This document shows, piece after piece, positions 1 through 47,927 of a stretch of DNA of 47,927 bases; the stretch's first letter is position 1, and the number at the start of each line of letters is the position of its first letter. The notes beneath the pieces are model-generated. The model made no database searches, had not been told where the DNA came from, and saw only the letters and a list, made by a program, of their open reading frames with translations. Source of the DNA: a virus; the IMG/VR virus record IMGVR_UViG_3300030389_000544, positions 1-47,927 of that record. One strand, given 5' to 3'. Both the position numbers and the translations under genes were made by a program.

Positions 1-338
1 CCAACTGATGCATTACCACTAGCATCTAAAAACACTGATTTTGATGCAGGTATTGTACAAAATATTGTCTTTGTACCAGCACTAAAGTTAACTGCACTAT
101 CACTATTAGAACTACTTATAGGTGTTCTAGCTAAAGTGCTAGAATCACTACTTAATGTACCTAAACCAACTTCAAATTCTGACGTACCAGGCAAAACTAT
201 GGCATAATATGTTGTGTTATTATTACCAATACCTGAAGCAAAAGTCTCAAATCCAGTAACTGCACCAGCTAATGTAAGTGTACCAGTGCCTGTTGTGGTT
301 GTAGTCTCTTTTACTCTATCGTTTAATACTAATGCCAT
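1..338 (-). CDS. Virion structural protein, 3' end cut by window edge
   Basis: The reading frame begins at the ATG at 338-336 and stays open to position 1, giving 112 complete codons without a stop. The protein is rich in Thr, Ser, Gly and Ala, starts MALVLNDRVKETTTT, and ends in the window with a VFLDASGNASVG segment. It resembles a conserved small structural protein found beside tail-fibre genes in marine phages; that is recognition by eye. Its start overlaps the upstream stop by one base (TAATG), which indicates translational coupling. If the window ends are joined the frame stops two codons later, giving about 115 residues. Confidence 0.75.
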   Translation of the reverse strand, partial: MALVLNDRVKETTTTTGTGTLTLAGAVTGFETFASGIGNNNTTYYAIVLPGTSEFEVGLGTLSSDSSTLARTPISSSNSDSAVNFSAGTKTIFCTIPASKSVFLDASGNASV

Positions 339-835
339 TATTTAAGCTCTATTGTTAAGTTACCTGCATTGATTCTAAATATATCACCACTTGCTATTGC
401 TTTACTTGCATCTAATGCTCCTATGAATAATACGTTACCACCAGATCCTACAACGTCAGGAGTGGCAGTTAAATGAGTTATTATAAAGACATGTGTGATT
501 GTATTATTAGTTCCACCAGATGCTGGAAATTCTATATTATTTTCATTTGTACAACTTTGTGTATCAGCAGATTCTGCTGTCAATGTCCATCCACCAGTAG
601 CAGGAGATCCTGATGCAGTTGGTGTAACTTGTTGTCTTGCATAGTTTGTAAAAGTAGCCTCTGTTATTGTAGGATCGCCAGACTCACCAGTTGAATCATT
701 AAAGTTGGACACTGCTGTTGCCAATCCAACGTATATATTATCTCCAGGTGAACTAAATGATGCTGCGTTGTTTTTAAAAATAAGACTTAAAAGTCTATTT
801 TCTAAGAATGTGGTTGCTGCATTTGATGTTGCCAT
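338..835 (-). CDS. Phage tail-fibre-like structural protein (Gp80-like)
   Basis: 165 residues. The N-terminus (FLENRLLSLIFKN) is followed by a YVGLAT strand, a YARQ motif near residue 66 and a C-terminal NVLFIGALDASKAIASGD segment. This order of motifs is typical of a small tail-fibre-associated family of tailed phages in which a YxRQ motif precedes a GxLLFYGAL strand. Function in the particle is inferred. It is nine bases downstream of the adaptor gene and overlaps the following gene by one base, within a continuous late operon. The family link rests on motifs only. Confidence 0.7.
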   Translation of the reverse strand: MATSNAATTFLENRLLSLIFKNNAASFSSPGDNIYVGLATAVSNFNDSTGESGDPTITEATFTNYARQQVTPTASGSPATGGWTLTAESADTQSCTNENNIEFPASGGTNNTITHVFIITHLTATPDVVGSGGNVLFIGALDASKAIASGDIFRINAGNLTIELK

Positions 836-844
836 TTTCTACTC

Positions 845-1492
845 CTATGTCCTTTGTGCCCTTGGTAGTCCCTGTCTATAAGCATCTTCGTTCTCTCTTG
901 CTTCAGCTAAATCCTTAAGTCTTTGTAAATAAAAAACATAATTTTTTTCATATTGTGCGATTACATCTGGCTCACCTTTCATATAATAGTAAGCCTCTAT
1001 TAATGATCCGTAAAGTAAAGCAAATGGTGCATTTGTACTAAGCCATGTTGTACCACTATCTGCACCAGCAGTTAAACTTGCAGGCCTATAATAATAATGT
1101 AATTCAAGTGTGTAATTAGAATTTGGTGTTGGTGCTACAATAAAATTGTCTGAATCAAACCTAGCGTAATATTTTGGCAGTCCTGTTGTTGAGGATGCTG
1201 GTGTATATTCTCTTAAATAATTTACATCTTTTTGAAGTAGAAAGCTTTCTGAGCCAGAAGTGGTTATTTGCAAAGAAAATGACGCAAGGTAATCATTAGG
1301 CACCGTTAAAAACTGGTCTGATGATGTAAACGCACTTGTTACATTTTTTCTAAAAATATCTAAATCAACACCTTTAAATATTTTTTCTTCTGCTGCCTTA
1401 ATAAAGTTAGGAAGATTTGTTACGAAACTAGTTTCACTATTATCTGCGTAATCTTGTATCGCTGTTTTCAATGTTGCAAGTGTAAAGCTCAT
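845..1492 (-). CDS. Head-tail adaptor (SU10-adaptor-like)
   Basis: 215 residues, mostly helical. It begins with a short helix (LKTAIQDYADN) and contains FIKAAEEKIFKGVDLDIFRK, a VPNDYLAS strand, an ELHYYYRP segment near residue 130, and a long C-terminal helix with LLYGSLIEAYYYMKGEPD. This architecture matches phage adaptor proteins that bind the portal ring and join the head to a short tail (SU10 adaptor/gp6-like group). Its start overlaps the previous stop by one base. Assignment is by motif pattern and by position among connector genes. Confidence 0.75.
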   Translation of the reverse strand: MSFTLATLKTAIQDYADNSETSFVTNLPNFIKAAEEKIFKGVDLDIFRKNVTSAFTSSDQFLTVPNDYLASFSLQITTSGSESFLLQKDVNYLREYTPASSTTGLPKYYARFDSDNFIVAPTPNSNYTLELHYYYRPASLTAGADSGTTWLSTNAPFALLYGSLIEAYYYMKGEPDVIAQYEKNYVFYLQRLKDLAEARENEDAYRQGLPRAQRT

Positions 1493-1983
1493 TAGTTTGT
1501 AATTGATGTTGGTCCCGCACTTGCAAGTCCTCCACCACCTTTCTGAGTTATTGTTGCGGTTACTCCTGAAGGAAACGAATAATTGTTCGTATCTATATTT
1601 GTTATTGTAAATCCAGAAGCAGAGTTTATCGTTGTTGCAGCTATACCTCCAACACTAATTGCATCTCTAAATCTAACTGTATCGCTTGTTGATCTGCCGT
1701 GATTTGGCTCATTAACAGTTACTGTTGCAGAACTAGCAGTTGTTGAAAATGCGTTTAGTGGTAATAAGTTAGGGACTGCTGTTTCCGTTCTATCTGGTCT
1801 TGCGTCTCTTATCGCTTCATTATCAGCCCTTACATTTGCAGGCTCTAATTGTGGGTGCTTTTCTTCGTACTCATCTTTACCAACGATAGACCCATTCCAT
1901 TCTTTACGAGTGTCTTTGATTTTATATCTAAAACCAGACCTATCAGATATTCTGTAAGCATATTTTCCACTAGCAAAAGCCAT
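1492..1983 (-). CDS. Conserved marine-phage virion protein
   Basis: 163 residues, starting at the ATG at 1983-1981, which overlaps the upstream stop as TGATG; an in-frame TTG one codon earlier is less likely. The N-terminal half holds a conserved block (AFASGKYAYRISDRSGFRYK, then WNGSIVGKDEYEEKHPQLEP) seen in many marine podoviruses. The C-terminal half is a Thr/Ser/Gly-rich beta segment. It lies between two adaptor genes, so a connector or tail role is likely, but the biochemical function is unknown. Confidence 0.75.
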   Translation of the reverse strand: MAFASGKYAYRISDRSGFRYKIKDTRKEWNGSIVGKDEYEEKHPQLEPANVRADNEAIRDARPDRTETAVPNLLPLNAFSTTASSATVTVNEPNHGRSTSDTVRFRDAISVGGIAATTINSASGFTITNIDTNNYSFPSGVTATITQKGGGGLASAGPTSITN

Positions 1984-2651
1984 CAACCCACCTTATAGTA
2001 ATCTAACTTTGGTACTACGTTAAACGCTGATCTATCTCTATCTTCTGCCATAGCTCTTTCAAACTCTTCTTCATATACAGTTTTAAGTAATTGTATTCTG
2101 TCAGGTGCTCTTTTCATAGCTATGTAATAAGCTAAACCAGCAGTTAAACACGGAAAAAATCTAAATGGTATTTCCATTGTATTAACTTGTGCATCAGCAT
2201 CTTGTATTCGTGTTAAAGCGTCATAAACAATAACATCTGTGCTGTTTTCAGGTGTAGGAAATAACTTTAAATTAGGCGTTATTTGTCTATCTAAAAAATA
2301 CTGCGTTGGTCTACCAGTTGATGTTTTGTTTGGTAGATTTAAAAAAGAATCACGACTAATTCTTGTCATAGTAAAGTCTGTGCCACTCCGCCTTACAACT
2401 AAAGATAGTATGTCGATCAAGTCCGTACCCAAACTATATTCTGAATCACTTGCAGTTAAAGCTTGTGTTCTTTGCTCTATAGTCCATTGATTAAGGCCAC
2501 GATTTGCCCACTCCGCAAGCATTATATTCATAGAACGCCTGGCAGTCTGCAAATCGTAACCAGTTTTAGCCTCTAAGCCACATCTCTCAAAAGCTTCTTC
2601 AATGTACTCAGCGACATCTAACTCAAAATTTGTAGAGCTTGATGTTGCCAT
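1983..2651 (-). CDS. Head-tail connector / DNA-stabilisation protein (P22 gp4-like)
   Basis: 222 residues. The protein opens with a helical region (YIEEAFERCGLEAKTGYDLQ), followed by a long helix with NIMLAEWANRGLNQW, a YSLGTDLIDIL strand region, and a C-terminal helix YIAMKRAPDR...YEEEFERAMAEDR. This order is typical of podovirus connector proteins that assemble beneath the portal after packaging. ATG at 2651-2649 overlaps the stop of the preceding small gene by one base (TAATG). The exact ring position is not resolvable from sequence. Confidence 0.7.
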   Translation of the reverse strand: MATSSSTNFELDVAEYIEEAFERCGLEAKTGYDLQTARRSMNIMLAEWANRGLNQWTIEQRTQALTASDSEYSLGTDLIDILSLVVRRSGTDFTMTRISRDSFLNLPNKTSTGRPTQYFLDRQITPNLKLFPTPENSTDVIVYDALTRIQDADAQVNTMEIPFRFFPCLTAGLAYYIAMKRAPDRIQLLKTVYEEEFERAMAEDRDRSAFNVVPKLDYYKVG

Positions 2652-2824
2652 TAGGCTTTACCACCTTTTTTCATCTTCTTGGCCATGCCACCGCCACGCA
2701 TTTTTTTCATAGCCATGCCACCACCTCTCATTTTTTTAGGTTTTGCTTCGCCACCCATCATCATTTTTGCGGCTTTTTTAAGATCGTTACTCATAGCCAT
2801 CATTTTTCTTGGACTCATTGCCAT
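2651..2824 (-). CDS. Tiny Met/Gly/Lys-rich phage protein
   Basis: 57 residues, too short for many gene callers. It starts MAMSPRKMMAMSND and ends with repeated Met-Arg-Gly-Gly-Gly and Met-Lys-Lys units (GGGMAMKKMRGGGMAKKMKK), a composition recurrent in small marine-phage proteins of the structural operon. The stop overlaps the next ATG by one base and the start lies 10 bases inside the previous gene, so it is embedded in a coupled string. No function is known; RNA or DNA binding is only a guess from charge. Confidence 0.65.
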   Translation of the reverse strand: MAMSPRKMMAMSNDLKKAAKMMMGGEAKPKKMRGGGMAMKKMRGGGMAKKMKKGGKA

Positions 2825-3366
2825 TTTAGTCTCCTATAGTAGTTTTCACGTTGCTCATAGATGTCTTCAACATTGTACTTATTATAATAATTATCATAAT
2901 ATCCAAGTTTCTTCAATTTATTTGCACTTTCTTGAAGTTTACTTAGTCTTTGCACAAATATCAAAGAATATTCCTCACTAACAACTTCTTCAAATGAACC
3001 ATCATCTATAAGCTCATTTACGTCATCATCAGGGTGGAATCCCATTAACCAAATATCTTTTTGGTCAAATTTATTTTCATGTATTAAGTGATTTAAGTTA
3101 GAAAGATTATTGTGAAAAACATCATTTTTTTCATAACATAAATCAATTACAATTATTAAATCTTTAGAATCATGGAACTTATTAATTAAAGTATAAATAA
3201 TTTCGTAATTTTTGTTTGTTTTTAAAGCAAAGCCAACTTTATTATTATTCCATGCTGCTTTTGCATAAGGACATGATGGAAGATTGTTATAATTTTCATT
3301 AGGTATTTCTAAAGCGTGTTTAGACCAAGCTTTAATCTCATTACAAATTTTTTGCTCTAAGCTCAT
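2815..3366 (-). CDS. Unknown conserved phage protein with CPYAKAAW motif
   Basis: 183 residues with a cytosolic, non-structural look: low in Gly/Thr, rich in Asn, Lys and Glu. It has LPSCPYAKAAW near residues 30-40, a beta strand LIIVIDLCYE near 90-98, and LMGFHPDDDVNELID near 125. Proteins with the same CPYAK opening occur in marine phages and some bacteria, but I do not know the activity. Its base composition is AT-richer than its structural neighbours, and it interrupts a run of tiny basic genes, so it may be a moron-like insertion. It overlaps the upstream gene by four bases. Confidence 0.7.
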   Translation of the reverse strand: MSLEQKICNEIKAWSKHALEIPNENYNNLPSCPYAKAAWNNNKVGFALKTNKNYEIIYTLINKFHDSKDLIIVIDLCYEKNDVFHNNLSNLNHLIHENKFDQKDIWLMGFHPDDDVNELIDDGSFEEVVSEEYSLIFVQRLSKLQESANKLKKLGYYDNYYNKYNVEDIYEQRENYYRRLKWQ

Positions 3367-3644
3367 TTTTTCTTTCTACGCCTCACTGCTTGAACTCTTC
3401 TTGGCTTACCTGCTGGTTGACCTAATCTTTTTTTCTGTGCAATACGCTTTCTTTTTTCAGAAGCAGACATTTCTGATGCAGTTTTTGGTGTTTTTGATGA
3501 AATACGTTTAGTTGGCCTACAGTAAGGTGTGCCTCTTTTTTCTCCTTTTTGTCTACCACACTTTTTACCAGTTCTTTGATCTTTCCAATCCTCTTTGAAC
3601 CATCTCTTGAGTGCTAAACCAGCTTTTGTTTTACGAACAGCCAT
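3363..3644 (-). CDS. Small basic Cys-containing protein (DUF5872-like)
   Basis: 93 residues, strongly basic. The conserved part is LALKRWFKEDWKDQRTGKKCG followed by CRPTKRISSKTPKT and a Lys/Arg-only tail. This 'KRWFKEDW...CGR...CRPT' pattern is a recognised small phage/bacterial family of unknown function. It starts one base into the stop of the upstream gene and overlaps the next start by four bases. Confidence 0.7.
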   Translation of the reverse strand: MAVRKTKAGLALKRWFKEDWKDQRTGKKCGRQKGEKRGTPYCRPTKRISSKTPKTASEMSASEKRKRIAQKKRLGQPAGKPRRVQAVRRRKKK

Positions 3645-3931
3645 TATCTAAACTTTGTAATCTTTCTTCGATTGCTCATAACAACACCACAACCTCTTGC
3701 AATGTTTGGATTTTTTGATGGTCGTTTTACTTTACCTTTTGATACATTACCACCATTAGACATAGTTATAACACCACCTTCTGCTTTTTTCTTAGCTTTC
3801 TTTTTTTTACCACCAGTGCCATAGTTTGCTGCTCCTACCTTTCGGCATTTAGCGATGGCTCCTGAGGCATAAGCTGATGGAAAAACTCTGTAACGAGCTT
3901 TTACTTTATGATAACAAGCGTCTTTAGGCAT
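3644..3931 (-). CDS. Small basic phage protein (KDACYHKVKARY family)
   Basis: 95 residues. The N-terminus MPKDACYHKVKARYRVFPSA followed by GAIAKCRKVGAANYG is a well-conserved signature in marine podoviruses and cyanophages. A poly-Lys stretch follows, then a second half with VMSNRRKITKFR. Net charge is very high. Function unknown. The gene is coupled to both neighbours by short overlaps. Confidence 0.75.
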   Translation of the reverse strand: MPKDACYHKVKARYRVFPSAYASGAIAKCRKVGAANYGTGGKKKKAKKKAEGGVITMSNGGNVSKGKVKRPSKNPNIARGCGVVMSNRRKITKFR

Positions 3932-4109
3932 AATATCTTCCTTTCAATACTTTCCAACAGTTACACCAATATTTTCGCTTCATGCACTGTGGACAATCTT
4001 TTAATGGTTCACCTTTTGCTCTTAGAACTTCTCCTTTTTTTAGCGGCACAATGTGCTTTTTCAGAAAATCCTTTAGGTCTTCTGCAATTGATTTTCCTTT
4101 TCCTAGCAT
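3924..4109 (-). CDS. Possible small zinc-ribbon-like protein
   Basis: 61 residues: an amphipathic helix (SIAEDLKDFLKKHIVPLKKG) followed by a Cys-rich tail, CPQCMKRKYWCNCW, that could bind one metal ion. It overlaps the ORF at 4009-4176 in another frame for about 100 bases and the next gene by eight bases. The frame is open upstream to the stop at 4176 without an ATG, so the start is uncertain. Either or both overlapping frames may be real; the paired CxxC and CxC favour translation of this one. Confidence 0.5.
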   Translation of the reverse strand: MLGKGKSIAEDLKDFLKKHIVPLKKGEVLRAKGEPLKDCPQCMKRKYWCNCWKVLKGRYYA

Positions 4110-4176
4110 TGCTCCACTTCCTTTTTTGTGGTGGCTTTGAGATTTGCCTGGACATTTGTGATCTGCCCATAACCAT
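4009..4176 (-). CDS. Tiny Arg/Lys-rich Cys-containing phage protein
   Basis: 55 residues. Its ATG at 4176-4174 overlaps the stop of the upstream membrane protein as TGATG. The sequence is very basic and ends in a conserved-looking block, INCRRPKGFSEKAHCAAKKR, which recalls the Cys-containing tails of other tiny phage proteins in this operon (for example KSFCARSAG in the gene at 4335-4619). It is read in a different frame from 3924-4109. Translational coupling and composition are the main support. Confidence 0.55.
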   Translation of the reverse strand: MVMGRSQMSRQISKPPQKRKWSNARKRKINCRRPKGFSEKAHCAAKKRRSSKSKR

Positions 4177-4334
4177 CAGAAAAACTTCTCAAGAACTGCC
4201 ACCCCTATTATAACTCCATAGATACCCCATAAGCGAGTATCAAGTTTGTTTAGTTTGTTGTTAATACCATCAAATCTAGCATTACATACTGATTCATGTT
4301 TTTCCAACATTTTTAATAATTCTTTACTTGTCAT
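4176..4334 (-). CDS. Small single-TM coiled-coil protein (holin/XhlA-like)
   Basis: 52 residues. A charged N-terminal helix (SKELLKMLEKHESVCNARFD and then INNKLNKLDTRLW, heptad-like) precedes one hydrophobic segment, GIYGVIIGVAVL, and a short basic end. A helix before a C-terminal membrane anchor is the layout of XhlA-type lysis accessory proteins and of small phage membrane proteins. The ATG follows the upstream stop directly and the stop overlaps the next ATG. A lysis role is inferred from topology only. Confidence 0.7.
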   Translation of the reverse strand: MTSKELLKMLEKHESVCNARFDGINNKLNKLDTRLWGIYGVIIGVAVLEKFF

Positions 4335-4619
4335 CTAACACTTCCATCTTCTTCTTGCTTGTCTTAAACGACTGTTAGGATTTTTAGCCGCTTTAGGAAA
4401 CTTTTTCATTTGACCTGCTGATCTTGCACAAAATGATTTACGTCTTTTTGCTGCTTTACTACCAGGCTTAACTTTACCTGTTACAGCAGTTTTTAACTTA
4501 CTGCCTGGATTATCTCTTCTATAACGAGCAACACCCGCCTTTGTCATTCCCGCCCCTTTTTTGGTGGGGCGGAAATATTTTTTTGTTTTCGGCGGTTGCT
4601 TGTCAGGCTTCCTTGCCAT
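4335..4619 (-). CDS. Small basic protein with SFCARSAG motif
   Basis: 94 residues, highly basic. It contains MTKAGVARYRRDNPGSKLKT, then KRRKSFCARSAGQMKKFPKA and a C-terminal NSRLRQARRRWKC. The 'GVAxYRRxNPGSKLxTAVT...RRKSFCARS' layout is widely conserved in marine phages as a small protein of unknown function. It overlaps the upstream structural gene by one base (TAATG) and belongs to the coupled block of tiny basic genes. Confidence 0.75.
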   Translation of the reverse strand: MARKPDKQPPKTKKYFRPTKKGAGMTKAGVARYRRDNPGSKLKTAVTGKVKPGSKAAKRRKSFCARSAGQMKKFPKAAKNPNSRLRQARRRWKC

Positions 4620-5023
4620 TAGTCATAGCTCTTTCTGACTTGCATAATAATTGTGTAACTATCTGCTGATGAATGACCAACTGTAGTAAACATAATATCA
4701 CCAGTAACACCAGAGCTTGCTGGATTTGTTAATCCACCAAATGATGTGTAATCGTGATGTCCACTTTGGTTTTCACCCAACTCAATACAAAAGTCGTCTG
4801 TTGAAGCATCAAACAAAACTTTAACTTTCATACCATTACACTGCCACCAAATTTTTTCTATGGTTGCTCTACTACAAGCTTCTCCTCTAACATTTGTTGC
4901 TAAAGCAGAAACATCAACTTTTTTTACTGCACTTTCACCTGATCCATCAGAGATGTTGGTAAACTTAAAGACAGCAGTTTGATGCCCGTCAACCAAAGTT
5001 TGCGAAGTAACTGCGTCTGCCAT
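4619..5023 (-). CDS. Virion decoration / structural protein
   Basis: 134 residues, predominantly beta. Features are VDGHQTAVFKFTNISDGSGES near the start, IEKIWWQCNGMKVKVLFD in the middle and IIMQVRKSYD at the end. Similar proteins sit next to capsid genes in marine podoviruses and myoviruses, so a head-decoration or capsid-accessory role is likely. An alternative is a minor tail protein. It lies 12 bases after the neighbouring decoration-like gene. Confidence 0.6.
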   Translation of the reverse strand: MADAVTSQTLVDGHQTAVFKFTNISDGSGESAVKKVDVSALATNVRGEACSRATIEKIWWQCNGMKVKVLFDASTDDFCIELGENQSGHHDYTSFGGLTNPASSGVTGDIMFTTVGHSSADSYTIIMQVRKSYD

Positions 5024-5035
5024 ATAAAACTCCTA

Positions 5036-5545
5036 TTATTGATCAGCAAAAGCAGGTGCTGTTGTTGATGTAACATTTCCAAAAATTTGATAATTAGTTG
5101 TGTCTATACCCATGATAGTTACATCAAAACCAGCAGGAACATTAAGTTGTATACTACTGTTTGAATTACCATCAGAAAATACAGAACTTACTTCATTACC
5201 ATCAGTGTCTAAAAATGTTACTCCACCGATGTAAAAATTTGTGTTACCAGGTGTTACAATTAAAGCATCAGTAGCGTCAGCAGCCCCACCAGCGTAAACA
5301 AATCTGAACATAGATCCAGCTATTGGTGCAGGCAATGTGTAAGTATTATCTTGGCCTCCATCAGGAACAAGCAAAACTCTACCACTATGTGTTGCATTTG
5401 TTAAAGTTACGTCACCATCAGACAAACTTACTGGTGCTGCACCAAGAGTTGTTATCTCTGTTATTGCTCCAGTTGATGAATTTTTACTGATAGTTTTAAT
5501 TGTGCTTTCAGATCTAATAGGACCTGAGAATGTTGTATTAGCCAT
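5036..5545 (-). CDS. Capsid decoration-like protein
   Basis: 169 residues with a signature N-terminus, MANTTFSGPIRSE, followed by a Thr/Ser/Gly-rich beta region including SGRVLLVPDGGQDNTYTLPAP and a FRFVYAGGAADATDA segment. Proteins starting with TxFSGPIRS are conserved beside the capsid gene in marine phages. An AAGGAG-type Shine-Dalgarno lies before the ATG (minus strand 5558-5553). The gene sits directly after the capsid-gene terminator, so it may have its own promoter or be read through. Confidence 0.65.
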   Translation of the reverse strand: MANTTFSGPIRSESTIKTISKNSSTGAITEITTLGAAPVSLSDGDVTLTNATHSGRVLLVPDGGQDNTYTLPAPIAGSMFRFVYAGGAADATDALIVTPGNTNFYIGGVTFLDTDGNEVSSVFSDGNSNSSIQLNVPAGFDVTIMGIDTTNYQIFGNVTSTTAPAFADQ

Positions 5546-5571
5546 GTATATCTCCTTGTCTTGGCTGTTGT

Positions 5572-5587
5572 CGAACTTAATTGTTCG
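5572..5587 (-). repeat. Inverted repeat CGAAC-N6-GTTCG before decoration gene
   Basis: Arms CGAAC and GTTCG flank six bases. It resembles the GAACAATTGTTC palindrome of the 20.9-22.9 kb islands with two extra central bases. It is the only such element seen in a late intergenic gap and lies between the capsid terminator and the decoration gene start, where a regulatory protein could act. Significance is uncertain. Confidence 0.4.
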
Positions 5588-5609
5588 TCAAGGTAATTTA
5601 ACTATACAC

Positions 5610-5637
5610 AAAAAAAAGGGGTCTGAAAAGACCCCTT
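5610..5637 (-). terminator. Intrinsic terminator after major capsid gene
   Basis: On the minus strand a 9-bp stem (AAGGGGTCT / AGACCCCTT) closes a TTTC loop and is followed by eight T residues. It lies 20 bases after the capsid stop codon, the usual place for a partial terminator that raises capsid mRNA relative to downstream genes. Confidence 0.85.
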
Positions 5638-5656
5638 ATAAAATATGTAAATATTT

Positions 5657-6568
5657 TTATGCGGCTCCTGGAGAACCAAAGACACATCTTGGATCTGAAA
5701 AACCAAAGGCATAACGCTCTCTAGCTTTATATCTCATGTTACCTGTGTCAAAGTCAGCTTCCATGCTTGTGCTCAATGGTATTCTTTCGAAATATTTGAA
5801 ACCATTAGGAGCATCTGTCTTTAAGAAAAACGCATCTGTATCAGTTAAGAAATGATTGATGGTATAACCATCTGGTATCATTCCTCTGTTTTTAATAGCG
5901 TTTAAATCATTATCAGATGTACCAACTCTTAGAGTTGACTCAAGCAGTCTGTCTGCAACAAATTGCAATGCAGGTGGAACAATTAACTTCATTCCTCTTA
6001 ATGCAACAATCATGTTTCTTTCATCAACAAATTGTGAAATGTCAATCAAAGCATTTTCTAATGATGTTTCATTTAGATCTGCCGCAGTTGATGGTTCATT
6101 TCTAAATGTACCACCACCACCTAATGGATGGTCTGTTGCACAAAGCTCTTTGCCATCACCACCTGCAAAACTTGAATCAAACGCATTGTTTAACACAGCA
6201 GCAGCTTTGACTTGCTTTGTGTGAGACATTGATCTTGCTAACGCTCTTGTATATCTTGCTCCAAGTTGATCATACAAATTGTCTTCCATTGCCTCTTCTG
6301 TCAATGCAAAAGCTAATGCAATGGTTTCCATTGTATATCTTGAAGTGTAGACTTCGTTTGCTTGATCAAACTGTACTCCAGCACCTTCTGACTTTGTTGA
6401 AGCATTACCAAATCCACTTAACATGACCTCTTCTTCAAATGCTCTATCTGAAGATTCAGTTTCAAAGATTTCAGTATGCTCTTGATCATAACGATCATAT
6501 TCCATGCCGAATAAAGCGTTAAGACCAGGTTCTAGTTCTTTAACTAGTTGTGCTCGTGATATAGCCAT
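5657..6568 (-). CDS. Major capsid protein (HK97 fold, Mu gpT-like)
   Basis: 303 residues. Recognised from the order of conserved elements: MAISRAQLVKELEPGLNALFG, an E-rich loop around residues 33-47, the long backbone-helix region YTMETIALAFALTEEAMEDNLY near 78-100, the ATDHPLGGG loop near 145, LRGMKLIVPPALQFVADRLL near 190, and the C-terminal ARERYAFGFSDPRCVFGS. This is the layout of phage major head proteins related to Mu gpT. It forms the icosahedral shell. Neighbours (scaffold upstream, decoration downstream, terminator right after it) agree. Confidence 0.92.
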   Translation of the reverse strand: MAISRAQLVKELEPGLNALFGMEYDRYDQEHTEIFETESSDRAFEEEVMLSGFGNASTKSEGAGVQFDQANEVYTSRYTMETIALAFALTEEAMEDNLYDQLGARYTRALARSMSHTKQVKAAAVLNNAFDSSFAGGDGKELCATDHPLGGGGTFRNEPSTAADLNETSLENALIDISQFVDERNMIVALRGMKLIVPPALQFVADRLLESTLRVGTSDNDLNAIKNRGMIPDGYTINHFLTDTDAFFLKTDAPNGFKYFERIPLSTSMEADFDTGNMRYKARERYAFGFSDPRCVFGSPGAA

Positions 6569-6581
6569 AATCTAATCTCCC

Positions 6582-7166
6582 TTACGCTAATCCAGCAGAC
6601 TTCTGTCCAAAGATGTGGTTTTGAATCACAACATAGACGTTAGTCGCATCTGATGAAACATCGTTATTTTCTGGATCTTGAGATATATCAATTGCTTTAA
6701 CTGATAAGTTTTGCGTGGTTGCACCATCGCTAACATTTAACTCAGCACCAGAAATACCTGTTACAGTAGACCCTGCACTTGTATAAACAATGTCAAAGTT
6801 ACCAAATAAATCTGCAATTGGAAATGCAGCATTACATTGAATTTCAAAGATAACATTTGGGTCATCTATAATGAAAGCCTCAATGTCTGAAGCATTTGTA
6901 CTTGCAGGATAAAAGTTTGAAAAAGTTTCCTTTTTCGTGGTTGGGTCGGTGAACCTACAACCATTGAACACTCCAACTATTGGCACAGTACCACCATCAG
7001 CGTGTACTTCTACACCACCTCCAGTAACTTGAGCAACCATGTCGCCCTGAAAAATACTTGTCCCGTAATTGGCAGCAATTCTATATCGGCTTTGACCCCC
7101 AGTCCAAGGTGCACCACCTATCATTCTGACTGGTCTCATACCGAAAGCAGCATCTTGATTTGCCAT
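6582..7166 (-). CDS. Head structural / decoration protein
   Basis: 194 residues, rich in Gly and Ala with beta propensity. The N-terminus ANQDAAFGMRPVRMIGG and the segment RYRIAANYGTSIFQGDMV are conserved in phages that carry this type of capsid, always next to the capsid gene. In this fold the protein usually decorates or stabilises the shell. It is 13 bases upstream of the capsid gene and 25 bases downstream of the next gene. The role is inferred from context. Confidence 0.75.
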   Translation of the reverse strand: MANQDAAFGMRPVRMIGGAPWTGGQSRYRIAANYGTSIFQGDMVAQVTGGGVEVHADGGTVPIVGVFNGCRFTDPTTKKETFSNFYPASTNASDIEAFIIDDPNVIFEIQCNAAFPIADLFGNFDIVYTSAGSTVTGISGAELNVSDGATTQNLSVKAIDISQDPENNDVSSDATNVYVVIQNHIFGQKSAGLA

Positions 7167-7191
7167 TTTACTCTCCTAAGTAAGAATTTTA

Positions 7192-7647
7192 TTAACTTTG
7201 TCTCTTGCCACCACCAAAGTGTACTTGAGACTTTCTTTCCTTTGATATTGGCATTGCGGGGTTTGACTCTTTCATTAAATCCCTATCAACAGCCTCCATC
7301 TGGGTATCTGTCTTATTCCTAAAGTAAGCATTTCTTTCTTCTACTATTTCTTCAGGAATCCGTGCTAATAAAAGTCCTCCTTGACCAATTACTCCAGCAT
7401 TTTTGCCTTCATCAATCACGGGAAATTCTGCATCTGGATAGTCCTCTGCACGCACAAGTTCATATCCCTCTCTTTGCCGCTTATGAACATTAGCTTTATC
7501 ATCATAGTCCATAACTCGTTCTCTAATCCACCTATGCTTATAACCTATAGGTGCTGGTGGAGCATCTAATTGATTTGGCGGTGTCCAACCTTTTTTTCTT
7601 TCCTGTTTTTCACGAGTTGCAGACTCTCGACTGGTTCTATCCACCAT
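7192..7647 (-). CDS. Conserved head-module protein, charged
   Basis: 151 residues. The start is the ATG at 7647-7645 because an AAAGGAG Shine-Dalgarno lies six bases upstream and the previous gene ends one base before; a longer frame exists inside that gene. The sequence is charged and contains GWTPPNQLDAPPAPIGYKHR, an RIPEEIVEERNAYFRNKTD segment and a Gly/Lys C-terminus. It is conserved between scaffold and capsid genes in marine podoviruses. No enzymatic motif is visible; an assembly role is plausible. Confidence 0.7.
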   Translation of the reverse strand: MVDRTSRESATREKQERKKGWTPPNQLDAPPAPIGYKHRWIRERVMDYDDKANVHKRQREGYELVRAEDYPDAEFPVIDEGKNAGVIGQGGLLLARIPEEIVEERNAYFRNKTDTQMEAVDRDLMKESNPAMPISKERKSQVHFGGGKRQS

Positions 7648-7648
7648 A

Positions 7649-8575
7649 TTAAGCTCCTTTCCTGGTTTCGATTTTAGATACCTCTTTTGCATATTGCTCT
7701 AAAGGTATTCTCATTTTTTTAGCAAATGCAACCTGTCCAGGGGTAAGTTCAATTTGCTTTTTCCGCCCACTAGTAACGGCTTTGCCGTTTGCAGGTGCGA
7801 CAGTTTGGGCGACTTTTCTGTCACTCTGAAATTTTTGCGGAAACTCAACTCTAAGTCTTTTATCTATTTCATTGTAATAGTCGTCTGTTGATGGGTCAAA
7901 ACCCTCACCTACTACTATTTCATGTAAAGCTTGAGCACCTCTAGTCATAACCATATCTTTAGCGAACCAAGTATTTTTATCTAACCATGACTGTAATTTT
8001 GGATCTATTTCTTGATTTTGCGGGGCCTGCCTCTGCGAATTTTGAGGTTGTCCCTCATTTTTTTCAGCTCCTGCATTTTCGGTTCTAAGTTTTTGTAGTC
8101 TGAGTCTCTCATCCTCAATAGCGAGTTTACCCATGAGCTTAGTTGCCTCAGACATTTTTTCAGCATCTCCAGCATCAAAAGCCTCCTTATAAAGTTTTTT
8201 TGCTTGTTCAGATTGTGCTTCAATTCTGTTACCAAACTCAGAAGTATATCCAGTATTAAGTTGTTCAAGCTTTTTTTGAAGTTCTTCATTTTGTTTTTTC
8301 TGTTCTTCAGCATATCTATAAGCAGCATCAGCTTCTTCTAAAGCTTGTTTTCTTTTAGCTGTAAGTTGATTTATACGCTTTTGAACATTTTCAGAATACT
8401 CATCAAGCTCATCATCAGATTCAGTGCGAACATTTGTTCGCTCTTCTTCTTTTTCAACAACTGGTTTAGTATCTATATTTTTTTGATCGCTGTCTTCAAT
8501 ATCAACAAAGACATTTTCCTCGACAGGATTTTCTTCTTTAATTTGCTCTTGTGTGTTTTCCATCATGCTCTCCAT
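7649..8575 (-). CDS. Capsid scaffolding protein
   Basis: 308 residues, acidic at the N-terminus (EEENPVEENVF-type segments) and then a long coiled coil, roughly residues 60-175, with KRINQLTAKRKQALEEADAA and further Glu/Lys heptads. The C-terminal third contains TPGQVAFAKKMRIPLEQYAKE, a helix-turn-helix-like capsid-binding end common in scaffolds. Its place just upstream of the capsid genes supports the call. The ATG at 8575 overlaps the upstream stop (TAATG); an ATG pair at 8563/8560 behind GGAGAG is an alternative start. Confidence 0.8.
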   Translation of the reverse strand: MESMMENTQEQIKEENPVEENVFVDIEDSDQKNIDTKPVVEKEEERTNVRTESDDELDEYSENVQKRINQLTAKRKQALEEADAAYRYAEEQKKQNEELQKKLEQLNTGYTSEFGNRIEAQSEQAKKLYKEAFDAGDAEKMSEATKLMGKLAIEDERLRLQKLRTENAGAEKNEGQPQNSQRQAPQNQEIDPKLQSWLDKNTWFAKDMVMTRGAQALHEIVVGEGFDPSTDDYYNEIDKRLRVEFPQKFQSDRKVAQTVAPANGKAVTSGRKKQIELTPGQVAFAKKMRIPLEQYAKEVSKIETRKGA

Positions 8576-9045
8576 TATACATACGAAATATCTGTTGGAT
8601 CAAGTATTTTCGCAATAATATTATCATCATTTATGAGTCTTAACTCAAGACCCTCCACTTTGAACCTATTTCCAGCATATCTACCCATAAGTACCCATTC
8701 TTTCTCAGAACAATAGGGTCCATTTGGGAATTTATCAGAATCTAAATATGCGTCAGGACCCAACTTAACTACATAAGCAACTACTGTTGCAAAGTTTTCA
8801 CGTTCTCTTGTAGCGTCAGGTATATATACACCGCCCTTAGTTTTCTCTTTTGGATAATAAGGTATTACCAAAAGTCTATAACCAGTGGGTTGTGGTAATC
8901 GGTCTAAAGTAGATGAATCTAATTTTGAAGGATCGTTTTCATTTTTATTAGGTTCTTCTTTGAATGCTTTAGTTATTGGAGAGGGTGTTGGATTTATATT
9001 TTTTTGTGCCAAAATCCTGTTGGGCACAAATAGTTTTTTAGTCAT
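8575..9045 (-). CDS. GroES-like co-chaperonin
   Basis: 156 residues. After a poorly conserved 50-residue N-terminus comes a Cpn10-type beta barrel: QPTGYRLLVIPYYPKEKTKG, GGVYIPDATRERENFATVV, VVKLGPDAYL, a mobile-loop-like segment, and VEGLELRLINDDNIIAKI. This is the GroES fold used by phage proteins such as T4 gp31 to adapt host GroEL for capsid-protein folding. Its position directly before the scaffold fits that role. The ATG at 9045 is preferred over a TTG two codons earlier. Confidence 0.82.
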   Translation of the reverse strand: MTKKLFVPNRILAQKNINPTPSPITKAFKEEPNKNENDPSKLDSSTLDRLPQPTGYRLLVIPYYPKEKTKGGVYIPDATRERENFATVVAYVVKLGPDAYLDSDKFPNGPYCSEKEWVLMGRYAGNRFKVEGLELRLINDDNIIAKILDPTDISYV

Positions 9046-9229
9046 CTTCAATGCCTTTCATCGAGGTTCTTATTTCTTCTATTACCCAAGTCATGCCTCG
9101 TATCTGACCTGTAATAAACCGATAGTCCTCAATTGAGTCTATCGAACCATCTGCTAAAGACTGTGTTAATTCTTCTTGTCTTTTGCGAATGTTCTTTAAT
9201 AAATGCTCGGCTAATTTAATTCCATCCAT
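9038..9229 (-). CDS. Small helical phage protein
   Basis: 63 residues, starting at the ATG at 9229-9227 after an AAGAAG-type ribosome site. It is a helical hairpin: DGIKLAEHLLKNIRKRQEEL then DYRFITGQIRGMTWVIEEIR. Small proteins with 'GxIRGLxxxIxEIR' endings are common in phage head modules, but their task is not known. It overlaps the co-chaperonin start by eight bases. Confidence 0.7.
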   Translation of the reverse strand: MDGIKLAEHLLKNIRKRQEELTQSLADGSIDSIEDYRFITGQIRGMTWVIEEIRTSMKGIEDD

Positions 9230-9230
9230 T

Positions 9231-9383
9231 TTATAAATCTTCTTCTTGATACAAATTGGCACACATAGGACATTTATATTCTTTGAATTTATACATTCCT
9301 ACAGTCGGTATTGGTTCTTCATGCACTATTTCTTTCATGGCAATTTTATGAATCCAACAAATTTTTATTTCTTTTTCTTCCAA
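9231..9383 (-). CDS. Small zinc-ribbon-like protein, TTG start
   Basis: 50 residues. The best start is the TTG at 9383-9381; the first ATG would give only 35 residues and lose the first metal ligands. Visible ligands are C-W-I-H near residues 9-12 and CPMC near 38-41, a plausible single zinc site. It overlaps the end of the 28-residue gene upstream by 19 bases and ends one base before the next ATG, so the coupled arrangement supports translation. Confidence 0.5.
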   Translation of the reverse strand: MEEKEIKICWIHKIAMKEIVHEEPIPTVGMYKFKEYKCPMCANLYQEEDL

Positions 9384-9451
9384 AGCTTAGGTTTTCCCTC
9401 ATGATCTAACATACTGTTCATTGCAAGTATCCATAGTTGATCATATGTCAT
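9365..9451 (-). CDS. 28-residue peptide coupled to holin gene
   Basis: The frame MTYDQLWILAMNSMLDHEGK ending in LWKKKK starts with an ATG that overlaps the holin stop as ATGA. It is short, but the tight overlap, the aromatic/acidic composition and the conserved-looking end suggest a real small protein. Nothing indicates a function. Confidence 0.45.
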   Translation of the reverse strand: MTYDQLWILAMNSMLDHEGKPKLWKKKK

Positions 9452-9843
9452 TTTGTTAATCCTTTTTGCTTCTCGTATGTCCGCAATCCACCAATTCCTA
9501 ACATGCCACCAAGAACAGTTAAAAGTGTACCCATATCAAAATCAGGTAGTTCTGGTAATTCTACACCACCAATGGCACAACCAAATATAATTAAATCTTT
9601 TAGGATAAAGTGATATAAAAAAGCAATCGCACATGTCCAGCCAACAGCGGGTCGCCAGCCGCCCTTAAATATAGAGCCACTTGCTGCTTCTGCTTTATTT
9701 ATTTCTAGTTGAGCGAGTAAAGCCTCCTGAGCGTGTTTTTCAGACATGGTGGCTATTTCGTGGGCGAGCTTTGCCTTCTGATCTGCGTCTGGAATAAATT
9801 TATCTAGAAGTCCTGTAACAGGACCTATAAGTGCTTGTAACAT
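9448..9843 (-). CDS. Holin (GTA 3-TM holin family)
   Basis: 131 residues. An amphipathic N-terminal part (residues 1-55) is followed by the family signature GGWRPAVGW at 61-69 and three hydrophobic stretches near 68-80, 82-92 and 104-120. This is the layout of the 'holin of 3 TMs, for gene-transfer release' family found in gene-transfer agents and phages of alphaproteobacteria. It should form the membrane lesion that lets the lysozyme encoded at 34466-34915 reach the wall. Good ribosome site before the ATG. Confidence 0.88.
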   Translation of the reverse strand: MLQALIGPVTGLLDKFIPDADQKAKLAHEIATMSEKHAQEALLAQLEINKAEAASGSIFKGGWRPAVGWTCAIAFLYHFILKDLIIFGCAIGGVELPELPDFDMGTLLTVLGGMLGIGGLRTYEKQKGLTK

Positions 9844-9852
9844 TGCTACCTC

Positions 9853-10050
9853 CTAATAAACCTTAACTTTCTTATCATCAAGACTTGGTATGAGTTTACA
9901 CATACATTCGTAATTTTCAACATTTATCGGTACTTCTATTTTTTGATTGCTCAATCTTTCAGAATAATATAGGCAATCATTTATGTTTTTGAAGTATATC
10001 CCACCATTAAAATTATTATTTAAATAGCACATGAGCATAAACACTGTCAT
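9853..10050 (-). CDS. Small membrane-anchored or secreted protein
   Basis: 65 residues. A short hydrophobic N-terminus (TVFMLMCYL) could be a membrane anchor or an inefficient signal peptide; then FKNINDCLYYSERLSNQK and a YECMCKLIPSL segment supply three Cys residues. Marine-phage genes next to holins often encode similar Cys-containing exported proteins. Its position among lysis genes suggests the envelope as the site of action. It overlaps the upstream gene by four bases. Confidence 0.65.
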   Translation of the reverse strand: MTVFMLMCYLNNNFNGGIYFKNINDCLYYSERLSNQKIEVPINVENYECMCKLIPSLDDKKVKVY

Positions 10051-10337
10051 TTTTTTCTAGCACGTTTTAAAGATTCTTTCGCAGATTTAGCTATTCTTAC
10101 AACCTCTGCTTTTTTCATTACCTTTGCTCTTTGCTCCATGACTGTAAGTATTTGTATCTTTCTCGCATAAGGCTTATTGATTTTTTTAACTTTTGTAACT
10201 GTGGCTCTTGCGTCTGCTGGTGTTGCAAATTTGATCCTGACTGTGTCTTTAGGATTTTCATCTGTGTATAAGCGTCTTCCTGAGCCTTTTGGTTTTTTAC
10301 CAGTTCCAATTTTAGGATCTTTTTTTGTTTTTGCCAT
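10047..10337 (-). CDS. Conserved small basic phage protein (KKPKGSGRRLYTDENP)
   Basis: 96 residues. The N-terminal block KIGTGKKPKGSGRRLYTDE followed by NPKDTVRIKFATPADARATV is conserved across many marine phages. The remainder is a basic helix (KKINKPYARKIQILTVMEQR...). Function unknown; nucleic-acid binding is possible from charge. It is coupled to the following gene by a four-base overlap. Confidence 0.8.
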   Translation of the reverse strand: MAKTKKDPKIGTGKKPKGSGRRLYTDENPKDTVRIKFATPADARATVTKVKKINKPYARKIQILTVMEQRAKVMKKAEVVRIAKSAKESLKRARKK

Positions 10338-10446
10338 TTAAAACACTCTTTAATGATTTAGCTTGTTTTTTATGTAAGGCACTTGCCTTTTTCAAACCTT
10401 TAATAACTTTTTTTATTTTACTTTTTTTCTTTGGTGCTATTGCCAT
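10312..10446 (-). CDS. Tiny Lys-rich helical protein
   Basis: 44 residues: MAIAPKKKSKIKKVIKGLKK, then ASALHKKQAKSLKSVLNG and a basic end. It is a single amphipathic basic helix of a type recurrent in marine-phage structural operons. It starts inside the end of the upstream membrane gene and overlaps the next gene by 26 bases in a different frame. Confidence 0.65.
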   Translation of the reverse strand: MAIAPKKKSKIKKVIKGLKKASALHKKQAKSLKSVLNGKNKKRS

Positions 10447-10651
10447 AATTGTCTCCCTTGTGTTCATGACCCATCCAGATGCCGAAAACGCCTGTCATAA
10501 CGCCCATGACAACTGATACGAAAGCGGATTGACTAGCAGTTGGTGAATCGAGTTGCATGAACCATTCTGCACATCTCCAGCTCATAGCTGTAGATATTAA
10601 CATCATAAATCTTGGAAGGATCTTCCATTTTAAAAAAGTCTCTACATTCAT
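10418..10651 (-). CDS. Small two-helix membrane protein, holin-like
   Basis: 77 residues. It begins MNVETFLKWKILPRFMMLIS and has hydrophobic segments near residues 14-25 and 40-60 (SAFVSVVMGVMTGVFGIWMG), ending in a charged tail. The 'WKILPRxMM...EWFMxL...QSAxVSVxMGxMTG' pattern is conserved in marine phages. Two short TM segments and lysis-cluster position suggest a second holin or antiholin; this is inference. Confidence 0.72.
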   Translation of the reverse strand: MNVETFLKWKILPRFMMLISTAMSWRCAEWFMQLDSPTASQSAFVSVVMGVMTGVFGIWMGHEHKGDNYGNSTKEKK

Positions 10652-10857
10652 TGCATTAGTAGCTCATTCAAACCAAAGCCCTCCAGTAATATTAAAGTAA
10701 AAAATAACAATAAAATACCACCTGCTATTAGTTTACCACTAAAATTAGTTGAGCCAATTTTTATTGCAACAAATTCGTTACTTAATATTCTTAGAGATAG
10801 CTCAAAACTATTCTCATCAATTTTTAAATTTATTGGTTTTTTCTTTTCTTCTGTCAT
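10648..10857 (-). CDS. Small single-TM protein
   Basis: 69 residues. A soluble charged N-terminus (TEEKKKPINLKIDENSFELS) precedes one clear transmembrane helix, GKLIAGGILLLFFTLILL, and a short end. Probably an inner-membrane protein of the lysis/membrane cluster. It overlaps both neighbours by four bases. Confidence 0.65.
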   Translation of the reverse strand: MTEEKKKPINLKIDENSFELSLRILSNEFVAIKIGSTNFSGKLIAGGILLLFFTLILLEGFGLNELLMQ

Positions 10858-10967
10858 TTTTTTCCTATGCTCCTTAAACTCTCCATGACCTTATCAATAT
10901 CTGGTTCTTCACCATTTGGATCATACAAGCATTTATATTTTTTAGGACACCAGGTTTCGATCATCAT
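10854..10967 (-). CDS. Small Cys-containing protein; start uncertain
   Basis: From the ATG at 10967 the protein has 37 residues: ETWCPKKYKCLYDPNGEEPD then a helix DKVMESLRSIGKK. The same frame is open upstream with protein-like sequence (KKACIYQGGNKTFT), which would add a third Cys, but no ATG, GTG or TTG is available back to the neighbouring stop; an ATT at 11030 is the only near-cognate candidate. The stop overlaps the next ATG. I consider the longer protein likely but cannot prove the start. Confidence 0.5.
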   Translation of the reverse strand: MMIETWCPKKYKCLYDPNGEEPDIDKVMESLRSIGKK

Positions 10968-11038
10968 TGTAAAAGTTTTATTTCCCCCTTGATATATACA
11001 TGCTTTTTTATTTGTAAACTTTGATGTAATTCTTTTCT

Positions 11039-11614
11039 TTAACCTACACGTTGTGTACTTTTTTTTTTAATTTTACCCTGCCATATCTTTTGTTGCAAAG
11101 TGTAATCTCTTGGAATAAATTTATAATCTCCTTTTGCACGTTTGACCCAAATACTTGCTATTAAAACTGCAAACGATCCTATTATAAGTGCACAAACAAG
11201 CCAACCTATTGCTTCGCCTATCTGTCTTCTTAGTTGTTGTTGCTTATAAACAGTTTCTTGTCGTTGTTTTCTAATCTGACCTTCCATAGCCAAAAGATCA
11301 TTGTAAGCTTGTGGACCATAAGTCATATTCAAAAACATCTTGAGTTCGTACCTTTGTTCCTCAAGTTTCTTTTTGGCTGCATAAGCAGCGAGAGCTGCTT
11401 CTTCAATTGATCCAGCTTTAAACAACTTACCAAACAGGGGAGGATTTTTCGCTTGTTTCTCAGCATTGTCAACATCGGATACAGCTCCCATCCATCTGCC
11501 GATATCACCAGACATTTGTTCAATATCACGCCCTACTGCGAATCCTTTTTTGATTGCGTCAAATGCCTTTGACGCTACGCCAACGGCTAGTGATATAGTT
11601 GCTGGATCTATCAC
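11039..11614 (-). CDS. Membrane-associated virion or internal protein
   Basis: 191 residues. The N-terminal region (PATISLAVGVASKAFDAIKK, then VGRDIEQMSGDIGRWMGAVSD) is helical; a coiled coil covers about 80-135 (KKKLEEQRYELKMFLN, QRQETVYKQQQLRRQIG); a TM helix lies near 136-155 (IGWLVCALIIGSFAVLIASI); the end is basic and cytosolic. Related proteins occur next to portal/holin genes in marine podo- and siphoviruses and are tentatively internal or membrane-interacting virion proteins. Activity not known. Confidence 0.7.
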   Translation of the reverse strand: MIDPATISLAVGVASKAFDAIKKGFAVGRDIEQMSGDIGRWMGAVSDVDNAEKQAKNPPLFGKLFKAGSIEEAALAAYAAKKKLEEQRYELKMFLNMTYGPQAYNDLLAMEGQIRKQRQETVYKQQQLRRQIGEAIGWLVCALIIGSFAVLIASIWVKRAKGDYKFIPRDYTLQQKIWQGKIKKKSTQRVG

Positions 11615-11623
11615 ACAACTCCA

Positions 11624-11863
11624 TTAAAATATGCCCTGAAACCTTTGTGGTTTGGCTATAGGTGAAAACTTCTTAATCATGCCACCACTACTCTTTTTTT
11701 GTGGCTTTTTTACTTTTCTTTTTTGGCTTGTTGATTTTGGCTTTGATTTCCCCGCTTTCGACAACGCTATCGCTATCGCTTGTTTCTGCGGATATTTCTC
11801 CTTCTTCAACTTGCGAATGTTCTTGCTGATTGTTTTCTGGCTTGATCCTTTCTTCAACGGCAT
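11624..11863 (-). CDS. DUF6496-like small basic protein
   Basis: 79 residues. The N-terminal block [20 protein letters not shown] followed by [18 protein letters not shown] is the signature of a family present in many phages and bacteria (DUF6496-like). A Shine-Dalgarno AAGGAG lies eight bases before the ATG, itself inside the overlapping gene 11688-11948. The Lys-rich C-terminus ends with [11 protein letters not shown]. Function unknown. Confidence 0.78.
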
Positions 11864-11948
11864 CTACAACTCCTTCTTTTGCAAGTCTTCTTTGTCTTTT
11901 CTTTTGTTTTTCAACTTCCCAAATTTTTTCTCTTATTGAACTAACCAT
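11688..11948 (-). CDS. Charged protein overlapping the DUF6496-like gene
   Basis: 86 residues, beginning [20 protein letters not shown] and then [15 protein letters not shown], followed by an acidic/Ser-rich part and a Lys-rich end. It has its own ribosome site (AAAGGAT) after the portal gene. For its last 59 codons it shares DNA with 11624-11863 in another frame. The unique first 27 residues look like a real conserved protein, whereas the overlapping part is low-complexity, as expected for an overprinted segment. Confidence 0.6.
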
Positions 11949-11951
11949 AAT

Positions 11952-14351
11952 TTATCCTTTCATAGCTTTCATTGCAGCAATATCTCTGGTTGTTTGATCT
12001 CTTTGATTAGCTAAATCTTCTTGTTGATCTAGTCTTTGCTGGTCAAGTAACACATCATTTCTTTCTTTTTCTTTATCAAATGTTTGCTTTTGATCAAATT
12101 GATCTTGCTTTTGTGCTATTTCTTGACCTCTTAATGCTAATTCTTGCTTTCTAATTGTTACAAGCGGATCCTCATTTGGTGGCGGTGTTAACGCTTGTGC
12201 ATATTGTTCTTGTATTTCAGATGCTAACTCTGCACTGCGTGACGCTACTTGATCTTGCATTGCCTTCATAGCATTTGGATCTTGCTGCATAATCATTTGT
12301 TGTTCTGGTGGTATTGTTGCCATAACCTCTTGTTGTGCTTGTAAATCAGCCATTAAAGCTATGTGCTCAGATATATGCCCCTGTAGTGTCATAAGTATAG
12401 CAGCATTAGCTTGTGCAACAGGTGTGCTCATCATAGCTAAGTGTGCAGTTATATGAGCTTGATGATTTTGCTCTGGAAAAGCAGTTAACATAGCACCTTT
12501 TAAAGCTTCTTGATTTTCTTTGGCAGGATTCATAGGCATAGGTTGAGGAGGTGGTTGCAAAACAGCATCAATATTATTGACACCTAAAGCCTCATACATT
12601 TTTCTGTATGCTTGATACATTCCATTGGGACCATGAATATCAGGATTACTTTGTGCTAGTTGCAGTTGTGTTTGTGCCAAAGCAATGCGTTGTGACATAG
12701 AAAAAATATTAGGATCAGAAACTGGTAATATATCTATTCTATCATCAAAATCTGTTTGTTTGATCTCAGGCGGTGCTCCAGGTACTTGATATGGATACAT
12801 AGGTACATCCATAGCAAATATACGAGCTAATAATTTAAACTCTATCTTTTGTGAATAATGCAGACGCTTATGTATCGCAGACATAACTTTTGTGCCACGT
12901 TCCATAATAGCCATTGTTGTGCCAACTGGAGCGTTGCCTTGCATCTCACCAACTTTCATGTCAGCCATAGATGCAAAGCGTCTACCAGAGTCTATTAAAG
13001 TTCCAAGTAGTGAATACAAGGTTTGAGATGGCTCCTTAAATGGTAATGGCATAATTGCTTGACGCAAATCCATGCCAACCATATCTACATCTCTGAACTC
13101 GCCAGGATTTAGCGGAGACTCATCATCTCTAATCCTTGCACCTCTTGCTTTAAATCCTGCAGGCAAGTTAGATAATGTGCCTGCGTCAATTAGTTGTCTA
13201 AGTATTGATGTTGATGCTCTTGAAAGTCCACCTATCATATGAGTAAGGCCAAAGCCATAAAAGCCAAGACCAGGTAAGAACTTATAATGAACAAAATAAG
13301 GGATCTTCCTACGGAACGGATCACCTTCATTGAAATTCCTTTTGATTGATAATATTTCACCAGATTTCTCCACTATTGTAACGACATAGGGCATTTTTAA
13401 TCCAGTGGGTTCTCCGTCTTGGCCAATATCTTCAAAGCCAATTAAATCTAAATCTGTGTGAACTTCATATAATGTTAACTCTTCGTTGTAACTAGAACCT
13501 TTTTCTACGCCTTGTATGTCATCAATTGTTTCCTTGACCTCATCATAGTTTGATCCTCCGCTATCAGATGAGGGTAAATCTATATCTTTGTAAAACCCCT
13601 GCAATTGTAACTTTCTAATCTCATTTTTATCCATACGGACAACATGAGTAATGCGTGTAGATGTTTTAAGGTCTGTTGCATTGTAAGGAACAATTAAATC
13701 CTCTGCATGAACAAACTTAGAAACAGCTCTCTGCATTGAAGGGTCAAAGTAAATTTTTTTAAATGCTGAACCTACAATTGGAAGATAAAATAACATTTGA
13801 TCTAACTCTGGATCATACTCTTCCATTTCATAAGTTATTTGATAATTCATGTAATTTTTAACACGCTCTGCTTGTGCGAGTAACTCTGGGTTTTCTGCCC
13901 CCACAATGTGTGTTCTTACAGGTCCACTTGCTGGTAGCATTTCTCTGTATGCTTGTGCTTGAAACTGTGTAACGCTTTCTGCTAATAATGGGTGAACTAC
14001 GCCAGATGCCCCCTCAAAAGGCTCTGCTCTATCCTCATAGTTCATGCCTAGTAGTTCTAAACCACCTTTGTACTGATCTTCCCAATCTCTTCTTGATGAT
14101 ATGTCTTCATCAATATCTCCAGTTATATCGCTTGATATTACACCTAACTCACTTTCGTCTATGTATTCTGCTAAGTTGGCATTAAATGGCACTGGCATTG
14201 ATGCTTCAAGTTGCTCTTGCATCTCGCCTATAATTGCAGATCCGTCTTCTAACTCTGTTACGCCAGGTGTTATTTCAGTCTCAGAAACAGATACTTGAAC
14301 ACCTTGAGGTAAATCTACGTTTTCAATACCATTTACTTTTTCAATAGCCAT
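11952..14351 (-). CDS. Portal protein (P22-like)
   Basis: 799 residues, in the size range of P22-type portals. After an acidic leader it shows the portal core: RRDWEDQYKGGLELLGMNYE near 88-107, PFEGASGVVHPLLAESVTQF at 111-130, a wing/stem region with YFVHYKFLPGLGFYGFGLTH, the stem-helix region and IDILPVSDPNIFSMSQRIAL, then a Gln-rich coiled-coil tail (about 690-799). The dodecameric portal is the gate for DNA packaging and ejection and binds the terminase encoded just upstream. Gene order terminase to portal supports the call. Confidence 0.9.
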   Translation of the reverse strand: MAIEKVNGIENVDLPQGVQVSVSETEITPGVTELEDGSAIIGEMQEQLEASMPVPFNANLAEYIDESELGVISSDITGDIDEDISSRRDWEDQYKGGLELLGMNYEDRAEPFEGASGVVHPLLAESVTQFQAQAYREMLPASGPVRTHIVGAENPELLAQAERVKNYMNYQITYEMEEYDPELDQMLFYLPIVGSAFKKIYFDPSMQRAVSKFVHAEDLIVPYNATDLKTSTRITHVVRMDKNEIRKLQLQGFYKDIDLPSSDSGGSNYDEVKETIDDIQGVEKGSSYNEELTLYEVHTDLDLIGFEDIGQDGEPTGLKMPYVVTIVEKSGEILSIKRNFNEGDPFRRKIPYFVHYKFLPGLGFYGFGLTHMIGGLSRASTSILRQLIDAGTLSNLPAGFKARGARIRDDESPLNPGEFRDVDMVGMDLRQAIMPLPFKEPSQTLYSLLGTLIDSGRRFASMADMKVGEMQGNAPVGTTMAIMERGTKVMSAIHKRLHYSQKIEFKLLARIFAMDVPMYPYQVPGAPPEIKQTDFDDRIDILPVSDPNIFSMSQRIALAQTQLQLAQSNPDIHGPNGMYQAYRKMYEALGVNNIDAVLQPPPQPMPMNPAKENQEALKGAMLTAFPEQNHQAHITAHLAMMSTPVAQANAAILMTLQGHISEHIALMADLQAQQEVMATIPPEQQMIMQQDPNAMKAMQDQVASRSAELASEIQEQYAQALTPPPNEDPLVTIRKQELALRGQEIAQKQDQFDQKQTFDKEKERNDVLLDQQRLDQQEDLANQRDQTTRDIAAMKAMKG

Positions 14352-14353
14352 GA

Positions 14354-15130
14354 TTATCTAATGGAAAAACCACCACCTTTAATTGCAGCACCTCTACCAC
14401 GGCACATCATTTTACTTTTAACAGAGCCACCTTCTCCAAATTTTTTTGCTAAAGTAGGATTCATCTTTTCTTGCACTGCCTCTGGCAACTTAGAAAAACC
14501 TTTAAATTTTGCAGGAACAGGACCACCTTCTTCCATTTTCTTAGCTTTTTTCATAGCTTCTTCGTTAGCTTTAGCCACTGCCTTACTAAAATCTTCGTTA
14601 ATTATAACAGTCTTATCAGCTCTAAATTGATCTTTTTTGGGCCTCATCTTTGGCTTTGGCACGTTACCGCCCTCTTTCATCTCTTTAGCCTTAACTTTTT
14701 CAATTGCTTCCATAAGTCCACCATCTTTTGCCATAGTTATTGTCTCCTTCTGAATACTCAAAGCACTTCCAGGCTTTGGTGTAATATCAAAAGTCTGTGG
14801 CTTTGCTTTAACTCTACTTGTTTTTGCCATTTTTTTCAAATTTTTTGTTAAGGCTGCATCTTTCTTTTTCTGCATATCAACTGTCTTGATACCAGTTTTA
14901 CCCTTACCAAAATCAGAAACCATCTTAGACAAACCCTTTAATGGATCTACCTTACCACCTGTTTTAAGAAGTTTTAACTGTTTCATTTTAGTGGTATCGA
15001 TGACTTTTATCTTTGGAGTTTCTTTTTGTTTCATTGGTGGCATTCTCTTTCCAAAAAATTTGCCAGGAACTGGTTGCCCTCGTTCTTCTAACTCTCTGTA
15101 AGCTCGTCTTCTATCTGCTTCATCTGACAT
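14354..15130 (-). CDS. Lys/Gly/Met-rich protein with CRGRGAAIKGG end
   Basis: 258 residues from the ATG at 15130, which overlaps the upstream stop as TGATG; a GTG one codon earlier is possible. The protein alternates basic helical parts with Gly-Gly motifs (GGKVDPLKGLSKMVSDFG, KEGGNVPKPKMRPKK, EEGGPVPAKFKGFSK) and ends SKMMCRGRGAAIKGGGFSIR. 'CRGxGAAIKGxxF' tails mark a set of marine-phage proteins of unknown role placed between terminase and portal. Low-complexity sequence prevents a functional call. Confidence 0.72.
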   Translation of the reverse strand: MSDEADRRRAYRELEERGQPVPGKFFGKRMPPMKQKETPKIKVIDTTKMKQLKLLKTGGKVDPLKGLSKMVSDFGKGKTGIKTVDMQKKKDAALTKNLKKMAKTSRVKAKPQTFDITPKPGSALSIQKETITMAKDGGLMEAIEKVKAKEMKEGGNVPKPKMRPKKDQFRADKTVIINEDFSKAVAKANEEAMKKAKKMEEGGPVPAKFKGFSKLPEAVQEKMNPTLAKKFGEGGSVKSKMMCRGRGAAIKGGGFSIR

Positions 15131-15333
15131 CACTTAGTGCCCTTAAAACTACCGCCTCTACCAGACACAACTCCACCCATGTTCATTTTTTTAGGCTTAG
15201 TCATTTTTTTTGCTATTTGAATTTTAATTATTCCTGGTAAATTTCTTATGGGATTTGCAGCCATAGACGCACCTGCTATCCCCTTTTCAGATTTAAGTAT
15301 ATTTTCTGCAAGTCTTTTCATTTTATCTTTCAT
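15130..15333 (-). CDS. Small basic protein with GRGGSFKGTK end
   Basis: 67 residues, with a helical basic N-terminus (KDKMKRLAENILKSEKG) and a tail MNMGGVVSGRGGSFKGTK that resembles the tail of the neighbouring 258-residue protein, suggesting a shared short C-terminal motif. It overlaps the terminase stop by one base. Function unknown. Confidence 0.65.
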   Translation of the reverse strand: MKDKMKRLAENILKSEKGIAGASMAANPIRNLPGIIKIQIAKKMTKPKKMNMGGVVSGRGGSFKGTK

Positions 15334-16802
15334 TAGTAATACTCCATTTTTCTTCTGTAAGCGGGTTCAAACTCCTCATCGTCTGGCGTGGATATAAAAC
15401 CACCTTGTCTGAATCTTAGTATAGCCTGTGTCATCGAATCTGCCAAGTCATCATGATCACCATGTGGAAAACTCGCACATTCCTCAACAACCTCCTCTGC
15501 AAAATTTGCATCTGGTCTCCAAACCATACCACTTTCAAAGACAGGTGCACAAGCATTCATTCTAGCAAACTTATCAGCACCCTTGCTCGGCGTAAAAGGT
15601 GTAACTGGCACACCCATACGTCTTAATTCTTGTGTTAATGGTGTACCACTGGCTTTCTGCTCTATCAAAATCATGTCAGGATCATATGCCTCGGACAACT
15701 CCATTGCTTTTTGCTTGAGTTCTGGAAAATCCCATCGGCCTTTTTCTGCGTCAAGCAAGATGATTGCGTCCCCTTCTCCATCAACTGGAGTGAAAATACC
15801 CCAAGTAGTAATAGCACTATAATCAGAACGCTCATTTTTTGTGAACGCCGTGTCGTAGGATTGTATGACATACGAACAGGCAGGTGGGTTATCAGGATTC
15901 CAAACATTCCACCACTCCCTTTTTATTATCGCACCTTCTTCAGCAGTCGGGTTCTGCATATATTGTGCGTTCCATTTACCAACTGGTATAGAAGCCTTTA
16001 CACCCTCAAGCTCTTCTCTGCTCCAATATTCTGGCCATAATACATTATCAGTATCTGGAAAAATAGCAGGAAACTCCACTACATCCCAGCTATCGGCACC
16101 ACCTTGTGCTTGTTTTTGCAACACTCTGGCAGTTAAATCTTTAATACCCCAACGTGTCATAACGATAATTATAGAACCGCCTGGTTGCAGTCTTTGTCTT
16201 GGACCTGATGTATACCAATCATAAATACTGTCCAAAGCCGTTGGACTTAAAGCATCTTGCTCAGATACTGGATCATCAATGATAAGTAAATCCGCACCTC
16301 GACCAGCTAAAGCACCGCCTACACCAACTGCGTAATACTCACCACCTTTGTTCGTTGACCATCTACCAGATGCTTTTGCGTCTGCAGCTAACTTTACATC
16401 TGGAAATATATCTCTGAAATCATCACTATCAATGAGGTTCTTTACCTTACGACCAAAACCAACTGCCAATTCTGCCGTATGTGTCGCTTGTATTATTTTT
16501 AAATCAGGGCGTTTGCCCATAAGCCAGGAAGGAAATAAATAACTCGCAAACTCAGATTTTGTGTGTCTTGGTGGCATATTAACAATTAATCGCTTAATTT
16601 TACCATCAGCTACTTGCTGTAATTTATCTGCATATATTTTATGATGCCTGCCCTCAATAAAAGAGGGCCATATGCGTTTTACAAAGTCCATATATTTGTC
16701 TTGACTAAGCTTCTGCTTTTCAAGCATTGAAAGTCTGTCTAGCATAGGAGCTATCTTTGATAACTCATCATCACTTAAATATTCTGCAAACTCTAGGTTC
16801 AT
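15333..16802 (-). CDS. terL: Terminase large subunit
   Basis: 489 residues. The ATPase half shows the Walker A-like VNMPPRHTKSEFA at 75-86, ATHTAELAVGFGRKV at 106-120, Walker B LLIIDD at 172-177 and the coupling motif MTRW at 215-218. The RNase H-like nuclease half has QSYDTAF with Asp317, ILIEQKASG with Glu381, and the HDDLADS motif at 450-456. It pumps DNA into the head through the portal and cuts concatemers. The gene overlaps both neighbours by one to four bases. The small subunit is 6 kb away (22984-23511). Confidence 0.96.
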   Translation of the reverse strand: MNLEFAEYLSDDELSKIAPMLDRLSMLEKQKLSQDKYMDFVKRIWPSFIEGRHHKIYADKLQQVADGKIKRLIVNMPPRHTKSEFASYLFPSWLMGKRPDLKIIQATHTAELAVGFGRKVKNLIDSDDFRDIFPDVKLAADAKASGRWSTNKGGEYYAVGVGGALAGRGADLLIIDDPVSEQDALSPTALDSIYDWYTSGPRQRLQPGGSIIIVMTRWGIKDLTARVLQKQAQGGADSWDVVEFPAIFPDTDNVLWPEYWSREELEGVKASIPVGKWNAQYMQNPTAEEGAIIKREWWNVWNPDNPPACSYVIQSYDTAFTKNERSDYSAITTWGIFTPVDGEGDAIILLDAEKGRWDFPELKQKAMELSEAYDPDMILIEQKASGTPLTQELRRMGVPVTPFTPSKGADKFARMNACAPVFESGMVWRPDANFAEEVVEECASFPHGDHDDLADSMTQAILRFRQGGFISTPDDEEFEPAYRRKMEYY

Positions 16803-18520
16803 GTTCCTGTTGCTAAGAAATCGTCAACCGCTTTAATTAAGCCACCCTCTTTAGCAGAAACGATAGGCTTTGCAGGCACGCCAGTTAATAATTCTATCAA
16901 CTTATTTAATTCACCACTGTCAAACCCAATAGGTTCAATTTTTGATGTCGCTGGTGCAAAAGGACTTGCAACAACTGTTGGTGTTACAGTTGGAGTGCCT
17001 GTTATCGGCTCAACCCCACCAATCACATTTGGTGGCAAGTCATCTTTCTTTTCTTCTTCTTTTTTTAACACTAAAGGTTTTATTACTGGTTCATCTGAAT
17101 CATCACCTAAATCTAAAGGTGCGTTAAAATCCATACCACTTCTAACTGCACCAGTAACAGGATCTCTTGATCCAGTAATTCTGCCTTGACTATCATAGAT
17201 CGGATCAAAGTTTCCAGATGCTAAGTCAGATAAAATAAAATCTTTTGCCTTCTCTTCTGCAAAATTTAAGCCTGCAGTTAAAAAACTCGGAACCATACTC
17301 ATTATACCACCACTAAATTGTGTAGGCCTTTTGTCGAGTTGTTGAAGTTGAGAAGCTAAATCTCTGTTTTGAAACACACCTAGAGTGTCCTCTCGTGGAT
17401 CATCAGAAAATATATCTGATCCACTTGTTAATGCGTCTGCAAATTCTTGTGATAACCCCATGTTCTCATCAAAACTGTCAGATGTATCTTCTTGACCATC
17501 ATCACTACTTCCAAAATCCTCAGATGGACCAAAGGCATCTTCGAAACCAGAATAATCGACATCTCCACCATTTGCAAATCCTTCTGGTCTTCTGAATACT
17601 TGACCACCATTTTTAAACAATACTTTTCTACTAGACCCAACTGGCGTTCCATCTTCAAAAAAGAAACCTTCATCTGTGTCTAGTTCTGGTCTTCTGAATA
17701 ATTGTATATCACCACCTGGACCATCAGATCGATTTACAGTGTCTATCTTATCAATTGGCGGGTCTCTAAAAAAATTTAAAATATTTATAGGTTCTAAACT
17801 AGGTGGTCTTTTTGCAAGAGCTGCATCTATCGCAGCTTGCTCTGCTGGAGATTTTTGGTCTCTTTGCTGACTTCTTCTCATTGCATCTTCGTAGGTGTAA
17901 TTATAATCTGCTATTGAATCACCAAATCCAAGGTCATCAATTAGTTTGGCAGGTTCAGTCATTTTCTGTAGTCCCTCAAAAGGATTACTAGGTGTAAATA
18001 TAGGCATCTCACCTAAACCTGGTCTCGTATTGGTCATAGGTGGTTTTAAATTTTGTGTTGGTGGTAATGATACGCTTGGCGAAGAAGTAAGTTGTGGCGG
18101 AGCTGGAGTTGATGCTAAACCACCCCCACCTGTGCCTGATCCAGAACCATTTAAATTAAATCTCTGCTTTGCCATTTGCTCTATTTCTTCAATAAATGGT
18201 TGAACTTGAGTATCATCAATCCTTTTTGATAAAAAATCTCCGTAACTCGCTAATGGACTACCTGCAAAACCACCTTCTTGCATCATCTGCACTGGTGGAT
18301 CGAAAATGTCAATGTCAGACATTGTGGGTGCCAAGGTCGGGGTTACGGCACCCACAGAAGGTGCCATACTCGGAGGATTGAGCGAGGTTGCACCATTCAT
18401 ATTCTTCAAAAACGTACTGAAATTACCACGACTAGTGGCCGTTGTGTCTAATTTTACTTGTGGTGGCTGTGCTGGTGCGGCTGGGGTCGGCATAAAACCG
18501 CCCATAGGTCCATTTGCCAT
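16799..18520 (-). CDS. Large Pro/Gly-rich protein, first gene of late operon
   Basis: 573 residues from the ATG at 18520. Largely disordered: Pro-rich near the N-terminus (MPTPAAPAQPPQ), Gly/Ser-rich around 120-145, acidic and Phe-rich in the middle, then Pro/Val/Thr-rich. Repeated short elements include FRRPE with a preceding Gly-rich turn (twice or more) and FxNGG. It precedes the terminase, as large low-complexity proteins do in related marine phages. Its Shine-Dalgarno GGAG (18531-18528) lies in the 3' arm of a hairpin described separately. Function unknown. Confidence 0.65.
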   Translation of the reverse strand: MANGPMGGFMPTPAAPAQPPQVKLDTTATSRGNFSTFLKNMNGATSLNPPSMAPSVGAVTPTLAPTMSDIDIFDPPVQMMQEGGFAGSPLASYGDFLSKRIDDTQVQPFIEEIEQMAKQRFNLNGSGSGTGGGGLASTPAPPQLTSSPSVSLPPTQNLKPPMTNTRPGLGEMPIFTPSNPFEGLQKMTEPAKLIDDLGFGDSIADYNYTYEDAMRRSQQRDQKSPAEQAAIDAALAKRPPSLEPINILNFFRDPPIDKIDTVNRSDGPGGDIQLFRRPELDTDEGFFFEDGTPVGSSRKVLFKNGGQVFRRPEGFANGGDVDYSGFEDAFGPSEDFGSSDDGQEDTSDSFDENMGLSQEFADALTSGSDIFSDDPREDTLGVFQNRDLASQLQQLDKRPTQFSGGIMSMVPSFLTAGLNFAEEKAKDFILSDLASGNFDPIYDSQGRITGSRDPVTGAVRSGMDFNAPLDLGDDSDEPVIKPLVLKKEEEKKDDLPPNVIGGVEPITGTPTVTPTVVASPFAPATSKIEPIGFDSGELNKLIELLTGVPAKPIVSAKEGGLIKAVDDFLATGT

Positions 18521-18525
18521 CAAAA

Positions 18526-18553
18526 ATCTCCAAATTTAACGTCTTTTGGAGAT
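18526..18553 (-). terminator. Hairpin at the early/late boundary covering the late SD
   Basis: Arms ATCTCCAAA and TTTGGAGAT (9 bp, loop 10 bases) followed by T residues on the minus strand, placed right after the XRE regulator operon. The 3' arm contains GGAG, the Shine-Dalgarno of the first late gene (ATG at 18520). The same hairpin can therefore end early transcripts and hide the ribosome site of the late operon. Confidence 0.7.
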
Positions 18554-18562
18554 AGTAACTTA

Positions 18563-18970
18563 CTAAGTGGCTTTTTGCAATAACATTGTCATCTCTCTAT
18601 TGCTCTGATCTAACAATCTCGTTACCCAAACCTCGTCTTGACGCTTTTCAGCTTCGCTTATCGTGTGCTCTATAGCGTTGCAAAGCTTCCAAATACGTTG
18701 CTCTTCATGTTTTGTGAGTGGATTTTTGTCATTGTCAAAAGATTTTATCTCTTTTGTCGCTTTTTCAGACTTTTTTGTGTCAGTGTGATACAAAACTGCA
18801 AATTTTACCGCCTTTGGTATGCGATTTTGACCAGATTCATAACATCTATAGCCCCTTTCGCTCAATCCTAACGTCTTTGCAAAGTCTATTTGGCTTAATC
18901 TTAGCTCATTTCGGTGTTTTTTTAATATTTCACCATTCCAATCGCTATAACTCGTATCGCTTTTCTTCAT
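18563..18970 (-). CDS. XRE-family (Cro/CI-like) transcription regulator
   Basis: 135 residues. The helix-turn-helix is clear at about 15-55: ILKKHRNELRLSQIDFAKTL, then GLSERGYRCYESGQNRIPKA. The C-terminal half (NPLTKHEEQRIWKLCNAIEH onward) is helical and probably used for dimerisation; there is no LexA-type peptidase domain. It is the last gene of the early operon before the late genes and overlaps the upstream gene as ATGA. The operon promoter at 19207-19235 carries the shared dyad operator, so this protein is the best candidate for binding it and controlling its own synthesis (inference). Confidence 0.85.
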   Translation of the reverse strand: MKKSDTSYSDWNGEILKKHRNELRLSQIDFAKTLGLSERGYRCYESGQNRIPKAVKFAVLYHTDTKKSEKATKEIKSFDNDKNPLTKHEEQRIWKLCNAIEHTISEAEKRQDEVWVTRLLDQSNREMTMLLQKAT

Positions 18971-19176
18971 TCTACCCTCTTTAGTAGTTTGTTTTGAATT
19001 AAATCCTCAACCAACTCCTCATCAGTACCATATCTCATGTATTTGCCACTCCAATCACACGCTATTTCAGCAAAACCTTTGCGAAAATCATCGTGAGTTT
19101 TGTAATAAGCCTCTGAATCTGCATACAATTGCTGCACAATCTCTTTTGGAGTGCCCTGGTATACATTATCGGACAT
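18967..19176 (-). CDS. Small conserved phage protein upstream of XRE regulator
   Basis: 69 residues from the ATG at 19176 (MSDNVYQGTPKEIVQQLYAD). A longer frame exists, but the promoter at 19207-19235 would start RNA near 19200, so the upstream in-frame starts are untranscribed or leaderless. The protein has a helical region around DFRKGFAEIACDWSGKYMRY and ends with ELVEDLIQNKLLKRVE. Similar small proteins occur near phage regulators; no function assigned. Confidence 0.6.
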   Translation of the reverse strand: MSDNVYQGTPKEIVQQLYADSEAYYKTHDDFRKGFAEIACDWSGKYMRYGTDEELVEDLIQNKLLKRVE

Positions 19177-19206
19177 TGGTTCTAAAATATATTTAATCAT
19201 ATTAAG

Positions 19207-19235
19207 TTTATAGGCTTTGATTGCCGAAAGGTCAA
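19207..19235 (-). promoter_or_regulatory. Sigma70-type promoter with internal dyad operator (XRE operon)
   Basis: Minus strand: TTGACC, 17-base spacer, TATAAA. The spacer holds GGCTTTGATTGCC (plus-strand 19213-19225) in the same position as the dyad in seven other promoters. It would drive 18967-19176 and the XRE gene. Confidence 0.7.
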
Positions 19236-19330
19236 GAAATTTTTTTATAAAATTTTTTTGCCCAGCGTATTTCAAAAACCTGGGGGCCGTTTGAGGGAAA
19301 CTCGGCAAAAAGGTATTACCGCCGACAATA

Positions 19331-19366
19331 TATAAAAAAGGGTGGGTATATACCCTATACCCACCC
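19331..19366 (-). terminator. Intrinsic terminator after amidoligase gene
   Basis: On the minus strand an 11-bp perfect stem (GGGTGGGTATA / TATACCCACCC, loop 5) is followed by a run of six T. It separates the amidoligase gene from the XRE operon. Just upstream, 19373-19401 contains two near-identical copies of ATCSGRTACCGAAT, of unknown purpose. Confidence 0.88.
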
Positions 19367-19407
19367 GATTATATCGGTACCGAATTAATCCGATACCGAA
19401 TTTATTT

Positions 19408-20616
19408 TTATGATAATGCTACAATTCTTTGATCAAAATAGTTAGCTAGATCTTGACTAATATTTTCATAAACAAAATCAGCTACGTTATAATCAGTAGT
19501 AATGGAACCTAAAGACATTCTTGTTAAAGTTTCTCCATCGTTAATTTTATATCCGCATAAATCATGCTGACCTTGGCTCGATCCATTTTCATAACCATAT
19601 GAATGTTGGGTTAAACACGTAACCGCTTTTTGTGTTCTGTATTTTCTTTTAATGGTATTAACTGTACGAGCTACTGAACCTCTACAATTAATATCACATT
19701 CTAGCATAATCTCTTGAACCGTTGCTCCTTGCGGTCTTGATGCTATTTCATAAAACTTAAATAACTTTGTACGAGGTCTAAAGATATTTGACATTGTAAA
19801 CTCTTCAACATCACCGCTATTAGTTAGCTTAACTCTATTTTGATAGCTATGATTAAACATACCTAACATTAAATGAGCAAAGTTATTTATCTTATTAAAG
19901 TTTAATGTTCCGCTATGTTGCCTAACCTCAATAGTATTTTTTGAGATATAAGTTTTATTAAGATTAACAGAATAAAATTTTGTCAGGTAATTATTCATTC
20001 GTCTATCATTAACCGATTCATCACAATATATAGCTTTTTGTAATTGCTCAACATTAGTGCTATTTTTAATAGGATCTAGATAAGCATAACTTATTGGCAT
20101 ACACATTCTATTCATACGTCTAGACTTAGGTAACATAGAAGATATTTTATTTTGATGTTTACAATATCTATAAACAAAATCTTTAATAACCTCAAAGTTA
20201 ACCATTTCCATATTTTCACATTGAAAGTAAAAATTTCTATGTTGTTTAAATCTCTCAATTGATTGTTCAAAAAAATCTTTTTGAGAAATATTAATAGGTC
20301 TTAAACCTATATGAATATGATGTCCGCATGATTGTTTAACTTTACAACCTAAAGTTTCATCTAAATAATTATAAAATTCTTTTAGAAATTTTTCCGTATA
20401 TGGCGAACCTATTTCTAAAGGTGGGAGTTTAATTTCACAGCCAGTTTCTCCTAAATATTCTCGATCTACTTTAGGAGCTAAGAAACTATATTTTTCATGA
20501 TTAGATAAAATATCGGCCATTTGATGTTCATTATATTTTAAACATTCTATTTCTAGACCCATAGCTAAACGTATACTGTTAACGTCTAATATTTTGTTAT
20601 GTGTTATTATATCCAT
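19408..20616 (-). CDS. Amidoligase (COOH-NH2 ligase family) with C-terminal helical domain
   Basis: 402 residues. Family motifs of the Amidoligase_2 group are present in order: GLEIEC at 20-25, GCEIKLPP at 59-66, CGHHIHIGL at 97-105, and NTIEVRQHSGTLNFNKI at 227-243. Glu22/24, Glu61, His99/100/102 and Glu230/Arg232/His234 are the expected metal, nucleotide and substrate ligands. Such enzymes use ATP to join a carboxylate to an amine, forming isopeptide or peptide-like bonds. Residues about 285-340 (GATVQEIMLECDINCRGSVA) look like a winged-helix segment, which is unusual. Own operator-bearing promoter upstream, terminator downstream. The in vivo substrate is unknown. Confidence 0.85.
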   Translation of the reverse strand: MDIITHNKILDVNSIRLAMGLEIECLKYNEHQMADILSNHEKYSFLAPKVDREYLGETGCEIKLPPLEIGSPYTEKFLKEFYNYLDETLGCKVKQSCGHHIHIGLRPINISQKDFFEQSIERFKQHRNFYFQCENMEMVNFEVIKDFVYRYCKHQNKISSMLPKSRRMNRMCMPISYAYLDPIKNSTNVEQLQKAIYCDESVNDRRMNNYLTKFYSVNLNKTYISKNTIEVRQHSGTLNFNKINNFAHLMLGMFNHSYQNRVKLTNSGDVEEFTMSNIFRPRTKLFKFYEIASRPQGATVQEIMLECDINCRGSVARTVNTIKRKYRTQKAVTCLTQHSYGYENGSSQGQHDLCGYKINDGETLTRMSLGSITTDYNVADFVYENISQDLANYFDQRIVALS

Positions 20617-20662
20617 TGTTATTTTTCCTTATATTGTTTTAAAATGTATATAGAGTGTCGCA

Positions 20663-20691
20663 TATATAGGTAATGAATGCAAGTTATAATT
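20663..20691 (-). promoter_or_regulatory. Promoter with dyad operator for amidoligase gene
   Basis: A -10 box TATATA (plus 20663-20668) abuts the dyad GGTAATGAATGCA at 20669-20681, the same geometry as in the other promoters. The -35 position is poor (AATTAT) and lies inside GAACAATTATAAC, a near-copy of the GAACAATTATTC element found in the arrays. An activator at that site would compensate for the weak -35. Confidence 0.5.
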
Positions 20692-20837
20692 GTTCGTTTT
20701 TGTTGATTTTTAGCGTTTTTTTTACCTATTATGTAAACGATTGAGCTATATAAATTATTCAAAAAATATTAATTTTTTTTAAATTTTCGGCCATTTTGCT
20801 GGGTTGTTCGCTTTTTGGATACTGGGCTTCAAGCTGG

Positions 20838-20957
20838 ACTGGATTCCGACCCGAACCCGACTCGAACATTAGCCCCGACAGGCCCGAGCCCGACCCGAAC
20901 ACCGAACAATTGTTCGGTTTTTTTGTGTCCCGCTCAACCTGCCTCCCCGAATTGCGA
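20838..20957. repeat. GC-rich island 1 with single GAACAATTGTTC palindrome
   Basis: The 397-base gap 20617-21013 holds the amidoligase promoter, an AT-rich stretch, this island and a terminator; no credible gene. The island repeats CCCGAAC/CCCGAC words (about eight between 20848 and 20907) and ends in an 18-bp perfect palindrome, ACCGAACAATTGTTCGGT at 20901-20918, followed by seven T on the plus strand, a terminator-like form. The same words and palindrome recur in islands 2 and 3. Confidence 0.8.
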
Positions 20958-20959
20958 AC

Positions 20960-20986
20960 AAAAAAAAACTCCAGCAGGTGCTGGAG
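20960..20986 (-). terminator. Intrinsic terminator after small genes 21014-21380
   Basis: Minus strand: CTCCAGC / GCTGGAG (7 bp, tetraloop) followed by nine T. It lies 27 bases after the stop at 21014. Confidence 0.87.
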
Positions 20987-21013
20987 CCTTTGTAAGTTGT
21001 TGGTGAGTTTGTG

Positions 21014-21214
21014 TTATTCTTTCTCCCACTTGTTAATCTGCTCTAGTAAACCACTCGCACACTCGGAACGACCACGAAACAGATAAACATCTAAATCATC
21101 AAAGTCGTTGTAATCATCATAGGTGTACTTGTTGTTTCCTTTGACTTCGCTTCGTAACCACTTTTTAATTTTAGCGATTACTTGATTGGATAGATCATCA
21201 GGATTATTTCTCAT
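21014..21214 (-). CDS. Small unknown early protein
   Basis: 66 residues from the ATG at 21214, preceded by a GGAG ribosome site (the longer frame from 21238 lies inside the upstream gene). Sequence: MRNNPDDLSNQVIAKIKKWL, then an acidic Tyr/Asp-rich middle (YTYDDYNDFDDLDVYLF) and a helical end LLEQINKWEKE. Overlaps the upstream 58-residue gene by 11 bases. A small acidic early protein; could be a host-takeover factor, but nothing specific is recognised. Confidence 0.6.
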   Translation of the reverse strand: MRNNPDDLSNQVIAKIKKWLRSEVKGNNKYTYDDYNDFDDLDVYLFRGRSECASGLLEQINKWEKE

Positions 21215-21380
21215 CTTCTGGCTCCTTCCAAAACACAACGATATCAGCGATATTATCTTTTACTTTATCATAATGCTCAAATTGTTTTTTCAAATTACTT
21301 TTATCTACATAGCCCCAATTATCATGGCCAAGCATTTCTTGACACGCTTCATCAAGGGCGTCTGAACAATATCTACTCAT
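21204..21380 (-). CDS. Small unknown early protein
   Basis: 58 residues: MSRYCSDALDEACQEMLGHD, then NWGYVDKSNLKKQFEHYDKV and an acidic end. A strong AAGGAG Shine-Dalgarno lies ten bases before the ATG and an operator-bearing promoter lies just upstream (21413-21441). It forms a two-gene cassette with 21014-21214. Function unknown. Confidence 0.65.
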   Translation of the reverse strand: MSRYCSDALDEACQEMLGHDNWGYVDKSNLKKQFEHYDKVKDNIADIVVFWKEPEDEK

Positions 21381-21412
21381 TTACTTTCTCCTTTTGTTAA
21401 GTTTGTGTATAT

Positions 21413-21441
21413 ACAATAGTCAATCATTGCCTGTATGTCAA
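21413..21441 (-). promoter_or_regulatory. Promoter with dyad operator
   Basis: Minus strand TTGACA, 17-base spacer, TATTGT. The spacer contains GTCAATCATTGCC (plus 21419-21431). Drives 21204-21380 and 21014-21214. Confidence 0.8.
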
Positions 21442-21494
21442 ATAAATAATAATATTTTTTTACGGCCTGTTTGCTGTTTCCTGTTGCTGTTAAT

Positions 21495-21790
21495 GCGAAC
21501 AATTGTTCGCTTTTACAGATGCAGCAGGTCTGGCCTCCACGCCAGGTACTACAGATGATATTGGCTGCGGGGATGATGGCAGAACATACCGAACAATTGT
21601 TCAGAACAGCCCGACCTGAAAGCCCGAAACAGCCTGGTTACATTTGCTGCGTGGGCGTAAAGCGAACAATTGATCGGTTACAGCTTCGCTGCAGGTCTGA
21701 GCACTGGGCCAAGCTCAATATAAAGCGAACAATTATTCGTTTTTGTGGAGCAGGATTGGGCACGGGTCAAGTTATAGCGAACAATTATTC
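21495..21790. repeat. Palindrome array 2 (five GAACAATTGTTC-type copies)
   Basis: Gene-free gap 21381-21899. Copies start at 21497, 21591 (both perfect), 21664 (GAACAATTGATC), 21727 and 21779 (both GAACAATTATTC); intervals 94, 73, 63, 52. GCAGCAGG follows the first copy after 12 bases (21521-21528); near-matches follow the third, fourth and fifth. Intervening DNA is GC-rich, unlike the AT-rich promoter beside it. Lies between a terminator (21824) and a promoter (21441), so probably untranscribed. Confidence 0.9.
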
Positions 21791-21823
21791 GGTTTATTAA
21801 CCCAGGCAGGTCTGGACCCGAAC

Positions 21824-21853
21824 AAAAAAAAACCCCGAGCCAGTAGCTCGGGG
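21824..21853 (-). terminator. Intrinsic terminator after 21900-22350 cassette
   Basis: Minus strand: CCCCGAGC / GCTCGGGG (8 bp, loop 5) then nine T. A second nested hairpin precedes it at 21860-21897. Confidence 0.88.
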
Positions 21854-21859
21854 CCTATA

Positions 21860-21897
21860 TTTTGCACGCAAGCCCGAACAATTCGGGGGGTGCAAAA
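21860..21897 (-). repeat. Two-tier hairpin TTTTGCAC...CCCGAA-CAA-TTCGGG...GTGCAAAA
   Basis: Outer arms 21860-21867 / 21890-21897 (8 bp) enclose inner arms CCCGAA 21873-21878 / TTCGGG 21882-21887 with loop CAA. It is a relative of the island palindrome (CCCGAACAATTCGGG) and stands between the stop of the 41-residue gene and the terminator. Confidence 0.7.
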
Positions 21898-21899
21898 CT

Positions 21900-22025
21900 T
21901 TATTTGTTTTCTAACTCATGGATTTTCTTCCTGAGTAGAATTTTAAACCAGCCATCGCCTGGCGTTTTTTTCTTTTTACGTTCCAAGCGTTTAAGCGTTT
22001 TCTTTAATTCCTCTAGTTCAGACAT
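21900..22025 (-). CDS. 41-residue basic coiled-coil protein
   Basis: MSELEELKKTLKRLERKKKK followed by TPGDGWFKILLRKKIHELEN. The first part is a clear heptad-type helix; the second a short amphipathic helix after a Gly turn. It follows the 107-residue gene by one base and is preceded by a purine-rich ribosome site. Unknown function; the leucine-zipper-like helix suggests self-association or partner binding. Confidence 0.6.
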   Translation of the reverse strand: MSELEELKKTLKRLERKKKKTPGDGWFKILLRKKIHELENK

Positions 22026-22026
22026 T

Positions 22027-22350
22027 TTAAATATATCTTTCTTTAAGAGCGTATCCGTCACCATAAAGAACGCTAGCTAATGTATAGACCATATGAAAGC
22101 CCATATCCATTCCACAACCCCCAACGCCAACGGCGTTGGTTTTGTCTTTATATGCCCACTTAAGGACTTTGGCAACATGATAAGAATAATGATAAATATT
22201 ATTATCCTTAATAGAATGGCAGCTAATATGCCTATACATACCACTTCTTGAAACTTGCCTAATTACTAAGTAAACAGTTGATCCCTTCGGGAAGTTGTCT
22301 TTTAGTAGCTGCGTTGAATACTCAACAGTATTAAATTTTAAATCATCCAT
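22027..22350 (-). CDS. Conserved phage protein with VSRSGMxRxI and GGCGMDMGFHxVY motifs
   Basis: 107 residues. The motifs VYLVIRQVSRSGMYRHISCH near 26-45 and VGVGGCGMDMGFHMVYTLAS near 73-92 define a conserved family found in many phages and prophages of Gram-negative bacteria; no biochemical role is known to me. A strong AAGGAG site precedes the ATG and an operator-bearing promoter is just upstream (22386-22414). Confidence 0.8.
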   Translation of the reverse strand: MDDLKFNTVEYSTQLLKDNFPKGSTVYLVIRQVSRSGMYRHISCHSIKDNNIYHYSYHVAKVLKWAYKDKTNAVGVGGCGMDMGFHMVYTLASVLYGDGYALKERYI

Positions 22351-22385
22351 AATTAAGACTCCTTTTGTTTTTGTTTGTCCTTATA

Positions 22386-22414
22386 TATATAAGTAATGAT
22401 TGCCGATAAGTCAA
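22386..22414 (-). promoter_or_regulatory. Promoter with dyad operator
   Basis: Minus strand TTGACT, 17-base spacer, TATATA. Spacer dyad AGTAATGATTGCC (plus 22392-22404). Drives 22027-22350 and 21900-22025. Confidence 0.8.
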
Positions 22415-22479
22415 CAGCTAATTTCTATTTTTTTTATTTTTTTCAGAACTGGTGAAGCTGGGGCCTCGCTGCCAGAAGC

Positions 22480-22868
22480 GAACAATTGTTCACGCTGTCT
22501 TCAGGCAGCAGGAACAAGTTGAGCAACTGGGTCATCGGCTGCGTGAGCGAACAATTGTTCAAAATGCTCCCAGGCAGCAGGGCCGTGTCTGGTTGGAACT
22601 GGTCATTAGCTGCGTAAATGAACAATTGTTCGTAATCCCGAACAACAGCAGGCCCGACACGGCTGATGCAGCGGGGATGACCAGGGCGCAGGGCGAACAA
22701 TTGTTCAGAACCCGACAGGCTGCGTGACCTGCTGGACCCCGAATCCCGAACAATTATTCACTTTAGGCAGCAGGTGAAGGCCAGGGTATCCCGAAATCGA
22801 ACAATTATTCGGTCTGGGCAGCAGGTTGAACCAGGCTGGGCAGGAACCCGAAAAGCGAACAATGGCGG
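22480..22868. repeat. Palindrome array 3 (six copies plus a half-site) next to terS
   Basis: Gene-free gap 22351-22983. Perfect GAACAATTGTTC starts at 22480, 22549, 22620, 22695; GAACAATTATTC at 22748 and 22799; a half-site GAACAATGG at 22857. Intervals 69, 71, 75, 53, 51, 58. GCAGCAGG (or one mismatch) begins 13 bases after the copies at 22480, 22549 and 22620, and 7 bases after 22748 and 22799. CTGG-GTCAT-NN-GCTGCGT-like words recur before copies two and three. The line 22681-22740 is 39/60 G+C, against 12/60 at 22381-22440. Confidence 0.92.
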
Positions 22869-22887
22869 TTTTCTGCGGGTTTGGTGG

Positions 22888-22970
22888 TAGCCCGAAGCCC
22901 GAAGGAACCAGGCATCAGCCCGAACCCGAAGTCTGGGAAACCCCGAGCCCGACTGCCCGAGGCACCCCCG
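22888..22970. repeat. CCCGA-word cluster between terS and array 3
   Basis: About seven CCCGA words (CCCGAAG, CCCGAAC, CCCGAGC, CCCGACT, CCCGAGG) within 80 bases, the same vocabulary as island 1. A direct repeat GTTTTCTGC at 22868-22876 and 22976-22984 brackets the cluster; the second copy touches the terS stop codon. No gene seen. Confidence 0.65.
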
Positions 22971-22983
22971 CAAGTGTTTTCTG

Positions 22984-23511
22984 CTAATTTGTGGGTTTTA
23001 CGCTACTATGTTCTATCGTATTTGGGTCGTTATGGGGTTTGTTCGCTATTTTCATGCGTTTATGGGCAAGTTCCTGAAATTCCTGTAGTTTTGTCAGTAT
23101 TTGTTCTCTTGTCATAGTGTCTGCCTGTTCATGTAGCACATGGGCCTTATTTACAAGCAATCCTGTAGCCTTTAAGCGTAGTTCTTCAGCCCGAATAGCC
23201 TCACCAAACTTCCCGCTCTCCCAAGCCTCGTTACGGATCTTCAGCAGATCCCGCACCGACTTCTCAATCGTTACCCCGAATCGACTCCGAGCTTCTTCCC
23301 GCATCTCTTGATAACGCTCTTGGACAACTGGGTTCCGAAGCAGCCTAACTGCATCTACTCCAGGGTTAGCATATCCCGCTGCTCTAGCAGCAGAAGTCTG
23401 CGTCATATCTTTATGCATAAAGTTATCAAGAAAAGCTTGTTGTTTATCAGTCAGTCTTTTTTGACCCGCTAATCGTTGTTCTCGTGTTAGATCTTGTCCG
23501 ACTTTCGGCAT
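22984..23511 (-). CDS. terS: Terminase small subunit
   Basis: 175 residues. The N-terminal DNA-binding domain is recognisable: LTDKQQAFLDNFMHKDMTQT, SAARAAGYANPGVDAVRLLR, NPVVQERYQEMREEARS (Terminase_2 family pattern). A helical oligomerisation region follows (EEARSRFGVTIEKSVRDLLK) and a variable C-terminus. It recognises the packaging start on viral DNA and activates the large subunit. It lies 6 kb from terL, between two repeat arrays, and its DNA is GC-richer than its neighbours (33/60 in 23221-23280). AGGAG ribosome site before the ATG. Confidence 0.88.
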   Translation of the reverse strand: MPKVGQDLTREQRLAGQKRLTDKQQAFLDNFMHKDMTQTSAARAAGYANPGVDAVRLLRNPVVQERYQEMREEARSRFGVTIEKSVRDLLKIRNEAWESGKFGEAIRAEELRLKATGLLVNKAHVLHEQADTMTREQILTKLQEFQELAHKRMKIANKPHNDPNTIEHSSVKPTN

Positions 23512-23519
23512 AGTTTCTC

Positions 23520-23762
23520 CTATAGTTTATATGGGGTATGGGGCGGGTTACTTACCGCCCCCCTATACCCCCTTATAGGGGGTAAGTTCGGTAAGTTGGT
23601 AAGTACCAATAAAATCAATGACTTAGAGGGCATAAAATACTTACCAAGGCCTTTCGTAACCTCGGTAAGTAAATTAGATATACATATATAAAACAATGAC
23701 TTACGACTTACCATCAATTTTACTTCCCGTGGTAAGTTCGTAAGTGTAAGTAAATCACTCAT
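23520..23762 (-). CDS. Doubtful ORF over the GGTAAGT repeat array
   Basis: 80 codons from an ATG overlapping the upstream stop by eight bases. The peptide repeats LTNLP-type words (LTLTNLPREV, VLTNLPNLPP) only because the DNA repeats GGTAAGT in frame. No family is recognised, and the array reading is preferred, although the coupled start leaves translation possible. Confidence 0.25.
   Translation of the reverse strand: MSDLLTLTNLPREVKLMVSRKSLFYICISNLLTEVTKGLGKYFMPSKSLILLVLTNLPNLPPIRGYRGAVSNPPHTPYKL
23550..23751. repeat. GGTAAGT/ACTTACC heptamer array upstream of terS
   Basis: Exact GGTAAGT starts at 23581, 23590, 23598, 23664, 23731; the reverse form ACTTACC at 23550, 23639, 23706; near-copies at 23699, 23739 and 23746. 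Eight exact copies in 188 bases, with three spaced 8-9 bases apart. A hairpin CCCCCTATACCCCCTTATAG-like C/G-rich stretch lies at 23557-23582. Confidence 0.85.
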
Positions 23763-24063
23763 AAATAACCAGGACTTTCTCATTATTTGTTCGCTTAAAC
23801 CAGCTACCTGCGTTGGTGCATTCGTACCCTAGTTTTTTCATAGTTCCCCAAGTTACGACAAAGCAATAATGGCAATCATTAGGTCCAGTTCCAGCTTTCT
23901 TAAAGCAATTAAGCTTATGATCAATGTCCATACTATGGACCCGAGTAATACCTTTTTCGGTTGCACAACCAAGGCAAATAGTTTTGTTATTTAAAACCAG
24001 CTCTCGGTTACGCAAAATTTTCTCATTACACTCCGTGCAACGAATTAAATTAACCTCAATCAT
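23755..24063 (-). CDS. Zinc-finger protein, HNH-like Cys layout
   Basis: 102 residues with paired metal ligands: CTECNEKIL near 9-17, TICLGCATEKG near 29-39, DIDHKLNCFKKAG near 48-60 and DCHYCFVVTWG near 63-73, then a basic C-terminus. Two CxxC pairs plus a DxDH segment could form an HNH-type or zinc-ribbon fold, but a full HNH motif is not convincing. It overlaps the stop of the cyclotransferase-like gene by one base, so it is cotranscribed with it. Confidence 0.65.
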   Translation of the reverse strand: MIEVNLIRCTECNEKILRNRELVLNNKTICLGCATEKGITRVHSMDIDHKLNCFKKAGTGPNDCHYCFVVTWGTMKKLGYECTNAGSWFKRTNNEKVLVIYE

Positions 24064-24515
24064 CAGCTACCTACCTTTCTAAATACATCTAATTTATTTT
24101 TTTGCATTTGGTCGGCCTCATGCACCGCCCAATTAAGATAGTCAGTATCAAGGCCAAAATCGTCATAACCCTGGGCAATAGTGTTGAAATAATGAGCGGC
24201 GGGCAATGCAACACCTTTATTACGCATAACGTAAATCATTACTTTACCATTAACACCTGGAATATCTAAATCGACCCTAATCTTCTTATACAAGTATGGA
24301 TAGCCCTCGAATCTATCTAGGGCTTTTTCACATTCTTTGGTGATTTTCCATAAGCCAATAGGCACTTGTGCGTCTTTATCCTTAACAATGTCTGCAACAC
24401 CATTAAAGACAAGCCTAAAGCCCTCAAGCATGAAGCTAATCATGGGTTGGGCTTTGGGGCAACGCACCGCCATATTGTCTTTATTTAGATTGGCACCATA
24501 AGCACCATAATACAT
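24063..24515 (-). CDS. Gamma-glutamylcyclotransferase-like (GGCT/AIG2) protein
   Basis: 150 residues. The family opening MYYGAYGANLNKDNMAVRCP corresponds to the YGSNL/M loop; GFRLVFNGVADIV and VPIGLWKITKECEKALDRFE-GYPYLY follow, with Glu70 in the place of the catalytic acid; then the KKIRVDL and MIYVM strands. GGCT-like enzymes cyclise gamma-glutamyl amines to 5-oxoproline or act on gamma-glutamyl/isopeptide-linked amines. With the amidoligase gene 3.5 kb away under the same operator, it may reverse or trim that ligation. AAAGGAG ribosome site and own promoter. Confidence 0.85.
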   Translation of the reverse strand: MYYGAYGANLNKDNMAVRCPKAQPMISFMLEGFRLVFNGVADIVKDKDAQVPIGLWKITKECEKALDRFEGYPYLYKKIRVDLDIPGVNGKVMIYVMRNKGVALPAAHYFNTIAQGYDDFGLDTDYLNWAVHEADQMQKNKLDVFRKVGS

Positions 24516-24549
24516 AACATACTCCTTTCATTTAAAATGTTATTCTGTA

Positions 24550-24578
24550 TTAATAAGCAATCATTACCTATATGTCAA
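24550..24578 (-). promoter_or_regulatory. Promoter with dyad operator for cyclotransferase operon
   Basis: Minus strand TTGACA, 17-base spacer, TATTAA. Spacer dyad AGCAATCATTACC (plus 24556-24568). Confidence 0.82.
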
Positions 24579-24583
24579 ACAAT

Positions 24584-24814
24584 TTATGCAGCTTTTAAAC
24601 AACTGGCTTGAACATTATAATCATCTGGTCTATCGCCAAATTCATCTCGTAAACGACCAATGACTAATCTTTTACTATTTTTAAGATCTGCCCTGCATTC
24701 TTCAATTGTTCGGTATTCAACCTTGCTAATGTGCATCATGCAGTTAGTTACACCACCACTATGTCTTGGACCTTCAATCCAAACAACACAAATAATTAGA
24801 AACATTTTAACCAT
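24584..24814 (-). CDS. Small exported Cys-containing protein
   Basis: 76 residues. A hydrophobic N-terminus (MFLIICVVWI) looks like a signal peptide or anchor; the rest contains three spaced Cys (NCMMHIS, EECRADL, ASCLKAA) and MMHISKVEYRTIEECRADLK, typical of small periplasmic phage proteins in which a Cys pair bridges. The ATG at 24814 has a weak AGGA site eleven bases upstream; ATG at 24805 is an alternative. Probably periplasmic, role unknown. Confidence 0.62.
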   Translation of the reverse strand: MVKMFLIICVVWIEGPRHSGGVTNCMMHISKVEYRTIEECRADLKNSKRLVIGRLRDEFGDRPDDYNVQASCLKAA

Positions 24815-24895
24815 TCGACAAACTTCCTGTAATACCGAACAAACAGGCTCGGCTTTTTGTGAATTGTTGTTTTATGAATGTGCAGTTTTAAATAT

Positions 24896-25093
24896 TTAGT
24901 ATTCATAATAGTAATCTCCATTATCTAATTTTTCTTCTTGTTTAATTAGATCACTAACATGTTCGTGACCATGTTCGCCAAATTTTTCTTTGACCAGGAT
25001 CAACGCTTGTTTGTTCGTTTTACCTTCATCAGTTAATAGACTACCGAAATATTCTTCGACTTCAATTAAAAGATTGTTTTGATAAGCAGTCAT
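24896..25093 (-). CDS. Small acidic early protein
   Basis: 65 residues, acidic and Tyr-rich at the end (DNGDYYYEY). The middle is helical (KTNKQALILVKEKFGEHGHE). Strong AAGGAG site ten bases before the ATG and a near-consensus promoter (25134-25161). Transcription probably continues into 24584-24814. Unknown function. Confidence 0.65.
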   Translation of the reverse strand: MTAYQNNLLIEVEEYFGSLLTDEGKTNKQALILVKEKFGEHGHEHVSDLIKQEEKLDNGDYYYEY

Positions 25094-25133
25094 AATTATT
25101 CTCCTTTTGTTTATGTTGCTAGATTAAGATAGG

Positions 25134-25161
25134 ATTATAGGAAATGAGTGCCAAATGTCAA
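25134..25161 (-). promoter_or_regulatory. Near-consensus promoter with dyad operator
   Basis: Minus strand TTGACA, 16-base spacer, TATAAT. Spacer dyad GGAAATGAGTGCC (plus 25140-25152). Drives 24896-25093. Confidence 0.85.
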
Positions 25162-25163
25162 AC

Positions 25164-25190
25164 AAAAAAAAAGACCCAGATTTCTCTGGG
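25164..25190 (-). terminator. Intrinsic terminator of the ncRNA unit
   Basis: Minus strand CCCAGA-GAAA-TCTGGG (6 bp with a GNRA tetraloop, extendable) followed by nine T. It ends the short unit started at 25257-25285. Confidence 0.88.
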
Positions 25191-25250
25191 CCCTTTTCAC
25201 AAACATTTTAAAACAAAAGGAATGGTGCAATGAAACACCATTTTCTTTAT
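25164..25250 (-). ncRNA. Candidate 87-nt small RNA
   Basis: A complete promoter (25257-25285) and a strong terminator (25164-25190) enclose 87 bases without a credible gene. The 5' part folds as AATGGTG / CACCATT (7 bp, loop TTTCATTG; plus 25221-25242); an A/U-rich linker leads to the GAAA-loop terminator. The only ORF is 14 codons with no ribosome site. The promoter carries the common operator, so the RNA would be co-regulated with the early genes. Could be an antisense or protein-binding RNA (inference). Confidence 0.6.
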
Positions 25251-25256
25251 ACTATA

Positions 25257-25285
25257 TATATAGGCCTAGAATGCCTATGTGTCAA
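25257..25285 (-). promoter_or_regulatory. Orphan promoter with dyad operator
   Basis: Minus strand TTGACA, 17-base spacer, TATATA. Spacer dyad GGCCTAGAATGCC (plus 25263-25275). It overlaps the stop of 25282-25551 and has no gene before the terminator at 25190. Confidence 0.82.
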
Positions 25286-25551
25286 CCTATATCATCTAAA
25301 ATAGTTCTGGAAAAGAGATGTGTATGATTTCTTGTTACACGCCCATATTCGATTTCTTTGAGTGCTCTAGGATCATCTTCAAATCTTTCATCGGTCTCTA
25401 CATCAGGTAAAGGTTTAAAATCTGATTTGTTATTGTGCATGGTAAGTAATTTTGCTTTAACACAAATTTTACAAAGGGTGCCATACTTTCGTTTTGTTTT
25501 TATAATAGGTAGCAACTTATCACATTCACAACATCTATCATATTTTTTCAT
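25282..25551 (-). CDS. Small zinc-binding protein, last gene of replication operon
   Basis: 89 residues. CCECDKLLPI and GTLCKICVKAK near 7-38 give two CxxC pairs (a treble-clef or zinc-ribbon arrangement), followed by an acidic loop and a basic end (GRVTRNHTHLFSRTILDD). Starts 19 bases after the primase-helicase stop. The zinc-ribbon could act in DNA or RNA binding in the replication module; no specific family assigned. Confidence 0.65.
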   Translation of the reverse strand: MKKYDRCCECDKLLPIIKTKRKYGTLCKICVKAKLLTMHNNKSDFKPLPDVETDERFEDDPRALKEIEYGRVTRNHTHLFSRTILDDIG

Positions 25552-25569
25552 TTATGCACCTGTCCCTAA

Positions 25570-27741
25570 TTATATATTGTCCCTTGCTGTTGAAGCCTCA
25601 TACTCACCTCGACTCATCGGGCCATCACAAGCACCGAGCCATTTTCTGCCACCGCTTACGCTAAACGAATACTTAGCTATCATACCTTCTTGAATTAGAT
25701 CTCTTACTAATCCGTCTAATATTCTTTGTGTGCTATTGTTTAAAACTTTAGGAGCATCAGCATCACTTATCATTCTTTGAAGTAAAGCGTCTGCACCTGA
25801 TTGTTGTGTCATAGCCCTACCTTGATCTTCACAATTAATAATCCAGTTATACAATGCAGTTTTCTTAATCTCTCTATTAGTTCCGCTATGTAATCTTTGA
25901 ATGTCGTCACTTCTATCAACCAACAAGCCACTGTGCATATCTCTTATAAAATGTCTAATAGCTCTGTTTGCTGGACCATTAGACTTTACAACTGCACCAT
26001 CAAAGCACCTATTTCTTTGATAATCAATACCTAAATCCTGGCAACGTCTACGACCTGTAGCTTCATCAACTTGCCATAATGCAAAAGCACAACGTACACC
26101 ATCAACCAATGCTGAAGTACCTCTAATCATGTTTCTCGCTTGTTCAGGTGAGCTAACAACTAAATCTTCTTTAATCTTTGTCATATGATGACACATAATT
26201 ACAGATGCACCAGTTTCTGTAGCTATTTGTGCAAGTAGTCCAGTAAGAGCTGCACCCGCAGCAGGATCAGCGTTAACATCAGCGTGAACAAATGATGCTA
26301 ACGGATCAAACACAATCAGCTTTAAATTAGCCATTTGCTTTATTTGTTCGTAAAGTTTATCAAACTCATCACTGGTCCTGTAGCCCTCATGTGTTTCTTG
26401 CATAATAGGAAATACACCACCGACATTAGGTAAGCTTACAATTCTCAACTCATGTTCAAAACTATTTCTGTGATTGTCTATGTCAAGTCTTTCAACTCTT
26501 CGGTGCATTTCATCTTCGTCATCTTCAGCAGTGAATATAATTGTGTTGCCATATTCATTAATCAAACCACCGAAAGCAGTAGACATGGACTGACCGCTTG
26601 ATACTTTCATTGCCAGGTCTAAAGTCATCATACCTTTACCAGCATCACCAGCCGCTGAAAATATAATAGGAACACCAAGTGGTAATGTTTCACCTATCAA
26701 AAACTTTTGCTCTGGTGCTTGTCCGACAAATCTATTTACAAGTAAAGACTCATCTAAAAGGTTAATATTCTTTTTAATTTGCTTAATATTTGTATTAAGA
26801 AACTCGTTAATATTGAATTGTTCGGCTATGGCATCAACTACATCCCATCGCTCTGGCTTACCTCTTGGCGGTGTAAGCATAGTAACTGACTTAGCATTTG
26901 CATTCATAGCTAAGTCCTGAACAAGTTCAGCTACCTTTTTACCCGCTGAGTCATTGTCTGGCCATATAATTAGTTCTTTGTCTTGTAATGGCGAAAAGTC
27001 AAATAAGTTTGCTGATTTTCTTGAAAGCATACCCGCACCACCCATAGTGCAAGTCGCAGTATATCCCAAGTCATTTAGTGCATCAGCACACTTTTCGCCC
27101 TCAACCCAAATAATTTTATCTGAAGCAAGAATGTTCGGTATGTTATACAGGGGCCGAACATCAGGCATTCTTGGATATGTGCTTTGACCAGTAAACTGTC
27201 TAAATTCTTTTTTAGGTTTACCATGTCCATCTAATACAGGATTACCTTCTTGATCAACAGTATTGTATCTGCGAACAAGACATAATATCTCGCCATGTGC
27301 GTTTAAATATCTATGTTCGCTATCGTAAGGCGTGTTGATATTTATTTGTTCTTTTAATTCTGTGTTGATTACTGGCTGCAAACTTTCATCAACTGGTCTT
27401 GTGTCCGATACATAGTCCTCAAAATATTCTTTTATCTCTGAAAGTTTCATCCCCCTACCTTCCATCATAATCTTAACAATGCCACCAACACCATCAGATC
27501 CGTTAAAATCTTGACCTTTCATAAAATATGGGGACCTTGGATTAATGTCTATTTTAAGAGACTTACCTGGCTCTCCATGTAATGATCCAATAGTAAATAG
27601 ATTACCTCTCATAACACCATTAGGATAAGTGTCTCTTAATATATCTATTTGCTTTTGAGCAGGCACTCTTTCACTAATTAAATCTACTAGTTCTCTACTA
27701 GACATAGGCTGTTTTTTATTGCCAAAATTTACTATGTTCAT
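25570..27741 (-). CDS. Toprim/RepA-like primase-helicase
   Basis: 723 residues from the ATG at 27741, chosen for the AGGGAG site six bases upstream; a 39-codon upstream extension lacks support. An N-terminal region precedes a Toprim fold (KIIWVEGEKCADAL near 205, then ELIIWPDNDSAGKK near 250), and a RecA-like helicase domain has FSAAGDAGKGMMTLDLAMKV near 350 (Walker A with GKG), TAEDDEDEM, LIVFDPLASF and VIMCHHMTK. The end is winged-helix-like. It likely primes and unwinds DNA using host polymerase, since no phage polymerase was found. Confidence 0.85.
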   Translation of the reverse strand: MNIVNFGNKKQPMSSRELVDLISERVPAQKQIDILRDTYPNGVMRGNLFTIGSLHGEPGKSLKIDINPRSPYFMKGQDFNGSDGVGGIVKIMMEGRGMKLSEIKEYFEDYVSDTRPVDESLQPVINTELKEQININTPYDSEHRYLNAHGEILCLVRRYNTVDQEGNPVLDGHGKPKKEFRQFTGQSTYPRMPDVRPLYNIPNILASDKIIWVEGEKCADALNDLGYTATCTMGGAGMLSRKSANLFDFSPLQDKELIIWPDNDSAGKKVAELVQDLAMNANAKSVTMLTPPRGKPERWDVVDAIAEQFNINEFLNTNIKQIKKNINLLDESLLVNRFVGQAPEQKFLIGETLPLGVPIIFSAAGDAGKGMMTLDLAMKVSSGQSMSTAFGGLINEYGNTIIFTAEDDEDEMHRRVERLDIDNHRNSFEHELRIVSLPNVGGVFPIMQETHEGYRTSDEFDKLYEQIKQMANLKLIVFDPLASFVHADVNADPAAGAALTGLLAQIATETGASVIMCHHMTKIKEDLVVSSPEQARNMIRGTSALVDGVRCAFALWQVDEATGRRRCQDLGIDYQRNRCFDGAVVKSNGPANRAIRHFIRDMHSGLLVDRSDDIQRLHSGTNREIKKTALYNWIINCEDQGRAMTQQSGADALLQRMISDADAPKVLNNSTQRILDGLVRDLIQEGMIAKYSFSVSGGRKWLGACDGPMSRGEYEASTARDNI

Positions 27742-27787
27742 TACCATCTCCCTTGATGGTGGCACCTTGCTACCTTCCGTGCCGCCA

Positions 27788-28492
27788 TCAACTTGCACCC
27801 CAACAAGTTTCTGTAAACTGACAAAACCTACAATCAAAGATGTCTTTGTTGAACGCAATCCTAGGTAGCATTACATTTTGCTCAACCGCTTTGAGTATAT
27901 CAACTGCCTTATCACTAGCGTATTGAGCAAGCTCTTGATTGAACGGCACCAGTTCATAATATATTTCACTTGTATTTTTATTTATAACTGTGAACAAACA
28001 CGGATTATCAGTTAGTTCCATGTAAGCTTGATATAAAGCCACTTGAACTTCATAAGTATGATTAGCCTTTATACCTTTCATCTTAAAATCTCTAAACTTT
28101 TTTTCGTTTGCGGTTTTACATTCCCATAACATAGGATATTTAACGTCAAGTGGCCCACTACAAATCACGCCATCTATATGACCTTTTATCTTTTCTTCTG
28201 CTATTGCAAAGCCGTATTGTTTGCCATTAGAATCCATTGTTCGCAAATCAAAACCAGCGTTTCTAATCCAACCAGCCATACTATCTTCAAGTTCATGACC
28301 AAACTGAAATATACGATAAGTTCTTGCATCAAAATCTTTTCCAGGATCTGGCTTAGTGCCCAAAAACATATACTGAATCTTTCTGGAGCATTTATCGCCT
28401 AAGACAGAGCTGCCTAAATAATCTCGTTTAGGTTGCTTTTTATTACTTTCGACAAACTTTCTGTCAATGACATCCTCAAAAAGGGATGTCAT
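27788..28492 (-). CDS. RecB/Cas4-like PD-(D/E)XK exonuclease with Cys cluster
   Basis: 234 residues from the ATG at 28492; the longer frame from 28579 overlaps the upstream gene by over 100 bases. Nuclease motifs: GHELEDS, GHIDGVI (Asp), LWECKTA (Glu-x-Lys) and QVALYQAYM. One early Cys (GDKCSRK) and a C-terminal CRFCQFTETCW give the C...CxxCx5C layout that binds an Fe-S cluster in AddB/Cas4 enzymes. It should resect DNA ends for the Sak4/SSB recombination module nearby. No cas genes are present, so a CRISPR role is not implied. Confidence 0.85.
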   Translation of the reverse strand: MTSLFEDVIDRKFVESNKKQPKRDYLGSSVLGDKCSRKIQYMFLGTKPDPGKDFDARTYRIFQFGHELEDSMAGWIRNAGFDLRTMDSNGKQYGFAIAEEKIKGHIDGVICSGPLDVKYPMLWECKTANEKKFRDFKMKGIKANHTYEVQVALYQAYMELTDNPCLFTVINKNTSEIYYELVPFNQELAQYASDKAVDILKAVEQNVMLPRIAFNKDIFDCRFCQFTETCWGAS

Positions 28493-28730
28493 CTTCTGTA
28501 ATGGTGTCTTCTCGCTCTTCATAGTCGCCGACATATTTAAGAAGTAACCCATTGAGCTTTTGTCTGTCATGTTTGTCATCTTGATCTACCTTCATTGAAA
28601 ATTGTATTATAAGTATTGCTGCTAGTATTTCATCTTCTGTTATCTCATTTAGTTTTTTATTCCAACCAAATATATTAAATAATTTACCTAAGTTTGTTAG
28701 TGCATCGTCTCCGATCTTGGGCTTATCCAT
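28476..28730 (-). CDS. Small acidic replication-operon protein
   Basis: 84 residues, acidic: DDALTNLGKLFNIFGWNKKL, ITEDEILAAILIIQFSMKVD, and an end ERREDTITEDDIPF-like tail (EEREDTITEDDIPF). Acidic C-termini ending in DDIPF resemble SSB-type tails (which typically end DDDIPF and bind replication partners), but there is no OB fold here. Overlaps the neighbours by 17 and 34 bases. Function uncertain; partner mimicry of SSB is a possibility. Confidence 0.65.
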   Translation of the reverse strand: MDKPKIGDDALTNLGKLFNIFGWNKKLNEITEDEILAAILIIQFSMKVDQDDKHDRQKLNGLLLKYVGDYEEREDTITEDDIPF

Positions 28731-28981
28731 CTACCTTCTCCTACTAATTGTTCGTTACTAAAATGTCCCTGCAGCACTTCATGACCCTCAAAGAAAGCAG
28801 AAAAGCTCAAGAACAAAACCATATTTTTGTTTTTACTTATTATATCAAACAAAGTATCACCTATTTTATCGCTGATTTGATCAGGTGATTGTGCAAAAGA
28901 AAATGGTAAATACAAACCACCCTCTTTTGTCTTCTCTACACCAGCAGAATTTTCTTCCTGCATTGTGTATTTAATTAACAT
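28697..28981 (-). CDS. Unknown replication-operon protein
   Basis: 94 residues from the ATG at 28981, which overlaps the upstream stop. Contains GGLYLPFSFAQSPDQISDKI, NMVLFLSFSAFFEGHEVLQG and a Ser/Arg-rich end. No recognised motif. Placed between the nuclease and helicase genes, so probably tied to replication or recombination by context only. Confidence 0.55.
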   Translation of the reverse strand: MLIKYTMQEENSAGVEKTKEGGLYLPFSFAQSPDQISDKIGDTLFDIISKNKNMVLFLSFSAFFEGHEVLQGHFSNEQLVGEGRWISPRSETMH

Positions 28982-29258
28982 TCTTGCCATCTTTTGCCTC
29001 AATTGCTAATGCCGCATATCCAATAATATCAATCATATTATCATCGACCTTTGGATTTTGACTGTTTCTGATTTGCTTAATACCAATCATAGCTCTATAT
29101 ACATCATGAATATCAAGCGGTTCTTTTAACTTTTTTCTTAATAATATATTCCATATTTGAGCTATATATGTATGCGTTTCTGTAGCATCACCATGTGCTT
29201 TTGCTCTAGGTCCGTTTATAATTAAGTCAACTTTTTTTAACGCTTCACTACGCTGCAT
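28971..29258 (-). CDS. DUF6378-like phage protein
   Basis: 95 residues: RSEALKKVDLIINGPRAKAH, GDATETHTYIAQIWNILLRK, VYRAMIGIKQIRNSQNPKVD and MIDIIGYAALAIEAKD. The closing 'DDxxDxxGYxALA' and the 'KxxRxxxxPKxDxxxD' layout match a small phage family (DUF6378-like) common in replication regions; biochemical role not known. Overlaps the helicase stop by 11 bases. Confidence 0.75.
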   Translation of the reverse strand: MQRSEALKKVDLIINGPRAKAHGDATETHTYIAQIWNILLRKKLKEPLDIHDVYRAMIGIKQIRNSQNPKVDDNMIDIIGYAALAIEAKDGKNVN

Positions 29259-30930
29259 TATTATCTCCTTCGTAATAACTTAAAATTTTGTCATCAATTT
29301 CTTTTTTATTCCACAAATAATTTAACCAACAAGCAGCTTTGTACTTATTCCAACTAAAATCCATAGGTCTAATAAAGACATTATGTCGTGCTAGAGCATC
29401 TTTTTGTTTAAATGTTACCGCTTGATTTAGCCATCTTTTACCTTTCCTGGCACCATCACTATCCTCAATGCCTCTTAGAAAGTCGTCAGCGGCTGCAATT
29501 GCTTGTTCCTTTGTGCCAACACTAATGATTCGTAACCTACCTCTATCACGCTTTACAACGCATACAGATATATTATCTAAGTGTGCGACCAGGCCAAAAC
29601 CATTAAATCCACTTGCCATCATACATCTACCATTCTCAAAAAGATCTAACCATCTAAATGGAGATCTGTCTATTAAATCTACCTCTGTCATAGTAAAGTT
29701 TTCAAGTGCTTCTTTATTATCAGCACCAAACTCATGGCCACAAATAGGACACTCACGACTTGATAATGGTATTTCTGATTGACACTCTGGACATACTTTT
29801 AGCGGTGTTGCTCCTTGTTTTGTTTGTTGATCTCCGTCTAAATCAACGCCCTCATCTAAAGAGCCGTGTGTCAAAACACTGGTGCCAAAATCTAGCACAA
29901 CACAATCTTTCTTAATAAGTCCTGGATATTCTTCTTGGCTAATTGTTCGCAATCCACGACCAATCATTTGCACCATCGTAGATTTGTATGAGCATGGTCT
30001 TGTCAATACAATGCAACTTATTGGTGGTGCATCAAAACCCTCGGTAAGGACTGCTACATTAACAACAACCTGAACATCTCCACGCTCTAAATCTTTAAGT
30101 ATTTGCATTCTTTCTTGTGATGGTGTGTCGCCAGTAACTATTTCAGCTCTTATATTGGCTCTTCTAAACTCATCACACACATCTTGTGCATGAACTATAG
30201 TGCTACAAAAAACTACAGTTTTTCTATGACCAGCTTTATCTTGCCACTCCTCAACAATTCTTTTGTTGATAGCTCTTTTATTCATAATTCTTTCGACTTC
30301 TGACATATCGAAGTCTGTTACTGTTTTGCGAACATTCGCTAAATCTTTTTGTACGCCTACATCAATGACAAATGTTTTTGGCGGCACCAAAAATCCCTCT
30401 CTAATCAAAGTGCTAATCTCAATCTGATGTGAGCAATTAGTAAATACTTTGTTTAAACCTTTTCTATCTCCACGATTAGGTGTTGCAGTAAAACCCACGA
30501 TCTCTACAGAATTGTTCGCTTGTCTGACCTTATCAATGATACGCATATAAGTATCAGCTACTGCATGATGACTTTCATCAACCACAACTAAATCAAAGTG
30601 GTTGATGTTATTTAGATTGTTCTCTCTTGATAATGTCTGCACCATGCTAAAAATGATATTACCTGACCAGTCTTTTTCTGATCCATCTACAATACTAGTT
30701 GTAATGTTAGGATTAACCTTAGAAAACTTAGTTCTATTCTGTCTTACTAATTCATCTCTATGTTGCAGAATAAGAACCTTGTTACCTATCTTGAATCTTT
30801 TGCCTACTAAGGCCGATAACATAATTGTTTTGCCTGCCCCTGTGGGTGCAACTACAATTGTGTTCTTATGTTTGTCTAAAGCAGTCGAGGCATCGTCTAC
30901 TGCTATCTTTTGGTATTGTCTTAAAATCAT
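29248..30930 (-). CDS. SF2 DEAD/DEAH-box helicase with zinc ribbon
   Basis: 560 residues. Motif I APTGAGKT at 28-35, motif II DESHH near 118, motif III GFTATPNR near 147, and the second RecA lobe with TVVFCSTIVHAQDV, VNVAVLTEGFDAPP and QMIGRGLRT (motif VI). A zinc ribbon CPECQSEIPLSSRECPICGH follows near 384-404. The C-terminal 150 residues are novel-looking. Probable DNA helicase/branch migration in replication or recombination, as with UvsW-type phage enzymes. Confidence 0.92.
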   Translation of the reverse strand: MILRQYQKIAVDDASTALDKHKNTIVVAPTGAGKTIMLSALVGKRFKIGNKVLILQHRDELVRQNRTKFSKVNPNITTSIVDGSEKDWSGNIIFSMVQTLSRENNLNNINHFDLVVVDESHHAVADTYMRIIDKVRQANNSVEIVGFTATPNRGDRKGLNKVFTNCSHQIEISTLIREGFLVPPKTFVIDVGVQKDLANVRKTVTDFDMSEVERIMNKRAINKRIVEEWQDKAGHRKTVVFCSTIVHAQDVCDEFRRANIRAEIVTGDTPSQERMQILKDLERGDVQVVVNVAVLTEGFDAPPISCIVLTRPCSYKSTMVQMIGRGLRTISQEEYPGLIKKDCVVLDFGTSVLTHGSLDEGVDLDGDQQTKQGATPLKVCPECQSEIPLSSRECPICGHEFGADNKEALENFTMTEVDLIDRSPFRWLDLFENGRCMMASGFNGFGLVAHLDNISVCVVKRDRGRLRIISVGTKEQAIAAADDFLRGIEDSDGARKGKRWLNQAVTFKQKDALARHNVFIRPMDFSWNKYKAACWLNYLWNKKEIDDKILSYYEGDNNAA

Positions 30931-30949
30931 GTTTGCTTCCTAGTTTAAT

Positions 30950-31017
30950 GGGTAGCTTTGCGGTATCGGTGCTACCCAAACCGACTCTAGCAGACTAAGA
31001 AGGAGTCTTACCGCTAG
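30950..31017 (-). promoter_or_regulatory. Structured leader before helicase gene
   Basis: The 100-base gap between the SSB-like gene and the helicase holds two hairpins: GGGTAGC (30950-30956) / GCTACCC (30971-30977), and CTAGC (30987-30991) / GCTAG (31013-31017) around AGACT (30992-30996) / AGTCT (31004-31008) with a 7-base loop. No T-run follows either on the minus strand. It is probably an RNA processing or attenuation element inside the operon. Confidence 0.55.
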
Positions 31018-31030
31018 AACCTAGAACCAC

Positions 31031-31633
31031 TTAGTTGTTTTGAGCCCAGGGTGCAGGCTTAAAACCACCCCCTTGAGGTGGTGTGCCACCCCCTTGCGGA
31101 GTTGTTGGTGGTGTATTACTTCCGCCGTTACCAATATAACCATTTTCGCCAACACATAATGTGCCAACTAATTTATTCTTATCTTGATAACCATTGGTGC
31201 CTTTTTCAATACCAATCTTAGCACAAAACTCCATGCCATCCATGACCTCAAGACCGCTGATATTTCTAATCTTCATGGCCTCTGGCGAGATGTCGGACTT
31301 TGATAAACCCTTGGCACTATCAACAATATCCTTAATAGTTTGCAAGCCAATCTCTTTGGTATAAAAAACTCCAGTATCTGGATTTACTTTACCACCATCA
31401 AGCATAATATTTTGCCAAAACTTACGTCTTTCAAATTGACCAGCACAAACTGTAAATTCGCACTCGATCCATTTAGTTCTGCCATTAGTTTTAAACATTG
31501 GCTCTTGCGAGTATTCAGTTAGAACCTCACCACCTCTTTTAAGATTTACAATAACACGAGCTACTGTTCCTGCTGGAATAAGCTCAAAATCACCCCCACC
31601 GCCACTTGACGATACATTACTAAAATCAATCAT
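31031..31633 (-). CDS. Single-stranded-DNA-binding-like protein
   Basis: 200 residues. An OB-like beta region spans about 15-160 (FELIPAGTVARVIVNLKRGG, TKWIECEFTVCAGQFERRKF, GMEFCAKIGIEKGTNGYQDK) and a disordered Gly/Pro-rich tail (TPPTTPQGGGTPPQGGGFKP) follows, ending APWAQNN. Layout and neighbourhood with the Sak4-like ATPase match phage SSB genes. It should protect ssDNA during replication and annealing. Confidence 0.78.
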   Translation of the reverse strand: MIDFSNVSSSGGGGDFELIPAGTVARVIVNLKRGGEVLTEYSQEPMFKTNGRTKWIECEFTVCAGQFERRKFWQNIMLDGGKVNPDTGVFYTKEIGLQTIKDIVDSAKGLSKSDISPEAMKIRNISGLEVMDGMEFCAKIGIEKGTNGYQDKNKLVGTLCVGENGYIGNGGSNTPPTTPQGGGTPPQGGGFKPAPWAQNN

Positions 31634-32488
31634 TTATTTACTCCCTTCGCTAGAATTAGGTGATGCAAACTCTAATTTTTTAGATACATCACGACCACTG
31701 ATTTTTGTTAATAATTTGCCTAAATGAGGTTCTTCAAGAATCTCAAGTTGACCTGACCTATCCTTTGCAGGATAACCCCACTGATTTAGTGTTTGACAAA
31801 CAAATGCCCTATATGGCGGATGCTCGTCACCACCTGGCATGACTGCCATAGTAATAACTTCGTCAACAATGCCAGGTAGTTCACGGCCAGTCTTTGAACC
31901 CTCAATCTGAAGTTCATAATTGACCCTACCATACTCGTCTACTTTCTCATCGAGAATGCCAACAAAGATTACATTCTTAGATCTGATATGCTGAAGTTGC
32001 GTTAACCAACCCATCATCTCACGACCTTGCATACCATAGACCGCTCTTGTGTCTACTTTACCAGTTCTATCCGATTTATTATCTGGATGACCATAGCAAT
32101 GCTGAAAACAAAGTCTGCCTGCAACTGTAATACTATCAACAAAAATAGAATCATATTTCTTCATGATTTCCATTTGATCTCCATACATTTGTGACACTCT
32201 TTGAAACTCAATATTACTATAAGGTTGATCTGGTGTTAATGCTGGATTAGGACCGCCAAGAAAACAAGCAAAATCTCTGCACTCTTCCCAAGTTTTAGGT
32301 CTGATTACATCAATAGGCCAGTTTTCAATGGCAGCATCTCCTGCCTCTAAGTCCATAAATAATGTTGTATCTGGATCAAGAGTGCGAGCAAGAGTTGTCT
32401 TACCCACACCACTTGAACCACAAATAACAATTTTATGACCACGTTTTTCTTTTAATCGCTCTTCGGCTGAAATAATTTTTAAAGCCAT
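31634..32488 (-). CDS. RecA-fold ATPase, Sak4-like
   Basis: 284 residues. Walker A GSSGVGKT at 24-31, TLFMDLEAGDAAIENWPIDV near 42-61, Walker B-like YDSIFVDSITVAGRL near 113-127, then VIFVGILDEKVDEYGRVNYE near 185-205 and ELPGIVDEVITMAVMPGG. This is the RecA-core single-domain pattern of Sak4/AAA_24 phage annealing ATPases, which act with SSB in homologous recombination. One base from the SSB gene. Confidence 0.85.
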   Translation of the reverse strand: MALKIISAEERLKEKRGHKIVICGSSGVGKTTLARTLDPDTTLFMDLEAGDAAIENWPIDVIRPKTWEECRDFACFLGGPNPALTPDQPYSNIEFQRVSQMYGDQMEIMKKYDSIFVDSITVAGRLCFQHCYGHPDNKSDRTGKVDTRAVYGMQGREMMGWLTQLQHIRSKNVIFVGILDEKVDEYGRVNYELQIEGSKTGRELPGIVDEVITMAVMPGGDEHPPYRAFVCQTLNQWGYPAKDRSGQLEILEEPHLGKLLTKISGRDVSKKLEFASPNSSEGSK

Positions 32489-32914
32489 TTAACCCTCCGT
32501 AATATCAATAGATGTGCTCATTAGCTGAACAGTTCTATGCTTTTGCAACTTATCTTTGATTGCAGGCGGAGCACTATTGTACTTTCGCTCATCAACACCA
32601 TAAGTAATCTTAGCATAGTGCTTGGCATCATCTTCTGATAGATCGTTCATAAATGTTTGAACTAGTCCATCTTGATCCCAAGTAACTTTTTGCCTTAGAG
32701 AAACTTTTACTTTGAAACCACCCTCGTTTAGGGTTGTTGATCCATAGTCTTTGTTCTCGTTGTTTAACTTTTCTCTGGCATAATTACCAAATCTAAGCTC
32801 AAGCTGTTTATTCATATCAGCTTGTTTGTTTTTGATATGCTCTAATTGCTGCTTCAAATCCTCTCGATATCTGAAGACATCAGCAATGGGCATAGTTTGA
32901 AAATCTAAGTCCAT
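32489..32914 (-). CDS. Conserved phage protein, first gene of replication operon
   Basis: 141 residues: a coiled coil YREDLKQQLEHIKNKQADMN then FGNYAREKLNNENKDYGSTT and a middle beta part FKVKVSLRQKVTWDQDGLV, ending MSTSIDITEG. Proteins of this outline precede Sak4-like genes in phages; the function is unknown, with exonuclease cofactor or regulator possible. Good AAGGAG site, promoter at 32954-32982. Confidence 0.7.
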   Translation of the reverse strand: MDLDFQTMPIADVFRYREDLKQQLEHIKNKQADMNKQLELRFGNYAREKLNNENKDYGSTTLNEGGFKVKVSLRQKVTWDQDGLVQTFMNDLSEDDAKHYAKITYGVDERKYNSAPPAIKDKLQKHRTVQLMSTSIDITEG

Positions 32915-32953
32915 AATAACTCCTTCTTTTTAAATTAAGCACTAGATACCTAC

Positions 32954-32982
32954 AAAATAGGCATACATAACCTGAATGTCAA
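32954..32982 (-). promoter_or_regulatory. Main replication-operon promoter with dyad operator
   Basis: Minus strand TTGACA, 17-base spacer, TATTTT. Spacer dyad GGCATACATAACC (plus 32960-32972). It should drive the whole operon 32914 to 25282, as no other promoter was found inside it. Confidence 0.8.
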
Positions 32983-33006
32983 CAATATTTATTATTTTTT
33001 TTTATC

Positions 33007-33036
33007 TTGACATTTTTTTAACTATAATTACATACT
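33007..33036 (+). promoter_or_regulatory. Plus-strand promoter for 33075-33907
   Basis: TTGACA (33007-33012), 18-base spacer, CATACT (33031-33036). Divergent from the replication promoter and without the dyad. Confidence 0.5.
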
Positions 33037-33074
33037 TTAAATAGTTTTAGTTATTTTTACATACGGAGGATAAA

Positions 33075-33506
33075 TTGAGTAAATTTTTTAGAAAACCAAA
33101 AATACGAAAGCACTTGGTTGAAAAGCCAATAGAAACCTGGTCATCCATTTCTAGGAGGATTCTAGAAGAAGCTGAAAATGGTGTGATTACCATATCTGAA
33201 GCTCATCAAAAATTGCATAATAATTTTGAGCATAAATTTGCAGATCCAGATGGTAATTATATGGAACCCATATATGAACTTGAAGAATTAGAGGAAAAAA
33301 ATAAATTTAAATCTCTAAATGTTCATGGGAATGTTTATGCAGATTTTGTTAAAATTGCAAAAGAAGATAACAGATCAATCGCATCTACTGTTGCATTAAT
33401 GACTAAGGATTATCGTTATGCGAGAAGAGAAAAGCGTGAGGTCAATAAGCAATTAGAAGAATTGCGTAATTTAGAAATGAAAAAAGTATTTGGAGAAGAT
33501 AAATGA
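33075..33506 (+). CDS. Ribbon-helix-helix-like protein, TTG start
   Basis: 143 residues. The TTG at 33075 is used because CGGAGG lies eight bases upstream and no ATG is close. The C-terminal part NVHGNVYADFVKIAKEDNRS, IASTVALMTKDYRYARREKR resembles a CopG/Arc-type RHH (strand, two helices), preceded by an N-terminal helical region. RHH proteins bind palindromic or tandem DNA, so this is a possible regulator. It is on the opposite strand to the replication operon. Confidence 0.72.
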   Translation: MSKFFRKPKIRKHLVEKPIETWSSISRRILEEAENGVITISEAHQKLHNNFEHKFADPDGNYMEPIYELEELEEKNKFKSLNVHGNVYADFVKIAKEDNRSIASTVALMTKDYRYARREKREVNKQLEELRNLEMKKVFGEDK

Positions 33507-33907
33507 GAGATGATAGTCAATCAGGACCTAAAGAATTAAGTCACGTTGTAACTTGTTACAATTGTCAAAGAGAAGCTAGGCCTCAAACTAAAACTTTTTA
33601 TGGCACTAAACCTAATGAGAGATATACTGGAAATTTGCCAGTGAAAAAAGAAGTGCCAAGAAAAGGGTCAGACGATAAAATCTATTACGAAACGGAGTGT
33701 TTTACTCATAAGTTCGTTATGAAATTTGGTAACTTTTGTTCAGTTAAGTGTGGGCTCATTTGGGCTAATAATGAAATAGAAAAAAGAAGGAACTATAGAA
33801 ATGGTCCTGGCAGTTCTTTAAATAAAGAAAATATGTCAAGACTAGAGATTATGAAACGTGAGTTAGAAAAAAAATTTAATAAAGGAAATGATAAAAATAA
33901 GCGTTAA
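33503..33907 (+). CDS. Cys-rich protein, FCS-like zinc finger
   Basis: 134 residues. CYNCQREARPQTKTFYGTKP near 17-36 and a second pair in FGNFCSVKCGLIWANNEIE near 76-94 suggest zinc binding. The rest is basic and hydrophilic. Overlaps the upstream stop as ATGA; ends adjacent to a convergent gene stop. Unknown function. Confidence 0.7.
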   Translation: MRDDSQSGPKELSHVVTCYNCQREARPQTKTFYGTKPNERYTGNLPVKKEVPRKGSDDKIYYETECFTHKFVMKFGNFCSVKCGLIWANNEIEKRRNYRNGPGSSLNKENMSRLEIMKRELEKKFNKGNDKNKR

Positions 33908-34288
33908 TTAACTTTTGTTTTTATAGGAGAGATGAATGTCTATACCATGTATAGCTTTCATCATCTTCTTTTTTAATTTAAATTCTGGTGTAAGTATGCC
34001 TTTTGCATCTTCAACAACCAGTTTTGAAAGTCCATCTTCTTCTTCAAGTAAATATCTAAAATCTGCTATATAATCACAAATTTTAACATCATTAATACTT
34101 AGTTCATATTTAATTTGTCGCTCTAATTGCGTAACAATACCAGCTCTTTCCATAGCTTTGAGTTGACCCCAACGCTCTGCTTCCCATCTACTATCAAACT
34201 TTAGCCCCATAGCTATAGTTTTTTTTGCAAAATACTTATTGTTGCTTGTTCTGTTTTTTTTGGGTATAAATGGGTATTTATGAGTCAT
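33908..34288 (-). CDS. DUF1064-type PD-(D/E)XK nuclease
   Basis: 126 residues. KYFAKKTIAMGLKFDSRWEA near 18-37 and ERQIKYELSINDVKICDYIA with DFRY near 76-79, VEDAKG near 92-97 and FKLKKKMMKAI. The Glu36, Asp76, Glu93/Asp94-x-Lys96 pattern is that of DUF1064 (PD-(D/E)XK) phage enzymes, thought to cut branched or junction DNA. It lies at the end of the late operon direction, convergent with the plus-strand block. Confidence 0.82.
   Translation of the reverse strand: MTHKYPFIPKKNRTSNNKYFAKKTIAMGLKFDSRWEAERWGQLKAMERAGIVTQLERQIKYELSINDVKICDYIADFRYLLEEEDGLSKLVVEDAKGILTPEFKLKKKMMKAIHGIDIHLSYKNKS
34242..34270 (+). promoter_or_regulatory. Plus-strand promoter for 34301-34495
   Basis: TTGCTT (34242-34247), 17-base spacer, TATAAA (34265-34270). 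It is located within the 5' end of the opposite-strand nuclease gene. Confidence 0.6.
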
Positions 34289-34300
34289 GGAGGTAGTATA

Positions 34301-34495
34301 ATGACAGATACATCAAAATTCAAGTCAATAGGTGTTGATATAGAAACTTACAACAAACTAAAAATAATTTGTGATCAAGAAAGAAGAAACATACGCTTGC
34401 AGGTAGGTTTGTTAGTAGACAAAGAATGTGAAAGACTTGGTATTAATAATAATAAAGTATTAGGTTTAGGTGGACTCAATCGCTCTCATTCTTGA
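34301..34495 (+). CDS. Ribbon-helix-helix-like small regulator
   Basis: 64 residues from the ATG at 34301 with GGAGG nine bases before it. FKSIGVDIETYNKLKIICDQ, ERRNIRLQVGLLVDKECERL is a strand plus two helices of RHH type (compare CopG). Its 3' end overlaps the lysozyme gene by 30 bases on the other strand. Candidate DNA-binding protein for the island palindromes or dyads. Confidence 0.68.
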   Translation: MTDTSKFKSIGVDIETYNKLKIICDQERRNIRLQVGLLVDKECERLGINNNKVLGLGGLNRSHS

Positions 34496-34915
34496 AATGA
34501 GACGATTTGCTCTATTTGTGACTTGCTTATGCCACCTGGAATCTTCCATTTGAACTGCACACTCATTCCAATCTTTGTTCGCTATTGCAGCACGAAACTT
34601 TTTAAAACCACTTAATCTGGGCCTGCCCATATTAAACATCATATTCGCACAGATTTTTTGTACTTCATCTGGTAAATCATCAAAGTTTTCAAACAATTCT
34701 TTGCACTCTGATATTGTTACTTCAATATCTTTTGCAAATAGCTCATTAACTCTTTCCTCAGATACTTCTGTGCCTACAGGTTTTCCATGTTCCTCATCCC
34801 ACTCAGTTATGAGGTGGCCAATTCCTAGCGTAGGTAGGTTGAGGTGGTCGAGGTACACGGACATTACTTTGCCCTCATCAGTTGCTATTTCTTCTCTTAA
34901 CTCGTCTATGTTCAT
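34466..34915 (-). CDS. Endolysin, T4-type lysozyme (GH24)
   Basis: 149 residues. The catalytic layout of GH24 is present: Glu14 (TDEGKV), Asp23 (VYLDHLN) and Thr29 (LPTLGIGHL), spaced as in T4 lysozyme (Glu11, Asp20, Thr26). NMMFNMGRPRLSGFKKFRAA and WHKQVTNRANRLISRMR complete the fold. Soluble with no signal peptide, so it needs the holin (9448-9843) for access to peptidoglycan. Overlaps the upstream gene stop as ATGA. Confidence 0.92.
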   Translation of the reverse strand: MNIDELREEIATDEGKVMSVYLDHLNLPTLGIGHLITEWDEEHGKPVGTEVSEERVNELFAKDIEVTISECKELFENFDDLPDEVQKICANMMFNMGRPRLSGFKKFRAAIANKDWNECAVQMEDSRWHKQVTNRANRLISRMRAIEST

Positions 34916-37884
34916 CTATTAAATATTTCTCCAAATTGTTCTATGTTTGCTGATAATGGTGATTGAGGCTTACGTCTAGCTGCTATCGCTTGATCTGTTG
35001 GATTTAAACCTAATGCAGCACCAACGCCTGGACTTGTTACATCTATATTTCCTATCGCACTGACATTAGAGGCGGGTGAAACATTAAAAGAACCTATACC
35101 TGTATTAATTGGTCTCGGTTTCAAACTTGGATCTTCTGGACCCACTGCTTGAGCTAATGCTTGTCTACCAACTCTTGCTACGTTATCTAAAGTAGTTAAA
35201 GCACCTTCAACTTTATTGGCTGCGTTTTCTACTGTTGATGCAACTCTGTCATTTACTGCTTCACCATTTGCGTCATTTCTACGCAAGTTTTTTTGCATAT
35301 TTACATATCTTCTAGCAACCTCTGGATCACTTCCAATTTTATTAAATATTTTAAATTTAATTATATCTCTATATTTGTTTATAGGGTTTGAAGTATAAGC
35401 CGCTGCAGCAACATTACCCTCACGACCTATGTCATTTAAAAAATCTAAGTCTTTTGCAAATTCTCTTAATGCTGTAACAGAGTCATCTCCTAAAATTGTT
35501 CGCAATACGTTATCATCAAAACTATCTAGATGTTTTAATAATTGTGATGCTGCTGCTTTACTACTAAACACATCTCCATCTACACGAGATAAAATATCTT
35601 CAACAACGAAAGTTCTAATATCTTCTAGAGCTTTAGGATCTTTCTCAAAAAACTTCATAAACTTTTTAGCTTCATTTAATGATATTCTTTTTGGTGTAGC
35701 TAAAATTTGAACTGCGTCTATCGGATCTAATGTCCCTTCGTTAAATTTTTTAATTATTGTAACTTCTTGTGCTTTAGCAAAAGCTTCTTTTGCTTCTGCT
35801 ACGTCTTTTAAAGCCTGCACTAAAGGTTTATTTTGATCGGTAGATCTTCTAACAATTTGTTCTATTATCTCATTATCTAATTTGTCAGTTCCAGATCGAG
35901 CTATTATTTCGCCTAATTTTTTTACTTCATCCCACTGGTCACCAAAAAGCTGTTTGCCAGTATCTCCTAGTTTTTGAATATGATTGTTAAAAGCAGAACC
36001 ACTAAACTTGCCGCTTGTTAACTCACCAAATTCATTTAAACCAGTTTTTTGCAATCCTTTTTCTAAGTAAGTTCTACTTAACTCACCTCTCAACAACTCT
36101 GCTTCTTGATCTCCCAATGCCTTAAATAATTGTTTTAATCTTTCAGGACTATCTTGCTTTATTACTCTTTCAAAAAATCTGTCTATTTCAAATTTTCTTT
36201 TTTCTGTGTTTTTACCAAAATTTCTTAATGATCGTATAACTCCAAAAGTATCCAAATCTTCAAACATTTGACGTTGGGCTTTATAACGTGTCATTACAGT
36301 TTTTCTTAGTTCAGATGCTTCTTGTAAAGCATCTCTCTGTGCTTTAGTTAAATTTTTCAAAGCAGTTAAGTCAGATAAGTTGGTTCCTTCAACTAAATCG
36401 TCTAAATCTCCTATAAATTTATTTATTTCAGGACCTAATTCTCTTTGAAACAAAGCACTTTCTCTATAAAGAGCATCGTTAAATTGTTTTCTTAATAATA
36501 CAACTTGTCTAAAACTAGCGTGTTCGCCTAACTCTCTAAAAGCTTGAAGTGCTTGTTGCATCGATGGGCCCGCAGTTTGTAAACCACCAGCCTGCTCTAT
36601 TAAAGTTTCGAATTGTTGTTTTAAAGGACCTGTTGGAATAACTTGTGCTACTTGTGCATTACCTCTACCTTTTATGTTTACACTTTGTAATATTTTATCT
36701 ATTTCAGCAAAATCTTTAGCTATATCTTTTTCAAAACCTTGAAAAGCATTATCTATGGATTTTAATATTTGCTCGTTAATAGTTGCATCATTTTTTGTAG
36801 CTTTTTGTATATAGTTAATACTATCGCTTACTGCTTTCATTGCAGAATCTGATGCTGCTTGTTGAGTTTTTTTGAGTTGATTAAATTGATTTTTTGATAA
36901 ATTTTCAAATCCTTCTGTTGCTGCGGCTGCTGAACCTCTAGTGTGGTCTCTTCTTAATTCAGCCGATTTTTTTAAAGCCGCTTCAATATTTCTTTCAATT
37001 CTTGTTGAATCTCTCATTACATTTTCAGCAAATTTTTGTTGATAAGCAACCATACCAGGAGCACCTAACCTTTCGGCACTTGGTAAAAATCCCTCATCAA
37101 GCAATCTATCTGCACGGGCTAAATTGTCATCTTTTACTGTTTGTAGTTTGCCTGCTCGATCAGCTATTTTTCTTGTTCCACCAATTACAGCACGCCCTGC
37201 TCTAAACACAATACCACCAGCTAATTCAAATCCACCAGCTAATGCAGCCTCTGTTAATACATCGTCTAAAACTTCTGATGCTGTTTGTTTTTGCACACCT
37301 AATAAGCTTTCAACACCCTCTTCTAAACTTTGTCCTATAGCAGCACCAGCCGCCGCACCAGCAGCACTTGTAAAAAATCCAGGTAATCCAATAATTGCAC
37401 CACTGATAGCACCAACTGTTTCAGGTACAAATCCAGTTAAGTCAGCTATATCTCCAAAAGAAAAACCCTCATCTTCAATAACTAAATTTTTATTATCTTT
37501 TGGTTCAATGCCTCTAAGCCTCTGTCCAGCGGGTGTTAAAGCTAATCTTCCAGCACTATCTTTTGTATAACCACCCATGCCAACAAGATTGATTAAAATT
37601 GCCTCTTGATCTTTGGCAGTTTCACCAAATGACAATAGTGATCTAAGACCAGAATCAGCACCAGTTTCATAATCAAAATTTTCGTCTTTTTTTGTGCCCT
37701 GATTTATTAAATCTTTAAAATCAGTTTGTTTAGTTAATGTGTTATATTGAACTAATTTTAATAAATTATCGACATCTTGATCGTTATTTTCTAAAGCTTG
37801 GAACGCAGCGAGACGTTCTTCTGGTTTATCGAATACGTTGGTTTTCAAAGCGTCAAAAAGAGTCAATCTTTCTTCTGGAGTCAT
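34912..37884 (-). CDS. Giant internal virion/ejection protein
   Basis: 990 residues. An N-terminal acidic region, a Gly/Ala-rich hydrophobic patch (IADLTGFVPETVGAISGAII, FFTSAAGAAAGAAIGQSLEE near 150-190) and then long coiled coils to the end, with few Cys. Such proteins are packaged in the head and inserted into the envelope during genome entry in podoviruses. No transglycosylase motif was seen. Position between lysozyme and other internal proteins supports the call. Confidence 0.72.
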   Translation of the reverse strand: MTPEERLTLFDALKTNVFDKPEERLAAFQALENNDQDVDNLLKLVQYNTLTKQTDFKDLINQGTKKDENFDYETGADSGLRSLLSFGETAKDQEAILINLVGMGGYTKDSAGRLALTPAGQRLRGIEPKDNKNLVIEDEGFSFGDIADLTGFVPETVGAISGAIIGLPGFFTSAAGAAAGAAIGQSLEEGVESLLGVQKQTASEVLDDVLTEAALAGGFELAGGIVFRAGRAVIGGTRKIADRAGKLQTVKDDNLARADRLLDEGFLPSAERLGAPGMVAYQQKFAENVMRDSTRIERNIEAALKKSAELRRDHTRGSAAAATEGFENLSKNQFNQLKKTQQAASDSAMKAVSDSINYIQKATKNDATINEQILKSIDNAFQGFEKDIAKDFAEIDKILQSVNIKGRGNAQVAQVIPTGPLKQQFETLIEQAGGLQTAGPSMQQALQAFRELGEHASFRQVVLLRKQFNDALYRESALFQRELGPEINKFIGDLDDLVEGTNLSDLTALKNLTKAQRDALQEASELRKTVMTRYKAQRQMFEDLDTFGVIRSLRNFGKNTEKRKFEIDRFFERVIKQDSPERLKQLFKALGDQEAELLRGELSRTYLEKGLQKTGLNEFGELTSGKFSGSAFNNHIQKLGDTGKQLFGDQWDEVKKLGEIIARSGTDKLDNEIIEQIVRRSTDQNKPLVQALKDVAEAKEAFAKAQEVTIIKKFNEGTLDPIDAVQILATPKRISLNEAKKFMKFFEKDPKALEDIRTFVVEDILSRVDGDVFSSKAAASQLLKHLDSFDDNVLRTILGDDSVTALREFAKDLDFLNDIGREGNVAAAAYTSNPINKYRDIIKFKIFNKIGSDPEVARRYVNMQKNLRRNDANGEAVNDRVASTVENAANKVEGALTTLDNVARVGRQALAQAVGPEDPSLKPRPINTGIGSFNVSPASNVSAIGNIDVTSPGVGAALGLNPTDQAIAARRKPQSPLSANIEQFGEIFNR

Positions 37885-37893
37885 ATTGCATAC

Positions 37894-39732
37894 CTACGCA
37901 GTTGTTCCAAGAAATTTAGATTCATATTCTTGTAGTTTTTTTTGTTGTTCTTCATTTAAGCCGCCACCAAAATTTAATTTTATTTTTTTATTTTGTAAAC
38001 TGTTAAATCTATCAACACCTTGTTTAAGTTGTTGCTCTCTATTATTAATAATATCTTTAAATACTCTTTGAACAGCGGCTTTTAAATCTTCAGGATTTTG
38101 AATGAATTTTAGATCACCAACTATTTGTGCAACTCTTTGTCTATCAGCATCTGATATAGTTTTACCTGTTTCTCCAAGTATCTGTGGTGCATACTTTGCT
38201 TGTATTCTATTAAGCAACAATCTAATTTTTCCAGTGCTAGTTTGTTCATCTTTAAAGTTAACACCAAAAGCAGCACCTAAATTAGTTAAATAATCTCCAG
38301 TTTGTCTAAAAACATTAACACCCTCGTTATTTATTTCATTTATTAATTCTGCAAACTCTGCTTTTCCATTATCAATATCTTTTCTCATTTGTCTAAACCC
38401 TGTTTCAACGGCATCAGCATCTCCAAGAAAAGCAGGTTTGTTCGCTGCACCAGGACCTGTATAATTTCTATCAGGAAACTGTACAGGAACTTTAAATATT
38501 CCTTCAGCACCTTCAAATAAAGGTAGTTCACCTTTAGAAGACATGTACTTTTTGCCAAGTTCAGGTGTTTTTAATGCAGCAGTTAACACAGCTTGATATC
38601 GTGATTCAGGTATGATTTCAAAATTGTCACTAAATTGTTTATTTTCTATTAGTGCATTTAATTCAAATGAGTTAAGCGGAACAGTTTCAACTTTATCGAT
38701 ATTTTCTGCAAGACCTTTAAGACCGCCTTTGCCTTTTGCCACAATAGTATAATTTTTTCTGTCTCTTGCAGCAGCCTCATCTTCTCTTTTCCTACTAAAA
38801 GCAAACTGTCCAGCTTTTGCACGAATAGATTTTGCTTCACTTACTGCTTTACTGAACTCAGGTAAAGCTGCTTCACCAGCTTCACCAACAGAACCAAGTA
38901 TGTTACTAATGTTAAATCCTTTACCCGCTCTATTTTGCATTAAAGCTAAACCAAAAGACATCAAAGCTTGTTTTGTATCAGGCTCACCTGATATGTCTAA
39001 TCCCGTAACTTTTCCAAATTCTTTTATATAATCATCATATTCTTGCACATCTACACCAGGTCTAACATTATCTAATATACTGGATAATGAAGATACAACA
39101 GCCTTTTTTGCTGGCGTGTCAGCACCTTTTATTACTTTATCAGTAGCTCCAGTTGAAGTGGCTAAATCTGAATCAAAATCATCATCATCTTTTTTGTTAG
39201 ACTCTTTGTCTGTGGTTTCGCTAACTGTTGGCTTTGCTTGATTAATGATGTCTGTTAAAGCTTTTTGACCTTCTGATGTAAAAATGTCCATACCAGGAAC
39301 GTCTTCCATTTTTAATGCACCTGTTTGTCCTGGTGCTGTTCCAGGCAAAAGAGGAGTGCCGACTGATGGTAAGTCTAATTCTAAACCACCTGTTTCTGTA
39401 GCAAATTGTGTGCCTCTTCTTAGCCTCTCGTCATCGCTTTCTTGACCTGCAAATTGACTTATCCCTTTAAAAAATCCTGGAATGTTTGAAACAATATCAG
39501 CACCAACTTTTAAAGGCCTTGCCATATCTCTTTTTAAAGCATCAAACTTAGTGCCTCTTGTAGCAAATTCACCAAATCTTGGGTCTCCTTTAACACCAAA
39601 AAATTCATCATCTGTAAAGGCTCTAACATTTTCACCAATTAACTGACCTAAACCTTTACGTCTATCAGGGCCAATCAATCTTTCTAACAAAGAAGGATCG
39701 ATGCTCATTATTCCTTGATTTCTTGGTGCCAT
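37894..39732 (-). CDS. Internal virion protein
   Basis: 612 residues from the ATG at 39732 (MAPRNQGIMSIDPSLLERLI); an upstream in-frame start lies inside the previous gene. Helical, charged regions (KQALMSFGLALMQNRAGKGF, EAALPEFSKAVSEAKSIRAK, REDEAAARDRKNYTIVAKGK) alternate with disordered Thr/Ser/Lys linkers; the C-terminal third is helical with NEEQQKKLQEYESKFLG at the end. The 'LMSFGLALM' helix is common in marine-phage internal proteins. Ejection role inferred. Confidence 0.68.
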   Translation of the reverse strand: MAPRNQGIMSIDPSLLERLIGPDRRKGLGQLIGENVRAFTDDEFFGVKGDPRFGEFATRGTKFDALKRDMARPLKVGADIVSNIPGFFKGISQFAGQESDDERLRRGTQFATETGGLELDLPSVGTPLLPGTAPGQTGALKMEDVPGMDIFTSEGQKALTDIINQAKPTVSETTDKESNKKDDDDFDSDLATSTGATDKVIKGADTPAKKAVVSSLSSILDNVRPGVDVQEYDDYIKEFGKVTGLDISGEPDTKQALMSFGLALMQNRAGKGFNISNILGSVGEAGEAALPEFSKAVSEAKSIRAKAGQFAFSRKREDEAAARDRKNYTIVAKGKGGLKGLAENIDKVETVPLNSFELNALIENKQFSDNFEIIPESRYQAVLTAALKTPELGKKYMSSKGELPLFEGAEGIFKVPVQFPDRNYTGPGAANKPAFLGDADAVETGFRQMRKDIDNGKAEFAELINEINNEGVNVFRQTGDYLTNLGAAFGVNFKDEQTSTGKIRLLLNRIQAKYAPQILGETGKTISDADRQRVAQIVGDLKFIQNPEDLKAAVQRVFKDIINNREQQLKQGVDRFNSLQNKKIKLNFGGGLNEEQQKKLQEYESKFLGTTA

Positions 39733-39733
39733 G

Positions 39734-40669
39734 TTATGCGTTCCTACCTCTTTGCCCAGCACTAAAAGGTGCTATTTGTGATAATGTAGTATAAGCACCT
39801 ATCCCTTGTAAAAATGGGTTAGCAGCGGGTTGTGTGGCTTGTGTAAATGTTGAAGGAATGCTTGAACTGGGCATACCTTGCAACAAATTTTGACCTATTT
39901 GCAATCTAGTAAAAGGTTCTTGTGCTTGTTGCATTAAATTAGCTCTTTTTGCATCTAGTTCTGCTTGTTGTTGTCTTTGTCTTAACGCACCTAATTGTGT
40001 CAATTGAGATATGTCTGCTTGACCTAATGCTTGCTGTAATCGACCTATATCGCTTGTTGTTCCTGCTAAAGTACCAAATGCCTGACCAAGGCCACCTGAT
40101 AATCTTCCTGCTTCTTGTGAAGCCTTAAGTGCCTGACCAAATCCACTTGATAGAAGTTTTGATAAAGTATCTGCTTTAACCTGTTGCAGGCCTCTTTCTG
40201 TCTCAGCTCTTTGTACACCTTGTCTTGAGCCACCAAAAGCACCAGCTCTGATTGCTTGAGCGTCTTCACCAGCTCTACGCATAGCTGCTTGACGATCAAG
40301 CTCACCCATAGCAACGTCAATAACTTGTTGTTGGAAAGGATTTTGAAATTTTTGTATTGAATCTGGTTGTAAAAAACCAAGACCACTTGTTAAAGCTTGT
40401 TGTGCTGCTAATGTTTGATCTGTTGCCCCTTGTAAGAAAGGTTTAGCAGTGCCAACCAATTGTTCGCCAAGTTGTGCAGCTTTTGTAGTCAGAGGATCAG
40501 CACCAGCTACCTGAAATCCAGGTAAATCTAGAGCTTTATCTAGCAAGCCAGGCGTTTTTTGCTTTTCTCCATCAAAAGTTCCAAAACCAGTTTGCAACAA
40601 TCTTTTTTGCAAACCCTCTAAAAAAGGAGGTAATCTTTGTATATTTTGATAAGTGACTGTTTGACTCAT
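39734..40669 (-). CDS. Virion protein with AGAFGGSRQG motif
   Basis: 311 residues. The segment NPFQQQVIDVAMGELDRQAA, MRRAGEDAQAIRAGAFGGSR-QG (near 110-155) is widely conserved in marine podoviruses. The protein is Gln/Ala/Leu-rich and helical, compatible with an internal or ejection protein packed in the head. Overlaps its upstream neighbour by one base. Confidence 0.75.
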   Translation of the reverse strand: MSQTVTYQNIQRLPPFLEGLQKRLLQTGFGTFDGEKQKTPGLLDKALDLPGFQVAGADPLTTKAAQLGEQLVGTAKPFLQGATDQTLAAQQALTSGLGFLQPDSIQKFQNPFQQQVIDVAMGELDRQAAMRRAGEDAQAIRAGAFGGSRQGVQRAETERGLQQVKADTLSKLLSSGFGQALKASQEAGRLSGGLGQAFGTLAGTTSDIGRLQQALGQADISQLTQLGALRQRQQQAELDAKRANLMQQAQEPFTRLQIGQNLLQGMPSSSIPSTFTQATQPAANPFLQGIGAYTTLSQIAPFSAGQRGRNA

Positions 40670-41493
40670 TACGCCCTCGCCTCTAGTTTATCCATCATTT
40701 CATAGGCTCTTTGTATGCCCTTTCTTTGGTTGCCATCACCAAGACCTTTAACCGCATCTTTAGTTAATACAAACTCACCAGCCATCAACATAGCAGGAAC
40801 ATCGTCTTTTGTACCAGAACCCTCTGATGGATCTATGCCACCATTTCGTCTTGGAAAACTCATAGGACCGCCATCCGCTGCAAATTTAATACCACCTAAT
40901 TGACCTCCTGGGCCACCAAACCCAAATGGTCTTTGCTCAAACTCACGAGCCTCTTCTTCGTCATCATCTCCAGCAAGCAATTGTGCTATCAAACCAGCAG
41001 TTAAACCCTCACCAACTCTAGTGTTTAACAATCTAGCTAACAAATTATCATCACTTACACCAGCCGCTTGTAAAAGTTCTCCACTAAATGTCCTTGGTGC
41101 AACACCTTGAATTTGTTGACTTACATTTTCAATGGGTGGTTTAGATACATTTGGCGAAGAACCTGAAAACGCACCTGTGCCTTCTCTACGAGCTATAGGA
41201 TCTGTAAGTCTATTGTCTGCTATGCGTTGAGCATCTGGACTAATATTTTCTGCACCAGTAAACTTATCTATTGCCATACCACCTAAACCTGCTAAAAGAG
41301 CATTTCTCACAGCATCTTTATTTCTACCGCCCATTAATTTTGATGTTGCAGCACCAGTTAATGCTCTTGTTAGAAATGGATTGAGTGCTGTTTGTGTGCC
41401 AAATAATTTTCCTAATCCAAGACCTATTTGAGGTCCTGCAAAAGCACTTATTGCAATTGGTGCTAATTTTTTTAATAACTTACCTAAACTCAT
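40669..41493 (-). CDS. Virion protein with C-terminal PAMLMAGEFVLTKDAV module
   Basis: 274 residues. Begins with a hydrophobic helical region KKLAPIAISAFAGPQIGLGL, then Gly/Ala-rich and disordered parts, and ends with DPSEGSGTKDDVPAMLMAGE and FVLTKDAVKGLG (residues about 225-255), a module found at the end of many marine-phage virion proteins. Upstream gap 41494-41536 contains a possible AT-rich promoter, not convincing. Confidence 0.72.
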   Translation of the reverse strand: MSLGKLLKKLAPIAISAFAGPQIGLGLGKLFGTQTALNPFLTRALTGAATSKLMGGRNKDAVRNALLAGLGGMAIDKFTGAENISPDAQRIADNRLTDPIARREGTGAFSGSSPNVSKPPIENVSQQIQGVAPRTFSGELLQAAGVSDDNLLARLLNTRVGEGLTAGLIAQLLAGDDDEEEAREFEQRPFGFGGPGGQLGGIKFAADGGPMSFPRRNGGIDPSEGSGTKDDVPAMLMAGEFVLTKDAVKGLGDGNQRKGIQRAYEMMDKLEARA

Positions 41494-41536
41494 ATTGTTA
41501 CCTTATCTTATTTTAACAAATTCGTCTATATACCTT

Positions 41537-41926
41537 TTAAATTCTTGACAATGCACTTGTCGTTACTCTTGTTTTAGATAATTCTTGTATACTAGCTATA
41601 ACATGAAGTCTGTTAGCAGTTGCGGCCTGTACTTTCAATACTTCTCCACTCTGTAATATCAGATCTTTTGTAAGTAATTCAACAGTTGTGTTAGCTCCTA
41701 CGGCTTTAACTTTAAATAAACTAAATGTACTACTGCCACTTACAAGCGTGACTGTTATTGTATCTGCATTGCCACTATCTTCTGATACTAATATAGAGTT
41801 TACAACAGCCGCATTGAAATCGGCATCACTAGGAACTGTAAACAAAACTGTATCATTTGTTGTAGTTAAATCTACTTTTGCATTTGTAATACCTTGAATA
41901 TATTGAGGAATACTGGTTATAAGCAT
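41537..41926 (-). CDS. Small beta-rich tail/virion protein
   Basis: 129 residues. Beta strands dominate: VDLTTTNDTVLFTVPSDADF, VNSILVSEDSGNADTITVTL, TFSLFKVKAVGANTTVELLT, DLILQSGEVLKVQAATANRL. This is like small phage virion proteins of the tail-tip region or decoration type. Overlaps the gp10-like gene stop by one base. Confidence 0.6.
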   Translation of the reverse strand: MLITSIPQYIQGITNAKVDLTTTNDTVLFTVPSDADFNAAVVNSILVSEDSGNADTITVTLVSGSSTFSLFKVKAVGANTTVELLTKDLILQSGEVLKVQAATANRLHVIASIQELSKTRVTTSALSRI

Positions 41927-44196
41927 TAGCGTCTACCATCCTCTCTCACATCAACTCTTGGTGTGCCCAATTTATATTTTGTTCCTAATGATGTGGAATC
42001 TATCCTTAGAGCAAAAGACCTTCCTCGTAAACGATAATCTAATTTTTGTGTAAATTGCTCAACAGGCGTTGTTGCAGATCTTTGTGTTGTGTTCTGTGTA
42101 GTTTGATTAAAATCAGCACCAGGATTATTTCTTGATTTCATAGTAAATGATACATCAGGATTAACACTTGTAGATCCATTAAATGTTATATCAGGTATCA
42201 CTTGCTTTAAAGATACAAACTTATCGCCATCTCCTATATCGATAGCTGATGATTCAATAAACGATGTCATAGCAGATCCGTCATCATCAAAGCCAACTTC
42301 ATGATTATAAAGATATTGATTACCTGTTGCTTGTGGTAAATTTCTAATGCCTCTATCTAGCCACGCTTGTCTTTCAAGTGTGCCATAATACCAAAGTTTT
42401 TCTAAATAATTATATGCAACATACTTATCTATTTCAGTTCCAGCAGATGATGGATAGAACCACAATATTTCACTAAATTCAGAGTTTAGACCAACATGAA
42501 CTTTATCACGCTCTGCAAAATTAAAATCTAAAAATACTTTATCTTTAACAGTACATGGTAATTGAATTGTTTGTCCACCACCATAGGCATAAAAAGTATC
42601 AACGCCCATCCAATATACTGCATCTTCAACTGCTATTGCAGAAAAAGGACTCATGATAGTTATGTTCTTTGACAGTTCTTGCAAACCAAACGTAAATGGT
42701 GGACCTATAAACTTCATGGCGTGTAGTGTTTTATTAGTGAAGACCAGTATCTGTTGTTTTGTTTCAACAGCTTGTACGAAGGTAGATCCACCACCTAACC
42801 TTAAGTCACCTGCCGTATTTGTAGCAGTCGGAAAAAAATCTACTGGATTTTCTTGTGATGAAAAACGTATTAACAAAGGATCTTGCACGCCATCACCTCT
42901 TTTAGTCGCCTCTTGGTCAGCATTTGACGCAGTGGGTGCTTGACCTAATCCATCACAACCAAACACAATTACATGTCGATCTTGGTCTGATACAAGAACT
43001 TGTTTAGCAACTCTAGGAACACTAGTTTCTCCAGAATATGTATCCGTAGCACTAAGCTCTTTTGCTCTACCATTTTCTCCAAGACCTAAAGTTTTGTCCC
43101 AATAAAATATACCACCATCTCTTGGATTTAATATAAGATCCTCACCAAAATTATCATGTGACCACAACCTTATCTGTGCTCCAGGAATAGTAACACTTGC
43201 TGCATTACCCCATCCAACAAAATCTTTAAGATTTTTACCGTCAACAAGCTCATTACCAACTGCTAACCTAACAAGAGTACCGTCTGCATGAGCCGAGGCA
43301 ACTGAAAAAGAATTAGAATCTTGAGTGCTACTTGCATCTCCTGTAAAAGGTGTTGAGTTTGCATGTAATCCACTATGTCCTCTTACTACCGTTAAATTAT
43401 TACCTACAACACCAGAAACAAATAATAATTCTTTTTCTATTAAAATAACATCACCAGTAGATATTCCAGTTCCACTTGTAACCGTTAAGGTTGTATCAGA
43501 AATAGAATACTCTAAACCTTCATTTATTGTTGTTGCTAAAGCATCAGATGTTGTACCACTCCATTGTCCAGCACCCCAACCAGTTCCACCAACTGTATTA
43601 TCTAATCCAACATTTATTTGAAATTTTAAAGTAACACTTCCTGAACTTTTTGCTGCACCAGTTGTAGCAGAACTTGCAGTAGTACCAACATTTATTCTAA
43701 ATTGATTAGAACTTACAAGCTCTGTTATTTGATGTTCTGCATTTAAAACTGAAGCTGCTATTCCACCAACAGACGCATCTGCATTAGATATCGTAACGAA
43801 ATCGTTAACATTTGCACCGTGTGCAGTTACGTTTACAAGAACTGTTTGAAAAGTACTATCAGAAGAATCTGACACTGTGTTAGTAGTAAAAGTAACATTA
43901 GTTTCTACTGTTGATCTTATTGGTGTTATATCATTAAATGTTTGACCCTCTTCAATATAATATTTAAGGTGTGTGCCTACACCCATGAAATCAGAGCCAT
44001 CAAGAGCCACCCAATTATGCAATCTCCTAGCACTACCTAAATATTGGTTATCACTATATTTTTCCCAACCACCAAACTTTTCTGGAAAACCAAACCTAAA
44101 TCTTACTTTATCGCCATCTACAAAACCACCTTCAGCACTGTAAGACGTTATATCAGATACAATACCAGGTTTAAATTTTAAAGCTTTCATAGGCAT
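41926..44196 (-). CDS. P22 gp10-like tail / stabilisation protein
   Basis: 756 residues. Opens with ALKFKPGIVSDITSYSAEGG, FVDGDKVRFRFGFPEKFGGW; later come QQILVFTNKTLHAMKFIGPP, FTFGLQELSKNITIMSPFSA and AVEDAVYWMGVDTFYAYGGG, and EILWFYPSSAGTEIDKYVAY with NYLEKLWYYGTLERQAWLDR. This order is that of podovirus tail proteins annotated as P22 gp10-like stabilisation proteins, which plug the portal and form the tail. An insertion of about 300 residues (roughly 85-290) has tail-fibre-like Thr/Gly-rich repeats. Confidence 0.82.
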   Translation of the reverse strand: MPMKALKFKPGIVSDITSYSAEGGFVDGDKVRFRFGFPEKFGGWEKYSDNQYLGSARRLHNWVALDGSDFMGVGTHLKYYIEEGQTFNDITPIRSTVETNVTFTTNTVSDSSDSTFQTVLVNVTAHGANVNDFVTISNADASVGGIAASVLNAEHQITELVSSNQFRINVGTTASSATTGAAKSSGSVTLKFQINVGLDNTVGGTGWGAGQWSGTTSDALATTINEGLEYSISDTTLTVTSGTGISTGDVILIEKELLFVSGVVGNNLTVVRGHSGLHANSTPFTGDASSTQDSNSFSVASAHADGTLVRLAVGNELVDGKNLKDFVGWGNAASVTIPGAQIRLWSHDNFGEDLILNPRDGGIFYWDKTLGLGENGRAKELSATDTYSGETSVPRVAKQVLVSDQDRHVIVFGCDGLGQAPTASNADQEATKRGDGVQDPLLIRFSSQENPVDFFPTATNTAGDLRLGGGSTFVQAVETKQQILVFTNKTLHAMKFIGPPFTFGLQELSKNITIMSPFSAIAVEDAVYWMGVDTFYAYGGGQTIQLPCTVKDKVFLDFNFAERDKVHVGLNSEFSEILWFYPSSAGTEIDKYVAYNYLEKLWYYGTLERQAWLDRGIRNLPQATGNQYLYNHEVGFDDDGSAMTSFIESSAIDIGDGDKFVSLKQVIPDITFNGSTSVNPDVSFTMKSRNNPGADFNQTTQNTTQRSATTPVEQFTQKLDYRLRGRSFALRIDSTSLGTKYKLGTPRVDVREDGRR

Positions 44197-45383
44197 TATA
44201 AAGCACTCGTAGATAAAGTTCCTGAATAAGCAGTGGCGTTTAATGAACCACTACCATCACTAACAGGTTTTAAAGCAAAAGGTTGTCCACTTTCATTACT
44301 ACCAGATATTGTACCAGTTAAACTAAAAGAACCATCTGTTGAATCTCTGTTCGCAGTACTTGTAGCACCAGCAGATACTGTTGCACTAAACGGATCACTG
44401 CCAGATAACACACATGATATTGCTAAATTGTTCGTAAATATAAATCGTCTACCTGCTGTTGGACCTGTAACACTGACGTTTTTAATTTGATTAAAAGCTC
44501 CACGACCACCTATAATTGCAACTACTGCTTTACCTGTAGCAGAGTCTATAAATATTTCAATATCAAAACTACCTGTATTACCATTATTCACACCAACTAA
44601 AGCATCATTCCATTTCATAAAACGATATGTGGCACCTGCATGTAGATGAGTTGTATTTGTACTTGGTCGTTTTGAAGTGCCACCATCAAATGTGCTTGTG
44701 CCACCTGTTCCACCTGAAGTTGATGGACCAGAAATGCGACCACTTATAGGCGTTCCATCTTCTAAAAAAGCATGAGTAAAAGACATACCAAAATCTGATC
44801 TATCTATATTATCAAGTCCTACTCCACCAAAAAGAGTTGTAAAACCTGTAGTATAATATGTTTCATTTACAAGCATACCAGTGGCACTACCAGTATTTGG
44901 TTTTGTTACTGTTGTATTACCATCACCAAAACTAACACCACCACCAGATGTAGAACCACCACCAGGAGGAGTTCTAACATCACTAACTAAAGCAGTATCA
45001 AAAGTGTGTGTATCAGTCTGTACATTTACTGTAGAATTATCTGCCTCACTTATTGTGGTTGTTCCAGAGTTACTTGTTGAACTTTGTGATGATGTAAATG
45101 TTTTAAGCGTGGATTGTATGTTACCACTACCTTTGAGTTCTAGTGTTGTGCTAGAATTAGTGGTCAAGGGTGATCCACTAGAATTAATTATGTTATTACC
45201 ATTTGTATCGAGTATTAGTTTTTTATGTGCAGAATTATTATCTAAACTTAAATTACCACTTATATTACCTGAAAGCTTAAAAAACTGTATTGGAAGTTTA
45301 GTCTTATCTCCAGCTTTTGTATTTAAACTACCACTTGAGCTTACTTCGGTAAATCCTACATTTGATATTAATGGTATTGACAT
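44196..45383 (-). CDS. Ser/Thr/Gly-rich tail-fibre-like protein
   Basis: 395 residues, about a third Ser/Thr/Gly. An N-terminal beta region (LPIQFFKLSGNISGNLSLDN) is similar to phage proteins starting 'MSIPL...' with FKLSG; the centre is low complexity and the C-terminus beta-rich. Overlaps the gp10-like gene by one base. Receptor-binding or fibre role inferred from composition and place. Confidence 0.6.
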   Translation of the reverse strand: MSIPLISNVGFTEVSSSGSLNTKAGDKTKLPIQFFKLSGNISGNLSLDNNSAHKKLILDTNGNNIINSSGSPLTTNSSTTLELKGSGNIQSTLKTFTSSQSSTSNSGTTTISEADNSTVNVQTDTHTFDTALVSDVRTPPGGGSTSGGGVSFGDGNTTVTKPNTGSATGMLVNETYYTTGFTTLFGGVGLDNIDRSDFGMSFTHAFLEDGTPISGRISGPSTSGGTGGTSTFDGGTSKRPSTNTTHLHAGATYRFMKWNDALVGVNNGNTGSFDIEIFIDSATGKAVVAIIGGRGAFNQIKNVSVTGPTAGRRFIFTNNLAISCVLSGSDPFSATVSAGATSTANRDSTDGSFSLTGTISGSNESGQPFALKPVSDGSGSLNATAYSGTLSTSAL

Positions 45384-45390
45384 AGATCAC

Positions 45391-46272
45391 CTAAAATTTG
45401 ATTGATTCTACAAAAGTGAATATACTTCCATTTTGATTAATTGCTATTGCAAAAGATACTGAATTACCAAGACTTACACCTTGAGAATTACTTGGATAAG
45501 CTAAAGTTAAAGTATTTGAAGAACTTGTTTTATCCACTATTATATATTGGCCTATTGCTAAACTTCCAATTGCTAAAGTTAATGTTATATTTCCACCTGA
45601 TGTATCAACTTTTTGATAGATAGATTTTGCTGCAGAAGGAGTCAAAGTTCCAGAACTTGTTATCGCAGACGGAACTAAAAATGCGTTAGCATTGTAATAT
45701 GTGCTCATATCTGTAACCGCCACTTGCTTCATAGTCCCAGCATCGTTAAACACGACTCTATCGGCATCAGCGACTGTAGTTGATGTCGCTGATGTTCCAC
45801 CATCCATGATATTTAATTCTGCTGCCGTTGATGTAACTTTTGTTCCACCAAAAGCAAAACCGTCTAACAAATCAGTTACTTTAGCACCAGATCCTGCACC
45901 ATCTGCAAAGATAAGACCTTTAGATCCATCTGGAATAGATATATTGCCCCCAGATCCTTGTGTAAAAGTCACAGTTTGACCTGAATTATTGTGCACAAAG
46001 TACATTTTGTCTTGATCATTAGGGGATATGGTAATGGTATTTGTGCCAGATGGTGATCCTCCTAGCACAAGAACTTTGTTACCACCCTCTGATAATGTAC
46101 CATCGCTGGTTGTTAAAGTATGTGTTGTGCCAGATAAGGTTATGGCCCCTACACCATTAATGGCTCTGTCTAGTATATCTAGGTTGTTATTTGTAGTATT
46201 ACCCCAAGTACCAGCTTGTTCACCAGCACCTATCTTTTCAACTCCTAGATTTGATGTATATGTACTTGCCAT
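45391..46272 (-). CDS. Tail-fibre-like protein (MASTYTSNLGVEKI family)
   Basis: 293 residues. The N-terminus ASTYTSNLGVEKIGAGEQAG, TWGNTTNNNLDILDRAINGV is a conserved marine-phage signature of fibre/tail-appendage proteins. Later parts are Ser/Thr/Gly-rich strands with VTSTAAELNIMDGGTSATST and a C-terminal ILVDK-like strand (YIIVDKTSSSNTLTLAY). Attachment to host cells is inferred. Confidence 0.78.
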   Translation of the reverse strand: MASTYTSNLGVEKIGAGEQAGTWGNTTNNNLDILDRAINGVGAITLSGTTHTLTTSDGTLSEGGNKVLVLGGSPSGTNTITISPNDQDKMYFVHNNSGQTVTFTQGSGGNISIPDGSKGLIFADGAGSGAKVTDLLDGFAFGGTKVTSTAAELNIMDGGTSATSTTVADADRVVFNDAGTMKQVAVTDMSTYYNANAFLVPSAITSSGTLTPSAAKSIYQKVDTSGGNITLTLAIGSLAIGQYIIVDKTSSSNTLTLAYPSNSQGVSLGNSVSFAIAINQNGSIFTFVESIKF

Positions 46273-46274
46273 GC

Positions 46275-46760
46275 TTACCTCACTATTTCTGTATATGTCT
46301 CTGTGCCACTAGGCGTAATCTCTGTCCATGTTTCAGTGCCACTCGGTGTTATTTCTGTATATGTTTCTGTTGTGGCATCTGTTACAACATCTACAAACAT
46401 TATATCTCCAGATGTTGTTTTTGTAAAATTTAAATCTTGAGAAGATATACCTCCAAGTATAGCGATACCATCTGCTGTCTGTGTAAACGCACTACTCATA
46501 GTTATATCAGTAAAGTTTACTATCTTTATATCTTCTGTGGTTTGTGTAAAGCTAGAGCTAACTTCTGCATTTACACTACCAGTTATAAATATACCAGCAG
46601 TTGTTTGTGTAAAGTTACCACTTAAAGATGAAACACCTACAAGTGTTCCAGATCCTATACTAGAACTTGTAGCAAGAGCGTTCATCTCTGCTGTTGCTAC
46701 TTGTAATACGCCACCTACATCAGCAAGAGCAGTTTCTGCTATGGCAGCGTGACCCAACAT
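46275..46760 (-). CDS. Repetitive beta-rich virion protein
   Basis: 161 residues. It contains five spaced FTQT/FTKT repeats (SGNFTQTTAGIFITGSVNAE, SSSFTQTTEDIKIVNFTDIT and so on) and a C-terminal tandem motif ETYTEITPSGTETWTEITPS, repeated again as GTETYTEI. Short tandem repeats like these are common in phage appendage or spike proteins. Function inferred only from repeats and position. Confidence 0.65.
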   Translation of the reverse strand: MLGHAAIAETALADVGGVLQVATAEMNALATSSSIGSGTLVGVSSLSGNFTQTTAGIFITGSVNAEVSSSFTQTTEDIKIVNFTDITMSSAFTQTADGIAILGGISSQDLNFTKTTSGDIMFVDVVTDATTETYTEITPSGTETWTEITPSGTETYTEIVR

Positions 46761-46942
46761 TAGTCAGCATCCTCTATCTTGTTGCCTTCAGCTACCCATT
46801 CTTGGATTGCTTGGTAGTGTCGGTTAGCAGAGTCTAGTGGTACAAATAAAGCAGTATCATTTATTGTTGCTTTTATTGTGCTATTTGTTCCATCACTAAG
46901 TTGAACATACTTAGCGGATGTTATGTTAAATTCTTTGTTCAT
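46760..46942 (-). CDS. Small conserved tail-region protein (YQAIQEWVAEGN)
   Basis: 60 residues, ending in DSANRHYQAIQEWVAEGNKI, a motif shared by many small phage proteins near tail-fibre genes. No catalytic residues. It starts two bases after the previous gene and overlaps the next by one. Possibly a chaperone or structural adaptor for tail appendages (inference). Confidence 0.7.
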   Translation of the reverse strand: MNKEFNITSAKYVQLSDGTNSTIKATINDTALFVPLDSANRHYQAIQEWVAEGNKIEDAD

Positions 46943-46944
46943 TT

Positions 46945-47927
46945 TTATAACTCCGCATCTGCTGTAAATTGAAACTGATAATAATTGCTTTGATTATTTT
47001 GAGGACTAGGGTCTGTGTTGAAATCACAACCATATGTTTTAATATTACCAAAATTTGTAAGATCTGAGCCTGAACTAGCATCACTCCCAGCGGTTTCTGT
47101 CATAGTTGGTGCTGCTCTCATTGGAGTTTTAAATGTAAAAGGGTTATCCATACCTGAGGTATTATTATATCCATAACCTCTAACTATGGTGTTCGCCTCT
47201 GTAAAATCTTGAAAATACCTTGAACACAAAATTAGTTCCTCCCCAAATGACCTCGACTCAAACGGGGTGGCTACAGAGCCTACCTCCATCTGTATTCCTG
47301 TAATATAAAACTCTCTATCTGTGCTATCAAATATTGATGTGTTGCCTGACGGAACTCTATTTGCAGTAGTAGCATTAGATGCCCAAGTGTTTGATGTATG
47401 TGTTCCACCATTATATGTAGAACCTGCATGAAGCCAAAACCCTAGATTAAAACTATTTGCAGTATCATTATCTAATACACCAGTAGTGTCGGCTGTAAAT
47501 GTTTTTATAACTCTTGTCCAACTTGTAGTAACATTAAATGTTTGACTATTTAATCTTCCATTATCTGCATCTTCTAGTTCTACCAAATAAGTAGCATTTG
47601 CATTTCCTTTTACAAAAAATGAAACAGTCACTTTTTCTGCGTCAGATGTGCCTTTTTTTAATTGCTGTAAGTCTTGTCCTTCTAATAATTGTCTAAAAAA
47701 GAAAAACTCACCTGCTGCGATGGATGTATCTGCTGTTGTTACATCAATTTTTGTACTAAAACCAAAACCATTTGGAGTATCTGTTGATTGAGATAGTGTG
47801 TATCTTCCTGCTGTAGACCCAGTTAAAAATCTCCATCTATCAACTGTTTGATAAGCATTTGCATCTGCACCCAATCCTGTTACACTTGTGTTTCTTTGTG
47901 CAATTTGTTGTCCACCATTATATATGA
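46945..47927 (-). CDS. Virion appendage protein, 5' end cut by window edge
   Basis: The frame is open to 47927, so the start lies outside; the last visible upstream residues are IYNGGQQIAQRNTSVTGLGA. A 'NGGQ.IAQR.TSV' start followed by GRYTLSQSTDTPNGFG, a beta-sandwich-like middle (FSTKIDVTTADTSIAAGEFF, VTVSFFVKGNANATYLVELE) and TGIQMEVGSVATPFE-SRSF is a widespread marine-phage family with a carbohydrate-binding-like fold, usually on tail appendages. If the window is circular, an ATG at 12-10 would give it a start overlapping the gene at 1-338. Confidence 0.8.
   Translation of the reverse strand, partial: IYNGGQQIAQRNTSVTGLGADANAYQTVDRWRFLTGSTAGRYTLSQSTDTPNGFGFSTKIDVTTADTSIAAGEFFFFRQLLEGQDLQQLKKGTSDAEKVTVSFFVKGNANATYLVELEDADNGRLNSQTFNVTTSWTRVIKTFTADTTGVLDNDTANSFNLGFWLHAGSTYNGGTHTSNTWASNATTANRVPSGNTSIFDSTDREFYITGIQMEVGSVATPFESRSFGEELILCSRYFQDFTEANTIVRGYGYNNTSGMDNPFTFKTPMRAAPTMTETAGSDASSGSDLTNFGNIKTYGCDFNTDPSPQNNQSNYYQFQFTADAEL

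Follow-up and report, generated by a model that had tools for sequence, protein, structure and literature searches.

Arrays of a graded palindrome beside terS as candidate operators of exchangeable promoter cassettes in a group of uncultured phages

At rrn P1 promoters, several sites for one protein (Fis) are followed by an UP element and then a strong promoter. The phage protein p4 of phi29 binds upstream of RNA polymerase and stabilizes it, and is described as activating one promoter and repressing another (PMC11476376). Mycobacteriophage L5 carries numerous stoperators in its genome, most of them pointing the same way with respect to transcription (PMC6550527), while in T4-like phages the PeSL promoter–terminator cassettes mediate gene shuffling (PMC4503421). 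The LexA boxes of Mycobacterium tuberculosis vary in their middle four bases, which are AATT in the dnaE2 box and ACAT in that of lexA (PMC8607333). Here we compare with these systems a phage locus in which arrays of a strict palindrome usually lie upstream of promoters and, in most arrays, the sites improve towards the promoter.

The stretch of DNA analysed (the window) comprises the 47,927 bases of a virus record in IMG/VR. Its TerL is 56–60 % identical to that of the pelagiphages HTVC027P, HTVC023P and 023Pt_psg01 and of the gammaproteobacterial phage DSL-LC04; SAR11 and a gammaproteobacterium are the hosts of the closest cultured relatives. No DNA-level match of the region was found in named phages, and its TerS had no relative among the species genomes of bacteria and archaea that were scanned (about 85,000), so no host could be assigned in this way; the phage group is uncultured and aquatic, probably mostly marine. 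A sequence-only reading had described twelve copies of a palindrome in three islands, and we recover exactly these, as seven exact and five one-mismatch copies of GAACAATTGTTC (Table 1). The polarity claimed for both arrays (perfect copies at low coordinates, variants after them) and the half-site of array 3 are present, and the spacings, recomputed as 94, 73, 63 and 52 in array 2 and as 69, 71, 75, 53 and 51 in array 3, agree. Under a second-order Markov model 0.004 exact copies would be expected in the window; with up to two mismatches there are 15 copies, compared with 4.1 ± 1.95 in shuffled sequences (shuffle maximum 10), and those beyond 20.9–22.9 kb are isolated. Since all likely genes of the array stretch are on the minus strand, the perfect sites at low coordinates are the promoter-proximal ones, and the degenerate sites are distal, beside the preceding gene. 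Avoidance of CCCGA in the rest of the genome was only about 2-fold relative to a Markov model and was for that reason set aside.

Table 1. Positions of the arrays, promoters, genes and other elements of the window
Feature	Position	Strand	Remarks
Array 3	22480..22868	-	perfect sites 22480, 22549, 22620, 22695; GAACAATTATTC (ATTC variant) 22748, 22799; half-site ~22857; terS–P3 interval; kept in relatives
Array 2	21497..21790	-	perfect sites 21497, 21591; imperfect 21664 (GATC), 21727 and 21779 (both ATTC); upstream of promoter P2; kept in relatives
Island 1, single perfect palindrome	20904..20915	no strand	upstream of amidoligase gene
Half-site CGAACAATT	20688..20696	-	amidoligase promoter region
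Promoter P3	22386..22414	-	TTGACT-17-TATATA; A/T-rich UP-like tract ~22415-22450; array end 64 bp upstream of -35
Promoter P2	21413..21441	-	TTGACA-17-TATTGT; A/T-rich UP-like tract; array end 54 bp upstream of -35
G-quadruplex motif, canonical	22941..22969	- (transcript strand)	just after terS
G-quadruplex motif, canonical	20873..20896	- (transcript strand)	island 1
Intrinsic-terminator-like hairpin	21830..21856	-	after 22027-22350 gene, upstream edge of array 2
Intrinsic-terminator-like hairpin	20964..20991	-	after cassette-2 genes, upstream edge of island 1
terS	22984..23511	-	Pfam Terminase_2
Cassette gene 1	22027..22350	-	107 aa; no Pfam family; PHROG 12365 (function not assigned)
Cassette genes 2	21014..21380	-	two small overlapping ORFs, families F20 and F21
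Amidoligase-like protein, C-terminal winged-helix-like domain	19408..20616	-	conserved frame gene, candidate binder
XRE-type HTH protein	18563..18970	-	frame gene, candidate binder
Small RHH-like protein	34280..34495	+	candidate binder; also in array-less relatives

The arrays persist in relatives. A search with TerS gave 80 loci; a TerS-independent search for two palindromes with 42–72 bp between them found 75 stretches of viral contigs, almost all of which hold this TerS; and a search for three half-sites in the same direction gave 92 viral stretches, with 59 new loci, 49 of them with TerS and most of the others with the family amidoligase or TerL, or with simple tandem repeats. After removal of near-duplicates, 47 non-redundant loci remain in which arrays follow the same terS, with TerS identity as low as about 51 %; the first sites come no more than a few hundred bases after the terS stop codon, and others recur over 2–4 kb. 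The check proposed beforehand, that the arrays should be kept beside terS while the rest diverges, is borne out. The relatives are not fully independent of one another, and the statistics given below guard against kinship only partly. When the ~85,000 species genomes were scanned for array-like half-sites, none of the 40 hits had the phage genes of this family or at least two near-perfect palindromes; since comparable arrays and phage genes are absent from these hits, a phage-borne system is suggested. Palindrome pairs in three further contigs were left out as unrelated: one (G003, 74 kb) is a GCGATCGC-rich contig with a cyanobacterial-looking dispersed repeat, in which GAACAATTGTTC pairs stand exactly 47 bp apart at 2802/2849, 7912/7959, 24603/24650 and 49513/49560, and in the other two (G004 and G012) the pairs apparently belong to a repeat inside a coding gene.

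Within the 34–41 kb of each that was examined, the array motif was not found in HTVC027P, HTVC023P, 023Pt_psg01 or DSL-LC04, and the TerS of these four phages was not picked up by tblastn with the query used. At the same locus, in the terS–terL gaps, the GC-rich islands of array-less relatives are made up of different short repeats: HTVC027P (locus L152) has GCTTG, 023Pt_psg01 (L153) GCTCG/GCTTG and DSL-LC04 (L155) CCGTG. Given these islands, the code word itself may differ between lineages.

Variation within the unit CGAACAATTGTTCG is as expected for recognition of double-stranded DNA and not for RNA pairing, since changes are one-sided in 491 cases and compensatory in 2, and the central four bases vary least (AATT in 144 and TATT in 31 of 184 units). 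Weak flanks, AAA and TTT, prolong the symmetry. On the transcript strand, in arrays close to that of the window, the half ATTGTTCG is nearly invariant and the other half graded; in some lineages it is the other half that is perfect, the direction being lineage-dependent, and over all units the promoter-proximal half alone is perfect in 236 and the opposite half alone in 82. In seven loci (L009, L012, L013, L015, L016, L020 and L039) most operators have changed together to GAACTATTGTTCG, a joint change that suggests either co-evolution with a binding protein or concerted evolution.

A second element, GCAGCAGG, had been proposed as a fixed-distance partner forming a two-part unit with the palindrome. 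In the window this holds: with at most one mismatch, GCAGCAGG follows the sites at 21497, 22480, 22549 and 22620 after a gap of 12–13 bases and those at 22748 and 22799 after 7 bases, and near-copies also occur 12 bases after 21664 and 8 bases after 21727. Among the relatives, only seven partners at gaps of 7, 8, 12 or 13 were counted over about 316 sites, which is roughly background, and four of the seven are in one close relative (L041). The partner is not conserved at a fixed distance, and we reject the two-part motif as a family-wide unit.

The position of the arrays is recurrent: the previous gene is followed by the array, and this usually by a strong sigma70-like promoter with an UP element and TTGACA (promoters here are consensus matches, as ORFs are calls by simple rules). 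A promoter lies 30–90 bp downstream of 49 % of site clusters, compared with 12 % of random positions. The logo of these promoters comprises an A-tract UP element, TTGAC[AT], a spacer of mostly 17 bases and a TATATT-like -10, with GC content dropping from about 0.50 to 0.19 just before the -35. In the 82 arrays with at least three sites, the match to the operator rises towards the promoter (mean Spearman rho 0.46; 57 arrays up and 12 down; Wilcoxon 8e-9), and sites scoring at least 13/14 make up 28 % of first but 77 % of last sites. From the end of the last site to the TTGACA/TTGACT box the distance is often 44–47, 54–57, 64–67, 74–79 or 85–88 bp, that is, distances cluster at about 45, 55, 66, 76 and 86 bp with a period of 10.5–10.6 bp (R=0.48, n=75, Rayleigh ~2e-8); with one pick per cluster of spacer sequences (41 clusters) R is about 0.39–0.42 and p about 0.002–0.003. 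The second and third sites upstream showed no phasing to the promoter, and a weak period of about 11 is seen in the spacing between neighbouring sites (R 0.27). Some arrays have no TTGACA promoter nearby, mainly those before the amidoligase gene. In the clade of the window, a single operator or half-site lies near the poor -35 of the amidoligase promoter (the -35 assignment is ours), and clade relatives carry CGAACATTT or a full palindrome at the place of the window's half-site. Inside the -35/-10 spacer of array-linked promoters, in the window (22414 and 21441) and in relatives, there is often a second palindrome, TAGGCAATNATTGCCTA or TTGCAATCATTGC, which looks like an operator of another regulator and is partly common to array-less promoters, for instance at ~32982 on the minus strand.

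Most genes behind the array promoters are swapped between relatives while the arrays stay: the 151 small ORFs between arrays fall into 58 families, mainly with a single member. None of 10 representative cassette proteins matched a Pfam family above cutoff. Around them the frame recurs, with the amidoligase gene, a small protein of no assigned function and the XRE gene, the last missing in one contig (G002). In HTVC027P, gp30, gp33 and gp34 form extra temporal expression clusters with unusual timing (PMC12753301), and by gene positions these three sit in the matching locus.

Because the sites improve towards the promoter, the last site is helically phased to the -35 and the mutations are one-sided, we propose, with a probability of about 0.7, that CGAACAATTGTTCG serves as operator for a dimeric protein with sequence-specific binding to DNA, most probably encoded by the phage, and that its graded arrays are placed upstream in compound cassette promoters. 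The list of purposes first considered for the arrays (packaging, partition or replication site, or graded operator) is thereby narrowed: conservation, gradient, phasing and the link to UP-element promoters speak for the graded operator, and nothing specific to partition or replication was found. The arrays would form the upstream part of promoters that drive the hypervariable small accessory cassettes lying between the amidoligase gene and terS. In transcript order, such a cassette would typically run from a G-rich island with weak sites through better palindromes to an A/T-rich UP element, a TTGACA/TATATT promoter read by host RNA polymerase, one or two small genes and, in places, a terminator. 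The dimer on the strong proximal site would be held on a fixed helix face next to the alpha-CTD of RNA polymerase, and as protein concentration rises the weaker distal sites would be filled and the very strong early promoters tuned or turned down. A gradient would follow if the distal sites contribute cooperativity or a dose response and the proximal site is the most important one. At the amidoligase gene, the same operator near a weak -35 might give a different, possibly opposite, response. The distance of the proximal operators from the presumed start site, ~90–130 bp, is far for a simple repressor or a class I activator and counts against the operator reading.

If the arrays do regulate, shut-off or tuning has slightly better than even chances, and activation perhaps one chance in three. 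The array promoters seem strong enough to need no activator; this strength, together with the purely functional analogy to phi29 p4, mildly favours an early burst followed by tuning or shut-off. It is conceivable, if doubtful, that control is of a plug-in kind, an accessory gene between terS and the amidoligase gene bringing or acquiring a standard cassette that is read by one phage regulator, with the number and quality of sites setting the dose response. Equally tentative is the parts list of such a standard cassette, namely a G-quadruplex-forming island, a graded directional operator array, a full UP element and a consensus promoter. Canonical G-quadruplex motifs occur in the islands 43 times on the transcript strand and once on the template strand (1–3 and 0–1, respectively, in block shuffles) and are found in the downstream regions of 27 of the 47 relatives; elsewhere in the window there is none beyond the two in Table 1. 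The arrays would offer a testable DNA code for control of a hypervariable accessory locus in uncultured phages, a locus whose cassettes may hold host-takeover or counter-defence genes of no assigned function. A motif this strict and clade-specific could, in addition, mark the limits of cassettes and show which contig fragments belong to the phage group.

Among the candidates for the predicted binder (XRE protein, RHH protein, winged-helix domain of the amidoligase, TerS) none stands out. The XRE protein was rejected, as G002 lacks it and its recognition helix is variable although the operator stays the same; AlphaFold models it as an unremarkable HTH protein, for which Foldseek gave weak matches (E ~0.02 at best), Aca2 and restriction controller proteins among them. 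Occurrence in array-less relatives counts against the RHH protein, and variation of the domain against the winged-helix domain. In G002 a small protein related to the latter (31628-31867) is also encoded separately, directly before the amidoligase gene. The alignment of the frame protein at 18967-19308 is without a DNA-binding signature, and this protein too was rejected. TerS, including its HTH region, is well conserved.

This conservation, matching an unchanging site, is also part of the case for a packaging signal, in which TerS would bind the arrays as a pac or cosB-like site and start headful packaging. The arrays lie nearly always beside this TerS family and close to the stop codon, down to ~51 % identity, and the four named phages without an array in the stretches covered are also those whose TerS tblastn did not find with this query. 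The strictness of this link keeps packaging in consideration; we nevertheless hold it to be unlikely, given that the sites are found again before several distinct promoters, as far as ~4 kb off, and in helical phase with the -35, neither of which a pac site needs, and that the gradient points to the promoters and not to terS. As to pac-type compactness, there are several promoter-linked arrays over 2–4 kb, all in one region. The high turnover of genes between conserved islands would suit repeats that serve as recombination spacers, shuffling cassettes by homologous exchange in the manner of the T4 PeSLs and having little regulatory role. Such a reading leaves phasing and operator-like conservation unexplained, and homology between islands is poor because only short words are conserved while the intervening sequence diverges; we regard it as very unlikely by itself, although PeSL-like shuffling may hold alongside operator function, since the arrays accompany swapped genes.

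Control of the cassettes by host LexA, as SOS boxes responding to DNA damage, seems highly improbable even though CGAACAATTGTTCG fits the LexA/SOS pattern CGAAC-N4-GTTCG and is, as an identical 14-mer, the exact core of the M. tuberculosis dnaE2 SOS box (PMC8607333). The N4 is not freely variable here (AATT or TATT in 175 of 184), the sites do not overlap the core promoter but lie 45–90 bp upstream of the -35, the nearest cultured relatives have SAR11 and a gammaproteobacterium as hosts, and no equivalent arrays were found in the bacterial genomes scanned; the LexA-type direct repeat GTTC-N7-GTTC showed no excess at the N7 spacing. An RNA element (hairpins, terminators or another transcribed structure, including a stoperator-like roadblock to transcripts from terS) we consider barely credible. 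Signs pointing that way are the palindrome at 20904, which on the plus strand is scored as a terminator together with its T run, the G-quadruplex motifs on the transcript strand and the prevalence of one half-site orientation (236 to 82), as in stoperators (PMC6550527); set against them are the near absence of compensatory changes (2 against 491), the AATT that would form the loop and is the most conserved part, the lack of any match in an Rfam search and a phasing to promoters that an RNA would not be expected to show. Island 1 and array 2 of the window are, moreover, probably little transcribed, since terminators precede and promoters follow them.

Finally, returning to the described systems, the putative operator locus has the layout order of rrn P1, from which it differs in that its motif is a strict palindrome, compared with the loose Fis site, and in that its arrays are graded and specific to one clade. 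It resembles the p4-controlled promoters A3 and A2c of phi29 in that one operator seems to serve promoters with a strong and with a weak -35, the analogy being functional and the roles at our locus conjectural; there, four p4 sites lie between two promoters, whereas here 2–7 graded sites stand before each of several exchangeable cassettes. With the L5 stoperators it has in common many copies, mostly in one orientation relative to transcription; those are asymmetric, genome-wide and mostly not linked to promoters, whereas the sites of the window are palindromic, promoter-linked and at one locus, and we do not place them in that class. The actinobacterial LexA box shares the 14-mer (PMC8607333) and differs in that the centre here is near-invariant, in the distance to the promoter and in the array form. 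As with the T4-type PeSLs, promoter and terminator modules lie between swapped small genes (PMC4503421), but a PeSL is a stem–loop with an early promoter, while the phage locus has operator arrays and UP elements, with terminators or stem–loops only in places. Operator arrays as such are already known; the plug-in architecture is apparently unusual, and shared control of interchangeable genes in this manner apparently undescribed.
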